From: Bacteroidota bacterium
GTDB lineage: Bacteria; Bacteroidota; Bacteroidia; Bacteroidales; FEN-979
NCBI GenBank assembly: GCA_026391775.1
Contig: JAPLDK010000068.1
Span: forward strand, 1-64,000
Length of the DNA: 64,000 bases
Direction of reading: 5' to 3'
Shown: positions 1 to 64,000 of the stretch, piece by piece
Layout of the letters: each line of letters starts with the position of its first letter
Position numbering within the stretch: the first letter of the stretch is position 1
Program-made: the position numbers and the translations under genes
The notes under the pieces: model-generated
Seen by the model: the letters and a program-made list of their open reading frames with translations, nothing else
The model's database searches: none
What the model was told of the DNA's origin: nothing

Positions 1-75
1 TTGATCTGTTTCATGCTGCAAGATAAGTACATCTTGCAGAATATCAGACGATTACACTTAAAACTTATGAACTAA
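1..75 (+). CDS. possible 3' end of an upstream gene
   Basis: Frame 1 is open from the window edge to a TAA at 73-75, coding about 24 residues ending in LHLKLMN, while the other two forward frames close at once or within 25 bases. A strong hairpin follows 35 bases later, as expected behind a gene. No family can be recognised from so little, so this may be chance. Confidence 0.2.
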   Translation: MICFMLQDKYILQNIRRLHLKLMN

Positions 76-102
76 TTTATTAACAATCAGAGAGTTATAA
101 AT

Positions 103-144
103 AAAAAAAGAGAGTGTCTCGACTTTTGAGACACCCTCTTTTTT
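103..144. terminator. bidirectional intrinsic terminator
   Basis: The arms GTGTCTC (114-120) and GAGACAC (128-134) enclose a 7-base loop. The hairpin has an A-run on its left and a T-run (139-144) on its right, so it could stop transcription from either side. The same stem and loop occur in reverse orientation at 17441-17471, so it is a reused terminator module. Confidence 0.75.
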
Positions 145-388
145 ATGACCCAAACCCCCGTCATCCCCCCTGTAATTCGGGTATTAAAAAACTGGACGTT
201 TATTTGACTTAATGGTAGGCTGAACGTTTGCCGCTTTCCGTTTTTCCTTCCGTCTACGCATCTGGTTCATAATAATTCGCCCAGACCGTTTCAAACAGGT
301 AATTTTTACGTATATTTAACGGTCTTATATGTGATGAAATCGCAATTTGTTAATAGGGAATGTTCAACAAGATAAAAGCGGGGGCACA

Positions 389-2245
389 ATGAAAAAAATA
401 TTCCTATTATTAATCGGGCTATACTTTCCTCTTACGGGCTCAACCCAATCCTGCCTGCCGCAAGGCATCACGTTCTCAACGCAAGCACAAATCGACAATT
501 TTCATACGGATTACCCAAACTGTACGCAAATAAAAGGGGATGTCAACATACAGAGTGGGAATGGCATCGTCAATTTATTCGGATTAAATGGATTAACTTC
601 TATTGGTGGACACCTCTGGATTCATTACGATAGTGCTTTAACCAATTTGACCGGCTTGAACTCCCTGACTCTCATCGGGGGACAGCTTGCCATTCAATTC
701 AATAATGGACTAACAAGCCTGACGGGACTGGACAATTTAACTTCCGTGGGGGGAGCCATTATGATTTATTCAAATTCCTCCCTTAACAGTTTTGCGGGAT
801 TGAGCAAGTTGACTTCCATCGTAGGAGATTTTGAAATTATTTACAACTATCCCCTGAACAGTCTTACGGGATTGCAATCCCTGACTGCCATCGGGGGAAA
901 TCTTACTCTTAATGACAACCTTTTCCTGACCACGCTGACAGGGTTGGACAATTTAACTTCCATCGGGGGAACTCTTACGATTGATGGCAGCGATGCCCTG
1001 ACCAGTCTTACAGCTTTGGGCAATTTGACTTTCATCGGGGGAGGACTTGAGCTTCTTGGAAATTCTATATTGACCAACCCGACGGGGCTGGAACATTTGA
1101 CTTCAATTGGGGGTAACCTTGTGATTCAAGCAAATGACGACCTGACCAGCCTGACAGGGTTGGACAATCTGACTTCCATAGGGGGAAGTCTTACAATTGC
1201 AGACAACGCTCCCCTGACCAGCCTGACAGGATTGAATAATCTGACTTCCATTGGGGGTGGTCTTATGCTGCAAGAAAACGATTCACTAACCAGTCTTTCG
1301 GGGTTGGACAATCTGACTTCCATAGGGGGAGAACTTTTCATAATTTACCACAAAGCCTTGACCAAATTGACAGGGCTGAACAAGTTGAATTCCATTGGGG
1401 GGGATTGCAGGATTGAAATAAATTTCGTATTATCCACTCTGACGGGGTTGAACAAGTTGACATCTATCGGGGGAAGCCTATGGATTGATGACAACCGCAC
1501 ACTAAGGAGCCTGATGGCTTTGGGCGATTTGATTTCCATCGGTGGACACCTTGTGATTTTATCAAATTCAACACTTACCGACCTGACAGGGTTGGATAAT
1601 TTGACCTCGATCGGTGGATACCTTAGCATTGTTTCAGATACAGTCCTGATCAGCCTTTCAGGTTTGGACAATCTTAAAACTGTCGGGGGTAAGGTTCAGA
1701 TTCTTGGTAATGCCTTGACCAGCCTGACAGCGCTGAACAATTTGACCTCAATCGGGGGGGAACTTTTAATTGAGGCTAACCATAATCTGACCAGTCTTAA
1801 AGGTCTGGATAATATTGATGCTGGGACTATCAGCGGACTAAAAATCTGGCTCAACCATAATTTGTCTGCTTGTGCAGTAAAAAGTATTTGTAATTATTTA
1901 GCCAATCCCACTGGTACTATAGATATTTCCGGAAATAGTTCTGGTTGCAACAGCCAAATTGAAGTCGATACAGCTTGTAAATATTATTCTGCGGAAAATC
2001 TAAATATAAATCATCTATTTGTAATCTACCCTAACCCTTCATCCAATAAAATAACCATTGAAACCTCAACAACCCCGACCAAGAGCCAGTTGTCCATTTC
2101 AGACCTCAGCGGTCAGCAACTCATCAAGATTCAAGTCAAAGAGCCCAAAACTCAACTGGACATATCCAGCCTGCCCAGCGGTGTGTATTTTGTGCGGGTA
2201 TTCAACGACCAAAGTGTTTCTATTGGCAAAATTATTAAGCAGTAG
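389..2245 (+). CDS. secreted leucine-rich-repeat protein with T9SS type A sorting domain
   Basis: A 618-residue cell-surface or released protein. The start is placed at the ATG at 389, which opens a signal peptide (MKKIFLLLIGLYF...GSTQS); an in-frame TTG at 347 would add 14 residues ahead of it. From about residue 55 to 490 the chain is some eighteen copies of a 24-residue unit of the form LTGLDNLTSIGG-x-L-x-I-x2-N-x2-LTS, resembling receptor-L/BspA-like solenoids. The last 75 residues are a T9SS C-terminal domain (IYPNPSS, then LPSGVYFVRV and a basic end), so the protein should be exported by Sec and then T9SS. The binding partner is unknown. The 72-bp DNA period comes from the protein repeat. 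Confidence 0.9.
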   Translation: MKKIFLLLIGLYFPLTGSTQSCLPQGITFSTQAQIDNFHTDYPNCTQIKGDVNIQSGNGIVNLFGLNGLTSIGGHLWIHYDSALTNLTGLNSLTLIGGQLAIQFNNGLTSLTGLDNLTSVGGAIMIYSNSSLNSFAGLSKLTSIVGDFEIIYNYPLNSLTGLQSLTAIGGNLTLNDNLFLTTLTGLDNLTSIGGTLTIDGSDALTSLTALGNLTFIGGGLELLGNSILTNPTGLEHLTSIGGNLVIQANDDLTSLTGLDNLTSIGGSLTIADNAPLTSLTGLNNLTSIGGGLMLQENDSLTSLSGLDNLTSIGGELFIIYHKALTKLTGLNKLNSIGGDCRIEINFVLSTLTGLNKLTSIGGSLWIDDNRTLRSLMALGDLISIGGHLVILSNSTLTDLTGLDNLTSIGGYLSIVSDTVLISLSGLDNLKTVGGKVQILGNALTSLTALNNLTSIGGELLIEANHNLTSLKGLDNIDAGTISGLKIWLNHNLSACAVKSICNYLANPTGTIDISGNSSGCNSQIEVDTACKYYSAENLNINHLFVIYPNPSSNKITIETSTTPTKSQLSISDLSGQQLIKIQVKEPKTQLDISSLPSGVYFVRVFNDQSVSIGKIIKQ

Positions 2246-2522
2246 GGTACCTGCCGATTATCACTCATTTTTCCGTCCTTAGACCTGCTTGTGATTACCC
2301 CCATAATCTGACCCCGAATGTCTGTCGTGCGTATACTGGCGGGGATAAAAGGGGAAAGGATGGCGTGGAGGCGGAAGAGTAGGGGGAGCGGTTTAACGTC
2401 GGACAGGCAAAAAAGAAAAAAATTTGCAATTGCCTGTTTCGCGATATCATCATTAGCACATATTATATAATAGGTGGCGTATTGGCTTTCGCCCGCGCCT
2501 CCTGCTGGATAAAATCGATAGG

Positions 2523-2620
2523 ATCAAAAACATAAAACGACTGGGGTGGTCACTGCGGAAGATTGCCAAAGAGATCGGTACACGACACTGAAGGTGGCTC
2601 AGTATCTGAGTGTTTGGATG
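2523..2620 (+). pseudogene. IS21-type transposase (IstA) N-terminal remnant
   Basis: Reading with one frameshift near 2583 gives KNIKRLGWSLRKIAKEIGT followed by TLKVAQYLS. This matches the helix-turn-helix at the N-terminus of IstA transposases (pattern GWSxRxIAKELGxSRxTVxxYL). There is no initiation codon, catalytic domain or IstB, so it is a dead fragment. Otherwise I see no gene between 2246 and 2690. Confidence 0.45.
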
Positions 2621-2684
2621 AATGTAGTGTGCGGATGGTCAGTTACATTACCAAATCAACAATTATATTACATTTTACGTTACA

Positions 2685-2724
2685 TTAAAAAAACGGCTGT
2701 AATTTATTGATTTACAGTCGTTTT
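2685..2724 (-). terminator. terminator behind tRNA-Pro
   Basis: Arms 2691-2702 and 2712-2723 pair over 12 bases with one G.T-type mismatch around a 9-base loop. On the minus strand the hairpin is followed by a run of T (complement of 2685-2693), directly after the 3' end of the tRNA. Confidence 0.65.
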
Positions 2725-2733
2725 ATTTTGAAC

Positions 2734-2810
2734 TGGTCGGGATGAGAAGACTCGAACTTCCGACCCCCACGTCCCGAACGTGGTGCGCTAGCCAACTGCG
2801 CTACATCCCG
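2734..2810 (-). tRNA. tRNA-Pro (anticodon CGG)
   Basis: On the minus strand the 77-base gene starts CGGGATG (2810-2804), paired with CATCCCG at the 3' end. The anticodon stem CCACG/CGTGG encloses the loop TTCGGGA, giving anticodon CGG, which reads the proline codon CCG. The T arm has GTTCGAGTC, and CCA is encoded at 2736-2734. All four arms close. Confidence 0.95.
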
Positions 2811-2891
2811 AATTAATTTAGGGCTGCGAAGTTACAAAATTGTTTTAAACCCAAGGAGAGAAACGAATTAATTGAATGATAGTTCCAGCCA

Positions 2892-3581
2892 TCAGATCAT
2901 TTCACTGGCTTCCAGCATCCCAAGCATACCCTGGACAATTTGCTGTTTCGACGATGTGGAACAATTGAAGACTACATTGAAAATATGAGGATCCAGCTTT
3001 CTCCCAAGTATGAGCTCGTAGAGGGCGCTGCGCTTTTTGTCGGTACTCTCTATCATTCGCCTGGCTTCTTCGGCCTCGACATTCCTCAATTCACATACAG
3101 ATTTTATACGCCATTCAACAGGTGCCTGCAACCTTACATGAAGGGAGCCGGGCCTTCCATGAAGTATGGCTGCACTTCCACGGCCGACCAGCACAACATG
3201 GCCTGCCTGGGCAATGGTATTCATCACTTTGATAAGTGTATGTTTGACCTTGAGGTTACTCACATACGTGGATGAAAATGATACCAGGAAATCCTCAAGC
3301 AGGCTTTTTTCGCCTACGTTGAGAAGGTACTTTACGTCGGCAGGATTAAGCTGAAGTTCCTTAGCAGCTGATTCAAGCACTTCCTTATTAATGAATTTCC
3401 ACTTTTTATGGTCGGGGTCCCCGGATCTTTTATTCAGGGCATCGGTCAGCATCTGGGCAATGAGTTTGGAGGGGCAGCCAAATTCCCTGCTGATGGTGAC
3501 TACGGGCTTTTGTGTCAAAGGAGCCTGCTTTAGTTCCTTTGAAAGGCCCTCACCCATGTATTTAAGTAAAAGGTTTTCCAT
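2892..3581 (-). CDS. cytidylate kinase-like family protein
   Basis: A 229-residue soluble protein. Residues 27-50 (VVTISREFGCPSKLIAQMLTD) match the start of the AAA-type P-loop fold of the cytidylate-kinase-2 family, and GHVVLVGRGSAAIL near residues 127-140 followed by a conserved RIKSV segment also fits. The glycine-rich loop is GCPSKL rather than a full Walker A (GxxxxGKS/T), so nucleotide kinase activity is not assured and the substrate is unknown. It stands alone between the tRNA and the leftward ABC operon, from which it is separated by about 100 bases. Confidence 0.8.
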   Translation of the reverse strand: MENLLLKYMGEGLSKELKQAPLTQKPVVTISREFGCPSKLIAQMLTDALNKRSGDPDHKKWKFINKEVLESAAKELQLNPADVKYLLNVGEKSLLEDFLVSFSSTYVSNLKVKHTLIKVMNTIAQAGHVVLVGRGSAAILHGRPGSLHVRLQAPVEWRIKSVCELRNVEAEEARRMIESTDKKRSALYELILGRKLDPHIFNVVFNCSTSSKQQIVQGMLGMLEASEMI

Positions 3582-3678
3582 AAGCTGCGATTTGAAGCTA
3601 ATTTACGAAATTTTCAGGTACAAATCATTTGCGGCCCGGGAAAATGTTTATTGCCTGCCCGATAAAACCAGGAAAGTA

Positions 3679-4821
3679 TTAATGCCACTTAAAAAGCTTC
3701 AGGCCGGCAGTAAAAAACACTACCCCGGTGGCCAGCATGATAACTGCTGGCAACATTATCTCCCCGAACCCGGCTCCTTCGATGAAAATGCTCCGGACCC
3801 CGTCGGCCATCATGGTGAGGGGGAATTTCTGTATTGCAGGGATACTCCATCCGGGAAAATTATGATAGGAGAAGAAAATACCCGAGAGTACCATCATGGG
3901 CATGCTTACCAGGTTTATGAGGCCGTTGCCGATCTCTGTTTTGGCAGTATTGCAGGAAAGAAATACCGCGATGCCTGCAAATGCGATGTTCCCGGAAATG
4001 AAAAACAGGATCAGGGCGGGGACGCTGCCCTGTATGGTGATATGGAACACCAGCCAGGCAAACAGGAAAAGCAATCCGGATTCAACAAAATTCATTGCAA
4101 TCCTTACTGTTATTAAAGCAACAAGGAAATTCGAACGTTTCATAGGGGTGGCGATCATCCTGCGTAACAATTTCTTCGAACGTTTTTCAATGATCTCGTA
4201 GCTCACCCCCCACATGCACGACATCATGACCCCCATGCAGATCAGGCCAGGCACAAGGAAATCGATATACCTGCTACCAGTCACATCAAGCGGTTGAATT
4301 TCTGTTTCAGAAGGCCTTATGATCAGTTCCGGATCCTGCATCAACTTGGAAAACTTCAGGTATGTCAGCTGGGCATCGGGGTTCATAGGGTCGAAATGGT
4401 ACTGGATTAGTCCCTGTGCTTCATCCATCACCAGGTTCAGGTTTCCCCGCTTCAGCATCACCATGGCCGTTTTCCAGCTCAGGTCGCGGAAAATGTAATT
4501 CGTGCCCCCCAGCTTCTCATCAGGAACGGTAAGTTCACGCGAGAGGGAGCCGTCTTTGCCCACCTTCAGCACAGCCCTGTTATTCTGCAGGAAGGATTGG
4601 ATCACCGAAACGCTGTCGGCCAGTGTATGCACCAGGTGGTTTCGGCCGATAACGGCAACCATCACGGTCACATCCTTTTTCTTGGTGAAAGCAACGCCCA
4701 GCCCCAGCGACATTAATATAGGGAAGCCGATGCCCCAGAAAAGCACGGCCGGCTCGCGAAGGAGTTCGCGGGCGTTCGCAAGAATCAGTTGCCAGAGCTG
4801 GCTGTTTTTTAAATCATTCAT
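3679..4821 (-). CDS. ABC-2 type transporter permease
   Basis: A 380-residue inner-membrane subunit of an ABC exporter. One membrane segment near the N-terminus (VLFWGIGFPILMSLGLGVAF) is followed by an extracytoplasmic domain of about 150 residues. After this comes a block of five hydrophobic segments from about residue 190 (FLVPGLICMGVMMSCMWGV onward), the ABC-2/DrrB-like layout. Its start overlaps the end of the ATPase gene by 8 bases, so the two are translated together. Substrate unknown; drug, lipid or polysaccharide export are all possible for this family. Confidence 0.88.
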   Translation of the reverse strand: MNDLKNSQLWQLILANARELLREPAVLFWGIGFPILMSLGLGVAFTKKKDVTVMVAVIGRNHLVHTLADSVSVIQSFLQNNRAVLKVGKDGSLSRELTVPDEKLGGTNYIFRDLSWKTAMVMLKRGNLNLVMDEAQGLIQYHFDPMNPDAQLTYLKFSKLMQDPELIIRPSETEIQPLDVTGSRYIDFLVPGLICMGVMMSCMWGVSYEIIEKRSKKLLRRMIATPMKRSNFLVALITVRIAMNFVESGLLFLFAWLVFHITIQGSVPALILFFISGNIAFAGIAVFLSCNTAKTEIGNGLINLVSMPMMVLSGIFFSYHNFPGWSIPAIQKFPLTMMADGVRSIFIEGAGFGEIMLPAVIMLATGVVFFTAGLKLFKWH

Positions 4822-5584
4822 TTAGGTGACGTCCTGTTAATTCTATAAACACCTCGTCAAGATTTCTTGGCGGCCCGCGGTATTCTTCTTTTTCCTCTAT
4901 GTCGGCGGATGACTTTCCAAGCAGGTCATGCAAAGTCCCTTCTTTCAGAATAGTCCCGTGGTCCATGATCACGATGTAATCGCAAAGCTGCTCCGCTTCT
5001 TCCATATAATGGGTAGTCAGTATGAGTGAAGTGAAGGATGCATCTTTCAGCTTCTTAAGTATCATCCAGACCTCCCTCCTGGCCTGGGGATCAAGCCCGG
5101 TGGTGGGTTCATCCAGCAGCAGGATCTTCGGCTTGTTCAGCAGGGCCACGCCCAAAGCCAGCTTCTGGCGTTGTCCGCCCGAAAGATTTACCACATAGGC
5201 CTGCCTTTTTTCTTCAAGGCCTACCAGGCTCATCACCTCTTCACAGCGCTCAGCCCCCAGTGAGAAGAAGCTCGCAAACAGCCTCAAAGTCTCAAACACC
5301 CTGAGTTTGTCGATGAAACGTGTTTCCTGAAGCGAAAGGCCTATGATCCTTCGGAATTCCTTTTCGTTTCCCTTCCAGGGTTTGCCTGTAATAAGGATCT
5401 CTCCGCTGTCGGGCTTTTGTATCCCTTCTATCATTTCAACCAAGGTGGTTTTGCCTGCACCATTCGGGCCCAGAAGGGCAAGAAACTGGGATGGAAGAAT
5501 TTCCAGGTTGATCCCTTTTACGGCATGAACCGATTTAAAGGATTTATGCACATTTTTTACCTGTATGACGGCTTCCTGCTTCAT
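4814..5584 (-). CDS. ABC transporter ATP-binding protein
   Basis: A 256-residue ATPase that should power the permease encoded just downstream. It has Walker A GPNGAGKTT (near residue 39), a Q-loop in LSLQETRF, the signature LSGGQRQK, Walker B ILLLDEPTTGLD and the H-loop TTHYMEEAE. The order and sequence place it among the CcmA/DrrA-type exporters. The start codon overlaps the stop of the RelA-like gene (ATGA), so stringent-response synthetase, ATPase and permease form one leftward operon. Confidence 0.93.
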   Translation of the reverse strand: MKQEAVIQVKNVHKSFKSVHAVKGINLEILPSQFLALLGPNGAGKTTLVEMIEGIQKPDSGEILITGKPWKGNEKEFRRIIGLSLQETRFIDKLRVFETLRLFASFFSLGAERCEEVMSLVGLEEKRQAYVVNLSGGQRQKLALGVALLNKPKILLLDEPTTGLDPQARREVWMILKKLKDASFTSLILTTHYMEEAEQLCDYIVIMDHGTILKEGTLHDLLGKSSADIEEKEEYRGPPRNLDEVFIELTGRHLNE

Positions 5585-7572
5585 TTCTTTCCTTTTCCTT
5601 TAGCAGCAGGCTTTACCTCAGCCTTTGCCGTGTGCATCATTTCTTTTGCCAGCCCATCTTTCCACCTTGCTTCAAGAATCCTGTAAGGATATCTCATGAT
5701 CAGCTGTCGGGAGTTCGGGCAATCGGTGCGGTGAATTTTCACCCCCTGGTAAACGCTTACAAATGCAAATATCTTATTCCCGGGAACAGGACTGCAACAT
5801 TTTGCAAACTGGTAGTGAAAAGATTCATGGCGGTTGTCAATAATAAGAAATTCCTTGTCGCCGGAGATCACCTTTGACATGGTTTCAGGAAACTGCTCTT
5901 CGGTAGTATGCGGAACGAGAGTGGCCACTGGCTTTTGTTCGGCAAGCATTTTCTTGATCTTAAGGGGATCAAGCTTTCCTTCCCCGAATTTCTGGTAGAG
6001 TTCCAGGTAATTGTCACATTCAAACGCATCGGCCAGTTTCTGGATCACAATATCGGTAAACTCCATTTCCAGCTGAAGGACTTTGTTCTTGATAATCTCC
6101 TTCCCCAGGTCAGCGTCTTTGTATTGCTCCATTTTTAGAGCATGCTTGACGCGGGCGATGTTGCGGGGGCTGCGGACAAACTCCAGCCAGCCCGAATTCG
6201 GTTTCTGGTTCTTGGAAGTAAGGATCTTGACTGTATCCCCGTTCCTGAGGGTATGCTTCAGAGGTACAATTTTTCCGTTCACGATCGCGCCGGTACAGGT
6301 ATGGCCAATCGTAGTATGGACTTCAAATGCAAAATCGAGGACGGTATACCCGTTTTTCAGCCTTTTCAGGTCGCCTTTCGGAGTGAAGATGAAGATCTCG
6401 TCGGAATACAGGGCCCGTTTTTCCTTGTTTGTGGTAACACCCTGGTTATTCACAGGTGTTTCCAGCATTTCCCTGATGGCCGTGAACAGGTCGGTTCCCT
6501 CACCATCTTTCTCCCCCGCCTTGTATTTCCAGTGGGCGGCAACTCCTTTTTCGGCAACCTCATCCATGCGCCTTGTTCGGATCTGTACCTCAACCCAACG
6601 GCCTTCAGGGCCTATTACCGTTGAGTGCAGTGATTCATAGCCCGTGGATTTGGGGAAGGATATCCAGTCGCGAAGGCGGCGTGGGTTTGGCGGATAAATG
6701 TCGGTGACCAGTGAGTAGATCTTCCAGCAATCGGCCTTCTCGCTCTCAACGACCTCGTTAAGGATAATACGAATGGCGAACAGGTCATATACATTTTCGA
6801 ACTCTACTTTCTGGGCCTGCATCTTGCGGTTGATGGACGGGATGGATTTGATGCGGCTCCTGATCTCGCATTTGAGGCCGTGTTCCACTAAGATTTCTTC
6901 TATAGGGCGGATGAAATCACGGGTAAACCTGTCGCGGTCGGCACGGGTCTCGTCAAGTCTTTGCTCGATGAAGCTGTAAATATCCGGTTTGTTGTACCGC
7001 ATAATGCGGTCTTCAAATTCTGTTTTCAGCCTGTAAAGCCCGATACGATGAGTTATCGGTAGATACAGGATGGAGGCTTCTTTCAGTATTTCTGCCTGTT
7101 CGTCGCCTGGAACCTCCCCGATATGCCGCAAGGCATAAAGTTTTTGAGCAATGCGGATGAGAATAACCCTTATGTCATCGGAGCTGGTCAGAAGAAGTTT
7201 GATAAAATTTTCGATGTTTGCATGAGCCTTCCTCGTATCAAAGTGGTCTATTTTCTGAAGTCCGCCAAGAAGCCCGGCAACTCCGGGTGTGTATTCAGTA
7301 GTAATCTGCTGAAGGCTAAGCCTGCCTTTGTCGAGGATATCCCTGAGCATGACTGCGACCATGGTCTCTGCATCCTGGTCCATTTCACAAAGCAGGATAT
7401 AGGATAGTTCGAAGGAAGATTCTGAAAGACGCGGAAATTCAAACCTTACAGATTCCTGCTTTATATACTTCAAGGATTTTTCCAGAAGAAGCTTTCCTTC
7501 TTCCAGGCGCGGATCGGTCACAAGGCTTTCCCAAAGTGGCCCTATAACGATATTTGTATCCTGTTCACTCAT
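5581..7572 (-). CDS. relA: RelA/SpoT-family (p)ppGpp synthetase with degenerate hydrolase domain
   Basis: A 663-residue stringent-response enzyme that transfers pyrophosphate from ATP to GDP/GTP. Visible in order: an HD-type helical domain (about 25-190), the synthetase domain with ENVYDLFAIRII, GYESLHSTV and WVEVQIRT, a TGS domain (IFIFTPKGDLKRL) and a CC/zinc-finger region (FAKCCSPVPG...HRTDCPN). The hydrolase signatures are gone: the HD pair reads RD (R77), the ED pair reads LDKG, and the LADRLHN helix reads IAQKLYALR. The usual C-terminal ACT domain is missing, replaced by a short Lys/Ala-rich tail. It is therefore probably synthesis-only. First gene of a leftward operon with the ABC exporter. 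Confidence 0.92.
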   Translation of the reverse strand: MSEQDTNIVIGPLWESLVTDPRLEEGKLLLEKSLKYIKQESVRFEFPRLSESSFELSYILLCEMDQDAETMVAVMLRDILDKGRLSLQQITTEYTPGVAGLLGGLQKIDHFDTRKAHANIENFIKLLLTSSDDIRVILIRIAQKLYALRHIGEVPGDEQAEILKEASILYLPITHRIGLYRLKTEFEDRIMRYNKPDIYSFIEQRLDETRADRDRFTRDFIRPIEEILVEHGLKCEIRSRIKSIPSINRKMQAQKVEFENVYDLFAIRIILNEVVESEKADCWKIYSLVTDIYPPNPRRLRDWISFPKSTGYESLHSTVIGPEGRWVEVQIRTRRMDEVAEKGVAAHWKYKAGEKDGEGTDLFTAIREMLETPVNNQGVTTNKEKRALYSDEIFIFTPKGDLKRLKNGYTVLDFAFEVHTTIGHTCTGAIVNGKIVPLKHTLRNGDTVKILTSKNQKPNSGWLEFVRSPRNIARVKHALKMEQYKDADLGKEIIKNKVLQLEMEFTDIVIQKLADAFECDNYLELYQKFGEGKLDPLKIKKMLAEQKPVATLVPHTTEEQFPETMSKVISGDKEFLIIDNRHESFHYQFAKCCSPVPGNKIFAFVSVYQGVKIHRTDCPNSRQLIMRYPYRILEARWKDGLAKEMMHTAKAEVKPAAKGKGKK

Positions 7573-7594
7573 CCCGAGTCCAAAATTAGATGAT

Positions 7595-7628
7595 TTTGAT
7601 GCAGGATAATTTCATTTTATTAAAATTG
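7595..7628 (+). promoter_or_regulatory. possible promoter of the branched-chain catabolic operon
   Basis: TTTG at 7595-7598 and TAAAATTG at 7621-7628 are 22 bases apart, close to the Bacteroidetes TTTG-N19-21-TAnnTTTG pattern but with one mismatch in the -7 box and a long spacer. The site lies in the short gap between the divergent relA-like gene and mccB. Confidence 0.35.
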
Positions 7629-7659
7629 TTTCTAAATTAGTGCCGGATAATTGAGATTT

Positions 7660-9267
7660 ATGTTTCGTATTGAAAGTAAGATAGATACTTCTTCCCCGGA
7701 ATTTTTAAGAAATAAGGAAGAATACCTGAAGGTTTTGAACGCATTCAGGCAGACCCTGGAAAAGGTCAAGGAAGGCGGCCCTGTGCAGGCCGTCAAAAGG
7801 CATAAGGAGAGGGGCAAACTGCTTGCAAGGGAGAGGATAGACCTGTTGGTTGACAGGAACACGCCCTTCCTGGAATTATCGGCTCTTGCGGCCTACGAAC
7901 TTTACAACAATGAATTTCCGTCGGCCGGCATCATCACTGGAATAGGTGTGATACACGGCAAGGAAGCCATGATAGTAGCCAACGACGCCACTGTAAAGGG
8001 CGGGACCTATGTGAAGGAGAGCATCAAGAAACATGTGCGTGCCCAGGAGATTGCAATGGAAAACAGGCTTCCCTGCGTATACCTGGTAGATTCGGGTGGC
8101 GTATTCCTTCCCGAGCAGGCCTCGGTGTTTCCCGACAAATATGATTTCGGCCGTTTCTTTTTCAACCAGGCCAGGCTTTCGGCAAAGGGAATTCCCCAGA
8201 TAGCCGTAGTCATGGGTTCATGCACTGCAGGAGGAGCCTATGTTCCTGCGATGAGTGACGAGACCATCATTGTGCGCAAGCAGGGAACTATCTTTATCGG
8301 TGGTCCACCCCTTGTGAAGGCGGCAACGGGTGAAGAAGTCAGTGCCGAAGACCTGGGAGGCGCCGATGTTCACACCAGCATTTCGGGTGTTGCCGACCAC
8401 CTCGCCATGAACGACATGCATGCCATACAGATCTGCCGGAATATTTTCGAGTCTATAAGCAGGAAGGAATTCCAGGAATTGAAGATGCAGGCTGTTCAGG
8501 AACCTTTTTATCCTGCGGATGAGCTTTACGGCATACTTCCGCTTGACCTGAAAAAAATGGTTGATTCCCGGGAGATCATCGCGAGGATAGTCGACGGAAG
8601 CCTGTTCCATGAATTCAAGGAAAGGTATGCCCCAACACTGGTCACCGGTTTTGCGCATATCATGGGATTTCCTGTGGGTATACTTGCCAACAACGGTGTG
8701 CTTTTCGGGGAGACCGCTTTAAAAGGAGCCCATTTCGTGGAACTCTGCACTTCGAGGAATATCCCACTTCTGTTCCTGCAAAACATCACAGGCTTCATAG
8801 TTGGCAAGCAGTATGAGCGTGCCGGCATAGCCCGTGACGGAGCCAAATTCGTTCATGCCGTTGCCAATGCCAATGTACCCAAGTTCACGGTCATTTTCGG
8901 GGGATCTTTCGGGGCAGGGAATTACGCTATGGCCGGCAGGGCTTATGAACCCAGGTTCCTGTGGATGTATCCCAGTTCGAAGATCTCAGTGATGGGAGGC
9001 GAGCAAGCGGCAAATGTACTGATAACGGTAAAGGAAGACCAGCTCAGGACCCAGGGAAAAACCTTATCCGCAGAAGAAAGGCAGAACATGCTCGATACTA
9101 TACTAAAGAAATATGAACATGAAGGCTCGGCCTATTACAGCACGGCAAGGCTTTGGGACGACGGCATTATTGACCCGGCCGACACCCGCAAGATGCTGGC
9201 CATGGCAATTGCCATCAGCCAAAACAGGAAATATGATAAAACCGAATACGGGGTATTCAGAATGTAA
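7660..9267 (+). CDS. mccB: methylcrotonyl-CoA carboxylase, carboxyltransferase (beta) subunit
   Basis: About 535 residues; the ATG at 7660 (MFRIESK) is preferred to a TTG three codons upstream. It moves CO2 from carboxybiotin to 3-methylcrotonyl-CoA in leucine breakdown. Both crotonase-like carboxyltransferase halves are present: [16 protein letters not shown] and [18 protein letters not shown] in the first, and [32 protein letters not shown] and [13 protein letters not shown] in the second. These match MCC beta better than propionyl-CoA carboxylase, in line with the following liu-type genes. First gene of the operon; nine bases separate it from the hydratase. Confidence 0.93.
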
Positions 9268-9276
9268 TCCGCAACT

Positions 9277-10068
9277 ATGAAAGACTATAATACTATTGAA
9301 ATAAGTACAGATGACAGGGTCCTTACCATACGACTTAACCGGCCCGACAAGCACAATGCCTTTAACGAGATCATGCTCCGGGAGCTGACCGATATTTTTA
9401 ACAGGGCGCGGCATATGGCCGATGTGATCTGCATTGTTCTCCGGGGAAACGGAAAAAGTTTCTGTTCCGGTGTGGACCTCAACTGGATGAAGGACGTGGC
9501 AAATAATTCTTACGAAAAAAATTATAATGAGAGCCTTTACCTGGCCAATTGCTTTTACACTATCTATACCTGTCCCAAACCAAGCATTGCAATCGGGCAC
9601 GGTTCGGTGCTGGGGGGTGCCAATGGCCTGCTTTCGGCCTGTGATATGGCCTACTGCACCGATGATGCGGTGTTCTCCCTTTCGGAAGTTAAGATCGGCA
9701 TTGTACCGGCATGCATCTCGCCATACGTGATCAAGAGAGTGGGTGAATACGCGGCAAGGGAACTTATGATTACCGGGAAGAGGATATCAGGAAAGGAGGC
9801 GGAGAGATACGGTCTTGTGAACCGTTCACTGCCATCCGCAGAATTAGACATAGAAGTCGGTGCAATAATCAGCCAGCTGAAAAGCAGCGGCCCGGCAGCC
9901 ATGAGCCATTGCAAAATCCTTATCGACAAGGTCTCCAACAGCCTCACAATGAAGGAAGCCATAGAATTCACGGCAAGGATGATAGCCGAGATAAGGGCCT
10001 CCGATGAGGGTCAGGAGGGGATGAATGCGTTTTTGGAGAAAAGGAAGCCGAATTGGGTAAAACCGTGA
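9277..10068 (+). CDS. liuC: methylglutaconyl-CoA hydratase (enoyl-CoA hydratase family)
   Basis: A 263-residue crotonase-fold enzyme. The oxyanion-hole segments are visible as GNGKSFCSGVDLNWM (about 57-71) and IGHGSVLGGANGLLSACD (about 107-124), followed by LSEVKIGIVPACISPYVIKRVG. Sequence type and position between the two carboxylase subunit genes point to hydration of 3-methylglutaconyl-CoA to HMG-CoA. The family has broad specificity, so another enoyl-CoA substrate is possible. Confidence 0.85.
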   Translation: MKDYNTIEISTDDRVLTIRLNRPDKHNAFNEIMLRELTDIFNRARHMADVICIVLRGNGKSFCSGVDLNWMKDVANNSYEKNYNESLYLANCFYTIYTCPKPSIAIGHGSVLGGANGLLSACDMAYCTDDAVFSLSEVKIGIVPACISPYVIKRVGEYAARELMITGKRISGKEAERYGLVNRSLPSAELDIEVGAIISQLKSSGPAAMSHCKILIDKVSNSLTMKEAIEFTARMIAEIRASDEGQEGMNAFLEKRKPNWVKP

Positions 10069-10114
10069 ATCGTGAACCGGAATCCGGATCTCAAGTCACG
10101 AAAAAGAAACACAG

Positions 10115-12124
10115 ATGGTAAAGAGCATAACAAAGATATTGATCGCCAACCGTGGCGAGATCGCGGTGCGGATCATGCGCACAGCGAAGAAAATGGGGAT
10201 AAAGACCGTGGCGGTTTATTCGGAGATAGATCATGACTCCCTGCATGTGAGCCGAGCCGATGAAGCTTTCTGTATTGGGCACTCCGAACTCAGCGAAACC
10301 TACCTGAACATTGCAAAGATCGTTGAGATTGCGAAGAAGGCAAAGGCCGACGCTATTCATCCCGGTTACGGCTTTCTTGCCGAAAACCCTTTGTTTGTGC
10401 AGGCCTGCCATGATGCGGGCATTATTTTCATTGGCCCTGATGCATGTGCGATGAAGATTATGGGAAACAAAATTGAGGCCAGAAATTTCGCCAAAAAGAT
10501 CAACGTCCCCATTACGGATGGAGTTACTGGCAGTGCAAAAGAACTCATCAAGACCGCGCCAAAAATCGGTTTCCCTGTTTTGCTCAAAGCAGCAGCAGGG
10601 GGAGGCGGCAAGGGAATGCGTATTGTGCACGAACCTGCGGAGCTGGAGGAAGCAATCGAAAGTACAGCAAGACAGGCTAAAGCCTATTTCGGCGATGAAA
10701 CGGTTTACATTGAAAAATACATTGAAGAGCCCAGGCATATAGAATTCCAGATACTTGGGGATGAACATGGGAACGTGATCCACCTTTTCGAAAGGGAATG
10801 TTCGATCCAGAGGCGCTACCAGAAAATAATTGAAGAATCACCCTCCCCCACCCTGACTCCTGATGTTCGTCAGAAAATGGGCGAAGCGGCAATAAGGATT
10901 GGAAAGGAAGCAGGTTATACCAGTGCAGGCACCATTGAGTTCCTGGTCGACAAACATCTGAATTTTTACTTCCTCGAGATGAACACCCGAATACAGGTGG
11001 AGCATCCGGTGACCGAGATGGTGACAGGTATCGACATTGTTGAGGAACAGATCGGCATCGCTTCGGGGCATGAATTGAAGTTCAGGCAGGAGGACATAAC
11101 CCAGAGCGGGCATGCCATAGAATGCAGGATCTATGCCGAGGACCCGTCAAACAACTTCCAGCCATCCCCCGGGAAAATGAGCCTTTATAAAGAACCATCT
11201 GTTCCGGGGATCAGGATTGACACCGGGATCATTGCGGGAACCGAGATCAGGAGTTCATTCGACCCCATGATCTGCAAGCTTGTGGTATGGGGAGAAGACC
11301 GGGAAGAAGCCTCCAGGATCATGGTGAGTGCATTGCAGGATTATATCATACATGGCATTAAGACCAATATTTCGTTTTTGACCACCCTGTTGCAGAGTGA
11401 AGCTTTTATAACCAATGCTATTTCGACCAGGTTTTGCGACGAGCAGCTACAGAGCCTTATCAGCGGGATGGAGGCGGAAAAGGAGAGGTTCCCGCTGCAT
11501 GTTCCGCTGGCAGGGTACCTCATGGCAAGCCTTACCAATTCACTGGCCGGAGGGTTTGAAAAGCCCGGAGTATGGCAGCAGATCGGTTACTGGAGGGATC
11601 TTATGAAGATCGTGCTGAAAGCCGACAACATGGAGATAGCGGTCAGGGTGAGCCGTATAGGAAAGGATATCTTCGGATTTGAGATATTGGGAGAATCATA
11701 CAGTTGCAACATCGACAGCTGGGAGAATAACCGCCTGGCATGTACCATCAACGGGCATGATCATGTGGTATTTGTGTCGGAAGACAAGGGCAATCATGCC
11801 TATGTAAATGCGGGGGGATTCCTGTATTCCATGCAGAGGGCCGACCTCCTGGCTGAAACCGTTTCAGCTGCAATGTTCGACTCTTCAAACCAGGGGGACG
11901 GCCATATCACCTCACCTATGCCCGGCAAAGTCACCAAGATCAACGTAAACCCCGGTGAAGAAGTGAAGAAAGGCAAGGTATTGCTGATCATTGAAGCCAT
12001 GAAAATGGAAAACATGATAACAGCACCAGTGGATGGGATCGTGCAGAAAGTGAATGTAAAACTGAATCAGATGGTGGAGACAAGCACTGCACTTGTAGAC
12101 CTGGAGAAAAAAGAAGAAAAATAA
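10115..12124 (+). CDS. mccA: methylcrotonyl-CoA carboxylase, biotin carboxylase/biotin carrier (alpha) subunit
   Basis: A 669-residue biotin-dependent enzyme. The N-terminus KILIANRGEIAVRIMRTAK starts the biotin carboxylase domain. The ATP-grasp loop is LLKAAAGGGGKGMRIV and the active-site segment is EMNTRIQVEHPVTE. The C-terminal carrier domain has the biotinylation motif EAMKMEN, with Lys630 as the biotin site. The middle BT linker is short and diverged. It pairs with the beta subunit two genes upstream to carboxylate 3-methylcrotonyl-CoA. The isolated chain could be mistaken for acetyl- or propionyl-CoA carboxylase alpha; the operon decides. Confidence 0.92.
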   Translation: MVKSITKILIANRGEIAVRIMRTAKKMGIKTVAVYSEIDHDSLHVSRADEAFCIGHSELSETYLNIAKIVEIAKKAKADAIHPGYGFLAENPLFVQACHDAGIIFIGPDACAMKIMGNKIEARNFAKKINVPITDGVTGSAKELIKTAPKIGFPVLLKAAAGGGGKGMRIVHEPAELEEAIESTARQAKAYFGDETVYIEKYIEEPRHIEFQILGDEHGNVIHLFERECSIQRRYQKIIEESPSPTLTPDVRQKMGEAAIRIGKEAGYTSAGTIEFLVDKHLNFYFLEMNTRIQVEHPVTEMVTGIDIVEEQIGIASGHELKFRQEDITQSGHAIECRIYAEDPSNNFQPSPGKMSLYKEPSVPGIRIDTGIIAGTEIRSSFDPMICKLVVWGEDREEASRIMVSALQDYIIHGIKTNISFLTTLLQSEAFITNAISTRFCDEQLQSLISGMEAEKERFPLHVPLAGYLMASLTNSLAGGFEKPGVWQQIGYWRDLMKIVLKADNMEIAVRVSRIGKDIFGFEILGESYSCNIDSWENNRLACTINGHDHVVFVSEDKGNHAYVNAGGFLYSMQRADLLAETVSAAMFDSSNQGDGHITSPMPGKVTKINVNPGEEVKKGKVLLIIEAMKMENMITAPVDGIVQKVNVKLNQMVETSTALVDLEKKEEK

Positions 12125-12137
12125 TAATCATAAAACC

Positions 12138-13145
12138 ATGAATTATCCAAAGAAAGTAACTTTAGGAGATATCACAATAAGGGATGGGTTCCAGCATGAA
12201 GAAACCTTTATCCCAACAGAAGCCAAACTATGGGTTGCCGAGCAGCTGATATTGGCGGGATACAAGCATATTGAACTGACGAATCTGGGGAACCCCCAAG
12301 GTATGCCGCAGTTTAAGGATGCAGATTTACTTCTCAAGGGAATCCGAAGCAGCAAGAAAGTTGCGCACATCATTGACACAGTTTCTGTGACTGCCATCAC
12401 TATTCGCGAAAAGGCCATTGAGAGGGCTATAGAAGCAAGAAAAGAAGGCTGGGGCCCCAACCGCATACTGCTGATGGTATCGACAAGTGAATCGCATCAC
12501 AAAAAGAATTCAGGTTTAGCACTTGCGGAGTACTGGGCTATGGCCGAAAAGTGGGTACCCCTTGCAAGGGAAGCAGGCCTGAAAGTAAACGGAACGGTAA
12601 GCACCATCTGGGGCTGTCCCATTGAAGGGCCAACTGAGATGAGCAAAGCCATTGAATTTGCCAAACGCTGGTTCGAGATTGGCGCTAACGACGTGGAGCA
12701 TGCCGACCATGACGGCAGCGCTTCGCCCGACAGGGTTTATAAATATTATTCCATGTTGCTTGATGCAATCCCCAGGCCAGAGAAGCAGATCGTACATTTT
12801 CATACGACCCGGGGCTGGGGACTGGCCAATGTGCTGGCAGCTCTCCAGGCAGGCATGGTCAACTTTGAATCTACCATGGGCGGCATAGGCGGTCAGCCTG
12901 CAAATTTCGTGAGCGGGATTCCCGTGAGCGGCACAGGGAGCTATTATTACAAGGATCCCAATATCACCGGCCTTGTTTCCACCGAGGATATGGTTGTGAT
13001 GATGGACGAAATGGGCATTGACACACAACTTGATGTAGACAAGGTGATTGAGATCGGCAGCATGGTCGAAAGGATTGTTGGCCGCCGTCTGAGGTCAGAG
13101 GCGATCAAGAATGGACGCATCCCCAAGTCGATGACCGGCAAATGA
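12138..13145 (+). CDS. HMG-CoA lyase-like protein, divergent active site
   Basis: A 335-residue TIM-barrel protein of the HMGL-like/pyruvate carboxyltransferase family. It keeps the metal and catalytic site start (IRDGFQHEE, Arg15-Asp16), the glutamate of HIELTN, and both metal histidines in HFHTTRG (His220, His222). The loop that carries the catalytic cysteine of HMG-CoA lyases (GGLGGCP) reads GGIGGQP with Gln253, and the Asn ligand of the following GNxxTED motif is also replaced (TGLVSTED). It overlaps the next lyase gene by 4 bases (ATGA). It may be a lyase with a different acyl-CoA substrate or a partner of the next protein. Confidence 0.8.
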   Translation: MNYPKKVTLGDITIRDGFQHEETFIPTEAKLWVAEQLILAGYKHIELTNLGNPQGMPQFKDADLLLKGIRSSKKVAHIIDTVSVTAITIREKAIERAIEARKEGWGPNRILLMVSTSESHHKKNSGLALAEYWAMAEKWVPLAREAGLKVNGTVSTIWGCPIEGPTEMSKAIEFAKRWFEIGANDVEHADHDGSASPDRVYKYYSMLLDAIPRPEKQIVHFHTTRGWGLANVLAALQAGMVNFESTMGGIGGQPANFVSGIPVSGTGSYYYKDPNITGLVSTEDMVVMMDEMGIDTQLDVDKVIEIGSMVERIVGRRLRSEAIKNGRIPKSMTGK

Positions 13146-13987
13146 AGATCATTGAATCACCGAGGGAAGGGATGCAGGGGCTGGAACGCTTTATTCCAAC
13201 AGGGCACAAAGCCGAATATGTCAATGCCCTGCTGAAAGCGGGCTTCGACACCGTTGAGGTGGGAAGCAGCGTTTCCCCCAGGGCGATTCCCCAGATGAGG
13301 GACAGCATGGAGGTCCTGAACATGCTTGATCTTTCATCAAACAGATCAAAGCTGATGATGCTGGTGGTGAATAAACAAGGCGCTGACAGGATCGCGGGGA
13401 GGGATGAGATCAGCTGTATCTCATACCCTTTTTCATTTTCCCCGGAATTTCTAAAGCGAAACCTGAATACAACTTATGATGAAGCCCTTGGAACTGTGGA
13501 TTACCTCCTGAATCTCTGCAGCCGAAGGAACAAAACCCTGGTCCTGTATATTTCCATGGCCTTTGGCAACCCTTACGGGGAAGAATGGACCCCTGAAAAG
13601 CTTATTGAGTCTGTGGAGAAAGTGCAGAAGATGGGTGCAAGGACCATCCCTCTGTCCAATGTTTCCGTGCCCATTAGCAAAGAGACTGTGAGTGACGTCT
13701 ATTCCATGCTTAGCCATGATTTTCCCTGCGTGGAATTCGGATTGCACCTTCATACTTCAGGGGAGAACTGGTTCGGAGTCGTGGATGCCGCCTACCAGCA
13801 GGGCTGCAGAAGGTTTGACAGTGTGATAGGCGGACTGGGTGGCTGTCCAATGGCCAACAGTTCTATGTTGGGCAACCTGAAAACGGAGGACCTGCTTGAG
13901 TTCGCAGGGCATCAAAAGCTGATTTCCGGGATAGACCCGTCAGCGATAGCCATTGCAGCCGGGCTGGCAAAAAAATATTTATTTTGA
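13142..13987 (+). CDS. mvaB: hydroxymethylglutaryl-CoA lyase
   Basis: A 281-residue HMGL-family enzyme expected to split HMG-CoA to acetoacetate and acetyl-CoA, the last step of leucine catabolism. It retains the histidine pair HLHT (202, 204), the catalytic cysteine loop GGLGGCP (Cys235) and the metal Asn in GNLKTED (Asn245). The usual PRDGLQN signature reads PREGMQG, with Glu9 where the metal-binding Asp is expected. At 281 residues it is slightly shorter than typical enzymes. Coupled by ATGA overlap to the paralogue upstream. Confidence 0.85.
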   Translation: MKIIESPREGMQGLERFIPTGHKAEYVNALLKAGFDTVEVGSSVSPRAIPQMRDSMEVLNMLDLSSNRSKLMMLVVNKQGADRIAGRDEISCISYPFSFSPEFLKRNLNTTYDEALGTVDYLLNLCSRRNKTLVLYISMAFGNPYGEEWTPEKLIESVEKVQKMGARTIPLSNVSVPISKETVSDVYSMLSHDFPCVEFGLHLHTSGENWFGVVDAAYQQGCRRFDSVIGGLGGCPMANSSMLGNLKTEDLLEFAGHQKLISGIDPSAIAIAAGLAKKYLF

Positions 13988-14023
13988 AATCCATTAGTAT
14001 AAACCAAATACAAAACCAAGAAT

Positions 14024-15169
14024 ATGCTACTTACTGAAGAACATCACAATATCCGCAAGACTGTGCGGGATTTTGCCGAGCGGGAGGTAAAACCACTGGC
14101 CCGGGAACTGGATGAGAAAGCTGAATTTTCGGTTCCGCTGACAAAGCGAATGGGAGAACTGGGATTATTCGGGATACGTACATCCCATGAATACGGTGGA
14201 CTGGACATGGACACCTTGTCGTATGTAATAGCCGTTGAAGAACTCGCCAGGGTTGACGGGTCCCAGGCAGCCACGCTTGCAGCCCATATTTCACTGGGCA
14301 TCGGACCTATTATGAATTACGGCAGCGGGGAACAGAAACAGAAATACATACCCATGCTTTCGAGCGGGGAAGGGCTCTGGGCCTTCGGGCTCACCGAACC
14401 TGATGCAGGCAGTGATTCCAGGGCGACCAAGACCACGGGAAGGCTGGAGGGGAACCAATGGATCATTAACGGTTCAAAGATCTTCATTACCAACGGTGCA
14501 TCCGTGATGAACAAGGGAGCGACGGTACAGGTTGTGAGCGGGGAACAAAACGGACAGAAGGAGTTTTCCACTATTCTTGTGGATGCCGATACCCCTGGGT
14601 TCAGGCGTGTTCCCATGCATGGCAAGATGATGTGGAGGGCTTCGGATACGGCACAGTTGTTTTTTGACGACTGCAGGGTACCTGCATCCAACCTTCTGGG
14701 CCAGAGAGGGGAAGGATCTAAGATCATGCTGAACACCCTTGACAGCGGCCGCCTGGCTATTGCAGCCATGGGACTTGGTTGCGCCCAGGGGGCTTTCGAA
14801 ATGGCTTTGAAATATGCCAAGGAGCGTAAACAGTTCGGTAAGCCTATCGGCCATTTCCAGGTGATTGCATTCAAACTTGCCGACATGGCCACCAAGATTG
14901 AACTGGCACGCAATTTGCTGTACAAGGGAGCCTGGCTGAAGTCCAACAACCAGCCGTTTGCAAAAGAAGCTGCCATGGCAAAACTCTATTGTTCGGAAAT
15001 TGCAAAGGAAGTAGCCGATGAAGCTGTTCAGATCTTCGGGGGGTACGGACTGATGAAAGACTACGACGTAGAAAGGTTTTATCGTGACCAGCGCCTTCTG
15101 CAGATAGGCGAAGGGACTTCAGAGATCCAGAGACTCGTAATATCAAGGTATATAGGAGTGTACGATTAA
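14024..15169 (+). CDS. acyl-CoA dehydrogenase
   Basis: A 381-residue FAD enzyme that introduces the alpha-beta double bond in an acyl-CoA. Visible: an N-terminal helical domain, the FAD/substrate segment FGLTEPDAGSDSRATKT, KIFITNGA, and ERKQFGKPIGHFQ. The C-terminal segment is IFGGYGLMKDYDVERFYRDQRL followed by IGEGTSEIQ. Glu363 in GEGTSE occupies the standard catalytic-base position of butyryl- and 2-methyl-branched enzymes; isovaleryl-CoA dehydrogenases have their base elsewhere. The operon suggests branched-chain acyl-CoA, but the active site does not specifically support isovaleryl-CoA. Confidence 0.9.
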   Translation: MLLTEEHHNIRKTVRDFAEREVKPLARELDEKAEFSVPLTKRMGELGLFGIRTSHEYGGLDMDTLSYVIAVEELARVDGSQAATLAAHISLGIGPIMNYGSGEQKQKYIPMLSSGEGLWAFGLTEPDAGSDSRATKTTGRLEGNQWIINGSKIFITNGASVMNKGATVQVVSGEQNGQKEFSTILVDADTPGFRRVPMHGKMMWRASDTAQLFFDDCRVPASNLLGQRGEGSKIMLNTLDSGRLAIAAMGLGCAQGAFEMALKYAKERKQFGKPIGHFQVIAFKLADMATKIELARNLLYKGAWLKSNNQPFAKEAAMAKLYCSEIAKEVADEAVQIFGGYGLMKDYDVERFYRDQRLLQIGEGTSEIQRLVISRYIGVYD

Positions 15170-15181
15170 ACACAATCTATT

Positions 15182-17434
15182 ATGAAACGATTCAGTATTT
15201 TCATTATGAGCGCTTGTTTAAGCCTCATGGTGGTGGCACAATCGAAGCAGACCCCTGCAAACTGGCCTAAACAGATCAACACAACAAACGGGAAGATCCT
15301 GGTTTACCAACCTCAGCCCGACTCCCTGATCGGGATCAAGCTGTATGGCCGGGCTGCGGTTTCCTACACAAAAACCGGCCAGCAGCCTACTTTCGGCGCT
15401 ATCTGGTTTATGACCACCATAGCGGTGGACCGTACGAACAGGGAAGTTGGAATGAGCAGCGTGAAAATACTGAATGTACGTTTTCCCAGTCAGGACCAAT
15501 CCAATACAGATAAGATCGAAAAATTCAAGAATACATTAGAGACAGAAATCCCGAAGTGGAACCTTGACATGACCATGGATGAGCTGAATGCCAGCCTTGC
15601 AGATGCCAAAGCCGTGAACAGGCAGGCCTCAGGGCTCAATAATGTACCGCCGGAGATCATTTTTACGAAGACACCTTCAGTACTTGTGCTTTTTGACGGG
15701 GACCCCAAATTCAAACCGGTTCCCAATTCCAAAATCCAGCAGGCGGTCAACACTCCTTTTTTCGTGGTGCAGGATCCGGGCAATAAGGAGTATTATCTTT
15801 ACGGAAGTACCTGGTGGTACAAGACAAACGATGTAGATAAAGGCAAATGGGTCAATGTGAAAGCCCCCCCCGGTGATATCAAGAAATTACAGGAGAGCCT
15901 TGCAGCCCAGGCAAATGCTAACCCGGACAACAACCAGAAGGCTGCATCAGCTGACGATAATTCCAAAGACAAAACCCCGCCTGCATCTCCTCCCCAGATC
16001 ATTGTGAGAACTGCTCCTGCAGAGCTTGTTCAATCGAACGGTGAACCTGATTTTTCCCCTATACAGGGGACTCAGCTGTTGTATATGACCAATAGCGAGA
16101 ATAATATTTTCATGTTCATCGACAAGCAAATGTATTATGTTCTGATTTCAGGCCGATGGTATACTTCCTCAGCAATGGCCGGTCCGTGGACATTCATTGC
16201 TTCAGATAAGCTGCCTGCCGATTTTGCGAATATACCCGAAGGTTCCGACAAGGATCAGGTACTGGCTTCCGTAGCCGGAACCGAGGCTGCCAAGGAAGCT
16301 GTGCTGGATGCACAGATCCCGCAGACAGCGGCCGTTGACCGTAAGACAGCTACATGCAAGGTCACATATGACGGAGATCCCAAGTTTGTGCAGATCAAGG
16401 GTACTCTTTTATACAGGGCTGCTAACACCAGCAGCACGGTGATCATGGCCGATAAGAGTTATTATGTATGCGACAATGCAGTTTGGTTTGTGGGCAATGC
16501 ACCAACAGGGCCATGGGTTGTTGCGGTCGAGATCCCTGCCGACATTCAGAATATTCCACCAGAGGATCCGGTATACAATGTGAAGTATGTTTACATTTAC
16601 GAATCAACTCCGGATGTGGTTTACGTGGGTTACCTTCCCGGCTACACGGGTTGCTATATATATGGGCCAACGGTTGTTTACGGGACCGGTTTTTACTATA
16701 ATCCCTGGTACGGTCCGTATTATTACCCCAGGCCTGTGACTTTTGGTTTTTCGATGAATTACAATCCCTGGACTGGCTGGAGTTTTGGCTGGGGCATGTC
16801 GGTAGGCTTTATGAGTGTTGGATTTTACGGGCCGCATCCGGGAGGATGGTGGGGGCCTCCCATGTTCCATCCGCCATTCTGCCCCCCATACAACCATTTT
16901 TATGGCCCCCGTCCTCCCATGTACAGGAACACTTCTGTTAACGTGAATGTCAACAATAATTACAACAGGAACAATGTCTATAATAATCACCAGAGCGGGG
17001 TTAGGCCCGGAACGTGGACAAATCCGAAAACAGGTACCATGCCGGCCGACAGGGGAAAGCCGTCGACCCAGCCGGCAGGAAGGCCTGGCCAGGGCCAGGT
17101 GAATGACAAGGCAAGGCCATCATCGCAGCCTTCAGGCCAGCCGGTAAACCGTGCAGGAACGGCACCCAATTCAAAGAACAACGTATATACCGATAAGAAT
17201 GGGGATGTATACCGTAAGGGCCAGAACAGCAACTGGCAGAAGAATGACGGCAAGAACTGGCAGAATGTAGACCAGGGTTCGGGCCGTTCATCAATGGACA
17301 AACAAAGCCAGAACCGTGACCGCGGGCAACAGATGAACCAGAATGCCGGCAGCTTCCAGCGTAATTCAGGAGGCGGAGGCGGAGGAAACCGTCCTCCATC
17401 AGGTGGGGGCGGCGGACGCGGAGGAAGACGATAA
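15182..17434 (+). CDS. large secreted protein with repeated modules and Gly/Asn-rich tail
   Basis: A 750-residue protein with signal peptide (MKRFSIFIMSACLSLMVVAQS). After an N-terminal domain of about 150 residues come three related modules near 155-235, 280-345 and 395-460, each with a GDPKF/GEPDF start, a central YY/MYY strand and a GPW or GKW end. The region around 475-590 is very rich in Tyr, Gly, Pro and Trp (GFYYNPWYGPYYYPRP), and the tail is Asn-, Gln- and Gly-rich, ending in GGGGGRGGRR. No T9SS sorting domain is seen. It starts 12 bases after the dehydrogenase gene, so it may share the operon, though a metabolic link is not apparent. Function unknown; surface or wall-associated role is a guess. 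Confidence 0.75.
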   Translation: MKRFSIFIMSACLSLMVVAQSKQTPANWPKQINTTNGKILVYQPQPDSLIGIKLYGRAAVSYTKTGQQPTFGAIWFMTTIAVDRTNREVGMSSVKILNVRFPSQDQSNTDKIEKFKNTLETEIPKWNLDMTMDELNASLADAKAVNRQASGLNNVPPEIIFTKTPSVLVLFDGDPKFKPVPNSKIQQAVNTPFFVVQDPGNKEYYLYGSTWWYKTNDVDKGKWVNVKAPPGDIKKLQESLAAQANANPDNNQKAASADDNSKDKTPPASPPQIIVRTAPAELVQSNGEPDFSPIQGTQLLYMTNSENNIFMFIDKQMYYVLISGRWYTSSAMAGPWTFIASDKLPADFANIPEGSDKDQVLASVAGTEAAKEAVLDAQIPQTAAVDRKTATCKVTYDGDPKFVQIKGTLLYRAANTSSTVIMADKSYYVCDNAVWFVGNAPTGPWVVAVEIPADIQNIPPEDPVYNVKYVYIYESTPDVVYVGYLPGYTGCYIYGPTVVYGTGFYYNPWYGPYYYPRPVTFGFSMNYNPWTGWSFGWGMSVGFMSVGFYGPHPGGWWGPPMFHPPFCPPYNHFYGPRPPMYRNTSVNVNVNNNYNRNNVYNNHQSGVRPGTWTNPKTGTMPADRGKPSTQPAGRPGQGQVNDKARPSSQPSGQPVNRAGTAPNSKNNVYTDKNGDVYRKGQNSNWQKNDGKNWQNVDQGSGRSSMDKQSQNRDRGQQMNQNAGSFQRNSGGGGGGNRPPSGGGGGRGGRR

Positions 17435-17435
17435 A

Positions 17436-17476
17436 TAAAAGAGGCTGTCTCAAAAGTCGAGACACTCTCTTGTTAT
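17436..17476. terminator. bidirectional terminator between convergent genes
   Basis: CTGTCTC / GAGACAC-type arms around the loop AAAAGTC at 17441-17471, flanked by an A-run on the left and T-rich DNA on the right. It serves both the rightward gene ending at 17434 and the leftward gene ending at 17478. It is the near-exact inverse of the terminator at 103-144. Confidence 0.7.
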
Positions 17477-17477
17477 T

Positions 17478-19295
17478 TTAGTTCAACTTATCCAGGACAG
17501 GATGATCAAGGAACTGTATGGCTTCCTGCCCAAGCTTCAGCTGCTCAATGATGACGATCTCATTCTCTCCTTTCTTCAGCCATTGGGCAGGTACAAATAA
17601 GGTCTGCTGAGGCCCTATATTCCAGTATTTACCAATGCTTCGGCCATTGATCCAGACATGCCCCTTACCCCACTGACTCAGGTCGATATAAGTGTCGCCG
17701 GGATCATTCACAGAGAATAAGCCCCTACGGTAAACTGGGCCGGTCGCCGTTTTGCCTGAAGAAAATTTCAGGTTCCGGATATCTATCATAGGGAAGCCGT
17801 ACATCGTCCAAAACCTGATATCCTTTCCTTTAAACGTCACCTTTTCGGTGATCCCCTGCTTATTGTCGTTAAGGAAATACCCGTAGTTTATCCTGCCGTT
17901 ATTTTCAAGCAGGATATCAAGCCTGGCCCCATCCTCAGGGACATTCAGTTCCACAGAATCCTGTTTCAGGCGGCGGTCCAGTATGGCAATACGCTTTCCA
18001 TCCAGATAAACCAAGGCATAATCACGCATCTGGGAAATCTTTAAGAGCCCCATTGCAGGGCCCTTGATGTTTGTGCGGTACAACATATATCCGTAACCCT
18101 GCCCGAAATCCTCAAAACTCAATGGAGTTGAAACAGCAATCGGTGTTGGGAGGTTTTCAAACAAGGGAGAAGACTGTGTAAGCCTGAACTCCGGGATGGC
18201 AATGGATTTCTTCTTTTCAGGGACAGCCGGCAGTACCACATCTTTCGGAAGATGTTTCATGATTACTTCCCTCATGGCCATGAATTTAGGAGTGGCGTTG
18301 CCTGCTTCGTCGATGGGAGCGTCGTAATCATAACTTGAAGTTTGGGGCATATACGGATCCTTCCGGCTCATATTGGCACCGTTCCAAAACCAGCGGGTAG
18401 TACCTCCGTGAGCCATATAGATGTTTATTGAAAGCCCCGCAGCCAACACCGAATCGTAGGTCTGAATGAAATCCTGGTATGGCACCACGTGATGATTCAA
18501 TCCCCATGAGTCGAACCAGGCAGGATACCATTCAGCGATGAAGTAAGGACCGTGATTATTGTTACATTTATTGATAATATCCTTGACCTCCTTAACATTA
18601 TCGAGGCCGTTCACGGCAGGCAATACCCCCGGCAGGCAACCTGCAGGCATCTGGGAAGGGCCGTCGCAAGTATAAAGATCCACATCAAATCCAACTTCCC
18701 TGTAGATGTCACGGTATTTCCCCAGGTATTCTTTATCCTTGTCATAGGATCCATATTCATTTTCTATCTGCACCATGATAATGGGCCCTCCTTGGGTGAC
18801 CTGCAGTGGAGCCAGCTGTTTGGCAAGGGCCGTAAAGTATTTCCTGCTCATTTTCATGAATCGCGGGTCCTGGCTGCGGACTTTAAGTCCTTTCTCCCTG
18901 AGCAACCACCACGGATATCCACCGAATTCCCATTCGGCGCAGGCATACGGACTGGGTCTGATGATCACCCAGAGGCCTTCCTGCTGCGCCAGCCGGCAGA
19001 ATTCAGCGATATCGGCATTGTCTTTGAAATTGTATTTGCCCTTTTCTGTTTCATGGTAATTCCAGAACACATAGGTCGCCACCGTATTCAGGCCCATTGT
19101 TCTGGCCATATGCAGACGGTCGCGCCAGCATTCACGGGGAATACGGGCAAAATGCATCTCACCGCTGATAATCTGGAAAGGCTGTTGGTCGAGCATGAAT
19201 TCACCATCGCCGATTTTGAAGGTATGCTTTTGGGAAAATGCAGGCAGAGTGAGCTGTAACAGAATTACTGCCAGAATGATGAGTCTGGGGTTCAT
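17478..19295 (-). CDS. glycoside hydrolase family 35 beta-galactosidase
   Basis: A 605-residue secreted or periplasmic enzyme with signal peptide (MNPRLIILAVILLQLTLPAFS). The GH35 N-terminal signature is clear: FQIISGEMHFARIPRECWRD, then NTVATYVFWNYHE. The acid/base glutamate lies in MVQIENEYGSY and the nucleophile in YFIAEWYPAW. C-terminal beta domains follow, ending in GHVWINGRSIGKYWNIGPQQ. It should release terminal beta-galactose from oligo- or polysaccharides. A second beta-galactosidase (GH2) lies 3 kb away, so the region may serve galactoside use, but no SusC/SusD pair is present. Confidence 0.92.
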   Translation of the reverse strand: MNPRLIILAVILLQLTLPAFSQKHTFKIGDGEFMLDQQPFQIISGEMHFARIPRECWRDRLHMARTMGLNTVATYVFWNYHETEKGKYNFKDNADIAEFCRLAQQEGLWVIIRPSPYACAEWEFGGYPWWLLREKGLKVRSQDPRFMKMSRKYFTALAKQLAPLQVTQGGPIIMVQIENEYGSYDKDKEYLGKYRDIYREVGFDVDLYTCDGPSQMPAGCLPGVLPAVNGLDNVKEVKDIINKCNNNHGPYFIAEWYPAWFDSWGLNHHVVPYQDFIQTYDSVLAAGLSINIYMAHGGTTRWFWNGANMSRKDPYMPQTSSYDYDAPIDEAGNATPKFMAMREVIMKHLPKDVVLPAVPEKKKSIAIPEFRLTQSSPLFENLPTPIAVSTPLSFEDFGQGYGYMLYRTNIKGPAMGLLKISQMRDYALVYLDGKRIAILDRRLKQDSVELNVPEDGARLDILLENNGRINYGYFLNDNKQGITEKVTFKGKDIRFWTMYGFPMIDIRNLKFSSGKTATGPVYRRGLFSVNDPGDTYIDLSQWGKGHVWINGRSIGKYWNIGPQQTLFVPAQWLKKGENEIVIIEQLKLGQEAIQFLDHPVLDKLN

Positions 19296-19341
19296 ACAAT
19301 ACAGATTTCAGTTGCGAATGAAAAGTAGCGAAGTAGCGAAA

Positions 19342-20769
19342 TTACTGTTTTATAAATTTCCCACTGGAAACACCTTCCTTACTGATGACCTTCACAAAAT
19401 ACATGCCCGAAGGAAACGTTGTAAGGTTTACTTCTACAAGGGACTGGGTGATCGGCTGTTCAAGATATTTCCGGCCATCCACAGACCAGATCTCAAGATA
19501 AGCATTCACAAATCCGGATGAGGGGAGTATTACATTAACTTTCTGCTGTGCCGGGTTTGGGTAAACCAGTACCCTTGACGCATTCACCTCATTAACACCA
19601 AGTGCTGCAGATGTCATGGAATTGGAAACTACCGATTCGTACATTCCTGATTTAAGCGATGGTGCACAGGGCATGTACCTCACGACTTCGATGTAGTATG
19701 TCATCAGGCCTGAGATGAAATAGGGGTCAGTATATGAAGTCTGATCCGAGGCAATGGAATCGACAAGTTCCCATGAACCGGAATTGAGTTTACGGTGAAT
19801 CCGGGATGTATAGTAAGTAAACCCTTCATAAGGGTTCCAGATGAGGTTGAACCCTTGTATTCCGGGGCTCACCTCCAGGTGAACCGTTTTATGGGTTGCG
19901 CATTTTGCCGATTCATTCCCGCCGGAATCCGTCACACTCATTTCATATTTCTGAGCCATGATGATTGGATTTGCAGTTGTATCGGTGAACGTGCTGAAAG
20001 AGGCATATGGGACTTCCCCGATTTTTGCGTACACTCCCTCATGGGAAGTCTGCCTGTAAATATTGAAATGCGAGAGATGGGGAGCAGTAATTTTATTCCA
20101 AACGATCTTGTTTCGCTGTGTTGCTGTATCGCAGGTGACCATACAGATATATTGAGTGGGGACATAGCCTGAGACTGTGACAACAGCACTGTCGAGCATA
20201 TTCACCAGGCAGGAGGAAGAGCTGCTGTCGACCTTTGCCTTACAGGTATATATACCCGGTGCTGTAATCAGTCCGAAGTCGAGAGGGTTCCCGTCCCCGG
20301 TTTTATTAGCAACACTTGCTGATCCGCCATTAAGATAAAGATAATAGTTATAATTGAGCTCTGAACCGTTTAATCCGACATGGACCCCTGAACCTCCCAC
20401 CGGATAATTTCCTCCGCCGGTAACATGAAAAGCCAGGGGAGCCGGAACAATATGAATGGTTTTGCTGGTTGTACATTCCTGGCTTCCATATATTACATGC
20501 AGGCTCACCGTTTTATAACCGGCAGTATCCCAACGTATATAATAAGGCCCTGCACCCGAACCCTGGATTATAACACCTCCGTCAAAATTCCAGACAAACG
20601 TGGATGAACCCGCGGGTGCATCCCCTGTGTAAGCAACATAAGCATAACATCCCACGGATGCTTTAGGGTATAACCCGATAGTGCATGTTATTGATCCGGC
20701 ATCTGCAAAAGCCCTGAGGGCTGACAGAAGGACAAACAGGAAAACCATAGAAGTAAAGATCTTTTTCAT
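19342..20769 (-). CDS. T9SS-secreted protein with PKD-like and fibronectin-like domains
   Basis: A 475-residue protein with signal peptide (MKKIFTSMVFLFVLLSALRAFA). Residues about 40-105 form a PKD-like domain (TFVWNFDGGVIIQGSG...YKTVSLHV). The middle resembles fibronectin-type modules (HFNIYRQTSHEG...). The C-terminus is a type A sorting domain (VLVYPNPAQQKVNV ... FPSGMYFVKVISKEG). No catalytic motif is visible. The exposed cargo is probably adhesive or binding. Confidence 0.85.
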   Translation of the reverse strand: MKKIFTSMVFLFVLLSALRAFADAGSITCTIGLYPKASVGCYAYVAYTGDAPAGSSTFVWNFDGGVIIQGSGAGPYYIRWDTAGYKTVSLHVIYGSQECTTSKTIHIVPAPLAFHVTGGGNYPVGGSGVHVGLNGSELNYNYYLYLNGGSASVANKTGDGNPLDFGLITAPGIYTCKAKVDSSSSSCLVNMLDSAVVTVSGYVPTQYICMVTCDTATQRNKIVWNKITAPHLSHFNIYRQTSHEGVYAKIGEVPYASFSTFTDTTANPIIMAQKYEMSVTDSGGNESAKCATHKTVHLEVSPGIQGFNLIWNPYEGFTYYTSRIHRKLNSGSWELVDSIASDQTSYTDPYFISGLMTYYIEVVRYMPCAPSLKSGMYESVVSNSMTSAALGVNEVNASRVLVYPNPAQQKVNVILPSSGFVNAYLEIWSVDGRKYLEQPITQSLVEVNLTTFPSGMYFVKVISKEGVSSGKFIKQ

Positions 20770-20858
20770 AGGGTTGGGGTTAAATACCTTATAAAGATCG
20801 GTTATTTAGCATTAGGTTGCCTAACAAATGAGTATATTTTTTCCTAAATATCAAAACG

Positions 20859-22067
20859 TTAAGAATCGCCTGTTACCAAAACAAGCACCCGTTTTTTCAG
20901 ATAGTGTTTCAGCGTAAAGAGCCTGAACAGGATGAGTCCGCCGGCGCAGTAAATGGAACAACAAAGGAAGGCAGATGAAATGCTGTATTTCTGTGAGATC
21001 ACACCAGCAATCATCATCCCCAGGCCCATACCAAGATCCATGGCAATGAACAATGTTGAATTGGCCGCACCTCTGCGGTTAGCAGGCACTATATTGTTGA
21101 CCATGGCCTGAAAGGTAGGCCAGACGACACCATTTCCGAAACCCAGAATAAGAGCAGCCAGGTAGAACCCCCATGGATTCCGTAACAAGGCAAGCAAGGG
21201 ATAGCCTATGATCAGAAGTGAAAGGCAGATCATGATCACGAGCCTCGGTCCGTTGCGGTCGACTGCTTTACCGGCCGAGAACCTGGAGGTGATAATGCCC
21301 AAAGCAAAGACCAGGAAAAATCCGGATGGGTTCTGGATACCTATCTCTTTCCCGTACAAGGCAATAAAAGAAATGAGCCCGCCGTATGACAGCCCGATGA
21401 TCAGCAGGTTCACAGAGGGAATGACCGTACTTTTCTCGAAAAGGTTTTTCCATTTAAACTGTCGGTTCTGGGGAAGTGGCTGATATACCGGGTACCTGAT
21501 GAGTGAAGCCATTATCATGCTTATTATGCTTACGGCAGAGCCCGCAATAAACATAGTATCATACCCTGAATGTTGGAGAATGAATGTCCCCAAAGGGGGG
21601 CCCAGCGCCATACCGATCGTTGTTGAAACCCCGAACAGGCCGAAACCTTCTCCCCTTTTTTCGGCCGGTATGATATCACCTGCCAGCGTTGTATTTGCAG
21701 TTGTTGTAAGCCCCCAGGTCAATCCGTGGGCAAATCTTAAAAATAAAATTATCGTCACGGTTGAGGCGAAAACGTAAGCGTTGAAGATTAGTCCGTAAAC
21801 AAGCAAGGATGCAATAAAAATCATTTTCCGGCCGAAGAAATCCAGGCCAAATCCGCAGAAAGGCCTGACGAGAATGGCGGCGATGGCATAAGCGGAAAGT
21901 ACAAGCCCGACTATGCTGTGTGAAGCATGAAGTTCATCGGAGACATACAAAGGAAGGGTAGAGATCAGAGAATAATACGAACAGCACATCAGGAAATTAG
22001 AGAGAGTGAGCAGGGTGAAGTTCCTGTTCCAGAGTTTGCTTTTCATCGCAGTGGACATAAAGTTCAT
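20859..22067 (-). CDS. MFS transporter
   Basis: A 402-residue protein with about twelve hydrophobic segments, and an RDR/GRK-type loop between segments 2 and 3 (GLDFFGRKMIF) that is typical of the major facilitator family. The reading frame stays open for 48 more codons upstream, but those residues are not membrane-like; the ATG at 22067 (MNFMSTAMKSK) gives the normal short cytoplasmic N-terminus. ATGs at 22058 and 22046 are alternatives. Substrate unknown; sugar or drug efflux are possible. It is divergent from the GH2 gene. Confidence 0.85.
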   Translation of the reverse strand: MNFMSTAMKSKLWNRNFTLLTLSNFLMCCSYYSLISTLPLYVSDELHASHSIVGLVLSAYAIAAILVRPFCGFGLDFFGRKMIFIASLLVYGLIFNAYVFASTVTIILFLRFAHGLTWGLTTTANTTLAGDIIPAEKRGEGFGLFGVSTTIGMALGPPLGTFILQHSGYDTMFIAGSAVSIISMIMASLIRYPVYQPLPQNRQFKWKNLFEKSTVIPSVNLLIIGLSYGGLISFIALYGKEIGIQNPSGFFLVFALGIITSRFSAGKAVDRNGPRLVIMICLSLLIIGYPLLALLRNPWGFYLAALILGFGNGVVWPTFQAMVNNIVPANRRGAANSTLFIAMDLGMGLGMMIAGVISQKYSISSAFLCCSIYCAGGLILFRLFTLKHYLKKRVLVLVTGDS

Positions 22068-22196
22068 GGTCCGGATCAAAACCGGGACCTTATCAGCATA
22101 CAGCAAAAATAGTAAAAGGTTGAAAAGGAGGCTGCATTTTCGATCAGGGATTGGGGATTGAATATCGAATATTAAACAAGGAATTTTGACTTGCGA

Positions 22197-22268
22197 AGCA
22201 ATCATGAGCACGCAAATGAAATAAGAGATTGGTGCGAATAATTAAAAAGCAATCATGAGCACGCAAAT
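22197..22268. repeat. pair of 21-bp direct repeats in a divergent intergenic region
   Basis: An identical 21-base word beginning AGCAATCATGAGCACG occurs at 22197-22217 and 22248-22268, 51 bases apart start to start. The second copy ends four bases before TATTTTTG (22272-22279), a perfect TAnnTTTG -7 box for the GH2 gene, with no TTTG box at the right distance. Two copies over the promoter zone would suit an activator or repressor operator; chance duplication is the alternative. Confidence 0.6.
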
Positions 22269-22306
22269 TCTTATTTTTGAATGTTCAAAACATTATTCCT
22301 CAAACC

Positions 22307-24748
22307 ATGAAAAAATCTGTTCTACTTTTCAGCCTTATCCTTTGTATTGCTGCAGTTTATGCTAACGACGGCAATCCCCGCGAAAAACTCCTGATGGACC
22401 GTGGGTGGAAGTTTCAACTGGGCAGCGCCTCATCCGTTGAAAAAGACTTTGGTTATGGCGCTTCGGCATTGTTTGCCAAAGCCGGCGAAGCGTACGGGCC
22501 AGTTGCACCGGATTTCAGGGATAACGATTGGAGGCAGCTTGATCTTCCCCACGACTGGATGGTGGAGCAGGAGTTCGTGAAAAGTGATAACGGCAATGTG
22601 TTGAGCCATGGCTTCAAGCCCGCAGGGCGTATCTATCCTGAAACCACCATAGGCTGGTATCGCAAAGCTTTCACGGTTCCCGAAACCGACAAGGGCAAGA
22701 AGCTCAGGATACGGTTCGATGGAGTATTCCGCGACTGCAAGGTTTGGCTGAACGGTCATTATATGGGAAGCAACATGAGCGGGTATTCAGAATTCAGTTT
22801 CGATGTGACCGATTATATATGGTTAGGTAAAAAGAACGTGCTGGTGGTGCGTGCCGATGCCACACAGTATGAAGGCTGGTTTTATGAAGGCGCGGGTATT
22901 TACCGCCATGTGTGGATGGAGAAATACGCTCCCCTGCATATAACCGAATACGGTGTGTTTGTGCGCACCGAGCTGCGCGACAATACTGCAATCATTATTG
23001 CCGAAACAGAAATCAGCAACCAGTGTGATAAAAGTTCAGGATTTGAGCTGGAATCACAGGTTTTGAGCCCTGAAGGAAAAAGGATTGACGTCAATCTAAA
23101 CAAAGGGCTGACGGCCTATTCGTTTCAGACCATTACCTTCAACTCAGAGATAAAGGTGAAGGATCCAAAACTCTGGTCCCTTGAAACACCTGTGCTGTAT
23201 ACATTGGTTTCCCTGGTAAAGGTTGGAGGAAAAGTGGTCGACAGCGTTGCAACGCCGTTCGGTATACGCACCCTTGAATTCGACAAGGACAAGGGATTTT
23301 TCCTGAACGGGAAAAGGGTTGAGGTCCTGGGAGTTTGCTGCCACCAGGACCATGCAGGGGTTGGATCGGCTTTACCCGACCGACTTCAGAATTACAGGAT
23401 AGAAAAGCTTAAGGAAATGGGCTGTAACGCTTACCGTACAAGCCATAACCCGCCCACCCGCGAACTGCTGGATGCCTGTGACAAATTGGGCATGCTTGTT
23501 TTTGACGAGACCCGGCTGATGGGCAGTTCCCAGGAATACATGGGGCAGTTTGAAAGGCTGGTTTTAAGGGACCGTAACCACCCCTGTGTTTTCATCTGGT
23601 CTATCGGCAACGAGGAATGGGTTATTCAGGGGACTGAGACCGGCCATAATATTGCCATCTCGCTTATCGCCAGGCTGAAGCAGCTTGATCCAACAAGGTT
23701 ATATTCCTATGCAGGCAACAACGGGAATGAATACAAGGGGGTGAACGAGCTTGTGCCGATACGGGGATTCAATTATATGAACAACAATGCCGATATCGAT
23801 AAATACCATAAAGAACATCCGAACCAGATCCTGATGGGGAGCGAGGAAGGCAGCACCCTTTGCACCCGCGGAATTTATAAAAAAGATACAGTGAAAGGCT
23901 ATGTCCCCGATTATGATGTGACCTATCCCGACTGGGGAGCCCTGGCAGAAACGTGGTGGAAATATTACTCCGCACGTCAATACCTGCTTGGAGCTTTCGT
24001 ATGGACAGGCTTTGATTACAGGGGTGAACCCACGCCTTACGGATGGCCCTGCATTAATTCCCATTTCGGCATCATGGATGTATGCGGATTTCCGAAGAAC
24101 AATTATTATTATTATCAGAGCTGGTGGACTGCTAAGGACGTACTTCATATTTATCCCCACTGGAACTGGAAAGGAAGGGAAGGCGACACCATCAACGTAT
24201 GGTGCAATTCAAACTGCGAAAGTGTGGAACTCTTCCTGAATGGGAAAAGCCTGGGCTCTAAAAAAATGCCCCTGAATTCCCATCTGGAATGGAACGTGGT
24301 TTACCAACCGGGGACCCTGGAGGCACGTGGGATGAAGAACGGAAGGAAGATCGTGACGAAAGTCGAGACCACAGGGCAGCCTGCCACTATCGTGTTGAGC
24401 CCAGACCGCGGCAGTATCAGGGCCGATGGGGAGGATGTGAGCGTGATAAATGTAAGTGTTCTTGACGAAAAAGGCCGTGAGGTCTCAGATGCAGGAAACC
24501 TCATTAAATTTGAGCTGAAAGGAGACGGGAGAATCATTGGAGTTGGCAACGGGGATCCCAGTTCGCATGAAGCCGACAAATACGACCAGGGCAATTACCA
24601 GAGGAAGATGTTCAGTGGGAAATGCCAGGTGATAGTACAGGGAGGCAGGAACAGCGGGATGTTAGAACTAACGGCCAGTTCAGGGAGCCTGAAACCTGCG
24701 ACTTCAGTGATACAGTTGGAGCCTGGCAAACTTCGACCGGAATTATAA
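22307..24748 (+). CDS. glycoside hydrolase family 2 beta-galactosidase
   Basis: About 813 residues. The ATG at 22307 opens a signal peptide (MKKSVLLFSLILCIAAVYA); a TTG ten codons upstream is rejected. Sugar-binding domain (WRQLDLPHDWMVE ... GWYRKAF), Ig-like sandwich, then the TIM barrel with GVCCHQDHAGVG, YRTSHNPP and the acid/base in FIWSIGNEEW; the nucleophile is probably in LMGSEEGST. Two further beta domains follow, including a DUF4982-like domain and an Ig-like stretch (IVLSPDRGSIRADGEDVSVINV). It should cleave beta-galactosides in the periplasm or outside. No operon partner downstream. Confidence 0.92.
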   Translation: MKKSVLLFSLILCIAAVYANDGNPREKLLMDRGWKFQLGSASSVEKDFGYGASALFAKAGEAYGPVAPDFRDNDWRQLDLPHDWMVEQEFVKSDNGNVLSHGFKPAGRIYPETTIGWYRKAFTVPETDKGKKLRIRFDGVFRDCKVWLNGHYMGSNMSGYSEFSFDVTDYIWLGKKNVLVVRADATQYEGWFYEGAGIYRHVWMEKYAPLHITEYGVFVRTELRDNTAIIIAETEISNQCDKSSGFELESQVLSPEGKRIDVNLNKGLTAYSFQTITFNSEIKVKDPKLWSLETPVLYTLVSLVKVGGKVVDSVATPFGIRTLEFDKDKGFFLNGKRVEVLGVCCHQDHAGVGSALPDRLQNYRIEKLKEMGCNAYRTSHNPPTRELLDACDKLGMLVFDETRLMGSSQEYMGQFERLVLRDRNHPCVFIWSIGNEEWVIQGTETGHNIAISLIARLKQLDPTRLYSYAGNNGNEYKGVNELVPIRGFNYMNNNADIDKYHKEHPNQILMGSEEGSTLCTRGIYKKDTVKGYVPDYDVTYPDWGALAETWWKYYSARQYLLGAFVWTGFDYRGEPTPYGWPCINSHFGIMDVCGFPKNNYYYYQSWWTAKDVLHIYPHWNWKGREGDTINVWCNSNCESVELFLNGKSLGSKKMPLNSHLEWNVVYQPGTLEARGMKNGRKIVTKVETTGQPATIVLSPDRGSIRADGEDVSVINVSVLDEKGREVSDAGNLIKFELKGDGRIIGVGNGDPSSHEADKYDQGNYQRKMFSGKCQVIVQGGRNSGMLELTASSGSLKPATSVIQLEPGKLRPEL

Positions 24749-24788
24749 GAAAGTAGCGAAAATCGTGACCCGGCAACCGGCTAGGTGA

Positions 24789-25493
24789 TCAGAATTTGCC
24801 GAGCCTGAAGCTCAGTTTAGCATTGAACTGGTTCAATTCGGTTTTTGAAATGCCAACAAGGTCAAAGTTGGGGCTGTAGCGGTAGCTAAGCGTAATTCCC
24901 ATCCTCAGGATTTTAACCAGGTTAAATTCGGCCCTGACACCCGGTTCTATTACAAAGCAATAGGTATCGGCTATTTTGTGGTTCTGGCCGTCGGAGTTCC
25001 AGTTGTGGTTTTTGTTGTGGGTATATTTGTCGGGGTTCCTGAAGAACATATAGCCCATGCCTATCAGTAGGGGAAACGACACATGTACAGCAGATTTCGG
25101 CAGAAGGGTGTATTCGAGAAGCAGTCCCCCGTAGCCTCCGTGAAGGGTTGCCCCTTTCATAGGTTGTCCAACGGTGTCATAATAGATGCTGTCATAATGC
25201 AGTCCGTGGGGATTTCCAAGCATGTTTCCACTGAGGCCGATGGTCCAATGGTGGTTAAGGATCACACCTGCACTGATTCCCGGCAGAAAAACGCTCCTGG
25301 ACCCAAACATCGTATAAGCCGCGTTGAATTCTAAAAAATAACCAAGCGGGATCTTACTCCCCGGTTTATGTTTGCCAAATACTGTTTTGAAATCCGAAGA
25401 TTCGTTTTTACCTTTTTGTTGTGTAAGGTCGTCCTGTGCATGAACAGAAACAAACAACATAAGGCAAAACAGGGAAATGATGGTCTTTTTCAT
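24789..25493 (-). CDS. outer-membrane beta-barrel protein
   Basis: 234 residues starting at the ATG at 25493 (signal MKKTIISLFCLMLFVSVHAQ); the frame stays open 29 codons upstream without a signal. After a polar linker (about 22-50) come alternating amphipathic strands (YFLEFNAAYTMFG, ISAGVILNHHWTIGLSGN, FNLVKILRMGITLSYRYS) ending in LSFRLGKF with a terminal Phe, as in outer-membrane barrels. Function unknown. Confidence 0.75.
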   Translation of the reverse strand: MKKTIISLFCLMLFVSVHAQDDLTQQKGKNESSDFKTVFGKHKPGSKIPLGYFLEFNAAYTMFGSRSVFLPGISAGVILNHHWTIGLSGNMLGNPHGLHYDSIYYDTVGQPMKGATLHGGYGGLLLEYTLLPKSAVHVSFPLLIGMGYMFFRNPDKYTHNKNHNWNSDGQNHKIADTYCFVIEPGVRAEFNLVKILRMGITLSYRYSPNFDLVGISKTELNQFNAKLSFRLGKF

Positions 25494-25567
25494 AAGAATG
25501 CTTTTAGAGACAAACTCAGGATATTGGAATAAAGTACATGCCTGGTATAAAGAAACTGTAAAAATTA

Positions 25568-25606
25568 AAAAGGCTGTCATCCTGCTACAGTGACAGCCTT
25601 TTATTT
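25568..25606. terminator. hairpin terminator-like element upstream of the barrel gene
   Basis: Arms AAGGCTGTCA (25570-25579) and TGACAGCCTT (25591-25600) pair perfectly over 10 bases, with A-rich DNA before and TTTTATTT after. It lies upstream of both divergent genes, so it may attenuate or isolate them rather than end a transcript. No further gene is seen between 25494 and 25810. Confidence 0.6.
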
Positions 25607-25810
25607 GTCCGCCTCGCGGGCGGGTCTACGCCTCTTGATCCCCCCGGCGGTTCGTGGGCATTGAACCCTGCCGGAAGGAACATGAGTTCAGGTTTGTACC
25701 GATGTAATGACAGGGCTGTTTTTATATGGTTGCCTCCTTGCAGAAATATTTTTTCAGGAGCAACCTCCGGCTATAATTCCTATCTTTATTATGCATTAAA
25801 CAGCAATCTC

Positions 25811-28348
25811 ATGAAAAAATCAAACATACTGATACTGATCGTCATGGCTGTTGCAGCCTTTGGTATGGCGCAGGTTCCGGGTGCATGGTACAGCCGTGGC
25901 ATTGGCGGAGGAGGCGCATTGTTTTCCCCCTCCATTAATCCGGCCAACCATAATGAGATCTATATGGGCTGCGATATGAGCGAGCTTTTTCATACGACCG
26001 ACATGGGCTTAAACTGGCAGGAAATGAATTTCCTTCAAATCCAGGGCGGACATGATGCATGCATGCAATATACCAGCAACCCACAGATACGATATTGCGT
26101 TGACTATTCAACCATAGGGGGCAATGATTATATCAGACCCATGAAAAGCAGCGATGGGGGAAGCAGCTGGAATGTGATCAGCGGGAACCCTTATCCCCTT
26201 ACGCCCAACGGAAATATTTTAAGGCTGCTGGCCGATTACAATAACCCGGGCCTTGTCATGATTGCCGATTACGGCACTATATATTTCTCTGCGGATGGCG
26301 GAGCCTCGTTTCACCAGGTTCACACCTGTCTTTCCAACGGTTCGGGTAACCACATTGCCGGTATTTTCTTCGACAGCCCCGCTATTTATATAGGGACGAA
26401 TGACGGATTGCTGGTCTCGACAAACAACGGGCAAAGCTTCATCACCATGAGTTCGGCAGGCATTCCTTCGAACGAGTATATGTTGTCGTTTGCAGGCGCC
26501 AAACAGGGAGGTATAACCCGGTTCTTCTGCCTCACTGCCGCCAATGTATGGGCAGGTTACCAGTATGGCAGTGATTACTGGGGAGCCATGAAAGGTATAT
26601 ACCAGATGGACAATGCCGGAGGGACCTGGGTTTCTAAAACCAGCGGTATTACCACAGGCAGTGATTTCCCTGTTTTTGTTGGCATGTCTGCGGATGACAT
26701 TTCTACCGCGTACCTGAGCGGGGGAAGTTCTGCGGGTGCGCCTATCGTGATGAAATCGGTGAACGGGGGTAACTGGTACCATGTCTTTCTTACAAGTAAC
26801 AACCAGAACATTTATACCGGCTGGGCAGGTTCGGGGGGAGACCACGCATGGAGTTTCCCGGAAGCCCCGTTCGGCTTCACCGTTTCGTTCAACGATGCCA
26901 ATACTCTTATGATGAGCGATTATTCCTGCGCCCATATAACAACCGACGGAGGCGTAACCTGGCATCAGCAATACCTCAGCCATGCCGACGAGAACCCCAT
27001 GAACACTCCAACCCCTGCCGGGAAGAAATATCATGGAGTTGGGCTTGAGAATACTTCCTGCTGGCAGATCCTCTGGGCCGACAGCCTGTATTTGTTCGGA
27101 GCCTATTCCGATATCAACGGTATCATGAGCGATAACAAAGGAGTAAGCTGGAAGTTCATCCCCAACCTTACCCAGAATACCGTTTACAGGATCGTAAAAC
27201 ATTCCAGTGGAAAGCTCTATGCAGCAAGCTCAAATGTTCACGATATGTTCCAGTCGACGAGGATATATGATGCCCAGATCGATGCAGGCACAGGCAATGT
27301 ATACGTTTCAACCGATAACGGGAGCAGCTTTTCCGTTATTCACAATTTCGGGCATCCGGTTGTGTGGGTAGCGCTTGATCCCTCAAATCCTGAAAAGATG
27401 TATGCCAGCGTCCTTCATCATAACAAACAGAGCATTGGAGGGATCTGGATGACATCCAACCTGAGCGCCGGGGTGGCTTCATCCTGGAGTAAAATGCCTG
27501 CACCCCCAAGGAGCAACGGGCATCCTTTTAATATCAACGTACTGAACAACGGCGATCTGGTTTGCAGTTTCTCGGCCAGGAAACCTACAAACAGCAGCGC
27601 TTTCACCGACAGTTCGGGGGTGTATTATTACAATAATGCAAGCACCACCTGGTACGACCGTTCAGATCTCAACATGAGGTTCTGGACCCAGGATGTGGTG
27701 GTGGATCCTAACGATGCCACGGAAAGTACATGGTATGCGGGAGTGTTCCAGGGATGGGGAACTTCGGGAATCCAGGGAACCGGAGGTTTATTCAGGACCA
27801 CAGATAAAGGATTAAGCTGGACCAGGATAAACAATAATTTCAGGGTGAATTCATGTACTGTTAAGCCAGGACACGCCAACGAAATGTATTTTACCACCGA
27901 AACCGACGGCTTATGGCACAGCAGCAATGCAGCAGCTGGAAGCCCGCTATTCACGCAGGTGAGCAACTATCCTTTCAGGCATCCCATGAGGGTATTCTTC
28001 AACCCGTATGATGAAAACGAAACCTGGGTCACATCCTTCGGCAACGGTATTAAGCTCGGAGGCGATTCATCAACAGGCATCGGTACATTTGCGGGTTCAG
28101 GGCCCGTGTTCAGCCTGTATCCGAATCCATGCAGTGAAGCGGTAAACCTTAAGATCAGCGGCAGTGAGTCATCCGCAGACAATACTTATGTAATAAGTGA
28201 TATTACCGGGAGGATTTTACTCAGAGGATTATTTAACAGAGTTGCGGAATCCCGTATTAATACCAATGCGCTGAGCAGCGGAATATACATATTAAGAGTA
28301 TACAGCGACGGCAGGCCCCTGGGGAGTTCAAAGCTGGTGAAATATTAA
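25811..28348 (+). CDS. T9SS-secreted BNR/Asp-box beta-propeller protein
   Basis: About 845 residues, start at the ATG at 25811 (MKKSNILILIVMAVAAFGMAQ). The body carries repeated Asp boxes of the form S/T-x-D/N-x-G-x-S-W/F: SSDGGSSWNV, SADGGASFHQV, STNNGQSFITM, TTDGGVTWHQQ, STDNGSSFSVI, TTDKGLSWTRI. This gives a propeller like sialidase/GH74/VPS10-type proteins. The end is a T9SS sorting domain (FSLYPNPCSEAVNLKI ... LSSGIYILRVYSDG). GH74 catalytic aspartates cannot be placed with confidence, so a xyloglucanase-type hydrolase is possible but unproven. TATCTTTA at 25781 may be the -7 box. Confidence 0.85.
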   Translation: MKKSNILILIVMAVAAFGMAQVPGAWYSRGIGGGGALFSPSINPANHNEIYMGCDMSELFHTTDMGLNWQEMNFLQIQGGHDACMQYTSNPQIRYCVDYSTIGGNDYIRPMKSSDGGSSWNVISGNPYPLTPNGNILRLLADYNNPGLVMIADYGTIYFSADGGASFHQVHTCLSNGSGNHIAGIFFDSPAIYIGTNDGLLVSTNNGQSFITMSSAGIPSNEYMLSFAGAKQGGITRFFCLTAANVWAGYQYGSDYWGAMKGIYQMDNAGGTWVSKTSGITTGSDFPVFVGMSADDISTAYLSGGSSAGAPIVMKSVNGGNWYHVFLTSNNQNIYTGWAGSGGDHAWSFPEAPFGFTVSFNDANTLMMSDYSCAHITTDGGVTWHQQYLSHADENPMNTPTPAGKKYHGVGLENTSCWQILWADSLYLFGAYSDINGIMSDNKGVSWKFIPNLTQNTVYRIVKHSSGKLYAASSNVHDMFQSTRIYDAQIDAGTGNVYVSTDNGSSFSVIHNFGHPVVWVALDPSNPEKMYASVLHHNKQSIGGIWMTSNLSAGVASSWSKMPAPPRSNGHPFNINVLNNGDLVCSFSARKPTNSSAFTDSSGVYYYNNASTTWYDRSDLNMRFWTQDVVVDPNDATESTWYAGVFQGWGTSGIQGTGGLFRTTDKGLSWTRINNNFRVNSCTVKPGHANEMYFTTETDGLWHSSNAAAGSPLFTQVSNYPFRHPMRVFFNPYDENETWVTSFGNGIKLGGDSSTGIGTFAGSGPVFSLYPNPCSEAVNLKISGSESSADNTYVISDITGRILLRGLFNRVAESRINTNALSSGIYILRVYSDGRPLGSSKLVKY

Positions 28349-28508
28349 ATTTATAACCAGGAAAATTGCGGGGGTAACAAATACCTGCAACTCAGCACTG
28401 GCAAACCAGCTCTTCATCCCTCACATTTACGTATCTTCGCATCCGCAATAAATATGGTTCCCGGGGCGTTTTTAAATTCCACCTGAAGAATTTTCCCGGG
28501 CTCAGCTG

Positions 28509-30476
28509 ATGATGCCGAAACTATACCCTACACTTGTTATATGGCTAATGGCAGCCTTTCTCTTATCTGTCATTCCTGCCCGCCCCCAGGCTGTAAGCAC
28601 TTATGTGAGAGATGCCCAGAACAACATTCGCAGCGGGCAGTTTGTTGAAGCCCTGAAAAACCTTAATATCGCTATACAAACTGATCCATCCATTGCCGAG
28701 CTGTATTTTATGCGTGGATATGCCAAGTTCAGCCTTGATGATTATATTGGCTCCGAGCAGGACTTTACCAAATCCATCTCGCTTTTCCCTTACCTGCCCG
28801 ACGTTTATGTAAACCGCGCCCAGGTAAGGAGCCAGCAGCAGAATTACAACGGGGCGCTGGAAGACCTCTCTGCTGCATCGAAGCTTGACAGCACCAATGC
28901 CGGAATTTTTTTCACCCTGGCCAGGGTCAAGTTATACCTGAAAAAATATTACGCCTGTCTGAGCGACTGCAACCATGCCATCAGGCTGAAATATGATAAT
29001 GAGACTGTGTATATTATCCGTGGTGCAGCTGAGCTGGGGATAGACCGTTTTGATGCGGCCGTGGAGGACTTTAAAAAGTCAATTGGGATGAACCCTTCCA
29101 ATATCTATGCCTACATTCAGCTGGGAACGGCCTGGAGCGAAAAGTCAACATACGACACGGCCCTGGTTTATTTCGACAAGGCCATCAGCCTTGACAGCAA
29201 TAACATTTTTGCACTCTTTGACCGCTCCATCACCCTGATCAAAAAGAAAGACAACACAGCAGGTCTGGCCGACCTGGGAAAGATCATCCGCCTTTCACCG
29301 TATAATTCCTATGCCTACTTCAACAGGGCTATTCTGTACAACGATATGGGCGAAAGGAAATCGGCCATCAGTGATTTCGACAAGGTGATCAAGCTCAATC
29401 CCAAGAACATTGTAAGTTATTATTACCGTGGTTTGATGAAGATGCAGGAGAACGATCCAAAGGGGGCGCTTGATGATATGGACAAGACTGTGGAGCTGCT
29501 TCCCGATTATGCCGATGCCTGGTACGCACGGTACGAGATCAAGCTGAAGCTGAAAGACCTTGCCGGGGCCCAGAAGGATTACAAAATGGCGATGGATATA
29601 GCAAAGAAAAACAATATGCCGGCCGACAGTCTCACCACTAAAAAGAAAGACTTTTTACAGAGCCTGGTCAAGCTGAGCGGGGATTTTGAGGAGATGAACA
29701 CCAGCAACAGCAAGTTCCAGAACCAGGCTGTGGAGATACAGCTGATGCCTATGTTCAGGTTGTTCCAGGGCAGAGCCGGTTACGATGTGATCGACCTTTA
29801 CGACACTTACCATAAAGACCATTATGTTACAGGCATACTTTCGCTGAGCATTCATACATACCTGATAAGTGATTCCCTGTGCAATAAACAGATTGAGATG
29901 CAGACCAAAAGGATCAATACAGGAGCGGAGCTTGCCGATGCGTACCTGCAACGTGGTGTAGCTTATTGTGGCCTCAGGAAATACAACGAAGCTTTTGCTG
30001 ATCTTGCGATATCCGAAGAACTTGACAGCAACTATGCTCTCCCCTATTTCGCCAGGGCGGTAACACGATACGATCTGATACTGCTGATCAATACTTTGGA
30101 TAATTACGAGCAGCAGATCACCATAGGAAAATCCAATGCAAAAACCAGGGAGCAATACACCACAACCGAGCTTGAGCACACCTATGATGCCGTGGTTTGT
30201 GATTTCGAATCGGCTATAAAAATCGATCCCGGCTTTTTCTTCGCTTATTATAACCGCGGTATTGTTTACTGCAAAATGGGCAATTACCATCGTGCCCTGG
30301 AGGATTTCAGCAAGGCAATCGGGATGCGAAAAAACTTTGCAGAGGCGTTATTCAACCGCGGCCTTGTTCAGATCATGCTTGGAGACTCCCAGGCCGGCTG
30401 CGAGGATTTAAGCCGTGCCGGCGAGCTCGGCATCTCAGAAGCCTACAAGGTGATGAAGCGGTATTGTTACAAATAA
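28509..30476 (+). CDS. TPR-repeat protein, exported
   Basis: 655 residues with an N-terminal signal (LVIWLMAAFLLSVIPARPQA). At least ten tetratricopeptide units: nine or so from about 30 to 375 (for example SIAELYFMRGYAKFSLDDYIGSEQDFTKSI), a less regular stretch at 380-470, then more units to the end (FFFAYYNRGIVYCKMGNYHRALEDFSKAI). No enzymatic domain. Probably a periplasmic scaffold. It stands alone; the integrase remnant follows about 80 bases later. Confidence 0.85.
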   Translation: MMPKLYPTLVIWLMAAFLLSVIPARPQAVSTYVRDAQNNIRSGQFVEALKNLNIAIQTDPSIAELYFMRGYAKFSLDDYIGSEQDFTKSISLFPYLPDVYVNRAQVRSQQQNYNGALEDLSAASKLDSTNAGIFFTLARVKLYLKKYYACLSDCNHAIRLKYDNETVYIIRGAAELGIDRFDAAVEDFKKSIGMNPSNIYAYIQLGTAWSEKSTYDTALVYFDKAISLDSNNIFALFDRSITLIKKKDNTAGLADLGKIIRLSPYNSYAYFNRAILYNDMGERKSAISDFDKVIKLNPKNIVSYYYRGLMKMQENDPKGALDDMDKTVELLPDYADAWYARYEIKLKLKDLAGAQKDYKMAMDIAKKNNMPADSLTTKKKDFLQSLVKLSGDFEEMNTSNSKFQNQAVEIQLMPMFRLFQGRAGYDVIDLYDTYHKDHYVTGILSLSIHTYLISDSLCNKQIEMQTKRINTGAELADAYLQRGVAYCGLRKYNEAFADLAISEELDSNYALPYFARAVTRYDLILLINTLDNYEQQITIGKSNAKTREQYTTTELEHTYDAVVCDFESAIKIDPGFFFAYYNRGIVYCKMGNYHRALEDFSKAIGMRKNFAEALFNRGLVQIMLGDSQAGCEDLSRAGELGISEAYKVMKRYCYK

Positions 30477-30559
30477 TACCAATCCATCGCTTAAAAATAT
30501 AAGAAACCGGGCCTGCTTAGTACCGATGATTTCTGTGTTTCAATCATTATCTTTCCTGC

Positions 30560-31548
30560 AAATTTTTCATTGCACTATACTTCGATTATGGAGAACAGAT
30601 TGTTGAATTAATACGCTCTTTAGCAGGAGCACATTGGGATCCTGAAAGAAAATGTTGGTTAATTTGGGAGTCCAACGGCCCCATTGAGAATCTGAACCTA
30701 AGGTTTAGAAACAAAATAAATTTCATTCCAAGGACGAAAGTTCCAGTACAAACGAAAAAAGTTCCGGATTGGGCTATAGACAATTTTCCGGACGAATACA
30801 TTAAAACACTGGTATTGAGAAAATACAGTAAGAAGACCATTTCCGCTTATACCAGTCTATTTCGTCAGTTTATGGTATATTATAAGCGAAAGCACCTTGA
30901 TGAAATAACGGATGAAGAGATCCGTGATTACCTGCTTTATTTGAACACAAAGCGGCAAGTTTCAGACTCATTTCTGAACCAAGCGATTAACGCTATAAAA
31001 TTTTATTATGAAAAGGTTTTGGGACGTCCAAACAAAGAATACTATCTGCAACGTCCGAGAACAAGTCATAAATTACCGGAGGTGATGAGATGGAAGAGGT
31101 TGCTTCGGTATTCCGTGCTGTTGGGAATATGAAACACCGCTGTATTTTATATATAATTTATTCTGGTGGATTACGTCTTAGTGAAGTAACCAAGAAAGAC
31201 AGGTACACCCTGTTATCGGAAAGGACCCTGGAACTGCTGCGGATGTATTTTAGAGAATTCAAGCCCAAGGACTGGCTCTTTGAGGGATCAGAAGGAGGTA
31301 AGTATTCAGACCGGAGTGTTCAGGAGATTTTTTACAAAGCGGTGAGGAAGTCTGGACTAAAAAGGCATGCCACGGTGCACACTTTAAGACATTCTTTTGT
31401 AACTCATTTACTCGAGCAGGGGACAGATATAAGATATATCCAGGAGTTACTTGGGCACAGCAATATTAAAACGACTCTTATTTATTCCCATGTAACCAGG
31501 AAAGGGATTGATGGAATCAGGAGTCCTCTGGATTCATTGAATATTTAA
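30560..31548 (+). pseudogene. broken tyrosine recombinase (integrase) at the head of the cassette array
   Basis: The frame is open from about 30560 (FIALYFDYGEQIVELIRSL, then AHWDPERKCWLIW), giving the N-terminal module common in Bacteroidetes integrases, then the SAM-like core-binding domain (LRKYSKKTISAYTSLFRQF ... YYEKVLGRPN). A frameshift near 31087-31090 moves the catalytic domain to the next frame (MEEVASVFRAVGNMKHRC). The first Arg box SGGLRLSEV is joined directly to TKKDRYTLLS, so about 20 residues that normally lie between are deleted. The HTLRHSF box, LGHSNIKTT and the nucleophile Tyr (YSHV) survive. The end KGIDGIRSPLDSL resembles the GVRSPLDxL end of integron integrases. No intact start is visible. 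Inactive. Confidence 0.85.
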
Positions 31549-31688
31549 CATATAAATGTTGCAAATATAGAATTTTCTTCGTACATTTGATACTTGAGTA
31601 GCATATTTGAAAATAAACTAAATTGCGAGTTGGTGTATTTATTATTCGCTATTGGCCCAGTTTCTACAACATCTCATTCAAATAAACG

Positions 31689-31784
31689 CAATCGTTTTAC
31701 TTCTAACATCTTTAATGATAAATACAACGAACTAAGCCACTAAGGGCAGTATATAAATACAATCGTTTACAGTTAGCGTTGGGT
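31689..31784 (+). other. attI-like or degenerate attC site before the first cassette
   Basis: GTTGGGT at 31778-31784 is the crossover box; cassette 1 begins at its second base, as shown by complementarity to the cassette's own 3' end. Upstream, CAATCGTTTTAC (31689) and CAATCGTTTAC (31760) form a direct repeat, recalling the integrase-binding repeats of attI. TTCTAAC at 31701 could instead be the R'' box of a decayed attC. The inner arms typical of the seven downstream attC sites are absent. I see no gene in 31549-31795. Confidence 0.5.
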
Positions 31785-31795
31785 GCCATATTAAT

Positions 31796-32350
31796 ATGAA
31801 AGCTATATTCCTGATTCTACAGATTCTGTTTATAACGTCTTGTTTGAGGCCACAAGAGAATCCTCATGCATCATCATCAATGGGAGATAGTATTCTGGTG
31901 TCCGTTTCAAACCTTTTACTTGCTGAAATTGACACGAGCAAATCCCCCAATCTTAAAATCGAGATATATCATTCCTCTTGCCTTGATAGCTCACTTTTTC
32001 CTATTATAAGGTACTGGGGATTTGATACAACCGGCAAATTCTCTGAACATGAAAAGGTTTTTATTCGTGGCTTTTTAAATAATATATGTGATTCTTTAGT
32101 CTTAGATAAATCACAGTTAACTAAATCCTTTATCAATAGAAATCAACTACATAGTGAAGAAACACGATCAATAAATATATCAAAAATGCTATTCAGTGAT
32201 TCGATGAAAGAGGCATATTCAATTATTGGTATCTATTACAAGTATGGCAATGATTCAATGATAAAAGGTGGTTGGGAAGAAATAATTATTTGTAAACAGA
32301 TAAATTCCAAATGGAATATTTCGAAAAGACTCAAGATTATTGAATATTAA
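31796..32350 (+). CDS. cassette 1: small lipoprotein, unknown function
   Basis: 184 residues with a lipoprotein signal (MKAIFLILQILFITSC, Cys16). The mature part is polar with no recognised domain; TRSINISKMLFSDSMKEAYSIIGIYYKYGND is the most patterned stretch. The start codon lies only 17 bases inside the cassette and the stop 6 bases before attC, the tight packing typical of integron cassettes. No Bacteroidetes promoter is visible in that space, so expression may depend on upstream transcription. Confidence 0.75.
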   Translation: MKAIFLILQILFITSCLRPQENPHASSSMGDSILVSVSNLLLAEIDTSKSPNLKIEIYHSSCLDSSLFPIIRYWGFDTTGKFSEHEKVFIRGFLNNICDSLVLDKSQLTKSFINRNQLHSEETRSINISKMLFSDSMKEAYSIIGIYYKYGNDSMIKGGWEEIIICKQINSKWNISKRLKIIEY

Positions 32351-32356
32351 TACGGC

Positions 32357-32446
32357 ACCTAACATGCCGCTAACCGCAACAAAACCAATGTATTGTTGTT
32401 TTTCAAAGGCTCTGCCTTTGCTGCGTTTAGCGGCGGAGCGTTAGCT
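32357..32446 (+). repeat. attC site 1
   Basis: R'' ACCTAAC (32357-32363), inner arms GCCGCTAACCGCAA and TTTGCTGCGTTTAGCGGC, central hairpin CAAAGGC/GCCTTTG, R' GTTAGCT (32440-32446). The inner arms pair except for two extra bases (TG) in the right arm, the kind of extrahelical base that orients attC recombination. The cut falls after G32440. Confidence 0.9.
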
Positions 32447-32562
32447 GGGAGTATTTATTGAAAGTTTACAAAACCACTCCACCATAAAAGAGAAAATTGA
32501 CTCCAAAATTTATTTTAATCACCATAAAATCATAGACATTGAAATAGTAAAAATCAATTAGC

Positions 32563-33267
32563 ATGTATTTTACTAAAATAAAAAAGGGTTTGTTTTTTGG
32601 GTTAGCCATGACCTTGGTTTTGTTCACTCTTTTAATATTCTCATGCAAAAAGAAAATTCCGACATTTTATATCAGTCAGGAAAGCAAAGATTATTGCGTA
32701 TATAAAGGTGGGAGTTATTGGATATACCGGAATGATTCAACAGGTACCCTTGAAAACATTTACGCTTATCAAGATCCAAGTAGCGATATCGTATTAAGGG
32801 GTGGCTACCAGGAAGAAATTATAGATGTTTATCTCCGAGGAGGGTTTTTAACGGATTATTATATGCAGCATCAATGCTCTCCGGATCATACGATTAATTA
32901 TACTGATGGGGATGATTTAGTTCAATTAGAAATTATAGAACCTGATTCGCTTCGTTTCTCAACGTTTGCATTATGGTCGAACCAGGCATTTAATATCGAG
33001 CAGCCTGATCCGTGTAATTATACATATAATGTATACATATATATTAAATCAGAGTTATTCACCAATTATTCTTATGGTGGTATTTCTTTTAATAATGTTC
33101 TTCATACAAATTATCGATCAGCCGATACGACCAATTCAAATCCAAATGCCTTTTCAAATCATTGCTATTTTGTCAAACATGTTGGTCTAATTCGGTTTAT
33201 CGAAAATTCATCGTTTCGGCACTCCCATCGATCCTTCAGTTTGGTTCGATGGAGTGTCAAGCAATGA
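32563..33267 (+). CDS. cassette 2: lipoprotein, related to the cassette 8 protein
   Basis: 234 residues. The N-terminus is basic then hydrophobic with a lipobox-like LLIFSCKKK (Cys28). The segment GGSYWIYRNDSTG near residues 49-61 matches GSYWIFRNDST of the cassette 8 protein, and both end in a VGLIR/IGIVK...RW pattern, so they belong to one family without a known function. The gene has an unusually long 122-base leader inside the cassette; I see no clear TTTG/TAnnTTTG pair there. Confidence 0.75.
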   Translation: MYFTKIKKGLFFGLAMTLVLFTLLIFSCKKKIPTFYISQESKDYCVYKGGSYWIYRNDSTGTLENIYAYQDPSSDIVLRGGYQEEIIDVYLRGGFLTDYYMQHQCSPDHTINYTDGDDLVQLEIIEPDSLRFSTFALWSNQAFNIEQPDPCNYTYNVYIYIKSELFTNYSYGGISFNNVLHTNYRSADTTNSNPNAFSNHCYFVKHVGLIRFIENSSFRHSHRSFSLVRWSVKQ

Positions 33268-33410
33268 AACAACACATGAAAATCTTTTTAAAAAATGAAT
33301 CTAGAATATTGACATTTAGGAGAAGATTCTTTTGAAATTCAACAAATTGGGATATTCTTCCTTATGTTATAAAGTCAATCGAAATGAACTTAAAAATAAT
33401 AAATACCCCC

Positions 33411-33499
33411 AGCTAACAAATCGCTAATCGCAACAAAACCAAGGTATTGTTGCTCATCAAAGGCTCTGCCTTTGCTGCGGTTGCTGGCAGACGTTAGCG
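33411..33499 (+). repeat. attC site 2
   Basis: R'' AGCTAAC (33411-33417) and R' GTTAGCG (33493-33499), with central CAAAGGCTCTGCCTTTG. The right inner arm is altered (TTTGCTGCGGTTGCTGGC) compared with the other sites. The upstream flank plus R'' is complementary to the first 19 bases of cassette 2 except at position 10. Confidence 0.9.
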
Positions 33500-33531
33500 G
33501 GTATGTTTTAAAAAAAGCGCTTTTCAAGCAT

Positions 33532-34044
33532 ATGGGGATAAAAGAAATCAAAAAAGAACTGAATGTTCTCAGTAAGGACAAACTTGTTCAATTAATTGTT
33601 GGGTTGTATCAAAAGAACAAATTAGTAAAGGAACAATTGGAATTTCATTTTAACCCAAATGAAAAAGATTTATTAAAATTATATAAAGAAAAAGTACTAG
33701 AAGCATTTTATCCAAGGCGAGGTGATATGTTTCATCTAAAAATTGGGAAAAGAGCAATAAGTGATTTTAAAAAATTAAAACCCTCCCTTGAATCACAGAT
33801 AGATTTAATGATTTATTATGTTGAGTGTGGGGTAAAATTAACACTGGAATACGGCGATATTGATGACAACTTTTATTCAAGTCTTGAAGGAGTCTATTTT
33901 GAGGCCCTGAAATTAATTGACAAAAACGAATTTCATAAAATATTTGAGGAAAGAGCGTTTGAAATTGTGAATAAAACTAATAATATTGGATGGGGGTTTC
34001 ACGATGCCATAGGTGACATTTATGCTCAAACTTATCAACAATAA
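33532..34044 (+). CDS. cassette 3: DUF6155-like protein
   Basis: 170 residues from the ATG at 33532 (MGIKEIKKELNVLSKDKLVQ). The frame stays open further upstream, but that part lies in the attC site. Soluble and charged. The features RAISDFKKLKPSLESQIDLMIYYVE, EYGDIDDNFY and NNIGWGFHDAIGDIY match my recollection of the DUF6155 family, which has no known function and is often found on mobile DNA. The stop lies 8 bases before attC 3. Confidence 0.75.
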   Translation: MGIKEIKKELNVLSKDKLVQLIVGLYQKNKLVKEQLEFHFNPNEKDLLKLYKEKVLEAFYPRRGDMFHLKIGKRAISDFKKLKPSLESQIDLMIYYVECGVKLTLEYGDIDDNFYSSLEGVYFEALKLIDKNEFHKIFEERAFEIVNKTNNIGWGFHDAIGDIYAQTYQQ

Positions 34045-34052
34045 AACACACC

Positions 34053-34143
34053 CGCTAACAAACCGCTAATCGCAACAATGCCAACGGATTATATTTTTGT
34101 GAAACCGTTCACCTTTGCTGCGTTTAGTGATCAGGCGTTAGTG
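34053..34143 (+). repeat. attC site 3
   Basis: CGCTAAC (34053-34059) and GTTAGTG (34137-34143), inner arms ACCGCTAATCGCAA and TTTGCTGCGTTTAGTGAT. The centre is diverged (GTGAAACCGTTCACCTTTG) but still folds. The left box breaks the RYYYAAC consensus yet is exactly complementary to the TTAGCG start of its own cassette. Confidence 0.88.
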
Positions 34144-34203
34144 TTCATGGGAATTAGTAAAGTCTTCAAGTACCTGATCATAAAATATTAAATCTGAAAA
34201 GAT

Positions 34204-34920
34204 ATGAATCAATTGACGAAAATTGAGTTCTATACAATATGTATATTGCTATTACTATCCTCGATTTCAGGCGGGTGTAAGAAAGAATCAACTAAGTCTC
34301 CGTTAGATTATACCGGTCAAAAAGGTACAGTGACTGATATTAATGGTAATATTTACCCCACGATAGGCATCGGATCACAGATATGGATGGTTGAAAATCT
34401 GAGAACCACCAGGTACAATGATGGCACATCAATACCCGAGGTGAAAAGCAGCGTAGAATGGGGCGGGCTGACAACGCCGGGTTATTGCTGGTATAATAAC
34501 GATTCTGTTAACTACAAAAATACCTATGGAGCATTGTACAACTGGCATTCAATTCATACCGGAAAACTTGCTCCAAAAGGCTGGCACATCCCCATTTATG
34601 ATGAATGGAAGGTGTTAATCAATTTCTTAGGAGGTGAGGATGCTGCCTGCGGAAAATTAAAGGAACAAGATACAACCCATTGGCACAGCCCTAATATAGG
34701 TGCGACCAACGAATACGGTTTCACAGCCCTTCCTGGTGGAAATCGTGGAGAGGATGGAACATTTGGCGGCATAAGGTACATGGGGCATTGGGGGTGTAAT
34801 GAAGAGTGGGCAGGAGGGTCCCCTTTTGTCTACAGCTGGATCATTGGTGACAAGATTAATCAGCTTACTATAGATAAGTATCTCGGAGTTTCTGTGCGTT
34901 GTTTGAGGGATGAAGAATGA
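34204..34920 (+). CDS. cassette 4: FISUMP-domain lipoprotein
   Basis: 238 residues with a lipoprotein signal (ILLLLSSISGGCKKE, Cys25). From about residue 42 the chain carries the Fibrobacter succinogenes major paralogous domain: GTVTDINGNIYPTIGIGSQIWMVENLRTTRYNDG, YGALYNWHS, LAPKGWHIP, then EYGFTALPGGNR and a final VRCLRDE. Such domains are common in exported Bacteroidetes proteins, and their function is not established. Larger than the other cargo; the attC behind it is damaged. Confidence 0.88.
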   Translation: MNQLTKIEFYTICILLLLSSISGGCKKESTKSPLDYTGQKGTVTDINGNIYPTIGIGSQIWMVENLRTTRYNDGTSIPEVKSSVEWGGLTTPGYCWYNNDSVNYKNTYGALYNWHSIHTGKLAPKGWHIPIYDEWKVLINFLGGEDAACGKLKEQDTTHWHSPNIGATNEYGFTALPGGNRGEDGTFGGIRYMGHWGCNEEWAGGSPFVYSWIIGDKINQLTIDKYLGVSVRCLRDEE

Positions 34921-35001
34921 CCGATCGCGCCGTAAAATTATGATTGATGTAAAAGTTTAGATATAATTAATCACCATGTTTTTAAGACGAAATTCCAACG
35001 A

Positions 35002-35083
35002 GCACTCTACCGCAACAAAACCAGCATTAAAGGTGCTTTTCAAAGGATAGACCTTTGCTGCGTTTAGCGATCGACCGTTAGGT
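35002..35083 (+). repeat. attC site 4, damaged R'' box
   Basis: Right half intact (TTTGCTGCGTTTAGCGAT, R' GTTAGGT at 35077-35083). The left half runs GAGCACTCTACCGCAAC, lacking the AAC of R'' and about nine bases that all other sites have between R'' and the inner arm. Pairing with the cassette 4 start (TTAGTGTTC) remains up to CACT. Probably a deletion that cripples excision of cassette 4. Confidence 0.85.
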
Positions 35084-35107
35084 CGCAAGGGGATATATGC
35101 TTCAAAA

Positions 35108-35139
35108 TTTGGAAGTTACTATAAAAGTACCTATATTTG
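35108..35139 (+). promoter_or_regulatory. Bacteroidetes-type promoter of the toxin-antitoxin cassette
   Basis: TTTG (35108-35111), a 20-base spacer and TATATTTG (35132-35139) fit TTTG-N20-TAnnTTTG exactly. It lies wholly inside cassette 5, 33 bases before the antitoxin start, so this cassette carries its own transcription start. Confidence 0.8.
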
Positions 35140-35172
35140 TACCTTATTAATAACTTAACCCAATTATAAAAA

Positions 35173-35427
35173 ATGAAAGCAGCAAATTTCACCGAGTTTA
35201 GAACAAGGTTAAAACAATATCTTGATGAAGTCGAGAAGAATAATGAAACTTTAATTATCAAGAGAGGAACCGGTCATGGAGCCGTTCTTATTTCCCTAGA
35301 TGAATTCAATTCTATTCTTGAAACTGTTCATTTACTCAGTTCCAAAACAAATGCCGATAGACTTTATGAATCTATCAATCAGATGAAATCCGGCAAAACA
35401 GTCAATAAAGAATTAATTGAAGAATAA
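35173..35427 (+). CDS. yefM: cassette 5: Phd/YefM-type antitoxin
   Basis: 84 residues, opening MKAANFTEFRTRLKQYLDEVEKNNETLIIKRGTGHGAVLIS, the DNA-binding fold of YefM antitoxins, with an acidic C-terminal tail that should bind the toxin. It neutralises the toxin encoded next and normally represses the shared promoter. The stop and the toxin start overlap by one base (TAATG), the usual coupling in such pairs. Confidence 0.9.
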   Translation: MKAANFTEFRTRLKQYLDEVEKNNETLIIKRGTGHGAVLISLDEFNSILETVHLLSSKTNADRLYESINQMKSGKTVNKELIEE

Positions 35428-35687
35428 TGAAAATTATTTTCTCGAAGAATTCATGGGAAGATTATATTTCCTGGCAGTTTGAAGATAAAAAAATGTTAAG
35501 GAAAATTAATGATCTTATAAAAGATATTCAAAGAACACCATACGAGGGTTTGGGTAAACCTGAGCCACTTAAATATGATTTAACTGGATTATGGTCGAGA
35601 CGCATCGATCGTGAACACAGGTTAGTTTATCGAATTGCTGGTGATTATCTTTTTATCTATAGTTGTCGGTATCATTATGATAAATAA
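35427..35687 (+). CDS. yoeB: cassette 5: Txe/YoeB-type mRNA interferase toxin
   Basis: 86 residues matching YoeB over its length: SKNSWEDYISWQFEDKKMLRKINDLIKDIQ, then the conserved GLGKPEPLKYDLTGLWSRRIDREHRLVYRI and the end YSCRYHYDK. The catalytic set of YoeB (Glu46, Arg65, His83) appears as Glu of GKPEPL, Arg of EHRLVY and His of CRYHY. It would cleave mRNA at the ribosome when released from YefM. The gene ends 7 bases before attC 5. Confidence 0.92.
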   Translation: MKIIFSKNSWEDYISWQFEDKKMLRKINDLIKDIQRTPYEGLGKPEPLKYDLTGLWSRRIDREHRLVYRIAGDYLFIYSCRYHYDK

Positions 35688-35694
35688 CCACGCG

Positions 35695-35784
35695 ACCTAA
35701 CAAACCACTAATCGAAACAATGTCAATGAATTACATTTTTATGAAACGTTTTGCCTTTGCTGCGTTTAGCGGCAAACGTTAGGT
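35695..35784 (+). repeat. attC site 5
   Basis: R'' ACCTAAC (35695-35701) and R' GTTAGGT (35778-35784). Inner arms ACCACTAATCGAAA and TTTGCTGCGTTTAGCGGC; the central part (TATGAAACGTTTTGCCTTTG) is diverged. GCGACCTAA is complementary to the TTAGGTCGC start of its cassette. Confidence 0.9.
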
Positions 35785-35810
35785 GTGATATTTATTTTGA
35801 AACAGAAGCT

Positions 35811-36290
35811 ATGAAAAAACCTGGATTTATTTTAATCATATTCTTGATTCTTATTTTAGGATGTAAAAAGGTTACTACTTCATTTGATAGATCTACCTTT
35901 AATGAAATGAAAAGTAAATGGCTAAGTCTCAATATTCAAAATTATTCCTTCAAATATACAAATGGGGGAATGGCCAATTTTTCTAACACATACGTTGTGA
36001 AAAATAATATTGTAGCTAAAATAATACCGGATACTTTACATCATATAGATACTACGAAAGCGTACACCATAGCTAGACTTTATGATTTAATTGAGAATAT
36101 TTACGAAAACCCTTACATCAGAAAGGTAAATAACAGAACTTATTGTATTTATAATCAAATTACTACATCCTATGACTCGCAGTTTTTCTTCCCAACAAAT
36201 TGTATTTTTGATTATGAATGTAAAAATATGGGCGTGACTGATTTGGGTTGGGGATTTAATGTAACTGAATTTAAATTAATTAGTAAATAA
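35811..36290 (+). CDS. cassette 6: DUF6174-like lipoprotein
   Basis: 159 residues from the ATG at 35811 (MKKPGFILIIFLILILGCKK, Cys18 as lipid anchor). A longer open frame runs back into the attC and is not used. The stretch MKSKWLSLNIQNYSFKYTNGG, the VKNNIVAKI strand and TKAYTIARLYDLIENIY recall DUF6174 proteins, small exported proteins of unknown role. The stop is 7 bases before attC 6. Confidence 0.72.
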   Translation: MKKPGFILIIFLILILGCKKVTTSFDRSTFNEMKSKWLSLNIQNYSFKYTNGGMANFSNTYVVKNNIVAKIIPDTLHHIDTTKAYTIARLYDLIENIYENPYIRKVNNRTYCIYNQITTSYDSQFFFPTNCIFDYECKNMGVTDLGWGFNVTEFKLISK

Positions 36291-36297
36291 ATACCAC

Positions 36298-36384
36298 ACC
36301 TAACATGCCTTTAACCGCAACAATGCTAACGCAAAGTTGCTTTTCAAAGGCTCTGCCTTTGCTGCGTTTAGCCGCACGTTAGGC
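36298..36384 (+). repeat. attC site 6
   Basis: R'' ACCTAAC (36298-36304) and R' GTTAGGC (36378-36384), inner arm pair TTTAACCGCAA / TTTGCTGCGTTTAGCC, central CAAAGGCTCTGCCTTTG. With its left flank it mirrors the first 19 bases of cassette 6 except for position 10. Confidence 0.9.
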
Positions 36385-36397
36385 AACATATTATTTT

Positions 36398-36727
36398 ATG
36401 AAACGAGTTAGTTTATCCTTATTACTTTACCTTTGCCTTGGTTCGTGTAAGGATTCTAAACCGCATGATCCGAACCCACTATTTTCTCAGATTGATTCTC
36501 TTTCATCAAAATGCTTAATAACCAATAATCAAGCCTTCGATTTTAGAAAAATAGACTCAAATAATGTTTGGTCATGGATTAAATCGGTTAATGCATTTAA
36601 ATTAAAATCTGATACCCTTGATTGCTATAAGGAATTCTGTCAATATAAAAATTATCAGGACTTTTATTGCTTAGGCTTTACAACTATTCTTGGTGTGAAA
36701 TACAAAAGGTCATTCAACAAATGTTGA
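36398..36727 (+). CDS. cassette 7: short lipoprotein
   Basis: 109 residues, lipoprotein signal MKRVSLSLLLYLCLGSC. The middle (IDSNNVWSWIKSVNAFKLKSDTLDCYKEFCQYKNYQDFYCLGF) is Cys- and aromatic-rich, with no known domain. Its last codons overlap, in another frame, what looks like the tail of a higB gene, so the natural C-terminus may have been lost in a fusion between two genes. Confidence 0.6.
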   Translation: MKRVSLSLLLYLCLGSCKDSKPHDPNPLFSQIDSLSSKCLITNNQAFDFRKIDSNNVWSWIKSVNAFKLKSDTLDCYKEFCQYKNYQDFYCLGFTTILGVKYKRSFNKC

Positions 36728-36746
36728 AATAATTGATTATCACTAA
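36699..36746 (+). pseudogene. cassette 7: vestige of higB toxin (last ~15 codons)
   Basis: In the frame ending at TAA 36744-36746 the sequence reads NTKGHSTNVEIIDYH. The end NVEIIDYH is the usual C-terminus of HigB toxins, and it lies 11 bases before higA, the normal higB-higA spacing. The frame is closed just upstream by TGA, so the toxin body has been deleted. Confidence 0.55.
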
Positions 36747-36757
36747 AATATAATAAC

Positions 36758-37057
36758 ATGTTCAAACTAAAAAATATACATCCGGGAGAAGTTCTTCAAG
36801 AAGAATTTTTAATTCCCATGAATGTATCGGCTTATCGTTTGGCAAAAGATATTGGGATTCCCCAAACCAGGGTAAGTGAAATTATCAAAGGGAATCGTAG
36901 AATCTCAGCCGATACCGCAATAAGATTGAGTAATTATTTTGGGAATTCGGCCAAATTCTGGCTCGGTCTCCAAAATGATTTTGATATTGAAGAAGAACTG
37001 GGGAAAAAGCAAAAGGAATTTGATTCTATAAAGAATTATAAAATTCACGCGGCCTAA
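36758..37057 (+). CDS. higA: cassette 7: HigA-family antitoxin, orphan
   Basis: 99 residues: KNIHPGEVLQEEFLIPMNVSAYRLAKDIGIPQTRVSEIIKGNRRISADTAIRLSNYFGNSAKFWLGLQ is the full HigA/VapI helix-turn-helix domain. It would normally repress its promoter and bind HigB. Only a vestige of higB remains upstream, so this could act as an anti-toxin against related toxins elsewhere, or simply be a relic. Its stop codon lies inside the R'' box of attC 7. Confidence 0.88.
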   Translation: MFKLKNIHPGEVLQEEFLIPMNVSAYRLAKDIGIPQTRVSEIIKGNRRISADTAIRLSNYFGNSAKFWLGLQNDFDIEEELGKKQKEFDSIKNYKIHAA

Positions 37058-37140
37058 TATGCCGCTAACCGCAACAATGCTACGGCAGTGCTGCTAATCA
37101 AAAGTCTTGCCTTTGCTGTGTTTAAGGCCGGGCGTTAAAC
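37052..37140 (+). repeat. attC site 7
   Basis: R'' is GCCTAAT (37052-37058, final C changed to T) and R' GTTAAAC (37134-37140). Inner arms GCCGCTAACCGCAA and TTTGCTGTGTTTAAGGCC, the right one more diverged than in the other sites. It is the last recognisable site of the array. Confidence 0.85.
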
Positions 37141-37152
37141 AAGATATTATTT

Positions 37153-37725
37153 ATGAAACAGATTTTGCTAATTCTTATCGTTTCTTCACTTTTGATTTCG
37201 TGTCATAAGGATCAAACCTCAGTTGAAACATTCTATATCTGTCCTGGCATACAAAATCAGCAATTCAAAATAGGTTCATACTGGATATTTCGTAATGATT
37301 CTACCCAAGCTACAGATTGTACTTACGTTGATAATGTTATTCATGGATTTAATGACCAATATTGGGGTTTGAACAGGTCTACATCTACGGAATTTTATAC
37401 TATCTTTTATAGCTATACGAAAACCATAAATGAACATCCTCGAGATGTTGATCGAATTGAAGGTTGGTTGATAATGAGAAATCCTGTACAAATGGTTAAT
37501 CATGGATATTATGGTCCAGCTATTTATACTTGTTATCATGACTCAATTACAAAATATCTTGATTCATTGAAAGTAGGCAATATTACTTTTTATAATGTGC
37601 AAAGAGCATTAATAGATTCTACTGACTTTTATTCAGCCAAATCAATAGGAATTGTAAAAAAAGTAATTCGGGATTCAATTAATAAAGGAACCTGGAATAT
37701 TATAAGATGGAAAATTATTAAATAA
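37153..37725 (+). CDS. cassette 8: lipoprotein, paralogue of the cassette 2 protein
   Basis: 190 residues with a lipobox (LILIVSSLLISCHKD, Cys17). KIGSYWIFRNDSTQ and the ending SIGIVKKVIRDSINKGTWNIIRW match the cassette 2 product, so two divergent members of one family sit in the same array. The start lies 18 bases into the cassette after TTAAACAAGATATT. No attC follows, so the cassette is open at its 3' side. Function unknown. Confidence 0.75.
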   Translation: MKQILLILIVSSLLISCHKDQTSVETFYICPGIQNQQFKIGSYWIFRNDSTQATDCTYVDNVIHGFNDQYWGLNRSTSTEFYTIFYSYTKTINEHPRDVDRIEGWLIMRNPVQMVNHGYYGPAIYTCYHDSITKYLDSLKVGNITFYNVQRALIDSTDFYSAKSIGIVKKVIRDSINKGTWNIIRWKIIK

Positions 37726-37749
37726 TACTTTATCCAAAGAAAGACTTTT

Positions 37750-38241
37750 GTGAAGCAGGATAGTATTAAAAATTACGAATTTATCCGGGTTCCTGAAGAT
37801 GACGATCTTAGTATTGCCAGGGCTTTATTTACCGAGTATGCACAATCTTTGAATTTTGATTTGTGTTTCCAGGATTTTGAGAATGAATTAAAAGAATTAG
37901 ATGTCATGTATCAAAAACCCGGTGGGGGCCTGATTTTAATTAAAGAAATGAATACTGGCGGGTTTGTGGGATGCGTTGGGATAAGAAAATCAGAACACCA
38001 GATTGCGGAATTAAAACGCATGTATATCAAAGAAGCACATCGTAAAAAAGGACTTGGCGCAAAATTGTTGGATTGTGCCGTTATCCTTGCCAAAGACCTC
38101 AATTATGAAAAAATAAGGCTTGATACCATCGATTCGATGAAATCTGCAATAAAATTATACCGGGACAAAGGTTTCAGGGAAATAAAGCCTTACCGGTTCA
38201 ATCCAAATGAAAATGCTTTGTTTTTTGAATTGACCTTATAA
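37750..38241 (+). CDS. GNAT family N-acetyltransferase
   Basis: 163 residues, initiated at GTG 37750 behind an AAAGAAAG stretch. The GNAT fold is visible: GGFVGCVGIRKSEHQIAELKRMYIKEAHRKKGLGAKLLDCAVILAK contains beta4 and the acetyl-CoA loop (R/Q-x-x-G-x-G/A as RKKGLGAK), followed by IRLDTIDSMKSAIKLYRDKGFREI. It should acetylate a small molecule or peptide; the acceptor is unknown. It lies directly after the last cassette gene and may be either cassette cargo without an attC or the first chromosomal gene. Confidence 0.88.
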   Translation: MKQDSIKNYEFIRVPEDDDLSIARALFTEYAQSLNFDLCFQDFENELKELDVMYQKPGGGLILIKEMNTGGFVGCVGIRKSEHQIAELKRMYIKEAHRKKGLGAKLLDCAVILAKDLNYEKIRLDTIDSMKSAIKLYRDKGFREIKPYRFNPNENALFFELTL

Positions 38242-38280
38242 AAGCTATCATTATAAATCAACCCGGAAACACTACAAGCA

Positions 38281-39504
38281 ATGAAATTCAGGCTCTTGCT
38301 CTTTATTCTGCTTACTGATCTCATGTTACCTCTGCACTTAAATGCCCAATCAACAAAGCAATATGTCCAATACCTGAAAAACAATTCCATTGACATCAAG
38401 GTTACAGGAGCTGATTGGGATAAGGTTGCAGACTCATCAATTTACAGGAGTGAAATTTTCTGGGTGGGCGAAGCGCATGCAATACAATATTCATACGATG
38501 CCGTATGGATACTTTTCAGGTATCTTCATGCAAAGACTGGCTTTAAATACTACTTGCTTGAATCGGGTTATTTTTCCGAATTATATCTGAATAAATACTT
38601 TGATACCGGTGATGAGAACTACCTGAAGATGGTGTTCAATGCCACAAAAGGGACCATGGGTTGCAATAAAGATGCTTATGAATTTTATCGAAAATTGTAC
38701 AGTTACAATCAGGAACTAGATAAAGAAAACAGAATAGAGTTTTTGAGCATTGACATTGAACATCAATATGTTGAAACCGACCAGTACATCCGTTCATTAT
38801 TTGACAACCGTGATTTACCAAAAGATTCCTGTGATTTCATCAATATATTCCTTAGTAAGCAGGGAGAGTACAAGAACCTGTATCATAAGCTGGCTGACGA
38901 CATGAAGGCCCATCCGGATAAATATCAAACCATATTGCAAAATGAATGTTTTACAACATGGTACCTTGTCAGGAATATAAATTATCTTTTTCGGGCACAT
39001 AATTCAGCAAACTTTGATAAAACAAGGGACAGCCTGATGCTTGAGAATTTTAAAATACGGCTCCTGACCCATGATTTTAAGAAATCAAAAGCCTTTGCCT
39101 ATTTTGGGACTTCTCATTGTTACCTGGATAAAACAAAACAGGTGGATTGGATCGCTTCACTGATCAAAAAATATTCCCCGGCTTTAAAATCAACATCTAT
39201 CATGATGTTATACTCCAATTGCAAACGGATGATCCCTGCCTGGCTGCTGCGTAAAACAGGTCATTTGCGAATCAGCAAAAACAAGGACTTTGTGAACGTT
39301 ACCTGGGAAAGTGATTCGAAAAACATACTCCGGAAATCGTCAGGAGAAGGTTACACCTTATTCAATATCGCCAAAAAGGGTTCTATCTTTACTTCTTCAA
39401 AAAAGTTTGTGGACAATATAGCAGATGCTCAATTCACAACGGATTATTATCAGTACATTTTGTTAATCAAGGATTCACCGGCATCAATACCGTATGGAAA
39501 TTAA
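38281..39504 (+). CDS. exported erythromycin-esterase-like (EreA/ChaN fold) protein
   Basis: 407 residues with signal peptide (MKFRLLLFILLTDLMLPLHLNAQ). FWVGEAHAIQYSYDAVWILFRYLHAKTG, YYLLESGYFSELYLNKYFDTGDENYL, the IEFLSIDIEH stretch and AYFGTSHCYLD correspond to the E-H/E/H pattern of the erythromycin esterase and Tiki/ChaN superfamily. Real macrolide hydrolysis is not implied; most family members have unknown substrates. No visible operon partner. Confidence 0.65.
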   Translation: MKFRLLLFILLTDLMLPLHLNAQSTKQYVQYLKNNSIDIKVTGADWDKVADSSIYRSEIFWVGEAHAIQYSYDAVWILFRYLHAKTGFKYYLLESGYFSELYLNKYFDTGDENYLKMVFNATKGTMGCNKDAYEFYRKLYSYNQELDKENRIEFLSIDIEHQYVETDQYIRSLFDNRDLPKDSCDFINIFLSKQGEYKNLYHKLADDMKAHPDKYQTILQNECFTTWYLVRNINYLFRAHNSANFDKTRDSLMLENFKIRLLTHDFKKSKAFAYFGTSHCYLDKTKQVDWIASLIKKYSPALKSTSIMMLYSNCKRMIPAWLLRKTGHLRISKNKDFVNVTWESDSKNILRKSSGEGYTLFNIAKKGSIFTSSKKFVDNIADAQFTTDYYQYILLIKDSPASIPYGN

Positions 39505-39519
39505 AAACAAATCAATATT

Positions 39520-40770
39520 ATGCGAACTTTCAGATTCATTCTCTCATTCACAATAGTGATATTTCTTTTCACTTCATGTAAAAAGAATAATGAAGGTGAT
39601 AATCCACCATCGACTCAAACGACTATCCGCATCGGTGCCTTACTTTCACTTACAGGGTCCGGGGCCTCAACCGGCCAGAGTTCCCAGACTTCCATCGGCT
39701 TTGCCCAGCAGGATATCAATACATGGCTCACTTCAATTAGCAGGAATGTTAAAGTTAACATAATTGTCGCCGATACGAAAACCGATACCGCCGAGGCCCT
39801 GAAACAATTAAAGATCCTTTACGACCAGGGTATCCGGCTGGTCATAGGCCCTTACAGCAGCGCCGAAGTAGCGGCTATCAAGCCATTTGCCGATTCTCAC
39901 GGGATACTCGTAGTAAGTCCTTCAAGCGTTGCAGTTTCCCTGGCCATACCCGATGATAATATTTTCCGCTTCGTTTCATGCGATGTCATCCAGGGACATG
40001 CTATGACTACCATGCTTCTGGCCGACAGCATCAAAGCAATAGCTCCCATCATCAGGAATGATGTATGGGGGAATGACCTCCTTGGAGCAACCAGCTATGA
40101 TTTTTATACCAGAGGGGGGACGCTGGCCCTGGCCGAGAAATATGATCCGAAAGCTACGGATTTCTCAACCAAACTCACCCATCTGGACGCTACTGTAAGA
40201 AACATGGTTGGCTCTTATAATGCTGATGAGGTAGCTGTTTATTTATGCTCGTTCGGGGAAGGCGCTGCTATTCTCGCTTCAGCAGGGAATTATACACATC
40301 TGAAAACCGTATCATGGTACGGAAGTTCTGCATTTGCTCAAAATGCTTCTTTGATTGCCGATACGGCTGCGGCCGGATTTGCTTTTTCCCATGCCCTTCC
40401 CTGTCCGGTTTACGGTCTCGATGAAGCAGCAAAAGACAAATGGCAGCCTTTGAAAGAAAGGATCCAGGCCGTCATCGGGAGGAACCCCGAGGTGTATGCC
40501 CTCACAGCCTATGATGCCGTTTGGGTAGGCATGAAAACCTTTCTGATCACCGGGACCCTGGCGGATATAGAAACCTTCAGACTCGCCTTCGTCCAGGAAG
40601 CATCAACCTATTTTGGCGTATCAGGGAATACGACCCTGGATGCGAACGGCGACAGGGCTTTCGGGAATTATGATTTCTGGGCTGTGAAACATAATCCATC
40701 CGGATATTACTGGCAGATTGTCGCGAAATATAATTCAGCGACAGGTACCCTCAGCAGGCTGGTCAAATAA
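39520..40770 (+). CDS. type I periplasmic binding lipoprotein (branched-chain amino acid ABC type)
   Basis: 416 residues, lipoprotein signal ending FTSCKKN (Cys20). The body is a Leu/Ile/Val-binding type I fold: IRIGALLSLTGSGASTGQSS, then VNIIVADTKTDTAEALKQLKILYDQGIRLVIGPYSSAEVAAIKPF, and VYALTAYDAVWVGMKTF. No permease or ATPase gene is adjacent, so it may act as a stand-alone sensor or scavenging protein or use a distant transporter. The gene and the following metallophosphoesterase are 9 bases apart. Confidence 0.87.
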   Translation: MRTFRFILSFTIVIFLFTSCKKNNEGDNPPSTQTTIRIGALLSLTGSGASTGQSSQTSIGFAQQDINTWLTSISRNVKVNIIVADTKTDTAEALKQLKILYDQGIRLVIGPYSSAEVAAIKPFADSHGILVVSPSSVAVSLAIPDDNIFRFVSCDVIQGHAMTTMLLADSIKAIAPIIRNDVWGNDLLGATSYDFYTRGGTLALAEKYDPKATDFSTKLTHLDATVRNMVGSYNADEVAVYLCSFGEGAAILASAGNYTHLKTVSWYGSSAFAQNASLIADTAAAGFAFSHALPCPVYGLDEAAKDKWQPLKERIQAVIGRNPEVYALTAYDAVWVGMKTFLITGTLADIETFRLAFVQEASTYFGVSGNTTLDANGDRAFGNYDFWAVKHNPSGYYWQIVAKYNSATGTLSRLVK

Positions 40771-40779
40771 CAACCAGTC

Positions 40780-41826
40780 ATGAGATCCCTCATTAACCTC
40801 CTGCTTGTAATCCTGCTGTTAACGCCTGCCCCGGGCAGAACGCTTCATCTTTCTTTAGTAATGACTGCGGATGGAGGAGAGAGCAGGATATCCGTGAGCC
40901 TGGGAGATACAAGCCGTATCCAGGCTGTTTCGCCTGATATTAGCGATGTAAGGATAGGCATTTTTACCGACTGCCAGTATTGTAACTGTAAGACTAACGG
41001 GATCAGGGAGTACCGGCTTTCCCTGGCAAAAATTGACAGCTGTATTGCTGTATTCAATGCATTGCCCCTGGATGCTGTGTTCCATCTGGGTGATATGATA
41101 GACCATGATTACGGATCCTATGACAGCATCCTACCCCGCTTTCACAGGTTTAAGGCGCCTTTGAACCTGGTGCTGGGCAATCATGATTATATGATCAAAA
41201 AGATATACAAGGAAGGCCTGATCGATCATATAGGCATAACGCAGTTTGGACGGAGGATAGACGGAGGATGGTCGCAAGATGGACGCAGAATAGACGGAGG
41301 ATGCCCGCCGGGTGCCTATACGACAGTGATCGGGAACTGGTGCTTTATTGTCCTCAATGGGGACGACCTGAGCTTTGTTGCGCCTCAGGACAAAGAACAG
41401 AAAGAAGAGAGGAATGAGGCGCTCAGCGATCTATACATGCACCTGCATTATAACGGCATGCCCTGGAACGGGGGAATAGGGAAACAACAGATGAAATGGC
41501 TCGAAGGCCAGCTAAAGGCTGCCCAGCTTGCCGGGCAGAAAGTAATCGTAATTTGCCATTTCCCCCTGTTCGGGAAAGAAGACCATGTGCTCTTCAACGG
41601 GACTGAAGTTTTTACATTAATTTCGCGGTATCCCTGTGTGAAGGCATACTTTAACGGGCATTATCATGCCGGGAACTATAAACAGAAAGAAGGAATACAT
41701 CTCGTGAATTTCAAGGGCATGGTCGATACAAAACAGAATACCTTTGGGGTGGTCACACTCACATCCGACAGCATCATTATCAAAGGATACGGACGGGAGC
41801 ATGACAGAAAATTAAAAATCAGGTAG
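40780..41826 (+). CDS. metallophosphoesterase, ADPRibase-Mn-like
   Basis: 348 residues with an N-terminal signal. Calcineurin-type motifs in order: IGIFTDCQYCN (D-x-Q in place of D-x-H), HLGDMIDHD, LGNHDYM, VICHFPL, and NGHYHAG. D-x-Q is characteristic of Mn-dependent ADP-ribose/CDP-alcohol diphosphatases, so nucleotide-diphosphate hydrolysis is a reasonable guess. A short tandem duplication (GRRIDGG twice, around residues 158-175) is inserted between the GNHD and HFPL motifs. It is followed after five bases by a methyltransferase. Confidence 0.82.
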   Translation: MRSLINLLLVILLLTPAPGRTLHLSLVMTADGGESRISVSLGDTSRIQAVSPDISDVRIGIFTDCQYCNCKTNGIREYRLSLAKIDSCIAVFNALPLDAVFHLGDMIDHDYGSYDSILPRFHRFKAPLNLVLGNHDYMIKKIYKEGLIDHIGITQFGRRIDGGWSQDGRRIDGGCPPGAYTTVIGNWCFIVLNGDDLSFVAPQDKEQKEERNEALSDLYMHLHYNGMPWNGGIGKQQMKWLEGQLKAAQLAGQKVIVICHFPLFGKEDHVLFNGTEVFTLISRYPCVKAYFNGHYHAGNYKQKEGIHLVNFKGMVDTKQNTFGVVTLTSDSIIIKGYGREHDRKLKIR

Positions 41827-41831
41827 ATTTC

Positions 41832-42686
41832 ATGATAGACCAGCATATATATAATCCGAAAAGCCAGAAATACTATGTGAGGCAATACATCGAAGGGATA
41901 AAGAACGATCTCCGGGGCAAGAAAGTCATTGATATTCCCGCGGGGAATGGCGCCACTACGGAGATCCTTCTGGAAGCCGGTGCCGATGTTGAGCCCTTTG
42001 ACCTGTTCCCCGAATACTTCATGTTAAAAGGCATCGAATGCAAACGGGCCGATATCACCGACCATATTCCCGTGCCCGACGATTATGCCGACTGGGTAAC
42101 CTGCCAGGAAGGGATTGAGCATTTCAGCGACCAGCTTTTCACGTTCAAAGAGATCAACCGGGTACTGAAACCGGGCGGGAGGTTGCTGCTTACAACACCC
42201 AGCTATTCCAATCTTTCTGCAAAACTGAGCTACCTGCTTTTTGAGAGCGAGACCCATAAACAGATGCCCCCCAACGAAATTGACGATATCTGGATGGCCG
42301 ACAGCTCGGTCAGCAAAGAACTCTACCATGGGCATATCTTTATGATCGGCCTGCAAAAGCTCAGGGTACTGGCAAGACTTAGTGGATTCAGGATGCAGGA
42401 TATACGGTATATGAGGCTGAGTAAGGGCTCGCTGGCGCTGTTCCCGTTTTTCTATCCTTTTATCTGGATCAGTTCCCGGATGAGGTATTCCAGGAATATG
42501 AAGAAACATCCTGAAATCCCGTTGCACTCGAAGCAGGAAGTTTACCGTGAGCAGCTCAGGATCAATCTCAGTCCGAAAAATCTTTTAAACAAGCATTCCT
42601 TCATCATTTTCGAAAAAGAGATCAGCGCGAAGGATGTATCGCTTCGTATTGAAAACATCGTGAAGCCCTTCGGCCAGATCATGTAA
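41832..42686 (+). CDS. class I SAM-dependent methyltransferase
   Basis: 284 residues. Motif I is KVIDIPAGNGATTEILLEAGADVEPFDLFPEY. CQEGIEHFSDQLFTFKEINRVLKPGGRLLLTTPSYSN is the canonical segment of UbiE/COQ5-like and sugar/lipid methyltransferases. A hydrophobic stretch near residue 200 (SLALFPFFYPFIWISSRM) may associate with the membrane, suggesting a lipid or glycan acceptor. Possibly co-transcribed with the metallophosphoesterase. Confidence 0.88.
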   Translation: MIDQHIYNPKSQKYYVRQYIEGIKNDLRGKKVIDIPAGNGATTEILLEAGADVEPFDLFPEYFMLKGIECKRADITDHIPVPDDYADWVTCQEGIEHFSDQLFTFKEINRVLKPGGRLLLTTPSYSNLSAKLSYLLFESETHKQMPPNEIDDIWMADSSVSKELYHGHIFMIGLQKLRVLARLSGFRMQDIRYMRLSKGSLALFPFFYPFIWISSRMRYSRNMKKHPEIPLHSKQEVYREQLRINLSPKNLLNKHSFIIFEKEISAKDVSLRIENIVKPFGQIM

Positions 42687-42765
42687 TTTTGAACCGTGAT
42701 TGGTTTTTCGAGGTTCTTTCGTGCGTACTTGTTTTTCGTAATTTCGCAGTCCTTCTTTTCACAAC

Positions 42766-43530
42766 ATGAACAAGACAATCCTTTTCATCGTAACAGTCTT
42801 TATCCTTATACTTGGTTCTGGCGCTGGACGTGTTTTCGCGCAGACTGACGGCAGCACTAAGGCGGTTGAGCTGGCGACGGACCATAGGGTGAAGGGTCAA
42901 AGCGGATTTCAGCGCTGGCTTGATGAAAAGCCCAGGGGCCTGTACAATAACACAAGTTTTGCGATTGTAAGCGAGAGGGGGAATGTATTCAGCGGCATGC
43001 AGACTGCATTCGGGTATAAGTTCAATCCCCACCTTGGCATTGGAGGAGGCATTGGGATTGAGCGATTAAGTAATCTGCCTACTTACAGCTATTATACAGC
43101 CAATTTCACGTTCCTGCCGGTTTTTGCCGAGGTGAGGTACACCATGCTGAAGACCAGGTTTACCCCTGTGATTGCATTGCAGGGAGGTTATAAAGTGCTT
43201 ATTAACACGCCCTCATCCCAGATGGATGAATGGATGACCTGGATTTACCCTCCTTATGCCTGGAACTATTATTACAATTACGACACTTACACCAGGGGAG
43301 GTTTGTTCGCGACTCTCGAGATCGGCGTGAATGCGAGGGTATACAAGCGGTTTGGGGTTTATGCCTCGGTGAATTATTCGGTGTGGTCGGTTTCGGGTAT
43401 TAATCATTATTGGGTTTACAATGCCACAGAATTTGAACCGGGAAAAATAACTGCAGTTGTTAATGAATATACCCGGGGCGTTCTTGCCTACCAGGGTATT
43501 TTCCTGTTAAGACTGGGGTTTACATTCTAG
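42766..43530 (+). CDS. outer-membrane beta-barrel protein
   Basis: 254 residues with signal peptide (MNKTILFIVTVFILILGSGAGRVFA). Alternating strands such as TAFGYKFNPHLGIGGGIGIERL, FTFLPVFAEVRYTML, FTPVIALQGGYKVL and a final FLLRLGFTF with terminal Phe indicate an eight-stranded-type barrel. No clear function; adhesin or porin-like roles are possible. A hairpin without a T-run lies behind the gene at 43552-43572. Confidence 0.78.
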   Translation: MNKTILFIVTVFILILGSGAGRVFAQTDGSTKAVELATDHRVKGQSGFQRWLDEKPRGLYNNTSFAIVSERGNVFSGMQTAFGYKFNPHLGIGGGIGIERLSNLPTYSYYTANFTFLPVFAEVRYTMLKTRFTPVIALQGGYKVLINTPSSQMDEWMTWIYPPYAWNYYYNYDTYTRGGLFATLEIGVNARVYKRFGVYASVNYSVWSVSGINHYWVYNATEFEPGKITAVVNEYTRGVLAYQGIFLLRLGFTF

Positions 43531-43613
43531 AGATTTCCTGAGAATTAATATGGCGGGGGGCAACACCCCGCCGCATCGTGATTTTCACCAGAGTTTGGTC
43601 CCCCGGGGACTTT

Positions 43614-44405
43614 TCAGAACACTCTTCTGGCAAAATTCTTTATGGCTTTCAGCGTAATTTCAGGGGCTTCGATATATCCCATATGTCCACAGTCGCGCAG
43701 GATCAGGCTTTCGCTGACAGCCGGCAAAGAGATCATGTCCCAGAGTTTTAATGCAGGTGCTTTCGAGTCTTTTAAGCCCAGGATGAACATGACCGGAAGT
43801 TTTGTGGACTTGAGAAGGGCTGTCTGATCCTTACGTTCGCGCATCCCTTTCAGTGCTGCAACAATACCTTCGCGGGGGATCTCCCTGGCGCAGCAAATCA
43901 GGAATTCGATTTCTTTCTGGAATTTTTTGCGGACCTCTTCTGGAAACAAGCCGGGGATAAACATGGAAAGAAAACCGAAACGATCCTTTTTCACGACCTC
44001 AACAGTGCGTGTCCGGTTCCGTTTATCTTCGGGGGAATCGGCGAAGCAGTGGGAATGGAAAAGAACGAAGCCTTTCAGCAATCCGGGGTATTTTGAAGCG
44101 AAGGCAAGGGTAATATAACCGCCCATGGAATGGCCAATAAGCAGGCATTTTTTCAGTTTAAGATATTTGAGGACTGCAAATACCGAATCGACCATGAGCT
44201 CCATGGGATGGGCTTCGGCAATGCATTCGCTTTTACCGTGACCGGGGAGGTCGATGCAAACTACACGATAGTTCTTTGACAGGCGGGCAGAAAAGTGTTT
44301 CCATATTCTAAGGTCTTCGGTGAATCCGTGAAGAAGGACGATTGGATCTCCTTTGCCGTGATCGGTGTAGTGGAGTTCTTTTTTCTTAAATGCAGTATAG
44401 GGCAT
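43614..44405 (-). CDS. alpha/beta hydrolase
   Basis: 263 residues. HG oxyanion segment IVLLHGFTEDLRIW, nucleophile elbow LIGHSMGGY (Ser), late strand VMFILGLKDSKAPA with the acid, and DCGHMGYIEAPE with the catalytic His. The set matches BioH/MenH-like carboxylic-ester hydrolases. No signal peptide, so cytoplasmic. The substrate cannot be read from context, as it stands alone between divergent and convergent neighbours. Confidence 0.9.
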   Translation of the reverse strand: MPYTAFKKKELHYTDHGKGDPIVLLHGFTEDLRIWKHFSARLSKNYRVVCIDLPGHGKSECIAEAHPMELMVDSVFAVLKYLKLKKCLLIGHSMGGYITLAFASKYPGLLKGFVLFHSHCFADSPEDKRNRTRTVEVVKKDRFGFLSMFIPGLFPEEVRKKFQKEIEFLICCAREIPREGIVAALKGMRERKDQTALLKSTKLPVMFILGLKDSKAPALKLWDMISLPAVSESLILRDCGHMGYIEAPEITLKAIKNFARRVF

Positions 44406-44474
44406 GGCGGTGGATTTACGGGAAGAAGGATTAGTACAGCAAAGATATATCTTACATTAAATGTTTCCGTGTCG

Positions 44475-44506
44475 TTTGCATAATGGCCTGGTATTTACTA
44501 TCTTTA
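44475..44506 (+). promoter_or_regulatory. promoter of the T9SS cargo gene at 44532
   Basis: TTTG (44475-44478), 20-base spacer, TATCTTTA (44499-44506): the Bacteroidetes promoter pattern with one mismatch in the last base of the -7 box. It ends 25 bases before the start codon. Confidence 0.65.
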
Positions 44507-44531
44507 CAAATCAACCTAAATTCAGAAGTCT

Positions 44532-45323
44532 ATGAAAAGGAAAGCTTTTTACGCACTGGCAGGCGGATTGCTGCTGTTTATTATTGTATTGGGGAGTTTC
44601 GGTGATGGAGAAGGCGGCTATTCTACAGGAGCACCCCCAGGCAATACCAATTCACCGGGTGACGGCCAGAACTGCACCCATTGTATGGGAGGGACGGCAA
44701 CTCCTGTTACAGGATGGATCACATCGGATGTACCTTCTGCCGGTTATAAAAATGATTCAGTGTATACAATTACTGTAACAGCTACAGGAGCAGGGAACAA
44801 GGGCTTTGAAGTATCTCCCCAGGACCTTGCAGGCAACCTGGTAGGCACATTGTTTGCCGGGACAGGAAGCCAGCTTGTCGGTAGCGGGAAATACATAACC
44901 CATACTACTCCTAAAACAGGAGCATCGGCAACCTGGACATTTACCTGGCAAGCGCCATCAACCGGAAATAACGATATTACTTTTTACGGTTCGATTGCCG
45001 TGACAAAACCTCAAACAAATACAACAACCCTGACCATCACAAAAAACACTGTTGGAATGATCGAGCAGGGAGTTGCAGACCTGACGTTGTATCCAAACCC
45101 TGTAAGGGATAAAATTGTTATTGAGATGCAGTTGCCCAAGGCAGGAGACCTTCGTATCGAGCTGTTAAACATGAGGGGCCTTACTGTTGCAATATTGTTG
45201 GATGAATACAGTCCTTCGGGGGCCTTCAGCAGGAAATTTGCAGTGAATCGGCCGGCAGGGATGTATTTTCTCAGAATAAAAACTGACAATGGATTGTTGA
45301 CAAAAAAGCTGATCGTGGAATAA
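44532..45323 (+). CDS. T9SS-secreted protein with choice-of-anchor/Reeler-like domain
   Basis: 263 residues with a signal (MKRKAFYALAGGLLLFIIVLGSFG). GAPPGNTNSPGDGQNCTHC near residues 33-51 is the characteristic head of this exported domain family, in which CxxCH-like cysteines are often present; here the residue after the second Cys is Met, so no heme motif. The beta-rich region to about 175 (YTITVTATGAGNKGFEVSP...TFTWQAPSTG) is followed by a type A sorting domain (LTLYPNPVRDKIVIEM ... PAGMYFLRIKTDNG). Confidence 0.85.
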   Translation: MKRKAFYALAGGLLLFIIVLGSFGDGEGGYSTGAPPGNTNSPGDGQNCTHCMGGTATPVTGWITSDVPSAGYKNDSVYTITVTATGAGNKGFEVSPQDLAGNLVGTLFAGTGSQLVGSGKYITHTTPKTGASATWTFTWQAPSTGNNDITFYGSIAVTKPQTNTTTLTITKNTVGMIEQGVADLTLYPNPVRDKIVIEMQLPKAGDLRIELLNMRGLTVAILLDEYSPSGAFSRKFAVNRPAGMYFLRIKTDNGLLTKKLIVE

Positions 45324-45371
45324 GTCCACAGTAATTTGGCTTTATTTTTACAGGGTTATTAATCAGGAGCT

Positions 45372-46535
45372 ATGAAATTCAGCCCGGGTTTAACCCTGGT
45401 CTTGATTCTTTTCACATGCAGCCAGGCAGGATACACCCAGGTTCAGCCTGCAAGTTCAAACTACAATGCCGTGCTCTCAAACACGGGGCAGTTTGGGATT
45501 ACTTTTGGACCTGCAATTTATCACGGGGACCTGAATGTCGGGAATTTTACTTTTAAACGTTCTACCGGAATGGCTGCCAGTCTGTTCGGACAATATTACT
45601 TTTCGAATGTCTTCGGGTTCAGGATATCCTTATACAGCGGGATCCTGAACGGGGGGATAAAAACCTACGAAAAAAGCGGGACGCAGGTGGAGGATTCGTT
45701 CACGGGGATCATTCTGGAGGGGGACCTTCATATGATTGTGAATTTCTCGAACCTGTTTTTCAAGCCAAGTCCCAGGCGGAAGTTTTTTGTTTACGGTATG
45801 GTTGGGCTTGGTTATGGCGGATGGTACTCTAAACTCACCAACAAAGTTTACAATTACGATTCCCTTCAGTATGACAATCCACTAAGCAATTTTAATGCAA
45901 GCTTTGTAGTCCCTGCAGGTCTGGGGTTTTACTACAGGATCGGGAACAGGCTTAATCTGGGGTTTGAGTACAGCTACAAGACCTATTTTTCCGACAAGCT
46001 TGACAATTCGACAGGCGGCTATCCTTACGACGCAGTTCATTATGTAGCCCTGAACCTTTCTTTCAACCTGGGAACAGGCCTGGCGAAAGGCCGCGGCAGC
46101 AAGCCCCGCAAGAGTCAGCAGATGCAACCTTCGGAGTATCCGGTGTCGTATCCCGTTTATACGCCTCCCATCTCCCGGGAATATTCTCCGCCCCCGGAAG
46201 CAGGACCGGTTGAGCTACCCCCTTCAAAGATGGAGTATCGCAGGGAGAAGCCCCAGTCAAAAGCAAGTCCAAAGACCAGGGAAGTGTTTTGCTATTCGGT
46301 GCAGATCTTTGCCTTTGACCAGCACAGGTATTCGGCTGAGCAGATTAAACAGCATTATCATATCACAGAAGCAGTGCGGCTGGAAAAGCAAGGGAACGTT
46401 GAACGGTTTGTGGTTGGGAAATGCACCGACCTGGAATGTGCAAGGGCGTTAAAGGAACGGATGAGGAAGCACGGGATACAGGACGCATTTATTGTTGCGT
46501 ACCAGAACGGGAGGCGGCATCATTCGGTAAAATAA
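45372..46535 (+). CDS. outer-membrane barrel protein with C-terminal SPOR domain
   Basis: 387 residues. A signal peptide and a barrel of about 230 residues (ITFGPAIYHGDLNVGNF, GFRISLYSGILNGG, LGFYYRIGNRLNLGFEYSYKTYF, VALNLSFNLG) are followed by a Pro/Ser-rich linker (about 240-300). A C-terminal SPOR domain follows (VFCYSVQIFAFDQHRYSAEQIKQHY...ERFVVGKCTDLECARALKERMRKHGIQDAFIVAYQNGRR). SPOR domains bind denuded peptidoglycan, so the protein may tether the outer membrane to the wall, perhaps at the division site. Confidence 0.85.
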   Translation: MKFSPGLTLVLILFTCSQAGYTQVQPASSNYNAVLSNTGQFGITFGPAIYHGDLNVGNFTFKRSTGMAASLFGQYYFSNVFGFRISLYSGILNGGIKTYEKSGTQVEDSFTGIILEGDLHMIVNFSNLFFKPSPRRKFFVYGMVGLGYGGWYSKLTNKVYNYDSLQYDNPLSNFNASFVVPAGLGFYYRIGNRLNLGFEYSYKTYFSDKLDNSTGGYPYDAVHYVALNLSFNLGTGLAKGRGSKPRKSQQMQPSEYPVSYPVYTPPISREYSPPPEAGPVELPPSKMEYRREKPQSKASPKTREVFCYSVQIFAFDQHRYSAEQIKQHYHITEAVRLEKQGNVERFVVGKCTDLECARALKERMRKHGIQDAFIVAYQNGRRHHSVK

Positions 46536-46567
46536 TTTGCATTTCCGGTTTGTTTTACTTATCTTTG
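46536..46567 (+). promoter_or_regulatory. Bacteroidetes-type promoter for the lipoprotein at 46606
   Basis: TTTG (46536-46539), 20 bases, TATCTTTG (46560-46567): an exact match to TTTG-N20-TAnnTTTG. The box begins right after the stop codon of the SPOR gene and ends 38 bases before the next start. Confidence 0.78.
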
Positions 46568-46605
46568 TCCATACATTAACCTGGTAAAATTTAAAAATAA
46601 ATCCT

Positions 46606-47169
46606 ATGAAAACACGTGTTTATATTTCGCTGGTGATATTGCTGGCGATCCCTCTAATATATCTTTCTTCCTGCAGCAAGGTAAAGGAACTTACTGCTGT
46701 TGATGTATCAATGAAACTTCCGCGTCATCATTTCACCTACACTGCGACCAATTTAAAGTCGGATTCAGGTGAGGTCATACTATACTCGGGCCATGTAACT
46801 GTTAATCTTGACAGTGTTCTGAATGCATATGGTTTATCATCAGGGATCATCCAGACCACAATTTTCACATACCTGGCTGTAACTATTGAACAACCGCCTG
46901 ATTCAACCTTTCATTGGCTGACTTCGATGCGCTCTACGGTTTCCGACAATGCGAACTTTCAGCCGGAGAACCTGATTGGCAGTGTGACTAACAGTAATCC
47001 CACTGCAAAGACGGTCGTTGTCACATTAAACAATTTGAACATCCGTCCTTATCTTACAAATCCCAGTTTTTATGTAAGGGTTTACGCGGTGCTTAACGGG
47101 CCTTTGCCTGCAGTAACCGTTGGCATGTTCCTCGATGGAACAATACAACTTCATATTGAACCTTTATAG
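46606..47169 (+). CDS. lipoprotein of unknown function
   Basis: 187 residues, signal with lipobox IPLIYLSSCSKV (Cys23). The mature part looks all-beta, with VDVSMKLPRHHFTYTATNLKSDSGEVILYSG and alternating hydrophobics to the end. No recognised domain. It has its own promoter and a strong terminator, so it is a single-gene unit. Confidence 0.75.
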   Translation: MKTRVYISLVILLAIPLIYLSSCSKVKELTAVDVSMKLPRHHFTYTATNLKSDSGEVILYSGHVTVNLDSVLNAYGLSSGIIQTTIFTYLAVTIEQPPDSTFHWLTSMRSTVSDNANFQPENLIGSVTNSNPTAKTVVVTLNNLNIRPYLTNPSFYVRVYAVLNGPLPAVTVGMFLDGTIQLHIEPL

Positions 47170-47187
47170 CAAATGCTTATTATAAGT

Positions 47188-47224
47188 AAACAGGCTGCAA
47201 GGTGTTCCTTGCAGCCTGTTTTAT
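47188..47224 (+). terminator. strong intrinsic terminator
   Basis: Perfect 14-bp stem, AACAGGCTGCAAGG (47189-47202) with CCTTGCAGCCTGTT (47207-47220), 4-base loop TGTT and a short T-run. It ends the lipoprotein transcript and separates it from the nitroreductase. Confidence 0.88.
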
Positions 47225-47260
47225 AAGATAATCCACCAGGAGAAAATTAATAAACCCTAT

Positions 47261-47809
47261 ATGATCCTTGAACCAATCACCAAACGCAGAAGCCATTTTT
47301 CTTTTTCCGGAGAACCGGTTGCACAGGAAAAACTTCTTGAAATCATCGAAGCTGCCACACATGCTCCTTCCGGAGGGAACAATCAGCCCTGGCGGTATTA
47401 TTACGCACTGAATGGAACAAGCGGTTTTGATGCACTTCTCGGCTGTCTTGATGAAGGTAACCAACGTTATGCCGACAAGGCCGGAGCTCTGATACTTTCA
47501 GCAGCCCAGATGAAGTATGTTTACAAGGATAAAGAATATAAAAACTCTCATGCATGGCATGATACCGGCCTTGCAAATTCCCTGCTGCTTATCCAGGCTG
47601 TTGCTATCGGTTTGAAATCACATCCCATGGGGGGCTTTGATCCTGAAAAAGCACGTAAAGTTGCAAATCTTGGCCCTGATTACGATCCGGTTGTAATGAT
47701 AGCGGTAGGATACCCGGGAAACGAGGCAAGCCTGCCTGCAGATATTCTTAAAAAACAGACCGCTCCCCGCAAGCGTAAGCCGTTTGAAGAGATTGTAAAG
47801 CAACTTTGA
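47261..47809 (+). CDS. nitroreductase family protein
   Basis: 182 residues of a flavin-dependent fold. MILEPITKRRSHFSFSGEPV and ATHAPSGGNNQPWRYY are the FMN-binding start, and GLANSLLLIQAVAIGLKSHPMGGFDPEKARK with VMIAVGYPGN are the later flavin-contacting segments. Reductant and substrate are not identifiable. It precedes the corrinoid-protein trio by about 40 bases; a functional link is only suggested by position. Confidence 0.9.
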   Translation: MILEPITKRRSHFSFSGEPVAQEKLLEIIEAATHAPSGGNNQPWRYYYALNGTSGFDALLGCLDEGNQRYADKAGALILSAAQMKYVYKDKEYKNSHAWHDTGLANSLLLIQAVAIGLKSHPMGGFDPEKARKVANLGPDYDPVVMIAVGYPGNEASLPADILKKQTAPRKRKPFEEIVKQL

Positions 47810-47846
47810 GATTTTGTTAATCAGGTATTAACTGATTGTTCATACT

Positions 47847-48485
47847 ATGCATGACATTCAAGCACTTGTTCAGGATCTTGAGCGCGCTTTGCTTAGCCTG
47901 AACCGTAATGAAGCGATAAAGATAATTCATCAGGCTTCAACTCAATCTTCTCCCATAGAAGCTGCATGTGAAGTAGTTACTGAGGCCCTTGATCATATTG
48001 GTGCGGGATGGGAGGAAGGCAGGTATTCATTATCTCAGGTCTATATCAGCGGATTGATTTGCGAGGAAGCCGTGGATGCCGTTTTACCCCGGGAAGCTCC
48101 TGAACGTAAGGATCAGCCCAAAATGGCCATAGGTGTATTTGCCGATTACCATCTTTTAGGGAAAAGGATAATTTATTCAAGCCTGAGGGCTGCCGGATTT
48201 GAACTTACCGATCTCGGAAGCGGTCTTAATACTGAAGATGTGGTAAAAATGGTTCACAAACAACAGATCTCCGTTTTACTATTATCGACCCTCATGCTTC
48301 CCTCGGCCTTAAAGATCAAAGAACTTACACGGCAACTGAAGGACATGCCGGTGAAAGTTGTTGTGGGCGGAGCTCCATTCCGTTTTGATGAAAACCTCTG
48401 GAAAGAAGTAGGTGCATATGCCACAGGTAAAACTCCAAAGGAAGCGCTGGAAATTGTCAATAATCTGACGGGAGGGAAGGTATGA
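47847..48485 (+). CDS. cobalamin-binding (corrinoid) protein
   Basis: 212 residues with the two domains of corrinoid methyl carriers: a four-helix cap (about 1-85, GAGWEEGRYSLSQVYISGLICEEAVDAVLP) and a B12 Rossmann domain with D100-Y-H102-L-L-G105, S147-T-L149 and G174-G175. This is the DxHxxG-SxL-GG signature of base-off/His-on binding, with His102 as the cobalt ligand. It overlaps the MtaA-like gene by ATGA. It should carry a methyl group, or report corrinoid state to the kinase encoded two genes on. Confidence 0.92.
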   Translation: MHDIQALVQDLERALLSLNRNEAIKIIHQASTQSSPIEAACEVVTEALDHIGAGWEEGRYSLSQVYISGLICEEAVDAVLPREAPERKDQPKMAIGVFADYHLLGKRIIYSSLRAAGFELTDLGSGLNTEDVVKMVHKQQISVLLLSTLMLPSALKIKELTRQLKDMPVKVVVGGAPFRFDENLWKEVGAYATGKTPKEALEIVNNLTGGKV

Positions 48486-49534
48486 ATACAATGGCAATCA
48501 CATCTATGGAGAGGGTCCTGAAAACCCTGGGCCACCAGGAACCTGACCGTGTTCCCATGTTTCTCATGCTTACAATGCATGGAGCAAAAGAGCTTGGGCT
48601 CAGTATCAGGGAATATTTCTCAAAGCCCGAACATGTTATTGAAGGCCAGCTCAGGCTGGGACAGAAATACCAGAACGATTGCATTGTTCCATTTTTTTAT
48701 GGACCGCTTGAGATTGAAGCCTTCGGAGGGGAAGTGATATGGGCTGATGACGGTCCCCCAAATTCAGGGGAACCCTTTATCCGCAGTATAGAACAGATAA
48801 ATCATCTCAAAATGCCGGATGCCCGGTCCAGCAAAGTCCTTCAGAAGGTATACAAGGCGACAGAAGGGTTAAATAAAGAAGTCGGGAATAAAATACCGAT
48901 CATTGGTGTGGTGATGTCGCCATTCTCTTTACCGGTTATGCAGATGGGTTTTGATAAATATCTTGAGATCATGTTTTTCAGGCCCGATCTTTTTAAGCGC
49001 CTGATGGAAGTGAACCAGGAATTCTGCGTGAATTTCGCTAACAGGCAGCTGGAAGCAGGAGCAACAGCCATCTGTTATTTCGATCCGGTTTCTTCGACCA
49101 CCATAATCCCCAGGGAAACATACCTCAAAACCGGGTTCCTTATCGCTCAGCAGACTATATCAAGGATCAAAGGGCCTACGGCCACACATTTTGCATCGGG
49201 GCGGATAATGGATATCGTTGATGATATTGCAAAAACGGGGACAGCTGCTGTTGGGACCAGCACCAGTGAAGATATCGGTATGATGAAAGTTGCCTGCAAA
49301 GGCAAATTGACAGTGATTGGCAATATGAACGGAATTGACATGCGTAACTGGGACAGAACCAAGACTGTGCATATCGTCAAGGATATAATCCGAAAAGCCG
49401 CCCCGGGCGGAGGATTTATATTGAGTGACAATCATGGTGAGATCCCTTTCCAGGTAAGTGAAGAAACGCTTATGACCATTTCAGAAACTGTTCAAACGTA
49501 CGGCCATTACCCAATTCAGCTCTCTGATGGATAA
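48482..49534 (+). CDS. MtaA/CmuA-like (uroporphyrinogen decarboxylase family) protein
   Basis: 350 residues of the UroD barrel family, with DRVPMFLMLTMHGAKELG near residue 22 and CYFDPVSSTTIIPRETY at about 198-213. In MtaA/MtbA/CmuA methyltransferases zinc is held by H-x-C and a distant Cys. The corresponding positions here appear to read H236-F-A238 and SDNHG (around 315-319), so the thiol ligands are missing. It is therefore unlikely to be a standard thiol methyltransferase. Sandwiched by overlaps between the corrinoid protein and the sensor kinase, it probably works with both. Confidence 0.82.
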   Translation: MNTMAITSMERVLKTLGHQEPDRVPMFLMLTMHGAKELGLSIREYFSKPEHVIEGQLRLGQKYQNDCIVPFFYGPLEIEAFGGEVIWADDGPPNSGEPFIRSIEQINHLKMPDARSSKVLQKVYKATEGLNKEVGNKIPIIGVVMSPFSLPVMQMGFDKYLEIMFFRPDLFKRLMEVNQEFCVNFANRQLEAGATAICYFDPVSSTTIIPRETYLKTGFLIAQQTISRIKGPTATHFASGRIMDIVDDIAKTGTAAVGTSTSEDIGMMKVACKGKLTVIGNMNGIDMRNWDRTKTVHIVKDIIRKAAPGGGFILSDNHGEIPFQVSEETLMTISETVQTYGHYPIQLSDG

Positions 49535-51284
49535 GTCACTCTGTTTTTTCGTTTGTGAAACACTATACCCTGAAGTGGATCATGTGCTGAGGTCGGGCAA
49601 TTATACTGGTGTGATTGCCTTAAAGATTCCGGTAAAGTGTTCAGGGCCGTTTCTTACCGATGAACACCTTCAGGCACTTGCTGCAAAAAGCCCGGAATTA
49701 TTCGGTAAAGGTATAATCATCGGGAGCAGTTGCATAAGGCATTCCACTTCATTTCCAATTGAGAACCGTAACATCAGTTTTGTAAAAGTGGACCATTGCC
49801 TGGATATTCTTGCTCCCCCAAGTCTCATCAACCAGCTTTTCAGGGAACAGGCCTACATCATTTCAAACGGCTGGTTTTACAATTTCAGGTCTAATCTCGA
49901 TCAGTGGGGTTTTGACCGGGATACTGCAAGGAAATTTTTCGGAGAATCGACAAAAAAGCTCATCATGCTGAATACCGGTATTCCCATGGAATTCCGGGAA
50001 AAGCTTGAAGAGATGTCGGATTTCATGGGGCTTCCCTTTGAAATTATTAATATAGGGATGGACTATTGTAACCTTTTTATAAAGGACCTTATCCTGGATT
50101 GGCAAAAAGGACAGGAATCATTAAGTTTCAAATCGGAACTCGCCAGGGACTTAAAACGATCGGCCGATTATGCAGTTGTATTCCATGAGATCAACAACCT
50201 GATGCTTCTTACGGAGGAAAGCAGCATTATCATGCATTTGTTTAAAGTACTGAATGCACTCTGTGCCCCGGGCAATATTGTTTACAACCCGGTTTCCGGC
50301 GGGGTTTGCCAGCCTCAAGTTTGGTTCAGGGACCAAAGAGCGGAAGGGAACCCGGACGTTAAAACCGGTTTTACCATAGAGCTATATCATGATGCAGAAA
50401 TTGGAAGTGTCACTTTAAGCGGGATTGCTTTCCCCGAATATCTTGATCATTATATTGAGCTTTCGCAGATGATAGGCAAGATATGCAGCCTGGCAATTGA
50501 CAATGCCAGGAAATTCAAGGCAATTCTGGAAAATGAAAATTATTCTGTGGAGCAGGCAAAGAAACTGAAAGAGCTGAATGCCATGAAGGACAAATTCTTT
50601 TCCATCATAGGGCATGACCTGAGAAGCCCGCTTTCAACCATTCTTGGATTTTTGGAATTACTCAGCAATGCCGAAGCTGACTTTTCGCCGGGTGCAAGGG
50701 AAAAGGTATTCCAAAAGATGTCATCACTGGTTAGGAAAACGTATGAACTTCTTGAAAATCTTCTGGAATGGGCAAGGCTTCAAACCCAAGGGAATGAAAT
50801 CAATCCGTCAGTTTTTAACCTTGCCAAGATTGTCCGTGAAACCGTTGATCTTATAAGGCCCTCTGCCGAAGCCAAGGACATTGAGATCGGTAATCTTCTT
50901 ACGGGCCCGATGCAGGTCTTTGCTGACAAGGATTCTGTGAGGTCAGTTTTACGAAACCTCATAACCAATGCAGTAAAATTTACGAATGTAAACGGGAATA
51001 TTGAAATTTCAGCAAAGGCCGAACAAAATTTTGCCTGGATATATGTGAAAGACAATGGCGTTGGCATTTCCGATTCTTCTCTCCCAAAACTTTTCAGGAT
51101 CGATTCCGGATTCTCCACTGCCGGCACAGCCAAGGAAAAAGGTACAGGCCTGGGATTGATTCTTTGCCGTGAACTGATAGAGCGCAACAAGGGCAGCATA
51201 GGTGTGGAAAGCAAGCAGGAACAGGGATCTACTTTCTGGTTCACCCTGCCCCTGGCAGTGATGCTGATGGACGATCCTCGGTAA
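49527..51284 (+). CDS. sensor histidine kinase with DUF1638-like N-terminal domain
   Basis: 585 residues, no membrane segment visible. Residues 1-190 resemble DUF1638 proteins, which often neighbour corrinoid methyltransferases: CFFVCETLYPEV, GIIIGSSCIRHS and VDHCLDIL, with cysteines at 6, 10, 38, 69 and 91. A GAF-like region spans about 210-330. The HisKA box is FSIIGHDLRSP with His363, and the HATPase domain has RNLITNAVKF, VKDNGVGI and GTGLGLILC. The start overlaps the previous gene by 8 bases. No response regulator is nearby. Confidence 0.82.
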   Translation: MDKSLCFFVCETLYPEVDHVLRSGNYTGVIALKIPVKCSGPFLTDEHLQALAAKSPELFGKGIIIGSSCIRHSTSFPIENRNISFVKVDHCLDILAPPSLINQLFREQAYIISNGWFYNFRSNLDQWGFDRDTARKFFGESTKKLIMLNTGIPMEFREKLEEMSDFMGLPFEIINIGMDYCNLFIKDLILDWQKGQESLSFKSELARDLKRSADYAVVFHEINNLMLLTEESSIIMHLFKVLNALCAPGNIVYNPVSGGVCQPQVWFRDQRAEGNPDVKTGFTIELYHDAEIGSVTLSGIAFPEYLDHYIELSQMIGKICSLAIDNARKFKAILENENYSVEQAKKLKELNAMKDKFFSIIGHDLRSPLSTILGFLELLSNAEADFSPGAREKVFQKMSSLVRKTYELLENLLEWARLQTQGNEINPSVFNLAKIVRETVDLIRPSAEAKDIEIGNLLTGPMQVFADKDSVRSVLRNLITNAVKFTNVNGNIEISAKAEQNFAWIYVKDNGVGISDSSLPKLFRIDSGFSTAGTAKEKGTGLGLILCRELIERNKGSIGVESKQEQGSTFWFTLPLAVMLMDDPR

Positions 51285-51329
51285 AGTGCCGGAAATTTCC
51301 GATCTTTGGGCATTCAAAACCTTTATTCT

Positions 51330-53375
51330 ATGAAAAAGATTTTCTTTTCAATGGCATTCCTGGCCATTCTGGTAATCGTATTATCCTGCAATTCCGGCAG
51401 GAACAACACCCATGGCTCCGACCCCCTGGTTTCACATATTGATTCTTCGGTCAAAGCCGGTGATGACTTTTTCCTGTTTGCCAACGGGAAATGGTTCAAA
51501 CAAAACCCCATTCCTCCGAGTGAACAGGCAAACGGACTATGGCAGCTCATCCAGGACACCATCAATGCCCAGGTACGCAACATTTGTGAATCTTCGGCTG
51601 CAATAAAAGATCCTCCCAGCGGCAGCAACAAACAGAAGATCGGCGATTTCTTCTTTTCGGGCATGGATAGTGTTTCCCTCAATAAAAAAGGGCTTGCCGA
51701 TCTGAAAAAGGACTTTGACCGCATAAGTGCAGTAAAAGACATTAAAGAATTGTTAAAGGAAGCTGCTTATATACATGCAGTAGCCGGTTCTCCCATGTTC
51801 CGGTTTTATGTAGGGCAGGATGACAGGATCAGCAACAAGCATGCGATTTTTATTTATCAGGGTGGATTGAGCCTTTCAGACCGCAGCTTTTATTTTGATA
51901 AGGACTCCAGGGCCGTGATGATACGTGGAAAATTCTTGGAGCACCTTACAAATATGTATAAGCTAATGGGGTATACAGAAGCTGCTGCAAAACTTGCAGG
52001 AGAACATACCATGAAACTGGAAACAGCCTTGGCAAAGGCATCCCGTAAACGCGAAGATACCCGCGATCCTCTGAAAAATTACAACAAACTTCCGCTGGCA
52101 AAGCTGAAAGCCTCAATGCCCAACTTTGACTGGGACCTCTTTGCCCAAACCGCAGGCCTGAAAACAGTGGATACAGTAATTGTGGGACAGCCTGAGTTCT
52201 TAGCTGCTGAAAACGGATATCTTAAGTCCTTTCCGTTGGAAGACTGGAAAAATTACCTGAAGTTTCATCTGATCAGAAGCCTGAGCAGGTACCTTGACGA
52301 TAAGACCTACCTTGAATCCTTTAGTTTTTATTCCACGGTATTGCGAGGAGTTAAAGAACCAAAACCCAGGTGGAAAAGGGTTGTTGAGCAAACCGACCAG
52401 AGTCTCGGAGAGCTTATAGGACAGGTTTACGTAGATGAATATCTGCCGAAAGGCACTAAAGAGAAACTCCAGGAAATTGGCAAATCGATTATGGATGTTT
52501 ATGCTGAAAGGATAAAGAACCTTGACTGGATGAGCGCTGTAACAAAAGAAAAAGCCCTTAAAAAACTTGGTACGGTGATCATAAAGGTGGGGTATCCTGA
52601 CAAATGGAAGGATTTGAGTTCCCTGCAGGTCGACCGTTTCTCTTACGTAAAGAACGCCATGAGCGCCAATAAATGGGAATTTGCCTACAACATCTCGAAA
52701 TTCGGCAAACCAGTTGACCGCACCGAATGGGATATGCAGCCCCAGACCTACAATGCCTACTACAATCCTTCAAACAACGAGATCGTAGTCCCAGGCTGTA
52801 ATATAATTGTTCCGGGCTATGAGCGTACCATGGCAGATGATGCACTTCTGTATTCAATTATCGGGGGCTCGACCTTTGGCCATGAGATCATTCACGGTTT
52901 CGATGATCAGGGCTGCAAGTATGATGAATACGGGAACCTGCATAACTGGTGGACCACGGAAGACAGTATAAAGTTCTTTGCAAGGACCAAACTGATCGTT
53001 AAGCAGTTCAACCAGTATATTGCAGTAGACAGCCTGCATATCAACGGCGAGCTGACCCAGGGCGAGAACATTGCCGACCTGGCGGGTGTAATCATGGGAT
53101 ACGAGGCTTTCAAAAAGACCGCCCAGTTTAAAAACAAGGAAATGATCGCAGGCCTCACTCCCGATCAGAGGTATTTCCTTGCATACGGGCTTGCATGGAT
53201 GATCAATATGCGACCTGAGGCTGTTGCAAACCAGGTACGAAGTGATGAACATTCACCTGCTAAATTCAGGGTTATCGGCCCCCTGTCAGATATTCCCGAA
53301 TTTTACGCGACCTTTAACGTAAAGCAGGGCGATGCCATGTGGAGACCAGACAGTCTCAAAGTGAAGATCTGGTAA
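51330..53375 (+). CDS. pepO: M13 family zinc metallopeptidase (PepO/neprilysin type)
   Basis: 681 residues; the ATG at 51330 gives a lipoprotein signal (MKKIFFSMAFLAILVIVLSC). An M13 N-terminal domain (HIDSSVKAGDDFFLFANGKWFKQNPIP) is followed by the catalytic one: NEIVVPGCNI, then the zinc site GHEIIHGFDDQG, and ENIADLAGV with the third ligand. The C-terminus has RVIGPLSDIPEFYATFNV, but the family's usual final Cys-x-x-W appears as VKIW. Predicted to degrade peptides up to a few kDa outside the inner membrane. Confidence 0.93.
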   Translation: MKKIFFSMAFLAILVIVLSCNSGRNNTHGSDPLVSHIDSSVKAGDDFFLFANGKWFKQNPIPPSEQANGLWQLIQDTINAQVRNICESSAAIKDPPSGSNKQKIGDFFFSGMDSVSLNKKGLADLKKDFDRISAVKDIKELLKEAAYIHAVAGSPMFRFYVGQDDRISNKHAIFIYQGGLSLSDRSFYFDKDSRAVMIRGKFLEHLTNMYKLMGYTEAAAKLAGEHTMKLETALAKASRKREDTRDPLKNYNKLPLAKLKASMPNFDWDLFAQTAGLKTVDTVIVGQPEFLAAENGYLKSFPLEDWKNYLKFHLIRSLSRYLDDKTYLESFSFYSTVLRGVKEPKPRWKRVVEQTDQSLGELIGQVYVDEYLPKGTKEKLQEIGKSIMDVYAERIKNLDWMSAVTKEKALKKLGTVIIKVGYPDKWKDLSSLQVDRFSYVKNAMSANKWEFAYNISKFGKPVDRTEWDMQPQTYNAYYNPSNNEIVVPGCNIIVPGYERTMADDALLYSIIGGSTFGHEIIHGFDDQGCKYDEYGNLHNWWTTEDSIKFFARTKLIVKQFNQYIAVDSLHINGELTQGENIADLAGVIMGYEAFKKTAQFKNKEMIAGLTPDQRYFLAYGLAWMINMRPEAVANQVRSDEHSPAKFRVIGPLSDIPEFYATFNVKQGDAMWRPDSLKVKIW

Positions 53376-53378
53376 CAA

Positions 53379-53948
53379 TCAGATATATCTTCTGACTTTA
53401 TTTTTATAGTCCTCATATGAGCTCCCGAACCTCGAGGAGAGGAATTTCTCTTCCGACAAGGTGATGAGGTGATGAAGGATAATGCCTGTAACGCAAAGGA
53501 TAATGTTCACAATATCAGGGAAATAAAGGACAGACGCGATCGTTATAAGGTAAACTCCAAGGTAAAGGGGATTCCTGCTAAAGCTATAAAGTCCTCTGGT
53601 CTTTAATACTGTTTCCTGATGCGGCAGGCCCACCTTCAATGAGACTCCAAGGTGATAAAAGGAAACAGACATTATCAGGACCCCAGGGATCAGAAAAATC
53701 AATGCAGTCCATGGGAGTTGAGGAAAAACCGCAAACCAGTCCATTGAGGGATCAACAGCTTTCGCCAGCAATAATACCCAGGATGTAAACAGGCTTAACT
53801 TGCCGGTAATGAACCAGGCTTTCGGGATTGCCACTGCTCCGAGGAAATGCTGGCCCTGGCGGGACAAACGATAACCCTGAATGAGCAAAGCCAGGCCCAT
53901 AAGGCTCATGGCAATCAGAACAATATAACAGTGCAGGGGATGATCCAT
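53379..53948 (-). CDS. isoprenylcysteine carboxyl methyltransferase/PEMT-like membrane protein
   Basis: 189 residues with four or five hydrophobic segments. The SAM-binding C-terminal signature is clear: TRGLYSFSRNPLYLGVYLITI, then HLITLSEEKFLSSRFGSSYEDYKNKVRRYI. Bacterial members methylate unknown lipid or small substrates. It converges with the peptidase gene with only a few bases between them. Confidence 0.87.
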   Translation of the reverse strand: MDHPLHCYIVLIAMSLMGLALLIQGYRLSRQGQHFLGAVAIPKAWFITGKLSLFTSWVLLLAKAVDPSMDWFAVFPQLPWTALIFLIPGVLIMSVSFYHLGVSLKVGLPHQETVLKTRGLYSFSRNPLYLGVYLITIASVLYFPDIVNIILCVTGIILHHLITLSEEKFLSSRFGSSYEDYKNKVRRYI

Positions 53949-54007
53949 AATGTCAAGGTTTAACCTGCAAATCTACGCAACTCAAATGAGATACCCTGCT
54001 GTGGATC

Positions 54008-55132
54008 TTATTTTACAACACTGAGCCTGCCTGTAAACAGCCCCTCATCAGTCATTACACTAATTATATAAAGTCCGCTTGCCAGGCCAGTTATATCAAG
54101 CTGGTATGGAGTTTTAAGATTAGCAGCGAATTCATGCTGTATTATCCTCCTGCCATCCTGGGTCGTTACTTCAACTGATTTCATTTTCAACGATTCGTTA
54201 CCCAGTGAAATTTGGACATTTTCCCTGGCAGGGTTGGGAGATAGTTTCAAATTCGCAGAAACCACCTCATTTTGCCTGACACCTACAGGCCAATCCGCAA
54301 TCACAAGAACATTAAAAGTTGCACCGGCCCATAAGGGAGAAATGGATTCAGTATAAATTGTCCATTGTGCCCCTTCGTACCATACGCCGATCTCATCATT
54401 GACATAGCCCTGCGACCCTCCTGAGGTAGTATAATCATGCACTACGAAAATTTTCACATTCTGGTTCCCGTTTGTAAGGGGATTGTCTATGTTGGTAATA
54501 TAATAGGAATCGGTAGCTACATGTTTGAAACAGGAAGTTCCGGTATTTGGTACAAAAATATTATAGGTACTGTTCAATTCGAGTATCCCTCCGGAGTTTT
54601 CATTATAAACAGTCCATTTCGACAGTGATTGATCATACCAGACCCCAACATGAGCCGTATCATATACACCATTATCCCAGGTCTTGGTAATAAAAAATAC
54701 TGCATTGGGGTTGTTGTTCAGGGCAGAATTATCAATTACAGACCAGTTAAGAACAGAATTACCTGTGGTTACAGTATGTGTGAATGCGGTTCCATTTTGT
54801 TTGCAGTTCAGCACATTGTAAGCAAAATTGGTGTCCATGGCAACCCGGGTTTCATCATAGATTGACCAGTCTGAACCCGTATACCATAAGCCATTGCTAT
54901 GGAGCATATATTTCTCGTGAGTGTTATCGGAAAGCCCCCAAACATGGGTAAAGATGATTTTATCAGTAACTGTATTCCCTATGAGGGATGTGTTCAGGAC
55001 AGTGTAATCGCCGAAACAGTTTGCATCGCTGTTGGCATGAATGTAGTTAGGCCCGAAATAGCTGGGCTGGGCCTGAAGATAAACTGATGCCAGGAGGCCT
55101 AAAGAAAGGAAAACAATGTGTAAAGCTTTCAT
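54008..55132 (-). CDS. T9SS-secreted protein with three similar ~60-residue modules
   Basis: 374 residues with signal peptide (MKALHIVFLSLGLLASVYLQAQ). Modules at about 50-115, 125-195 and 205-275 share a pattern ending in V/L-W-Y-x(3-5)-W-T/S-I/V-Y-x-E and then FNVLV, FVPN or NVLN; the best copy is DEIGVWYEGAQWTIYTES. Family unnamed to me. The sorting domain is LKLSPNPARENVQISLGN ... LASGLYIISVMTDEG. Probably a surface-binding protein. Confidence 0.83.
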   Translation of the reverse strand: MKALHIVFLSLGLLASVYLQAQPSYFGPNYIHANSDANCFGDYTVLNTSLIGNTVTDKIIFTHVWGLSDNTHEKYMLHSNGLWYTGSDWSIYDETRVAMDTNFAYNVLNCKQNGTAFTHTVTTGNSVLNWSVIDNSALNNNPNAVFFITKTWDNGVYDTAHVGVWYDQSLSKWTVYNENSGGILELNSTYNIFVPNTGTSCFKHVATDSYYITNIDNPLTNGNQNVKIFVVHDYTTSGGSQGYVNDEIGVWYEGAQWTIYTESISPLWAGATFNVLVIADWPVGVRQNEVVSANLKLSPNPARENVQISLGNESLKMKSVEVTTQDGRRIIQHEFAANLKTPYQLDITGLASGLYIISVMTDEGLFTGRLSVVK

Positions 55133-55169
55133 AATTAAACGGATTTAATGATTACTTTTTTGAACTCTA

Positions 55170-55201
55170 TAAATATACTAATATATTAAATTGAAGTCAA
55201 G
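55170..55201 (-). promoter_or_regulatory. promoter for the leftward T9SS cargo gene
   Basis: On the minus strand CTTG (55201-55198), 20 bases, and TATATTTA (55177-55170) match the Bacteroidetes pattern with one mismatch in each box, 38 bases before the start codon. In the same divergent gap TATTTTTG at 55277-55284 is a -7-like box for the rightward gene, without a TTTG partner. Confidence 0.55.
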
Positions 55202-55338
55202 GGAAATCCATACCTTCAATTTCCGGTGATCAGGGATAATTGTATTTCAATTCTGACATATTTTGATTTATTTATTTATTTTTGGTGTTATCTTAATTTA
55301 CTAAATCCTGTTATCCGGAAATAAATCAACCATAATCG

Positions 55339-56268
55339 ATGCCGACATCAGCGACAAATAGTGGAAAATCATCAAAGAAGCCAACATCATATTTTTTCAG
55401 CCTGTTAAATCCGGTCAGGATCTTTCGTGCAGTACAATTCCACCGTAAACAAAAAAAATACTGCAAAGCAAGCCACGACCTGGAGCTCAGATTATATTCC
55501 GAGATGCTTTCCAATGACATGTTACATTACGGATATTTTGAGAATGCAGATATTGAGCCGGAGAAGTTGTCGTTTCATGACATGGAAACAGCACAGGTCA
55601 ACTATGCCGAGAAACTCATTTCTCATCTGGCGGACAAATCCCTGCCTGTCCTGGATATCGGATGTGGTATCGGTGGAATAGCGAACCTGATATATCAAAA
55701 GGGATATACTGTGGATGTCCTTTCTCCAAACATCAGTCAGCTTACCTATGTAAAAAAGAACTATCCGGCATTAACAGCTTATAATGAAAAGTTTGAGGAA
55801 TTTAAGGCCGACAGGAAGTATGGTACCCTTCTGAACGCCGAATCGTTTCAGTACATCGACATGAACAAGGCATTTGCAAAAGCAGATGAGCTGATTGTCC
55901 AGGGGGGAAGGTGGATAATCTGCGATTACTTTTCCACTAAGACCGGTGACGAAAAAAAGGCCGGACGCCGGTTTGAGGATTTCGAAAAACTGGCCGGGGA
56001 ACATGGATGGAAGATCATTTACCATGAAGATATCACAAAACATGTATTGCCAACCCTGAAATTTGCAAACATGTATATCACCAGAATTGTGAACCCTCTC
56101 ATATTTTACCTTGAAAACAAGCTCCTGGTCAAGATGGCCTGGTTTTATCAGTTGACTCATGAAATCAGGGATTCGCTCAGTAAAAAGCTGACGAAGGAAT
56201 TTTCGAAAGTTGACACTACTGTATTTCTGTCGGAAAAGAAATATCTGATCCTGGTTCTCACCAAATAA
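55339..56268 (+). CDS. SAM-dependent methyltransferase, cyclopropane-fatty-acid-synthase-like
   Basis: 309 residues. MLHYGYFENADIEPEKLSFHDMETAQVNYAEKLIS precedes motif I (LPVLDIGCGIGGIANLIYQKGYTVDVLSPNISQ), the layout of CFA-synthase and related small-molecule methyltransferases. WIICDYFSTKTGDEKKAGR is motif III-like. The basic N-terminus (HRKQKKYCK) and hydrophobic C-terminal region hint at membrane association, so the acceptor may be a lipid. The product cannot be specified. Confidence 0.85.
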   Translation: MPTSATNSGKSSKKPTSYFFSLLNPVRIFRAVQFHRKQKKYCKASHDLELRLYSEMLSNDMLHYGYFENADIEPEKLSFHDMETAQVNYAEKLISHLADKSLPVLDIGCGIGGIANLIYQKGYTVDVLSPNISQLTYVKKNYPALTAYNEKFEEFKADRKYGTLLNAESFQYIDMNKAFAKADELIVQGGRWIICDYFSTKTGDEKKAGRRFEDFEKLAGEHGWKIIYHEDITKHVLPTLKFANMYITRIVNPLIFYLENKLLVKMAWFYQLTHEIRDSLSKKLTKEFSKVDTTVFLSEKKYLILVLTK

Positions 56269-56280
56269 CATGCTGCCGAT

Positions 56281-57864
56281 CTAGGCTTTACATTCCCGCG
56301 GAAGTGTAATCCTTATTCTTGTCCATCTTGAATATTCGCTTTCTATGTCAATAATTCCGTTCATTTCCTTTATGATGGCGAAAGAGATAGAAAGGCCCAG
56401 CCCTGTATACTTTTCTGCTTTTTTTGTTGTATGGAACGGAAGCATGATCTTATCCAGATCGGCCGATTTGAATCCCATTCCATTATCCATCACTTCAATT
56501 TTGATGTGAGTTTTATTTCTATAGGTTTTTAAATCGACAAGCCATTTAAATTCAGTCTTTACGATTCTCATTTTTTCTTCAATTGCATCCTGGGAATTCA
56601 GAAGAAGGTTGAGTATCACCTGTTCAAATTTTTCCGGGTCGCCGCTTATTACCTGTATGTTTTTATCAAAATTTGTTGTGAGTAGTATTCCGGCATTCGC
56701 AAACTGGTTTTCGATCATGGAAATCGAATTTCTGATTGCATTATGAATATCGAATTCAATAAAAGTCAGATTGCGGTTTACGCTGGAAAATATTTTAATA
56801 TGATCGATGACATAGGTGATCCTGGCAATACTATTGAATATCTGTTTTGCTTTATTATGAAAGTATTCCGGGTCAACAGATTTATTTTTGCTGATCTCTA
56901 CCAGCAGGTTTTCAAGGCCAAGCGAAATCAATCTCAATGGCTGATTTAATTCACAGGAAATTCCCGTGGCTATTTCTTCAATGCTTTCTAGACGTTCGTC
57001 ATTGATCATCTGTTGCTGGATCATTCTCCTTTGGGAGATATCCCTGATCACAGCCATTAATGCCCTTGGTTTTTCATTACTATCCCTGATCAGTTTGAAA
57101 CTTATTTCGCTTTCGAGCCTGGTCTGGTCGGAACATGTAATCAGAAATACAACATTAAGTACGTGGCCCTGCTCCATTGTACTCTTTATAACTTCCTGAA
57201 GCCTGGCGTGCTCATCCGGAGGAAAGAGTGTAATGATGTTAGTGCCTGTATAATCTTCCCTGCTTGATAGCTTAAATATCCCGGAAGCCACATTTGAGAT
57301 CTCCCTTATCGCCCCAGAAGTGTCCATTATAATAATCCCTTCAGGGGATGCATTAAGCAGCATGCGGTAAAGTTTCTCTGATGACAGGACTTTGCGCTTT
57401 TGCCTGTTCAGTTCCAGAAATATCTTTACTTTACTGATCAGCAGCCTGGGCTCTATCGGTTTGAAAATATAGTCGATGATCCCCGTTTCATATATTTTTT
57501 CAAGTTCAGATTCTTTACATGGATATGCAGTAATGAATATAATAGGAACGAGGTTTCTTCCTTTATCACGAAGAATACGTGAAACGAGCTCAATCCCACT
57601 CATTTCGGGCATATTAACATCGATAAGGGCAAGGGCAAGTTCTTTCCCCCTTATTTTTTCCAATGCTTCTTTCGCTGAGAATGCTCTTATGATATTGGCA
57701 TTTAAATGCCTCAGGGTTGTTTCCAGCAAGATTACATTCGGCTCAATATCGTCAACAATGAGAATATTGGGTTTATCTTCGGGCTTCATGCCCGAAAAGT
57801 AAATATTTTTTTTGAGATTAAAAATACGAGCATCCTCTTTAACAGGCTTATATGTAGCAAACAT
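56281..57864 (-). CDS. receiver-PAS-histidine-kinase-like protein lacking the phospho-acceptor His
   Basis: 527 residues (an internal ATG at 57789, MKPEDKPNILIVDD, is a possible start, but the first ATG is only 6 bases from the upstream gene). Receiver domain with Asp82 (ALIDVNMPEMSG), PAS domain (about 162-280, NASPEGIIIMDTSGAIREISN), a dimerisation helix, and HATPase with LLNSQDAI, EVMDNGMGF and YTGLGLSISF. The expected H-box GIAHELNQPL reads GISCELNQPL, with Cys304. The ATP-binding site looks intact, so it may act as a receiver-controlled scaffold or regulator rather than an autokinase. It follows the OmpA gene closely. Confidence 0.87.
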   Translation of the reverse strand: MFATYKPVKEDARIFNLKKNIYFSGMKPEDKPNILIVDDIEPNVILLETTLRHLNANIIRAFSAKEALEKIRGKELALALIDVNMPEMSGIELVSRILRDKGRNLVPIIFITAYPCKESELEKIYETGIIDYIFKPIEPRLLISKVKIFLELNRQKRKVLSSEKLYRMLLNASPEGIIIMDTSGAIREISNVASGIFKLSSREDYTGTNIITLFPPDEHARLQEVIKSTMEQGHVLNVVFLITCSDQTRLESEISFKLIRDSNEKPRALMAVIRDISQRRMIQQQMINDERLESIEEIATGISCELNQPLRLISLGLENLLVEISKNKSVDPEYFHNKAKQIFNSIARITYVIDHIKIFSSVNRNLTFIEFDIHNAIRNSISMIENQFANAGILLTTNFDKNIQVISGDPEKFEQVILNLLLNSQDAIEEKMRIVKTEFKWLVDLKTYRNKTHIKIEVMDNGMGFKSADLDKIMLPFHTTKKAEKYTGLGLSISFAIIKEMNGIIDIESEYSRWTRIRITLPRECKA

Positions 57865-57870
57865 TAAAGT

Positions 57871-59604
57871 CTACGGCTGTGCCGGAATGTTTATATAACC
57901 CGTGATCCTGAATTCAGTCCTGCGGTTTGCCTGGTGTTCAGTTTCTGTACATATTACATCCATCCCGCAATTGCAGTGATTTATCAGATATGATTTTCCG
58001 TAGCCTGTTGCCGTAAGGCGTGAAGGGTCTATTCCATGTTTTATCAGGTAGAGCACTACCGATTCGGCCCTTTTCTGCGAGAGCAGCAAATTATATTCAG
58101 CGGAACCCCGGCAATCGGTATGCGCCCTGATTTCAACTGTGAGCGAGTATTCCCTGAGTATTTTCACCAGGCTGTCGAGGGAATGTTCAGCATCTTTGCG
58201 GATATTCCATTTATCAAAATCATAATAAATATTTTTGATCGTGTATGTTTTGCCAACGGCCAGACTTTCGGGGACAGTTTTTAATGCAGCTATGGCCTTT
58301 ACCGGAAGAGGAGTTTCCTTTGCCAAAGGAAGTTCCCTGAAACAATATATGTCGTCACTGCCAGATCCCCCGGGGCGGTTTGAGCTAAAGGTGCCCACCT
58401 GCCCACCGGGCCATAGTGTATATGCAAAATCATCCCTTGATGAATTTATTGGCTGACCCAGGTTTACAGGAATATCCCATGAATCTTTTGATTTTTTTGC
58501 GACAAAAATATCGAGGCCCCCGAAGCCAGGATGCCCGTCGCTGGCGAAATACAGATCACCATTATCCGCCAAAAAAGGGAACATTTCATTACCTGCGGTA
58601 TTAATGGTTTTGCCCAGGCTGACAGGTTCGGTCCAACCGTTTGCAGTCCTGGAACATGACCAGATATCGGTACCACCACATCCGCCTGCCTTATCAGAAA
58701 CAAAATACAGCGTGTTGCCGTCGGGGGAAAGTGCGGGATGACCAACAGAATATGAATCGCTGTTGAGAAAAAAGTGTTCCGGTTTTGACCATTTACCGTT
58801 TTTCTTTTCTGCATGATAAATTTTCAGAAGATGAGTGCGGATGAGGCCCGTATCCCTCCTGCCCCTGTCGTTCAATTCAACCGTCCTGTTGATGAATACT
58901 TCATCCATGGCTTTATTGAAGCAGAGAGGCCCGTCATGATACGATTGGTTGAAAGCCGGTGGCCCCTGTTCGGGATAGCCAAACTTAATTGACCCACTGT
59001 CGGCCTGAATTATAGCAGACTTGTATATCCTGAAGTAACTGTTACCAGTCCAGCCGTATGTTTGTTCCCTTTTGTCATCAAGCCGGTCACTGGCAAAAAG
59101 CACCTGATCTCCGCAAAAAACCGTGCCAATATCCGATTGGCGTGAATTCAGTTCCAGAGCGTTCCAGATCTCTACTGCAGGCTTATGTTTCTGCCAGGTC
59201 AATGCAGAATCGCAAAAGGCTGCATTGAGTTTACCTCTTATATCTGCGGGAGATATTGAATCGAATTTCAGGAATGTCATCTTCGCCAGCATGTAATCCC
59301 CGCAAGATCTCTGGCAACAGGCAAGGTAGAACCAATTCAGAGGGTCTTTGTTGCCAAGAGAGATGGCTTTTCCATACCATTCCTTTGCCTTTTCAGGGTT
59401 ACTCTGTCGGCGGTAGCATTCGGCCAGCATCTGCGAGGCCTCAGGGCGGTTTTCTGCATTCCCTTTCTGAAATGCTTTATCCAGCAAGATAATGGCATGG
59501 GCATAGTTATACAACAGCATTTCCTGCCTGGCAGACCTGACCTGGCACTGCAGATTCTGGTTAATCAGTAACGACAATATGGCAAGCAGGACAGTTTTTA
59601 TCAT
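57871..59604 (-). CDS. TPR-PD40-OmpA family outer-membrane protein
   Basis: 577 residues with signal peptide. TPR-like helices (about 25-140), a PD40/WD40-like propeller (HPALSPDGNTLYFVSDKAGGCGGTDIW, LYFASDGHPGFGGLDIF, GTFSSNRPGGSGSDDIY) and a C-terminal OmpA domain (IYYDFDKWNIRKDAEHSLDSLVKILREY, then VEIRAHTDCRGSAEYNLLLSQKRAESV). PorE of the T9SS has this order, but a carboxypeptidase-regulatory-like domain between propeller and OmpA is not seen here. It lies 5 bases after the PorP/SprF gene and should bind peptidoglycan beside the secretion machinery. Confidence 0.88.
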   Translation of the reverse strand: MIKTVLLAILSLLINQNLQCQVRSARQEMLLYNYAHAIILLDKAFQKGNAENRPEASQMLAECYRRQSNPEKAKEWYGKAISLGNKDPLNWFYLACCQRSCGDYMLAKMTFLKFDSISPADIRGKLNAAFCDSALTWQKHKPAVEIWNALELNSRQSDIGTVFCGDQVLFASDRLDDKREQTYGWTGNSYFRIYKSAIIQADSGSIKFGYPEQGPPAFNQSYHDGPLCFNKAMDEVFINRTVELNDRGRRDTGLIRTHLLKIYHAEKKNGKWSKPEHFFLNSDSYSVGHPALSPDGNTLYFVSDKAGGCGGTDIWSCSRTANGWTEPVSLGKTINTAGNEMFPFLADNGDLYFASDGHPGFGGLDIFVAKKSKDSWDIPVNLGQPINSSRDDFAYTLWPGGQVGTFSSNRPGGSGSDDIYCFRELPLAKETPLPVKAIAALKTVPESLAVGKTYTIKNIYYDFDKWNIRKDAEHSLDSLVKILREYSLTVEIRAHTDCRGSAEYNLLLSQKRAESVVLYLIKHGIDPSRLTATGYGKSYLINHCNCGMDVICTETEHQANRRTEFRITGYINIPAQP

Positions 59605-59609
59605 ACATT

Positions 59610-60569
59610 TTAAAAATATCTCGGGCTCAGCATACGGGCTTTAAACAGGTCGATATCGTAACCTATGCGGATCTCATGGGAGCCCTGGTTATTTCCTTTC
59701 AGCGCATTGAACCAGATGTCGTAACTGTAGCCGAGTGACAACCCTTTGTAAACCACGAGTTCCATCAGAAGGCAGAGAGCATCATTAGTCCTGTAGGCAG
59801 CCCCGAGCGTTATTATTTCAAGGAACCTCACGCGAGCGCTTACGTCGGCCTGTATCGGAGAATTCGGTACATATTTGATCAGCAGAGACGGCATCAGTTG
59901 TACATTTCCATACAGGGGGATCGTACCTCCACCAATGAAATACCAGGTTCTCAGCAGGCGGGTGAAATTGTCCTGCCCGTCGGGCACAGTGTTTGACACC
60001 AGTATCTGGTTCTGGAAAAGATGTTTTACCGATGCTCCCGCGTAATATTTATTTGAATAATAATAGATCCCGAAATCGGCATCGGGTACGACCTTATTCT
60101 TAACCTGGCCCGTAAGTGCGGGATCCCCTGCATCTTTTGGGTTCAGGGCAGTCCAGTCGATATCATAATACTTGATACCTGCCGAGAGGCCGAAGCAGAG
60201 TTTTGAATTCGGGAACAATATCCTGTATGCGAAAGTTCCCATAACATTGTAGTCAATGGCAGGTCCGAGCTGATCCATATACACATACATACCCAGCCCG
60301 AGGTGCTGGTTTGGCAAGGGTGTATGGGCGGTAAGGCAGAGTGTTCTTGGGGCGCCCTGAATACCCACCCACTGGAACCTGCCTAGCAGGTCAAGTGAAA
60401 GTCCTTCATGGCTGCCGGTGTATGCTGGATTAAATTCCAGTTTTGTATACATGTATTGCGTAAACAGTGCATCCTGCTGGGCAAAGAGCAGTGCCGGGAC
60501 AAAGGCAAGGAATATGATCACTGTTTTTTTCACACAATTCAATATTATTCTATCGGCATGCCGGATCAT
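59610..60569 (-). CDS. PorP/SprF family T9SS-associated membrane protein
   Basis: 319 residues, signal (VIIFLAFVPALLFAQ) followed by QDALFTQYMYTKLEFNPAYTGSHEGLSLDLLGRFQWVGIQGAPRT, the PorP/SprF hallmark. The rest is a barrel (LGLGMYVYMDQLGPAIDYNVMGTFAYRI, YYAGASVKHLF, LSLGYSYDIWFN). SprF-type proteins are needed for secretion or attachment of particular CHU_C/type B substrates, and here the gene overlaps such a substrate by ATGA. A preceding stretch of 12 residues (MIRHADRIILNC) may not be used as the true start. Confidence 0.92.
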   Translation of the reverse strand: MIRHADRIILNCVKKTVIIFLAFVPALLFAQQDALFTQYMYTKLEFNPAYTGSHEGLSLDLLGRFQWVGIQGAPRTLCLTAHTPLPNQHLGLGMYVYMDQLGPAIDYNVMGTFAYRILFPNSKLCFGLSAGIKYYDIDWTALNPKDAGDPALTGQVKNKVVPDADFGIYYYSNKYYAGASVKHLFQNQILVSNTVPDGQDNFTRLLRTWYFIGGGTIPLYGNVQLMPSLLIKYVPNSPIQADVSARVRFLEIITLGAAYRTNDALCLLMELVVYKGLSLGYSYDIWFNALKGNNQGSHEIRIGYDIDLFKARMLSPRYF

Positions 60570-63500
60570 CTTGAACCGTCACGTATAAACACCCACCCCG
60601 TTCGGGTGCCAAGGTTTTTAATGGTCAGCACATAATAATAAGTCCCGTCGGGCAGGGGTTCGCCTTTATCGTTGGTCCCATCCCATGAGGTTGTTTTGTT
60701 GTCGTAATGTTCAAACGATCTTACCATCACCCCCCAACGTGTAAAAAACTGAATGGAATTGTCCGGGTAAATTTCAATACAATCGATGATGAGTTTATCG
60801 TTGAGCCCGTCACCGTTAGGGGTAATCACATTGTGCACAAGAATGCAATCCTCAGTGGGAGGAGGCGGTGGCGGTAACTTTTTCATTTTAACCCTTAAAC
60901 TGTCCCTACCACTGCATATGGAATGGAGATCTTTCACTGTAAGAATGAATGTTGTATCAGCCGTAAGAAGTTGTGTCTCAGGATTCGGATCTGCAGGATT
61001 AATGAGCAGGGATGAAGGCTCCCATGTGTAGGAGAAGTTCCCCGATCCACCCTGTACCGAGCTCGTGAGGAAGGTCGAACTGCTGTCGGGAATCAGTTGG
61101 TCAGGGCCGGCATAAACTTCCACACCGGTATAAACCCTTATTGTAAGCTGGCTGAACACTGCTGAATCATTGCATGGCCCGCTACCGTTAACCTGCATTG
61201 TCAGGATCACTTCCCCACTCTCATCGATGAAAGGTGTATAAACGGGTTGCAGGGTTGTATCGCCTACGATTGAGCCTTTACCATTATGGGTCCAATGAAT
61301 ATGTGTATAATCAGAGGCACGGGCATCAGTGACCACGAAAGGAGTTCCTCCGCAGATTACGCTTCCTGTCCCGGCCGAAGCAGTTGGGGCTTTAATGAAT
61401 GTAATCAGCATAGAATCTTTGACTGCCTCACAAGGGGGTATTGGAGCAGCATTCAAGGTAAGTATAATCCGGTCGGCCTGTATATCTTGTGTTGACGGGA
61501 AATACTGCGGATGGAGAATGTGAGTATCGCTGAACGTCCCGTTACCGCTGGTGGTCCATTGTAATGAATTATAATTGAAGGCGGATGAGGTTGTGAGAGG
61601 ATATGTGGTTCTCCCGCAAATCAAGGCATTCTCACCCGCATCGGCTGATGGCTTTGGAGTGTAATAAAGTGTCAGCTCCGAAGTGTCGTTAGGGCAGGGA
61701 GGGAATGCATATCCTATGAGAGTGATTATTATGGGGCCTGTTTCGGTTTGTGCCGGGGAATAAACCGGGTTGAGCATAGCGGGATCTGAAAAAGAGCCCT
61801 GGCCGCTGGTAGTCCATAGAAGGCTGCTGAAGTTATGAGCTGTAGCCTGTATAAGGGTAAAGGAAGATCCCTGGCAAAGCGTATCGTCTGTGCCGGCAAA
61901 AACCAGCGCAGGTTCATTTATAATCAGGGTGAAAGGTGGTGAAGGTAATCCGGTTCCGCAGCGATTTACTGCATGTACCATGATGGTGCCTGAGGCAGAG
62001 CCCTGAGGTACATTCACGGTGATAAAGTTGGTTCCTGAACCTGCAGTGATTACAAGGCCCGGGGGCAGCGTCCAGATATAAAATGCAGCATCCGGAATGG
62101 GTGCAACAGAGAACACTACCTGGACAGCCCCTATGCATAAGGGTGCAGGGCCGTCAATGGGTCCGGCAGGGCCGGGTGCTTTGCCAACAAAAACATGGAA
62201 GGATCCGGGCCTGGGAGGAACACATCCGTTAGGATTGGTAAAGGAAACGCTAACCGACTCAGTCCCCGGACCCGTCCAGCTTACAGCGATGGAATTTGTG
62301 CCCTGCCCCGAAATAATCTGCCCGCCCGCACTCACACTCCATTGGTAATTGAGCATTCCCGCCTGTGTTGTATAAACCTGTTCACCTGAAGCTTCACAAA
62401 CATAAGCCGGGCCGTTTATCTCAGGAAAAGTCAGTGGTAATATGATTGCAATCACCGGTGTGCGGCTGGTACTATGACAATTGTCTATTGTATCCCTTGT
62501 CTCTGCATAATAGATAGTGGTTACACTAAGAAACGGGGTAACGAATGCCGGGCTACCCTGTAGCAGCAGATTGCCCCCTGTGATGCTGTCGTACCAGTCG
62601 ACTGTAAGGCCGGGTGGCACCGTAGCTGAGAGTTCTACCGTACCTGGCCCGCATCGGGTTGAGTCATGCCCGGTGGCTTCCGGAGGAGTAGTGGTAAATA
62701 CAGCGGTAAACAAGGCCGTACTGGCGCTGCTGTACCACCAGGTATTTATCATTTTATCATGGCAATCGGCCTGGTTCAGGCCCCAGGGATGGCAACCGGG
62801 ATATCCCGGGATTGACCCCGGTGTACAACCTGTAAAATTTGTTGTTTGCGGGGCCACCGGGCACAAGGAACCAGTTGTTGTGAGCTGTGAATCGTCCCAG
62901 TAAGTCATAGGTACTATCATTGAAGATCCCCCGGGCCTTACAAGTGAAATCTGGTATCCATCCGGATTTCTTTCCTGGTCCCAAATAGGCAGGTTGGTCA
63001 GGCCGTTGACATAGTTTAGCTGGACTGTGATGAGAGTGCCATTGGGAACGGGATTTCCCAGTCCGTCCAGACCGTTCCAGGGAATATCATTTGTACCGTT
63101 AAGGACGGGAGAATAAAAATCTATCGTTGTTGCCGGGGCACCATAAGGAAACGTGAGGGTAGTTTCAAGAACGCCGGCTTTGTTGACACTAACAACTATC
63201 TGCTTGTACCTGCTGCAAGGGGAATAGGCAGGATCGGGTATCATATACGGATTTCCGGTTATCTGGCCATATCCACCGCTGGGATAAGCAATGGAATCGG
63301 GATTGTTCAGGAATACTTTGTATTGAGCAATTCCCGTGAATGTGTTGGACGTATTGATATTTATCGAACGCCGGTCGGTATTGAAAATTCCTGAATTCAG
63401 GCAGCCATATGGGTTGCAGAAGATGGTGACGGCTCCAACATGCGCATTGCTGAAAGCCAGCTTTGTGACTATCCTGTCATCCGAATAAACGAAAAATTTC

Positions 63501-64000
63501 CCATTGAATGGCTGAAACACAAAATTTCCGAGATCAGCATATAGCTGCCAGGATTTAGACCAGACTCTTCCGTTAATTGTATCTGTTTGGACCGGGGGAC
63601 TGTGTTGGCCCGAGACTACCTGGAAATCCCAGTAATCAATAGTCAGGCCGTAAGATGGCGGATTTATGATTTCAAAATAATAGTCTCCTGTATCGGCTAT
63701 ACTTGTCACTTGGTATGAAAGAGGAATATACCCGCTGCTTTGAGGAAACGGGCCAATCATCGCCTGCCTGAAGTACCTGATGTAACCTGTTTGTCCTGTG
63801 GCATAGGGGCAAATGCCTGTAAGGGCAATAGTCCCGTTTGGTTTTTTAAGGTTGAATGTAAATCCCCCGGGAGCTTTAAGCCCGAAAAGAATGGTTTCCC
63901 CTGTATTGGAAATATGGATATTCAGGCGGTAATTGGAAGGGCAGTTAATACAAGCAAATTTAGTGTACCAGGCTCCGTTATCAAGATAAAGTCCGGAAGC
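60566..64000 (-). CDS. gliding-motility-associated (CHU_C, type B sorting) surface protein, 5' end outside the window
   Basis: The frame is open from its stop at 60566 right to the window edge, so at least 1144 residues; an internal ATG at 63760 is not a credible start because it has no signal peptide and coding continues upstream (YTKFACINCPSNYRLNIHIS). Proprotein-convertase-like and Ig/PKD-like repeats of about 80-90 residues follow (AGTDDTLCQGSSFTLIQATAHN, ADAGENALICGRTTYPL, ASAGTGSVICGGTPFVV). After a PPPPPP linker comes the CHU_C domain (CILVHNVITPNGDGLNDKLI ... IQFFTRWGVMVRSFEHYDNKT). Expected T9SS substrate, exported with its adjacent PorP/SprF partner; likely adhesive. Confidence 0.92.
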   Translation of the reverse strand, partial: ASGLYLDNGAWYTKFACINCPSNYRLNIHISNTGETILFGLKAPGGFTFNLKKPNGTIALTGICPYATGQTGYIRYFRQAMIGPFPQSSGYIPLSYQVTSIADTGDYYFEIINPPSYGLTIDYWDFQVVSGQHSPPVQTDTINGRVWSKSWQLYADLGNFVFQPFNGKFFVYSDDRIVTKLAFSNAHVGAVTIFCNPYGCLNSGIFNTDRRSININTSNTFTGIAQYKVFLNNPDSIAYPSGGYGQITGNPYMIPDPAYSPCSRYKQIVVSVNKAGVLETTLTFPYGAPATTIDFYSPVLNGTNDIPWNGLDGLGNPVPNGTLITVQLNYVNGLTNLPIWDQERNPDGYQISLVRPGGSSMIVPMTYWDDSQLTTTGSLCPVAPQTTNFTGCTPGSIPGYPGCHPWGLNQADCHDKMINTWWYSSASTALFTAVFTTTPPEATGHDSTRCGPGTVELSATVPPGLTVDWYDSITGGNLLLQGSPAFVTPFLSVTTIYYAETRDTIDNCHSTSRTPVIAIILPLTFPEINGPAYVCEASGEQVYTTQAGMLNYQWSVSAGGQIISGQGTNSIAVSWTGPGTESVSVSFTNPNGCVPPRPGSFHVFVGKAPGPAGPIDGPAPLCIGAVQVVFSVAPIPDAAFYIWTLPPGLVITAGSGTNFITVNVPQGSASGTIMVHAVNRCGTGLPSPPFTLIINEPALVFAGTDDTLCQGSSFTLIQATAHNFSSLLWTTSGQGSFSDPAMLNPVYSPAQTETGPIIITLIGYAFPPCPNDTSELTLYYTPKPSADAGENALICGRTTYPLTTSSAFNYNSLQWTTSGNGTFSDTHILHPQYFPSTQDIQADRIILTLNAAPIPPCEAVKDSMLITFIKAPTASAGTGSVICGGTPFVVTDARASDYTHIHWTHNGKGSIVGDTTLQPVYTPFIDESGEVILTMQVNGSGPCNDSAVFSQLTIRVYTGVEVYAGPDQLIPDSSSTFLTSSVQGGSGNFSYTWEPSSLLINPADPNPETQLLTADTTFILTVKDLHSICSGRDSLRVKMKKLPPPPPPTEDCILVHNVITPNGDGLNDKLIIDCIEIYPDNSIQFFTRWGVMVRSFEHYDNKTTSWDGTNDKGEPLPDGTYYYVLTIKNLGTRTGWVFIRDGSR

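Follow-up and report, generated by a model that had tools for sequence, protein, structure and literature searches.

Three overlapping genes at positions 47847-51284 of the window (the whole 64,000-nucleotide stretch of DNA that was analysed) encode a corrinoid carrier, a UroD/MtaA-fold protein and a sensor kinase, and probably form a sensory system in which a four-cysteine DUF1638 domain senses the cobalt state of a corrinoid methyltransferase pair and signals it to a kinase or a cyclase. The three open reading frames, whose overlap was indicated in the initial annotation, lie in tandem on the same strand, with overlaps of 4 bases (carrier/UroD) and 8 bases (UroD/kinase). In a scan for promoters and terminators, the number of sites was not above that in shuffled sequences.

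Table 1. Genes, domains and motifs of the three-gene locus (positions in the window; residues numbered within each protein).
Feature	Positions	Strand	Basis or remark
Corrinoid (B12) carrier protein, 212 aa	47847-48485	+	Helical cap PF02607 and Rossmann B12 domain PF02310
DYHLLG, DxHxxG base-off/His-on corrinoid motif, residues 100-105	48144-48161	+	D100, H102, G105 in 70/70
STL, SxL motif, residues 147-149	48285-48293	+	Alignment of relatives
GG motif, residues 174-175, inside VVGGAP (from residue 172)	48366-48371	+	Alignment of relatives
UroD/MtaA-fold protein, 350 aa	48482-49534	+	PF01208, fold match
THFASG, residues 235-240	49184-49201	+	Corresponds to MtaA HxC zinc motif; His retained, Ala instead of Cys
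SDNHGEIP, residues 315-322	49424-49447	+	Site of third MtaA zinc Cys; D316, H318, E320 near-invariant
Soluble sensor histidine kinase, 585 aa	49527-51284	+	DUF1638 - GAF-like - HisKA - HATPase_c
DUF1638-type alpha/beta domain, residues ~1-190	49527-50096	+	Pfam, model
Cys10 codon	49554-49556	+	Cys in 64/64 rows with a residue there
Cys38 codon	49638-49640	+	Cys in 63/65 rows
Cys69 codon	49731-49733	+	Cys in 56/66 rows, not strict
Cys91 codon	49797-49799	+	Cys in 59/64 rows
GAF-like domain, residues ~203-337	50133-50537	+	Fold search, best row 3cit_A (Z 13.2, rmsd 3.5, 130 aligned)
HisKA domain, HDLRSP with His363	50583-50786	+	Pfam, motif
HATPase_c with NLITNAVKF, DNGVGI and GTGLGL boxes	50925-51257	+	Pfam, motif

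According to the proposed mechanism, the trio would act as a single sensory unit. Its carrier and UroD/MtaA-fold protein would be a methyltransferase (or corrinoid-state) pair reserved for this purpose and without a metabolic function, and a small molecule or redox condition would set the cobalt to the methylated, Co(II) or Co(I) state. The third protein would sense this state through its four-cysteine DUF1638 domain, and the signal would then pass via the GAF domain and long helices to a histidine kinase, as here, or to a diguanylate cyclase, as in relatives. The three proteins may form a complex, and the corrinoid state may itself be the signal.

A search for the trio elsewhere, suggested in the initial annotation, revealed that it is widespread. 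Among 80 loci picked solely for their UroD similarity, a corrinoid gene was located upstream in 76, a DUF1638 gene downstream in 74, and both in 72, with the order corrinoid, UroD, DUF1638 on one strand in these 72 loci; the return of this order in loci selected in this way indicates that the trio is not due to chance. L015, L016 and L027 were found via the sensor domain instead of UroD, and the wider set comprised 84 loci. This count considered the best UroD and so missed L061, where a second UroD copy is preceded by a corrinoid gene (in two frames) and followed by DUF1638. Gaps of zero or less were found in 64 out of 67 carrier-UroD pairs and 42 out of 66 UroD-DUF1638 pairs, counts that overstate overlap because the longest starts were used. 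Trio loci spanned 16 phylum labels, with hosts including cable bacteria, magnetotactic bacteria and sulfate reducers. Two Methanomassiliicoccales loci exhibited the corrinoid and UroD genes with no DUF1638 gene found downstream (within 9 kb for L111 and 1.1 kb for L106). Within the Bacteroidota, the sensor domain was uncommon and scattered: at E ≤ 0.001, it was detected in 6 out of 43 genomes from the family and 5 out of 395 from the phylum, several of the matches being partial or distant. Our literature searches returned no description of the trio.

The output of the third protein was exchanged between relatives. Among the 74 DUF1638-bearing loci, 41 had a histidine kinase and 19 a GGDEF domain; neither was found in the remaining 14 genes, several owing to a contig end. 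The histidine kinase number is a lower bound, since L101 had no output in this count and a histidine kinase in another scan. In L046, L078 and L087, the DUF1638 profile spans two frames, so that fusion there is not proven by an open frame. A Pfam search of 71 relatives identified DUF1638 in 61 (E ≤ 0.01), HATPase_c in 39, HisKA in 31 and GGDEF in 18, with the GG(D/E)EF motif in all 18 of the latter; the sensor-protein alignment took in 71 of the 77 DUF1638 ORFs. At least seven changes between histidine kinase and GGDEF were counted on a UroD tree with 53 labelled rows, from which L041, five distant UroDs, and six loci whose UroD was lost during ORF selection (L042, L080, L089, L093, L102 and L107) were absent. 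Whether the trio represents a general type of sensor in bacteria and archaea, with a dedicated corrinoid methyltransferase pair as input, a four-cysteine DUF1638 domain that reads its cobalt state and is combined with histidine kinases or diguanylate cyclases, and signalling by methyl transfer to cobalt, we judge to be evenly balanced.

Signalling domains were also common beside the trio. Among 53 of the 55 adjacent same-strand genes (the window's own two being left out), we found Response_reg in 24, HATPase_c in 24 and PAS in 18; at least 27 carried a kinase, receiver or GGDEF domain and 26 were not recognised as signalling genes. With about half of the adjacent genes devoted to signalling and a histidine kinase or GGDEF domain in 60 of the 74 DUF1638-bearing loci, the sensory role put forward in the initial annotation is supported. 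Conversely, ordinary catabolism of a methyl donor, in which the carrier and UroD protein would be metabolic and the fused kinase would merely autoregulate the operon, is very unlikely. Corrinoid/UroD pairs do have a metabolic role in methanogens and acetogens, and 36 of the 50 trio genomes searched (from 50 of the 80 loci) contained RamA, so that a catalytic cycle is possible in them. However, no acceptor methyltransferase or RamA family appeared among the 25 commonest of the 91 Pfam families in the 53 adjacent genes, and a catabolic operon was rejected as a reading of these neighbourhoods, in which receivers and kinases were common. RamA (PF14574) had no match in the window's genome (90.7% complete) and was not found in any of the four Bacteroidota trio genomes tested, so a RamA-fed catalytic cycle does not seem to be required; the GGDEF outputs of relatives also argue against catabolism. 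In its favour, the mec cassette, according to the part of PMC9768040 available, combines a kinase with UroD proteins, a corrinoid protein and an MTII. This cluster resembles the trio in grouping a histidine kinase, a corrinoid protein and UroD-superfamily proteins, but it is described there as having a kinase with a PocR domain, MTII and a transporter, and a link to dichloromethane metabolism. In the window kinase, PocR gave no Pfam match at E ≤ 1, and residues 190-350 had no Pfam match of any kind.

The carrier scored above the Pfam cut-offs for PF02310 (62.5 bits, cut-off 32.1) and PF02607 (37.8 bits, cut-off 23). D100, H102, G105, S147, L149, G174 and G175 were each conserved in 70 out of 70 relatives (the 70 best corrinoid matches per locus, each of at least 90 bits). 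The protein thus has the base-off motif set DxHxxG, SxL and GG of the canonical B12 carrier recognised earlier, and is predicted from these motifs to bind a corrinoid. Its score against the methyltransferase corrinoid protein family TIGR02370 was 71.4 bits, under the curated score of 215.3. We regard as very doubtful a light sensor of the CarH/photocobilin kind, with the upper cobalamin ligand as chromophore. Photocobilins are described as light-sensing B12-binding domains with diguanylate cyclase outputs (PMC10979010, in part), and the carrier matched 8j2y_A, a GGDEF domain-containing protein (34.1 bits), and CarH (NF052513; 40.6 bits). Nevertheless, the latter score is far under the cut-off of 400 bits, and the methylamine corrinoid protein 3ezx_A matched better (49.6 bits). 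Photocobilin-diguanylate cyclases and CarH (8j2w/8j2x/8j2y) resemble the trio in that a B12 protein governs an output, for example a diguanylate cyclase; they differ in having the B12 domain fused to the output and in using AdoCbl photochemistry, whereas the B12 domain and output of the trio are on separate chains, encoded by separate genes. The available text of PMC10979010 mentions no methyltransferase partner and contains neither "uroporphyrinogen" nor "methyltransferase".

The UroD protein matched PF01208 with 191 bits, and its model was closest to MtaA (4ay8; Z 38.6, rmsd 2.4, 333 aligned); since HemE structures also reach Z 33-36, this is a fold common to the superfamily. Scores against MtaA/CmuA (TIGR01463, 98.4 bits) and uroporphyrinogen decarboxylase HemE (TIGR01464, 56.6 bits) were under the curated values of 235.4 and 302.95, respectively. 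The His-Cys-Cys zinc site of MtaA was absent, since there is no Cys in either of the two corresponding motifs, as had been noticed for the window protein; judging from the alignment, this absence of the zinc thiolates is a trait of its family and not of this protein alone, with Ala at position 238 in 81 loci, Gly in 2 and Asp in 1 (n = 84). On the other hand, H236 was kept in 79 of the 84 loci and D316, H318 and E320 each in 82-83 (H318 in 82). The third zinc Cys of MtaA appears to be swapped for the near-invariant H318, rather than for nothing, in a register set by eye, with NHG placed over GCG of L133-L137 (MtaA-like UroD proteins, but under the MtaA cut-off), where MAFFT put a gap. The profile match to 4ay7 stopped short of the third zinc position. 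The protein had been called "ligand-less"; the thiolates are indeed gone, but the term is overstated given these strongly kept residues and the UroD-superfamily O-methyltransferases in which, as described in PMC10418091, carboxylates or non-coordinating residues replace the Cys. The O-demethylases OdmB and VdmB from that source, likened here by description only, share this replacement and are catabolic, a role different from that proposed for the window UroD. MtaA, MtbA and CmuA (TIGR01463; 4ay7/4ay8) share the fold and the pairing with a corrinoid protein; the window UroD differs from them by scoring under the family cut-off, by the missing zinc site and by its coupling to signalling.

Four same-genus genomes retain the UroD gene at the same locus with neither partner beside it, which counts against a strictly obligate trio. 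The dN between the window and L033 UroDs was 0.124 and the dS 1.8 (near saturation), which corresponds to purifying selection; UroD may therefore function independently or with another partner. Among these orphans, G005 (with the score and motifs of L033) has lost H318, G001 has lost H236, G007 (as L036) has lost both and G003 keeps both. Over the 84 loci, H318 was missing only from the two orphans, whereas the loss of H236 extended to four intact trios (L048, L096, L102 and L109). A strict rule by which motif decay follows partner loss was thus rejected, as G003 keeps both His and intact trios lose H236. A small tree showed three branches (window, G003 + G005, and G001 + G007) and did not settle the number of losses.

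The absence of zinc thiolates throughout this family of UroD proteins and the loss of H236 from some intact trios would also fit a redox or oxygen sensor, which we consider rather unlikely. Its carrier would not be methylated in vivo, the redox state of cobalt or of a metal at the four cysteines of DUF1638 would report redox potential, and UroD would be a structural cap instead of an enzyme. Four-Cys sites often carry metals, either redox-active or structural, and many of the hosts, such as cable bacteria, magnetotactic bacteria and sulfate reducers, live at redox interfaces. However, the mean column identity was far higher for UroD (62%, in 55 of 69 listed rows) than for the sensor domain (28%, in 56 rows), and the polar motifs of UroD were conserved, which suggests a specific small-molecule function.

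The kinase carried DUF1638 (PF07796; 31.5 bits, cut-off 27, residues 69-180), HisKA (38.2 bits) and HATPase_c (88.5 bits) in one ORF, with the H, N and G boxes of a sensor histidine kinase. It is predicted to be soluble (maximum 19-residue Kyte-Doolittle mean of 1.47, with no stretch fit for a membrane segment). The fusion of a DUF1638-like N-terminal region of 190 residues to a soluble kinase, as proposed initially, was thus confirmed; the GAF-like domain is an addition. The kinase core resembled FimS/PhoR-type kinases, under the cut-offs of those NCBIfam families (FimS, 166 bits); these share the HisKA-HATPase core, and the window kinase has another input domain. In the model (mean pLDDT 90.4), Cys10, Cys38, Cys69 and Cys91 each directly follow a beta strand (E5-10, E29-34, E61-66 and E83-87). 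Judging from the DSSP string alone, the four Cys may cluster together, and DUF1638 may bind a metal there. By sequence profile, no solved structural relative of DUF1638 was found at E ≤ 1; saposin matches to the 56-row sensor-domain alignment (E 0.06-0.14) were taken as chance. The fold-search rows mostly covered residues 200-345, i.e., the GAF part, so that the DUF1638 fold was barely probed and its newness is not claimed.

Five free-standing DUF1638 relatives, the Phaeobacter protein not being among them, presented Cys-His-Cys-Cys at the places of the four Cys, and the window domain therefore has a Cys where they have His. This replacement, found in the sensor proteins compared, suggests a changed role. 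It thereby speaks against a reading that we consider highly improbable, in which the fused domain would reactivate the corrinoid and the kinase would report failed reactivation or B12 availability and not a methyl donor; the Bacteroidota trio genomes with no detected RamA also argue against it. Such a role would agree with the co-fitness, in Phaeobacter, of DUF1638 with genes for a RamA-like protein and a split methionine synthase (PMC5764234, in part). The genetic tie of DUF1638 to the corrinoid methionine synthase described there also favours the proposed sensory mechanism. As documented for Phaeobacter inhibens and Ruegeria pomeroyi (PMC5764234, PMC12478193), DUF1638 is a separate protein tied to RamA and methionine synthesis, its gene lying beside a genetically linked corrinoid protein gene in Phaeobacter, as in the trio; in the window it is fused to a kinase (a cyclase in relatives), with no RamA found.

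If the sensory reading is true, DUF1638, for which PMC5764234, in the text available, made no specific proposal, could be given a putative role. Two-component and c-di-GMP signalling would gain an enzyme-coupled corrinoid input; the accessible part of a review of c-di-GMP sensory systems (PMC8846402) uses none of the terms cobalamin, B12, corrinoid and vitamin. Some corrinoid methyltransferases annotated as metabolic might then be sensors, and the trio gene sets of many phyla offer many orthologues open to testing.

No response regulator gene adjoined the window kinase. A receiver-PAS-kinase hybrid was located at 56281-57864, 5 kb downstream of the kinase, and a receiver/kinase counterpart, its receiver called by eye, was also present in L036, which has no trio.

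The three overlapping genes reported in the initial annotation were recovered by ORF reading and Pfam, with overlaps of 4 and 8 bases, and belong to the families named there. The corrinoid protein carries the motifs expected of a base-off B12 carrier (conservation and residue check). The proposed N-terminal DUF1638 domain was matched over residues 69-180 of the kinase (Pfam, 31.5 bits versus a cut-off of 27), and the soluble histidine kinase was confirmed by HisKA and HATPase_c matches, by its H, N, and G boxes, and by a search in which no membrane segment was found. A GAF-like domain, residues 203-337, was visible by structure only (best match 3cit_A, Z 13.2, rmsd 3.5, 130 aligned residues). 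The nitroreductase-family gene upstream had a weak BluB-like score (35.7 bits versus a cut-off of 150), and thus gives no evidence of a B12 role. The window's genome (90.7% complete) gave no second URO-D match and hence no HemE.

Features of the window at and around the three-gene set
Feature	Positions	Strand	Remark
Nitroreductase-family gene	47261-47809		37 bases upstream of trio
Corrinoid carrier	47847-48485	+	
UroD/MtaA-fold protein (UroD)	48482-49534	+	
DUF1638-GAF-HisKA-HATPase_c kinase	49527-51284	+	
Protein with DUF7452 repeats and Por secretion tail	54008-55132		
Receiver-PAS-kinase hybrid	56281-57864		5 kb downstream of trio

To search for the trio elsewhere, as the initial annotation had suggested, four aligned UroD sequences were used to scan a named genome collection, which gave at least 234 relatives, 80 loci being kept; six-frame profile searches were then used for partner genes. 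Since these loci were chosen by UroD similarity only, their neighbours constitute independent evidence. Among the matches listed, a corrinoid gene lay upstream of UroD in 76 of the 80 loci, DUF1638 lay downstream in 74, and the full trio was present in 72. With the window and loci L015, L016, and L027, which carry all three genes but were not recovered through UroD, the counts were 80, 78, and 76 out of 84 (80 of them among the matches listed). By the NCBI labels of their record titles, the hosts placed on the tree fell into at least 16 phyla, including a single archaeal one (among the matches listed); nearly all are MAGs, in which stray contigs are possible. Of the eight loci lacking the full arrangement, L033 and L036 had UroD alone, and in L039 and L044 the contig ended 14 and 103 bases past UroD. 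In two Electrothrix cable bacteria, the corrinoid gene either followed UroD (L075) or, read in two frames, lay between two UroD copies (L061), the second of which had corrinoid upstream and DUF1638 downstream. DUF1638 was not found by six-frame search downstream of UroD in the archaeal loci L106 and L111. A trio with a DUF1638-kinase was also seen in L101 and L112, whose records are titled Methanomethylophilaceae (archaea).

The output domain was variable. In the 74 DUF1638-bearing UroD-selected loci (among the matches listed), a histidine kinase was detected in 41 and GGDEF in 19; the remaining 14 showed no output of either type, several of them being truncated by contig ends. Pfam, applied to 71 DUF1638 proteins (window included), detected DUF1638 in 61, HATPase_c in 39, HisKA in 31, GGDEF in 18, all with the GG(D/E)EF motif, and Response_reg in 5. 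Five proteins (L040, L041, L050, L058, and L077) exhibited an xHGxCxxC tail in place of kinase or GGDEF. On a quick UroD tree (77 rows, 53 labelled as kinase or GGDEF), at least seven output changes were required, a count that gives no direction and comes from a tree with 22 of its 74 inner branches open. Adjoining genes (same strand, less than 150 bases away, at least 100 aa; n = 53) encoded receiver (24), HATPase_c (24), and PAS (18) domains; a signalling domain (kinase, receiver, or GGDEF) was recognised in at least 27 of these genes, which leaves 26 without such an assignment. In G411, a genome of another class, the sensor was a DUF1638-GAF protein lacking a kinase, and kinase, CheB/CheR-like, and receiver genes (named from translations) surrounded the trio.

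Five more distant Bacteroidota loci (L028-L032) form a second subfamily, in which a free-standing DUF1638 protein is found together with corrinoid and UroD genes and nearby kinases (by Pfam for L028, L030, and L031; by local search for L029 and L032). These loci were found through the sensor-domain profile and are therefore not an independent sample. UroD of L029-L032 carried Y-x-C-G at the place of H-x-A-S-G, and L028 also held a chemoreceptor in which both an MCP signalling domain and a CZB domain were matched. L018, on a short contig, held a similar trio.

Within the window's genus, four genomes (G001, G003, G005, and G007, the last two read through L033 and L036 by common scores and motifs) kept UroD at the same place, ahead of an M13 peptidase, with no corrinoid or kinase genes adjoining, which argues against a strictly obligate trio. 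In the seven other genomes of the genus that were searched, no match to the sensor domain was seen. H236, H318, or both were lost in three of the four; G003 retained both. Between the window and L033, UroD dN was 0.124 and dS 1.8, similar to neighbouring genes. Such orphans were observed at the syntenic locus in L033, L036, L116, L118, L119, and L120.

Over the 84 loci (80 among the matches listed; best copy per locus), UroD residues were conserved as follows: H236 in 79, A238 in 81, D316 in 82, N317 in 78, H318 in 82, and E320 in 83. The UroD model (mean pLDDT 93.1) was nearest to MtaA. According to the portion of PMC10418091 available, His-Cys-Cys marks S-methyltransferases, and O-methyltransferases have carboxylates or non-coordinating residues for Cys; the residues of the present family would be compatible with a substrate other than a thiol, or with a site that holds no zinc. 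In DUF1638, cysteines were present at C10 (64/64 rows with a residue), C38 (63/65), C69 (56/66), and C91 (59/64). Five free-standing relatives had Cys, His, Cys, and Cys at these sites, the His in a less certainly aligned loop. C181 was invariant in the first three kinases, yet absent from columns at least 60% conserved in the 71-row set. In the kinase model (mean pLDDT 90.4, pTM 0.74), each of the four cysteines directly followed a beta strand, which suggests the usual active-site place in an alpha/beta fold.

In the available part of Price et al. (PMC5764234), DUF1638 and a RamA-like protein are needed with a split methionine synthase, with no specific proposal there for DUF1638; a later paper (PMC12478193), in the part available, classes the two proteins under reductive recharging of cobalamin. 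RamA was found in 36 of the 50 trio genomes tested, which may be incomplete; the four Bacteroidota in that set gave no RamA match, and neither did the window's genome (90.7% complete). DUF1638 therefore seems to work independently of RamA here. Beyond the gene set, we infer each step of the mechanism: in the simplest account, a compound or redox condition would lead UroD to alter the cobalt state of its partner corrinoid protein, and DUF1638 would dock onto the latter and read this state, upon which the kinase would signal.

In a literature survey mostly of titles and abstracts, with subscription journals thinly covered, no recognisable description of the DUF1638-kinase fusion or the trio was found, and the name DUF1638 turned up in 3 of the 5.39 million papers whose text was searched. 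The mec cassette is a neighbour in concept, as are photocobilin-diguanylate cyclase and CarH, in which B12 is the light sensor. The trio probably represents a modular sensor protein, a kind already known; its input would be new, if proven. L036, a locus without the trio, has a receiver/kinase protein in the neighbourhood that corresponds to that of the downstream hybrid in the window.
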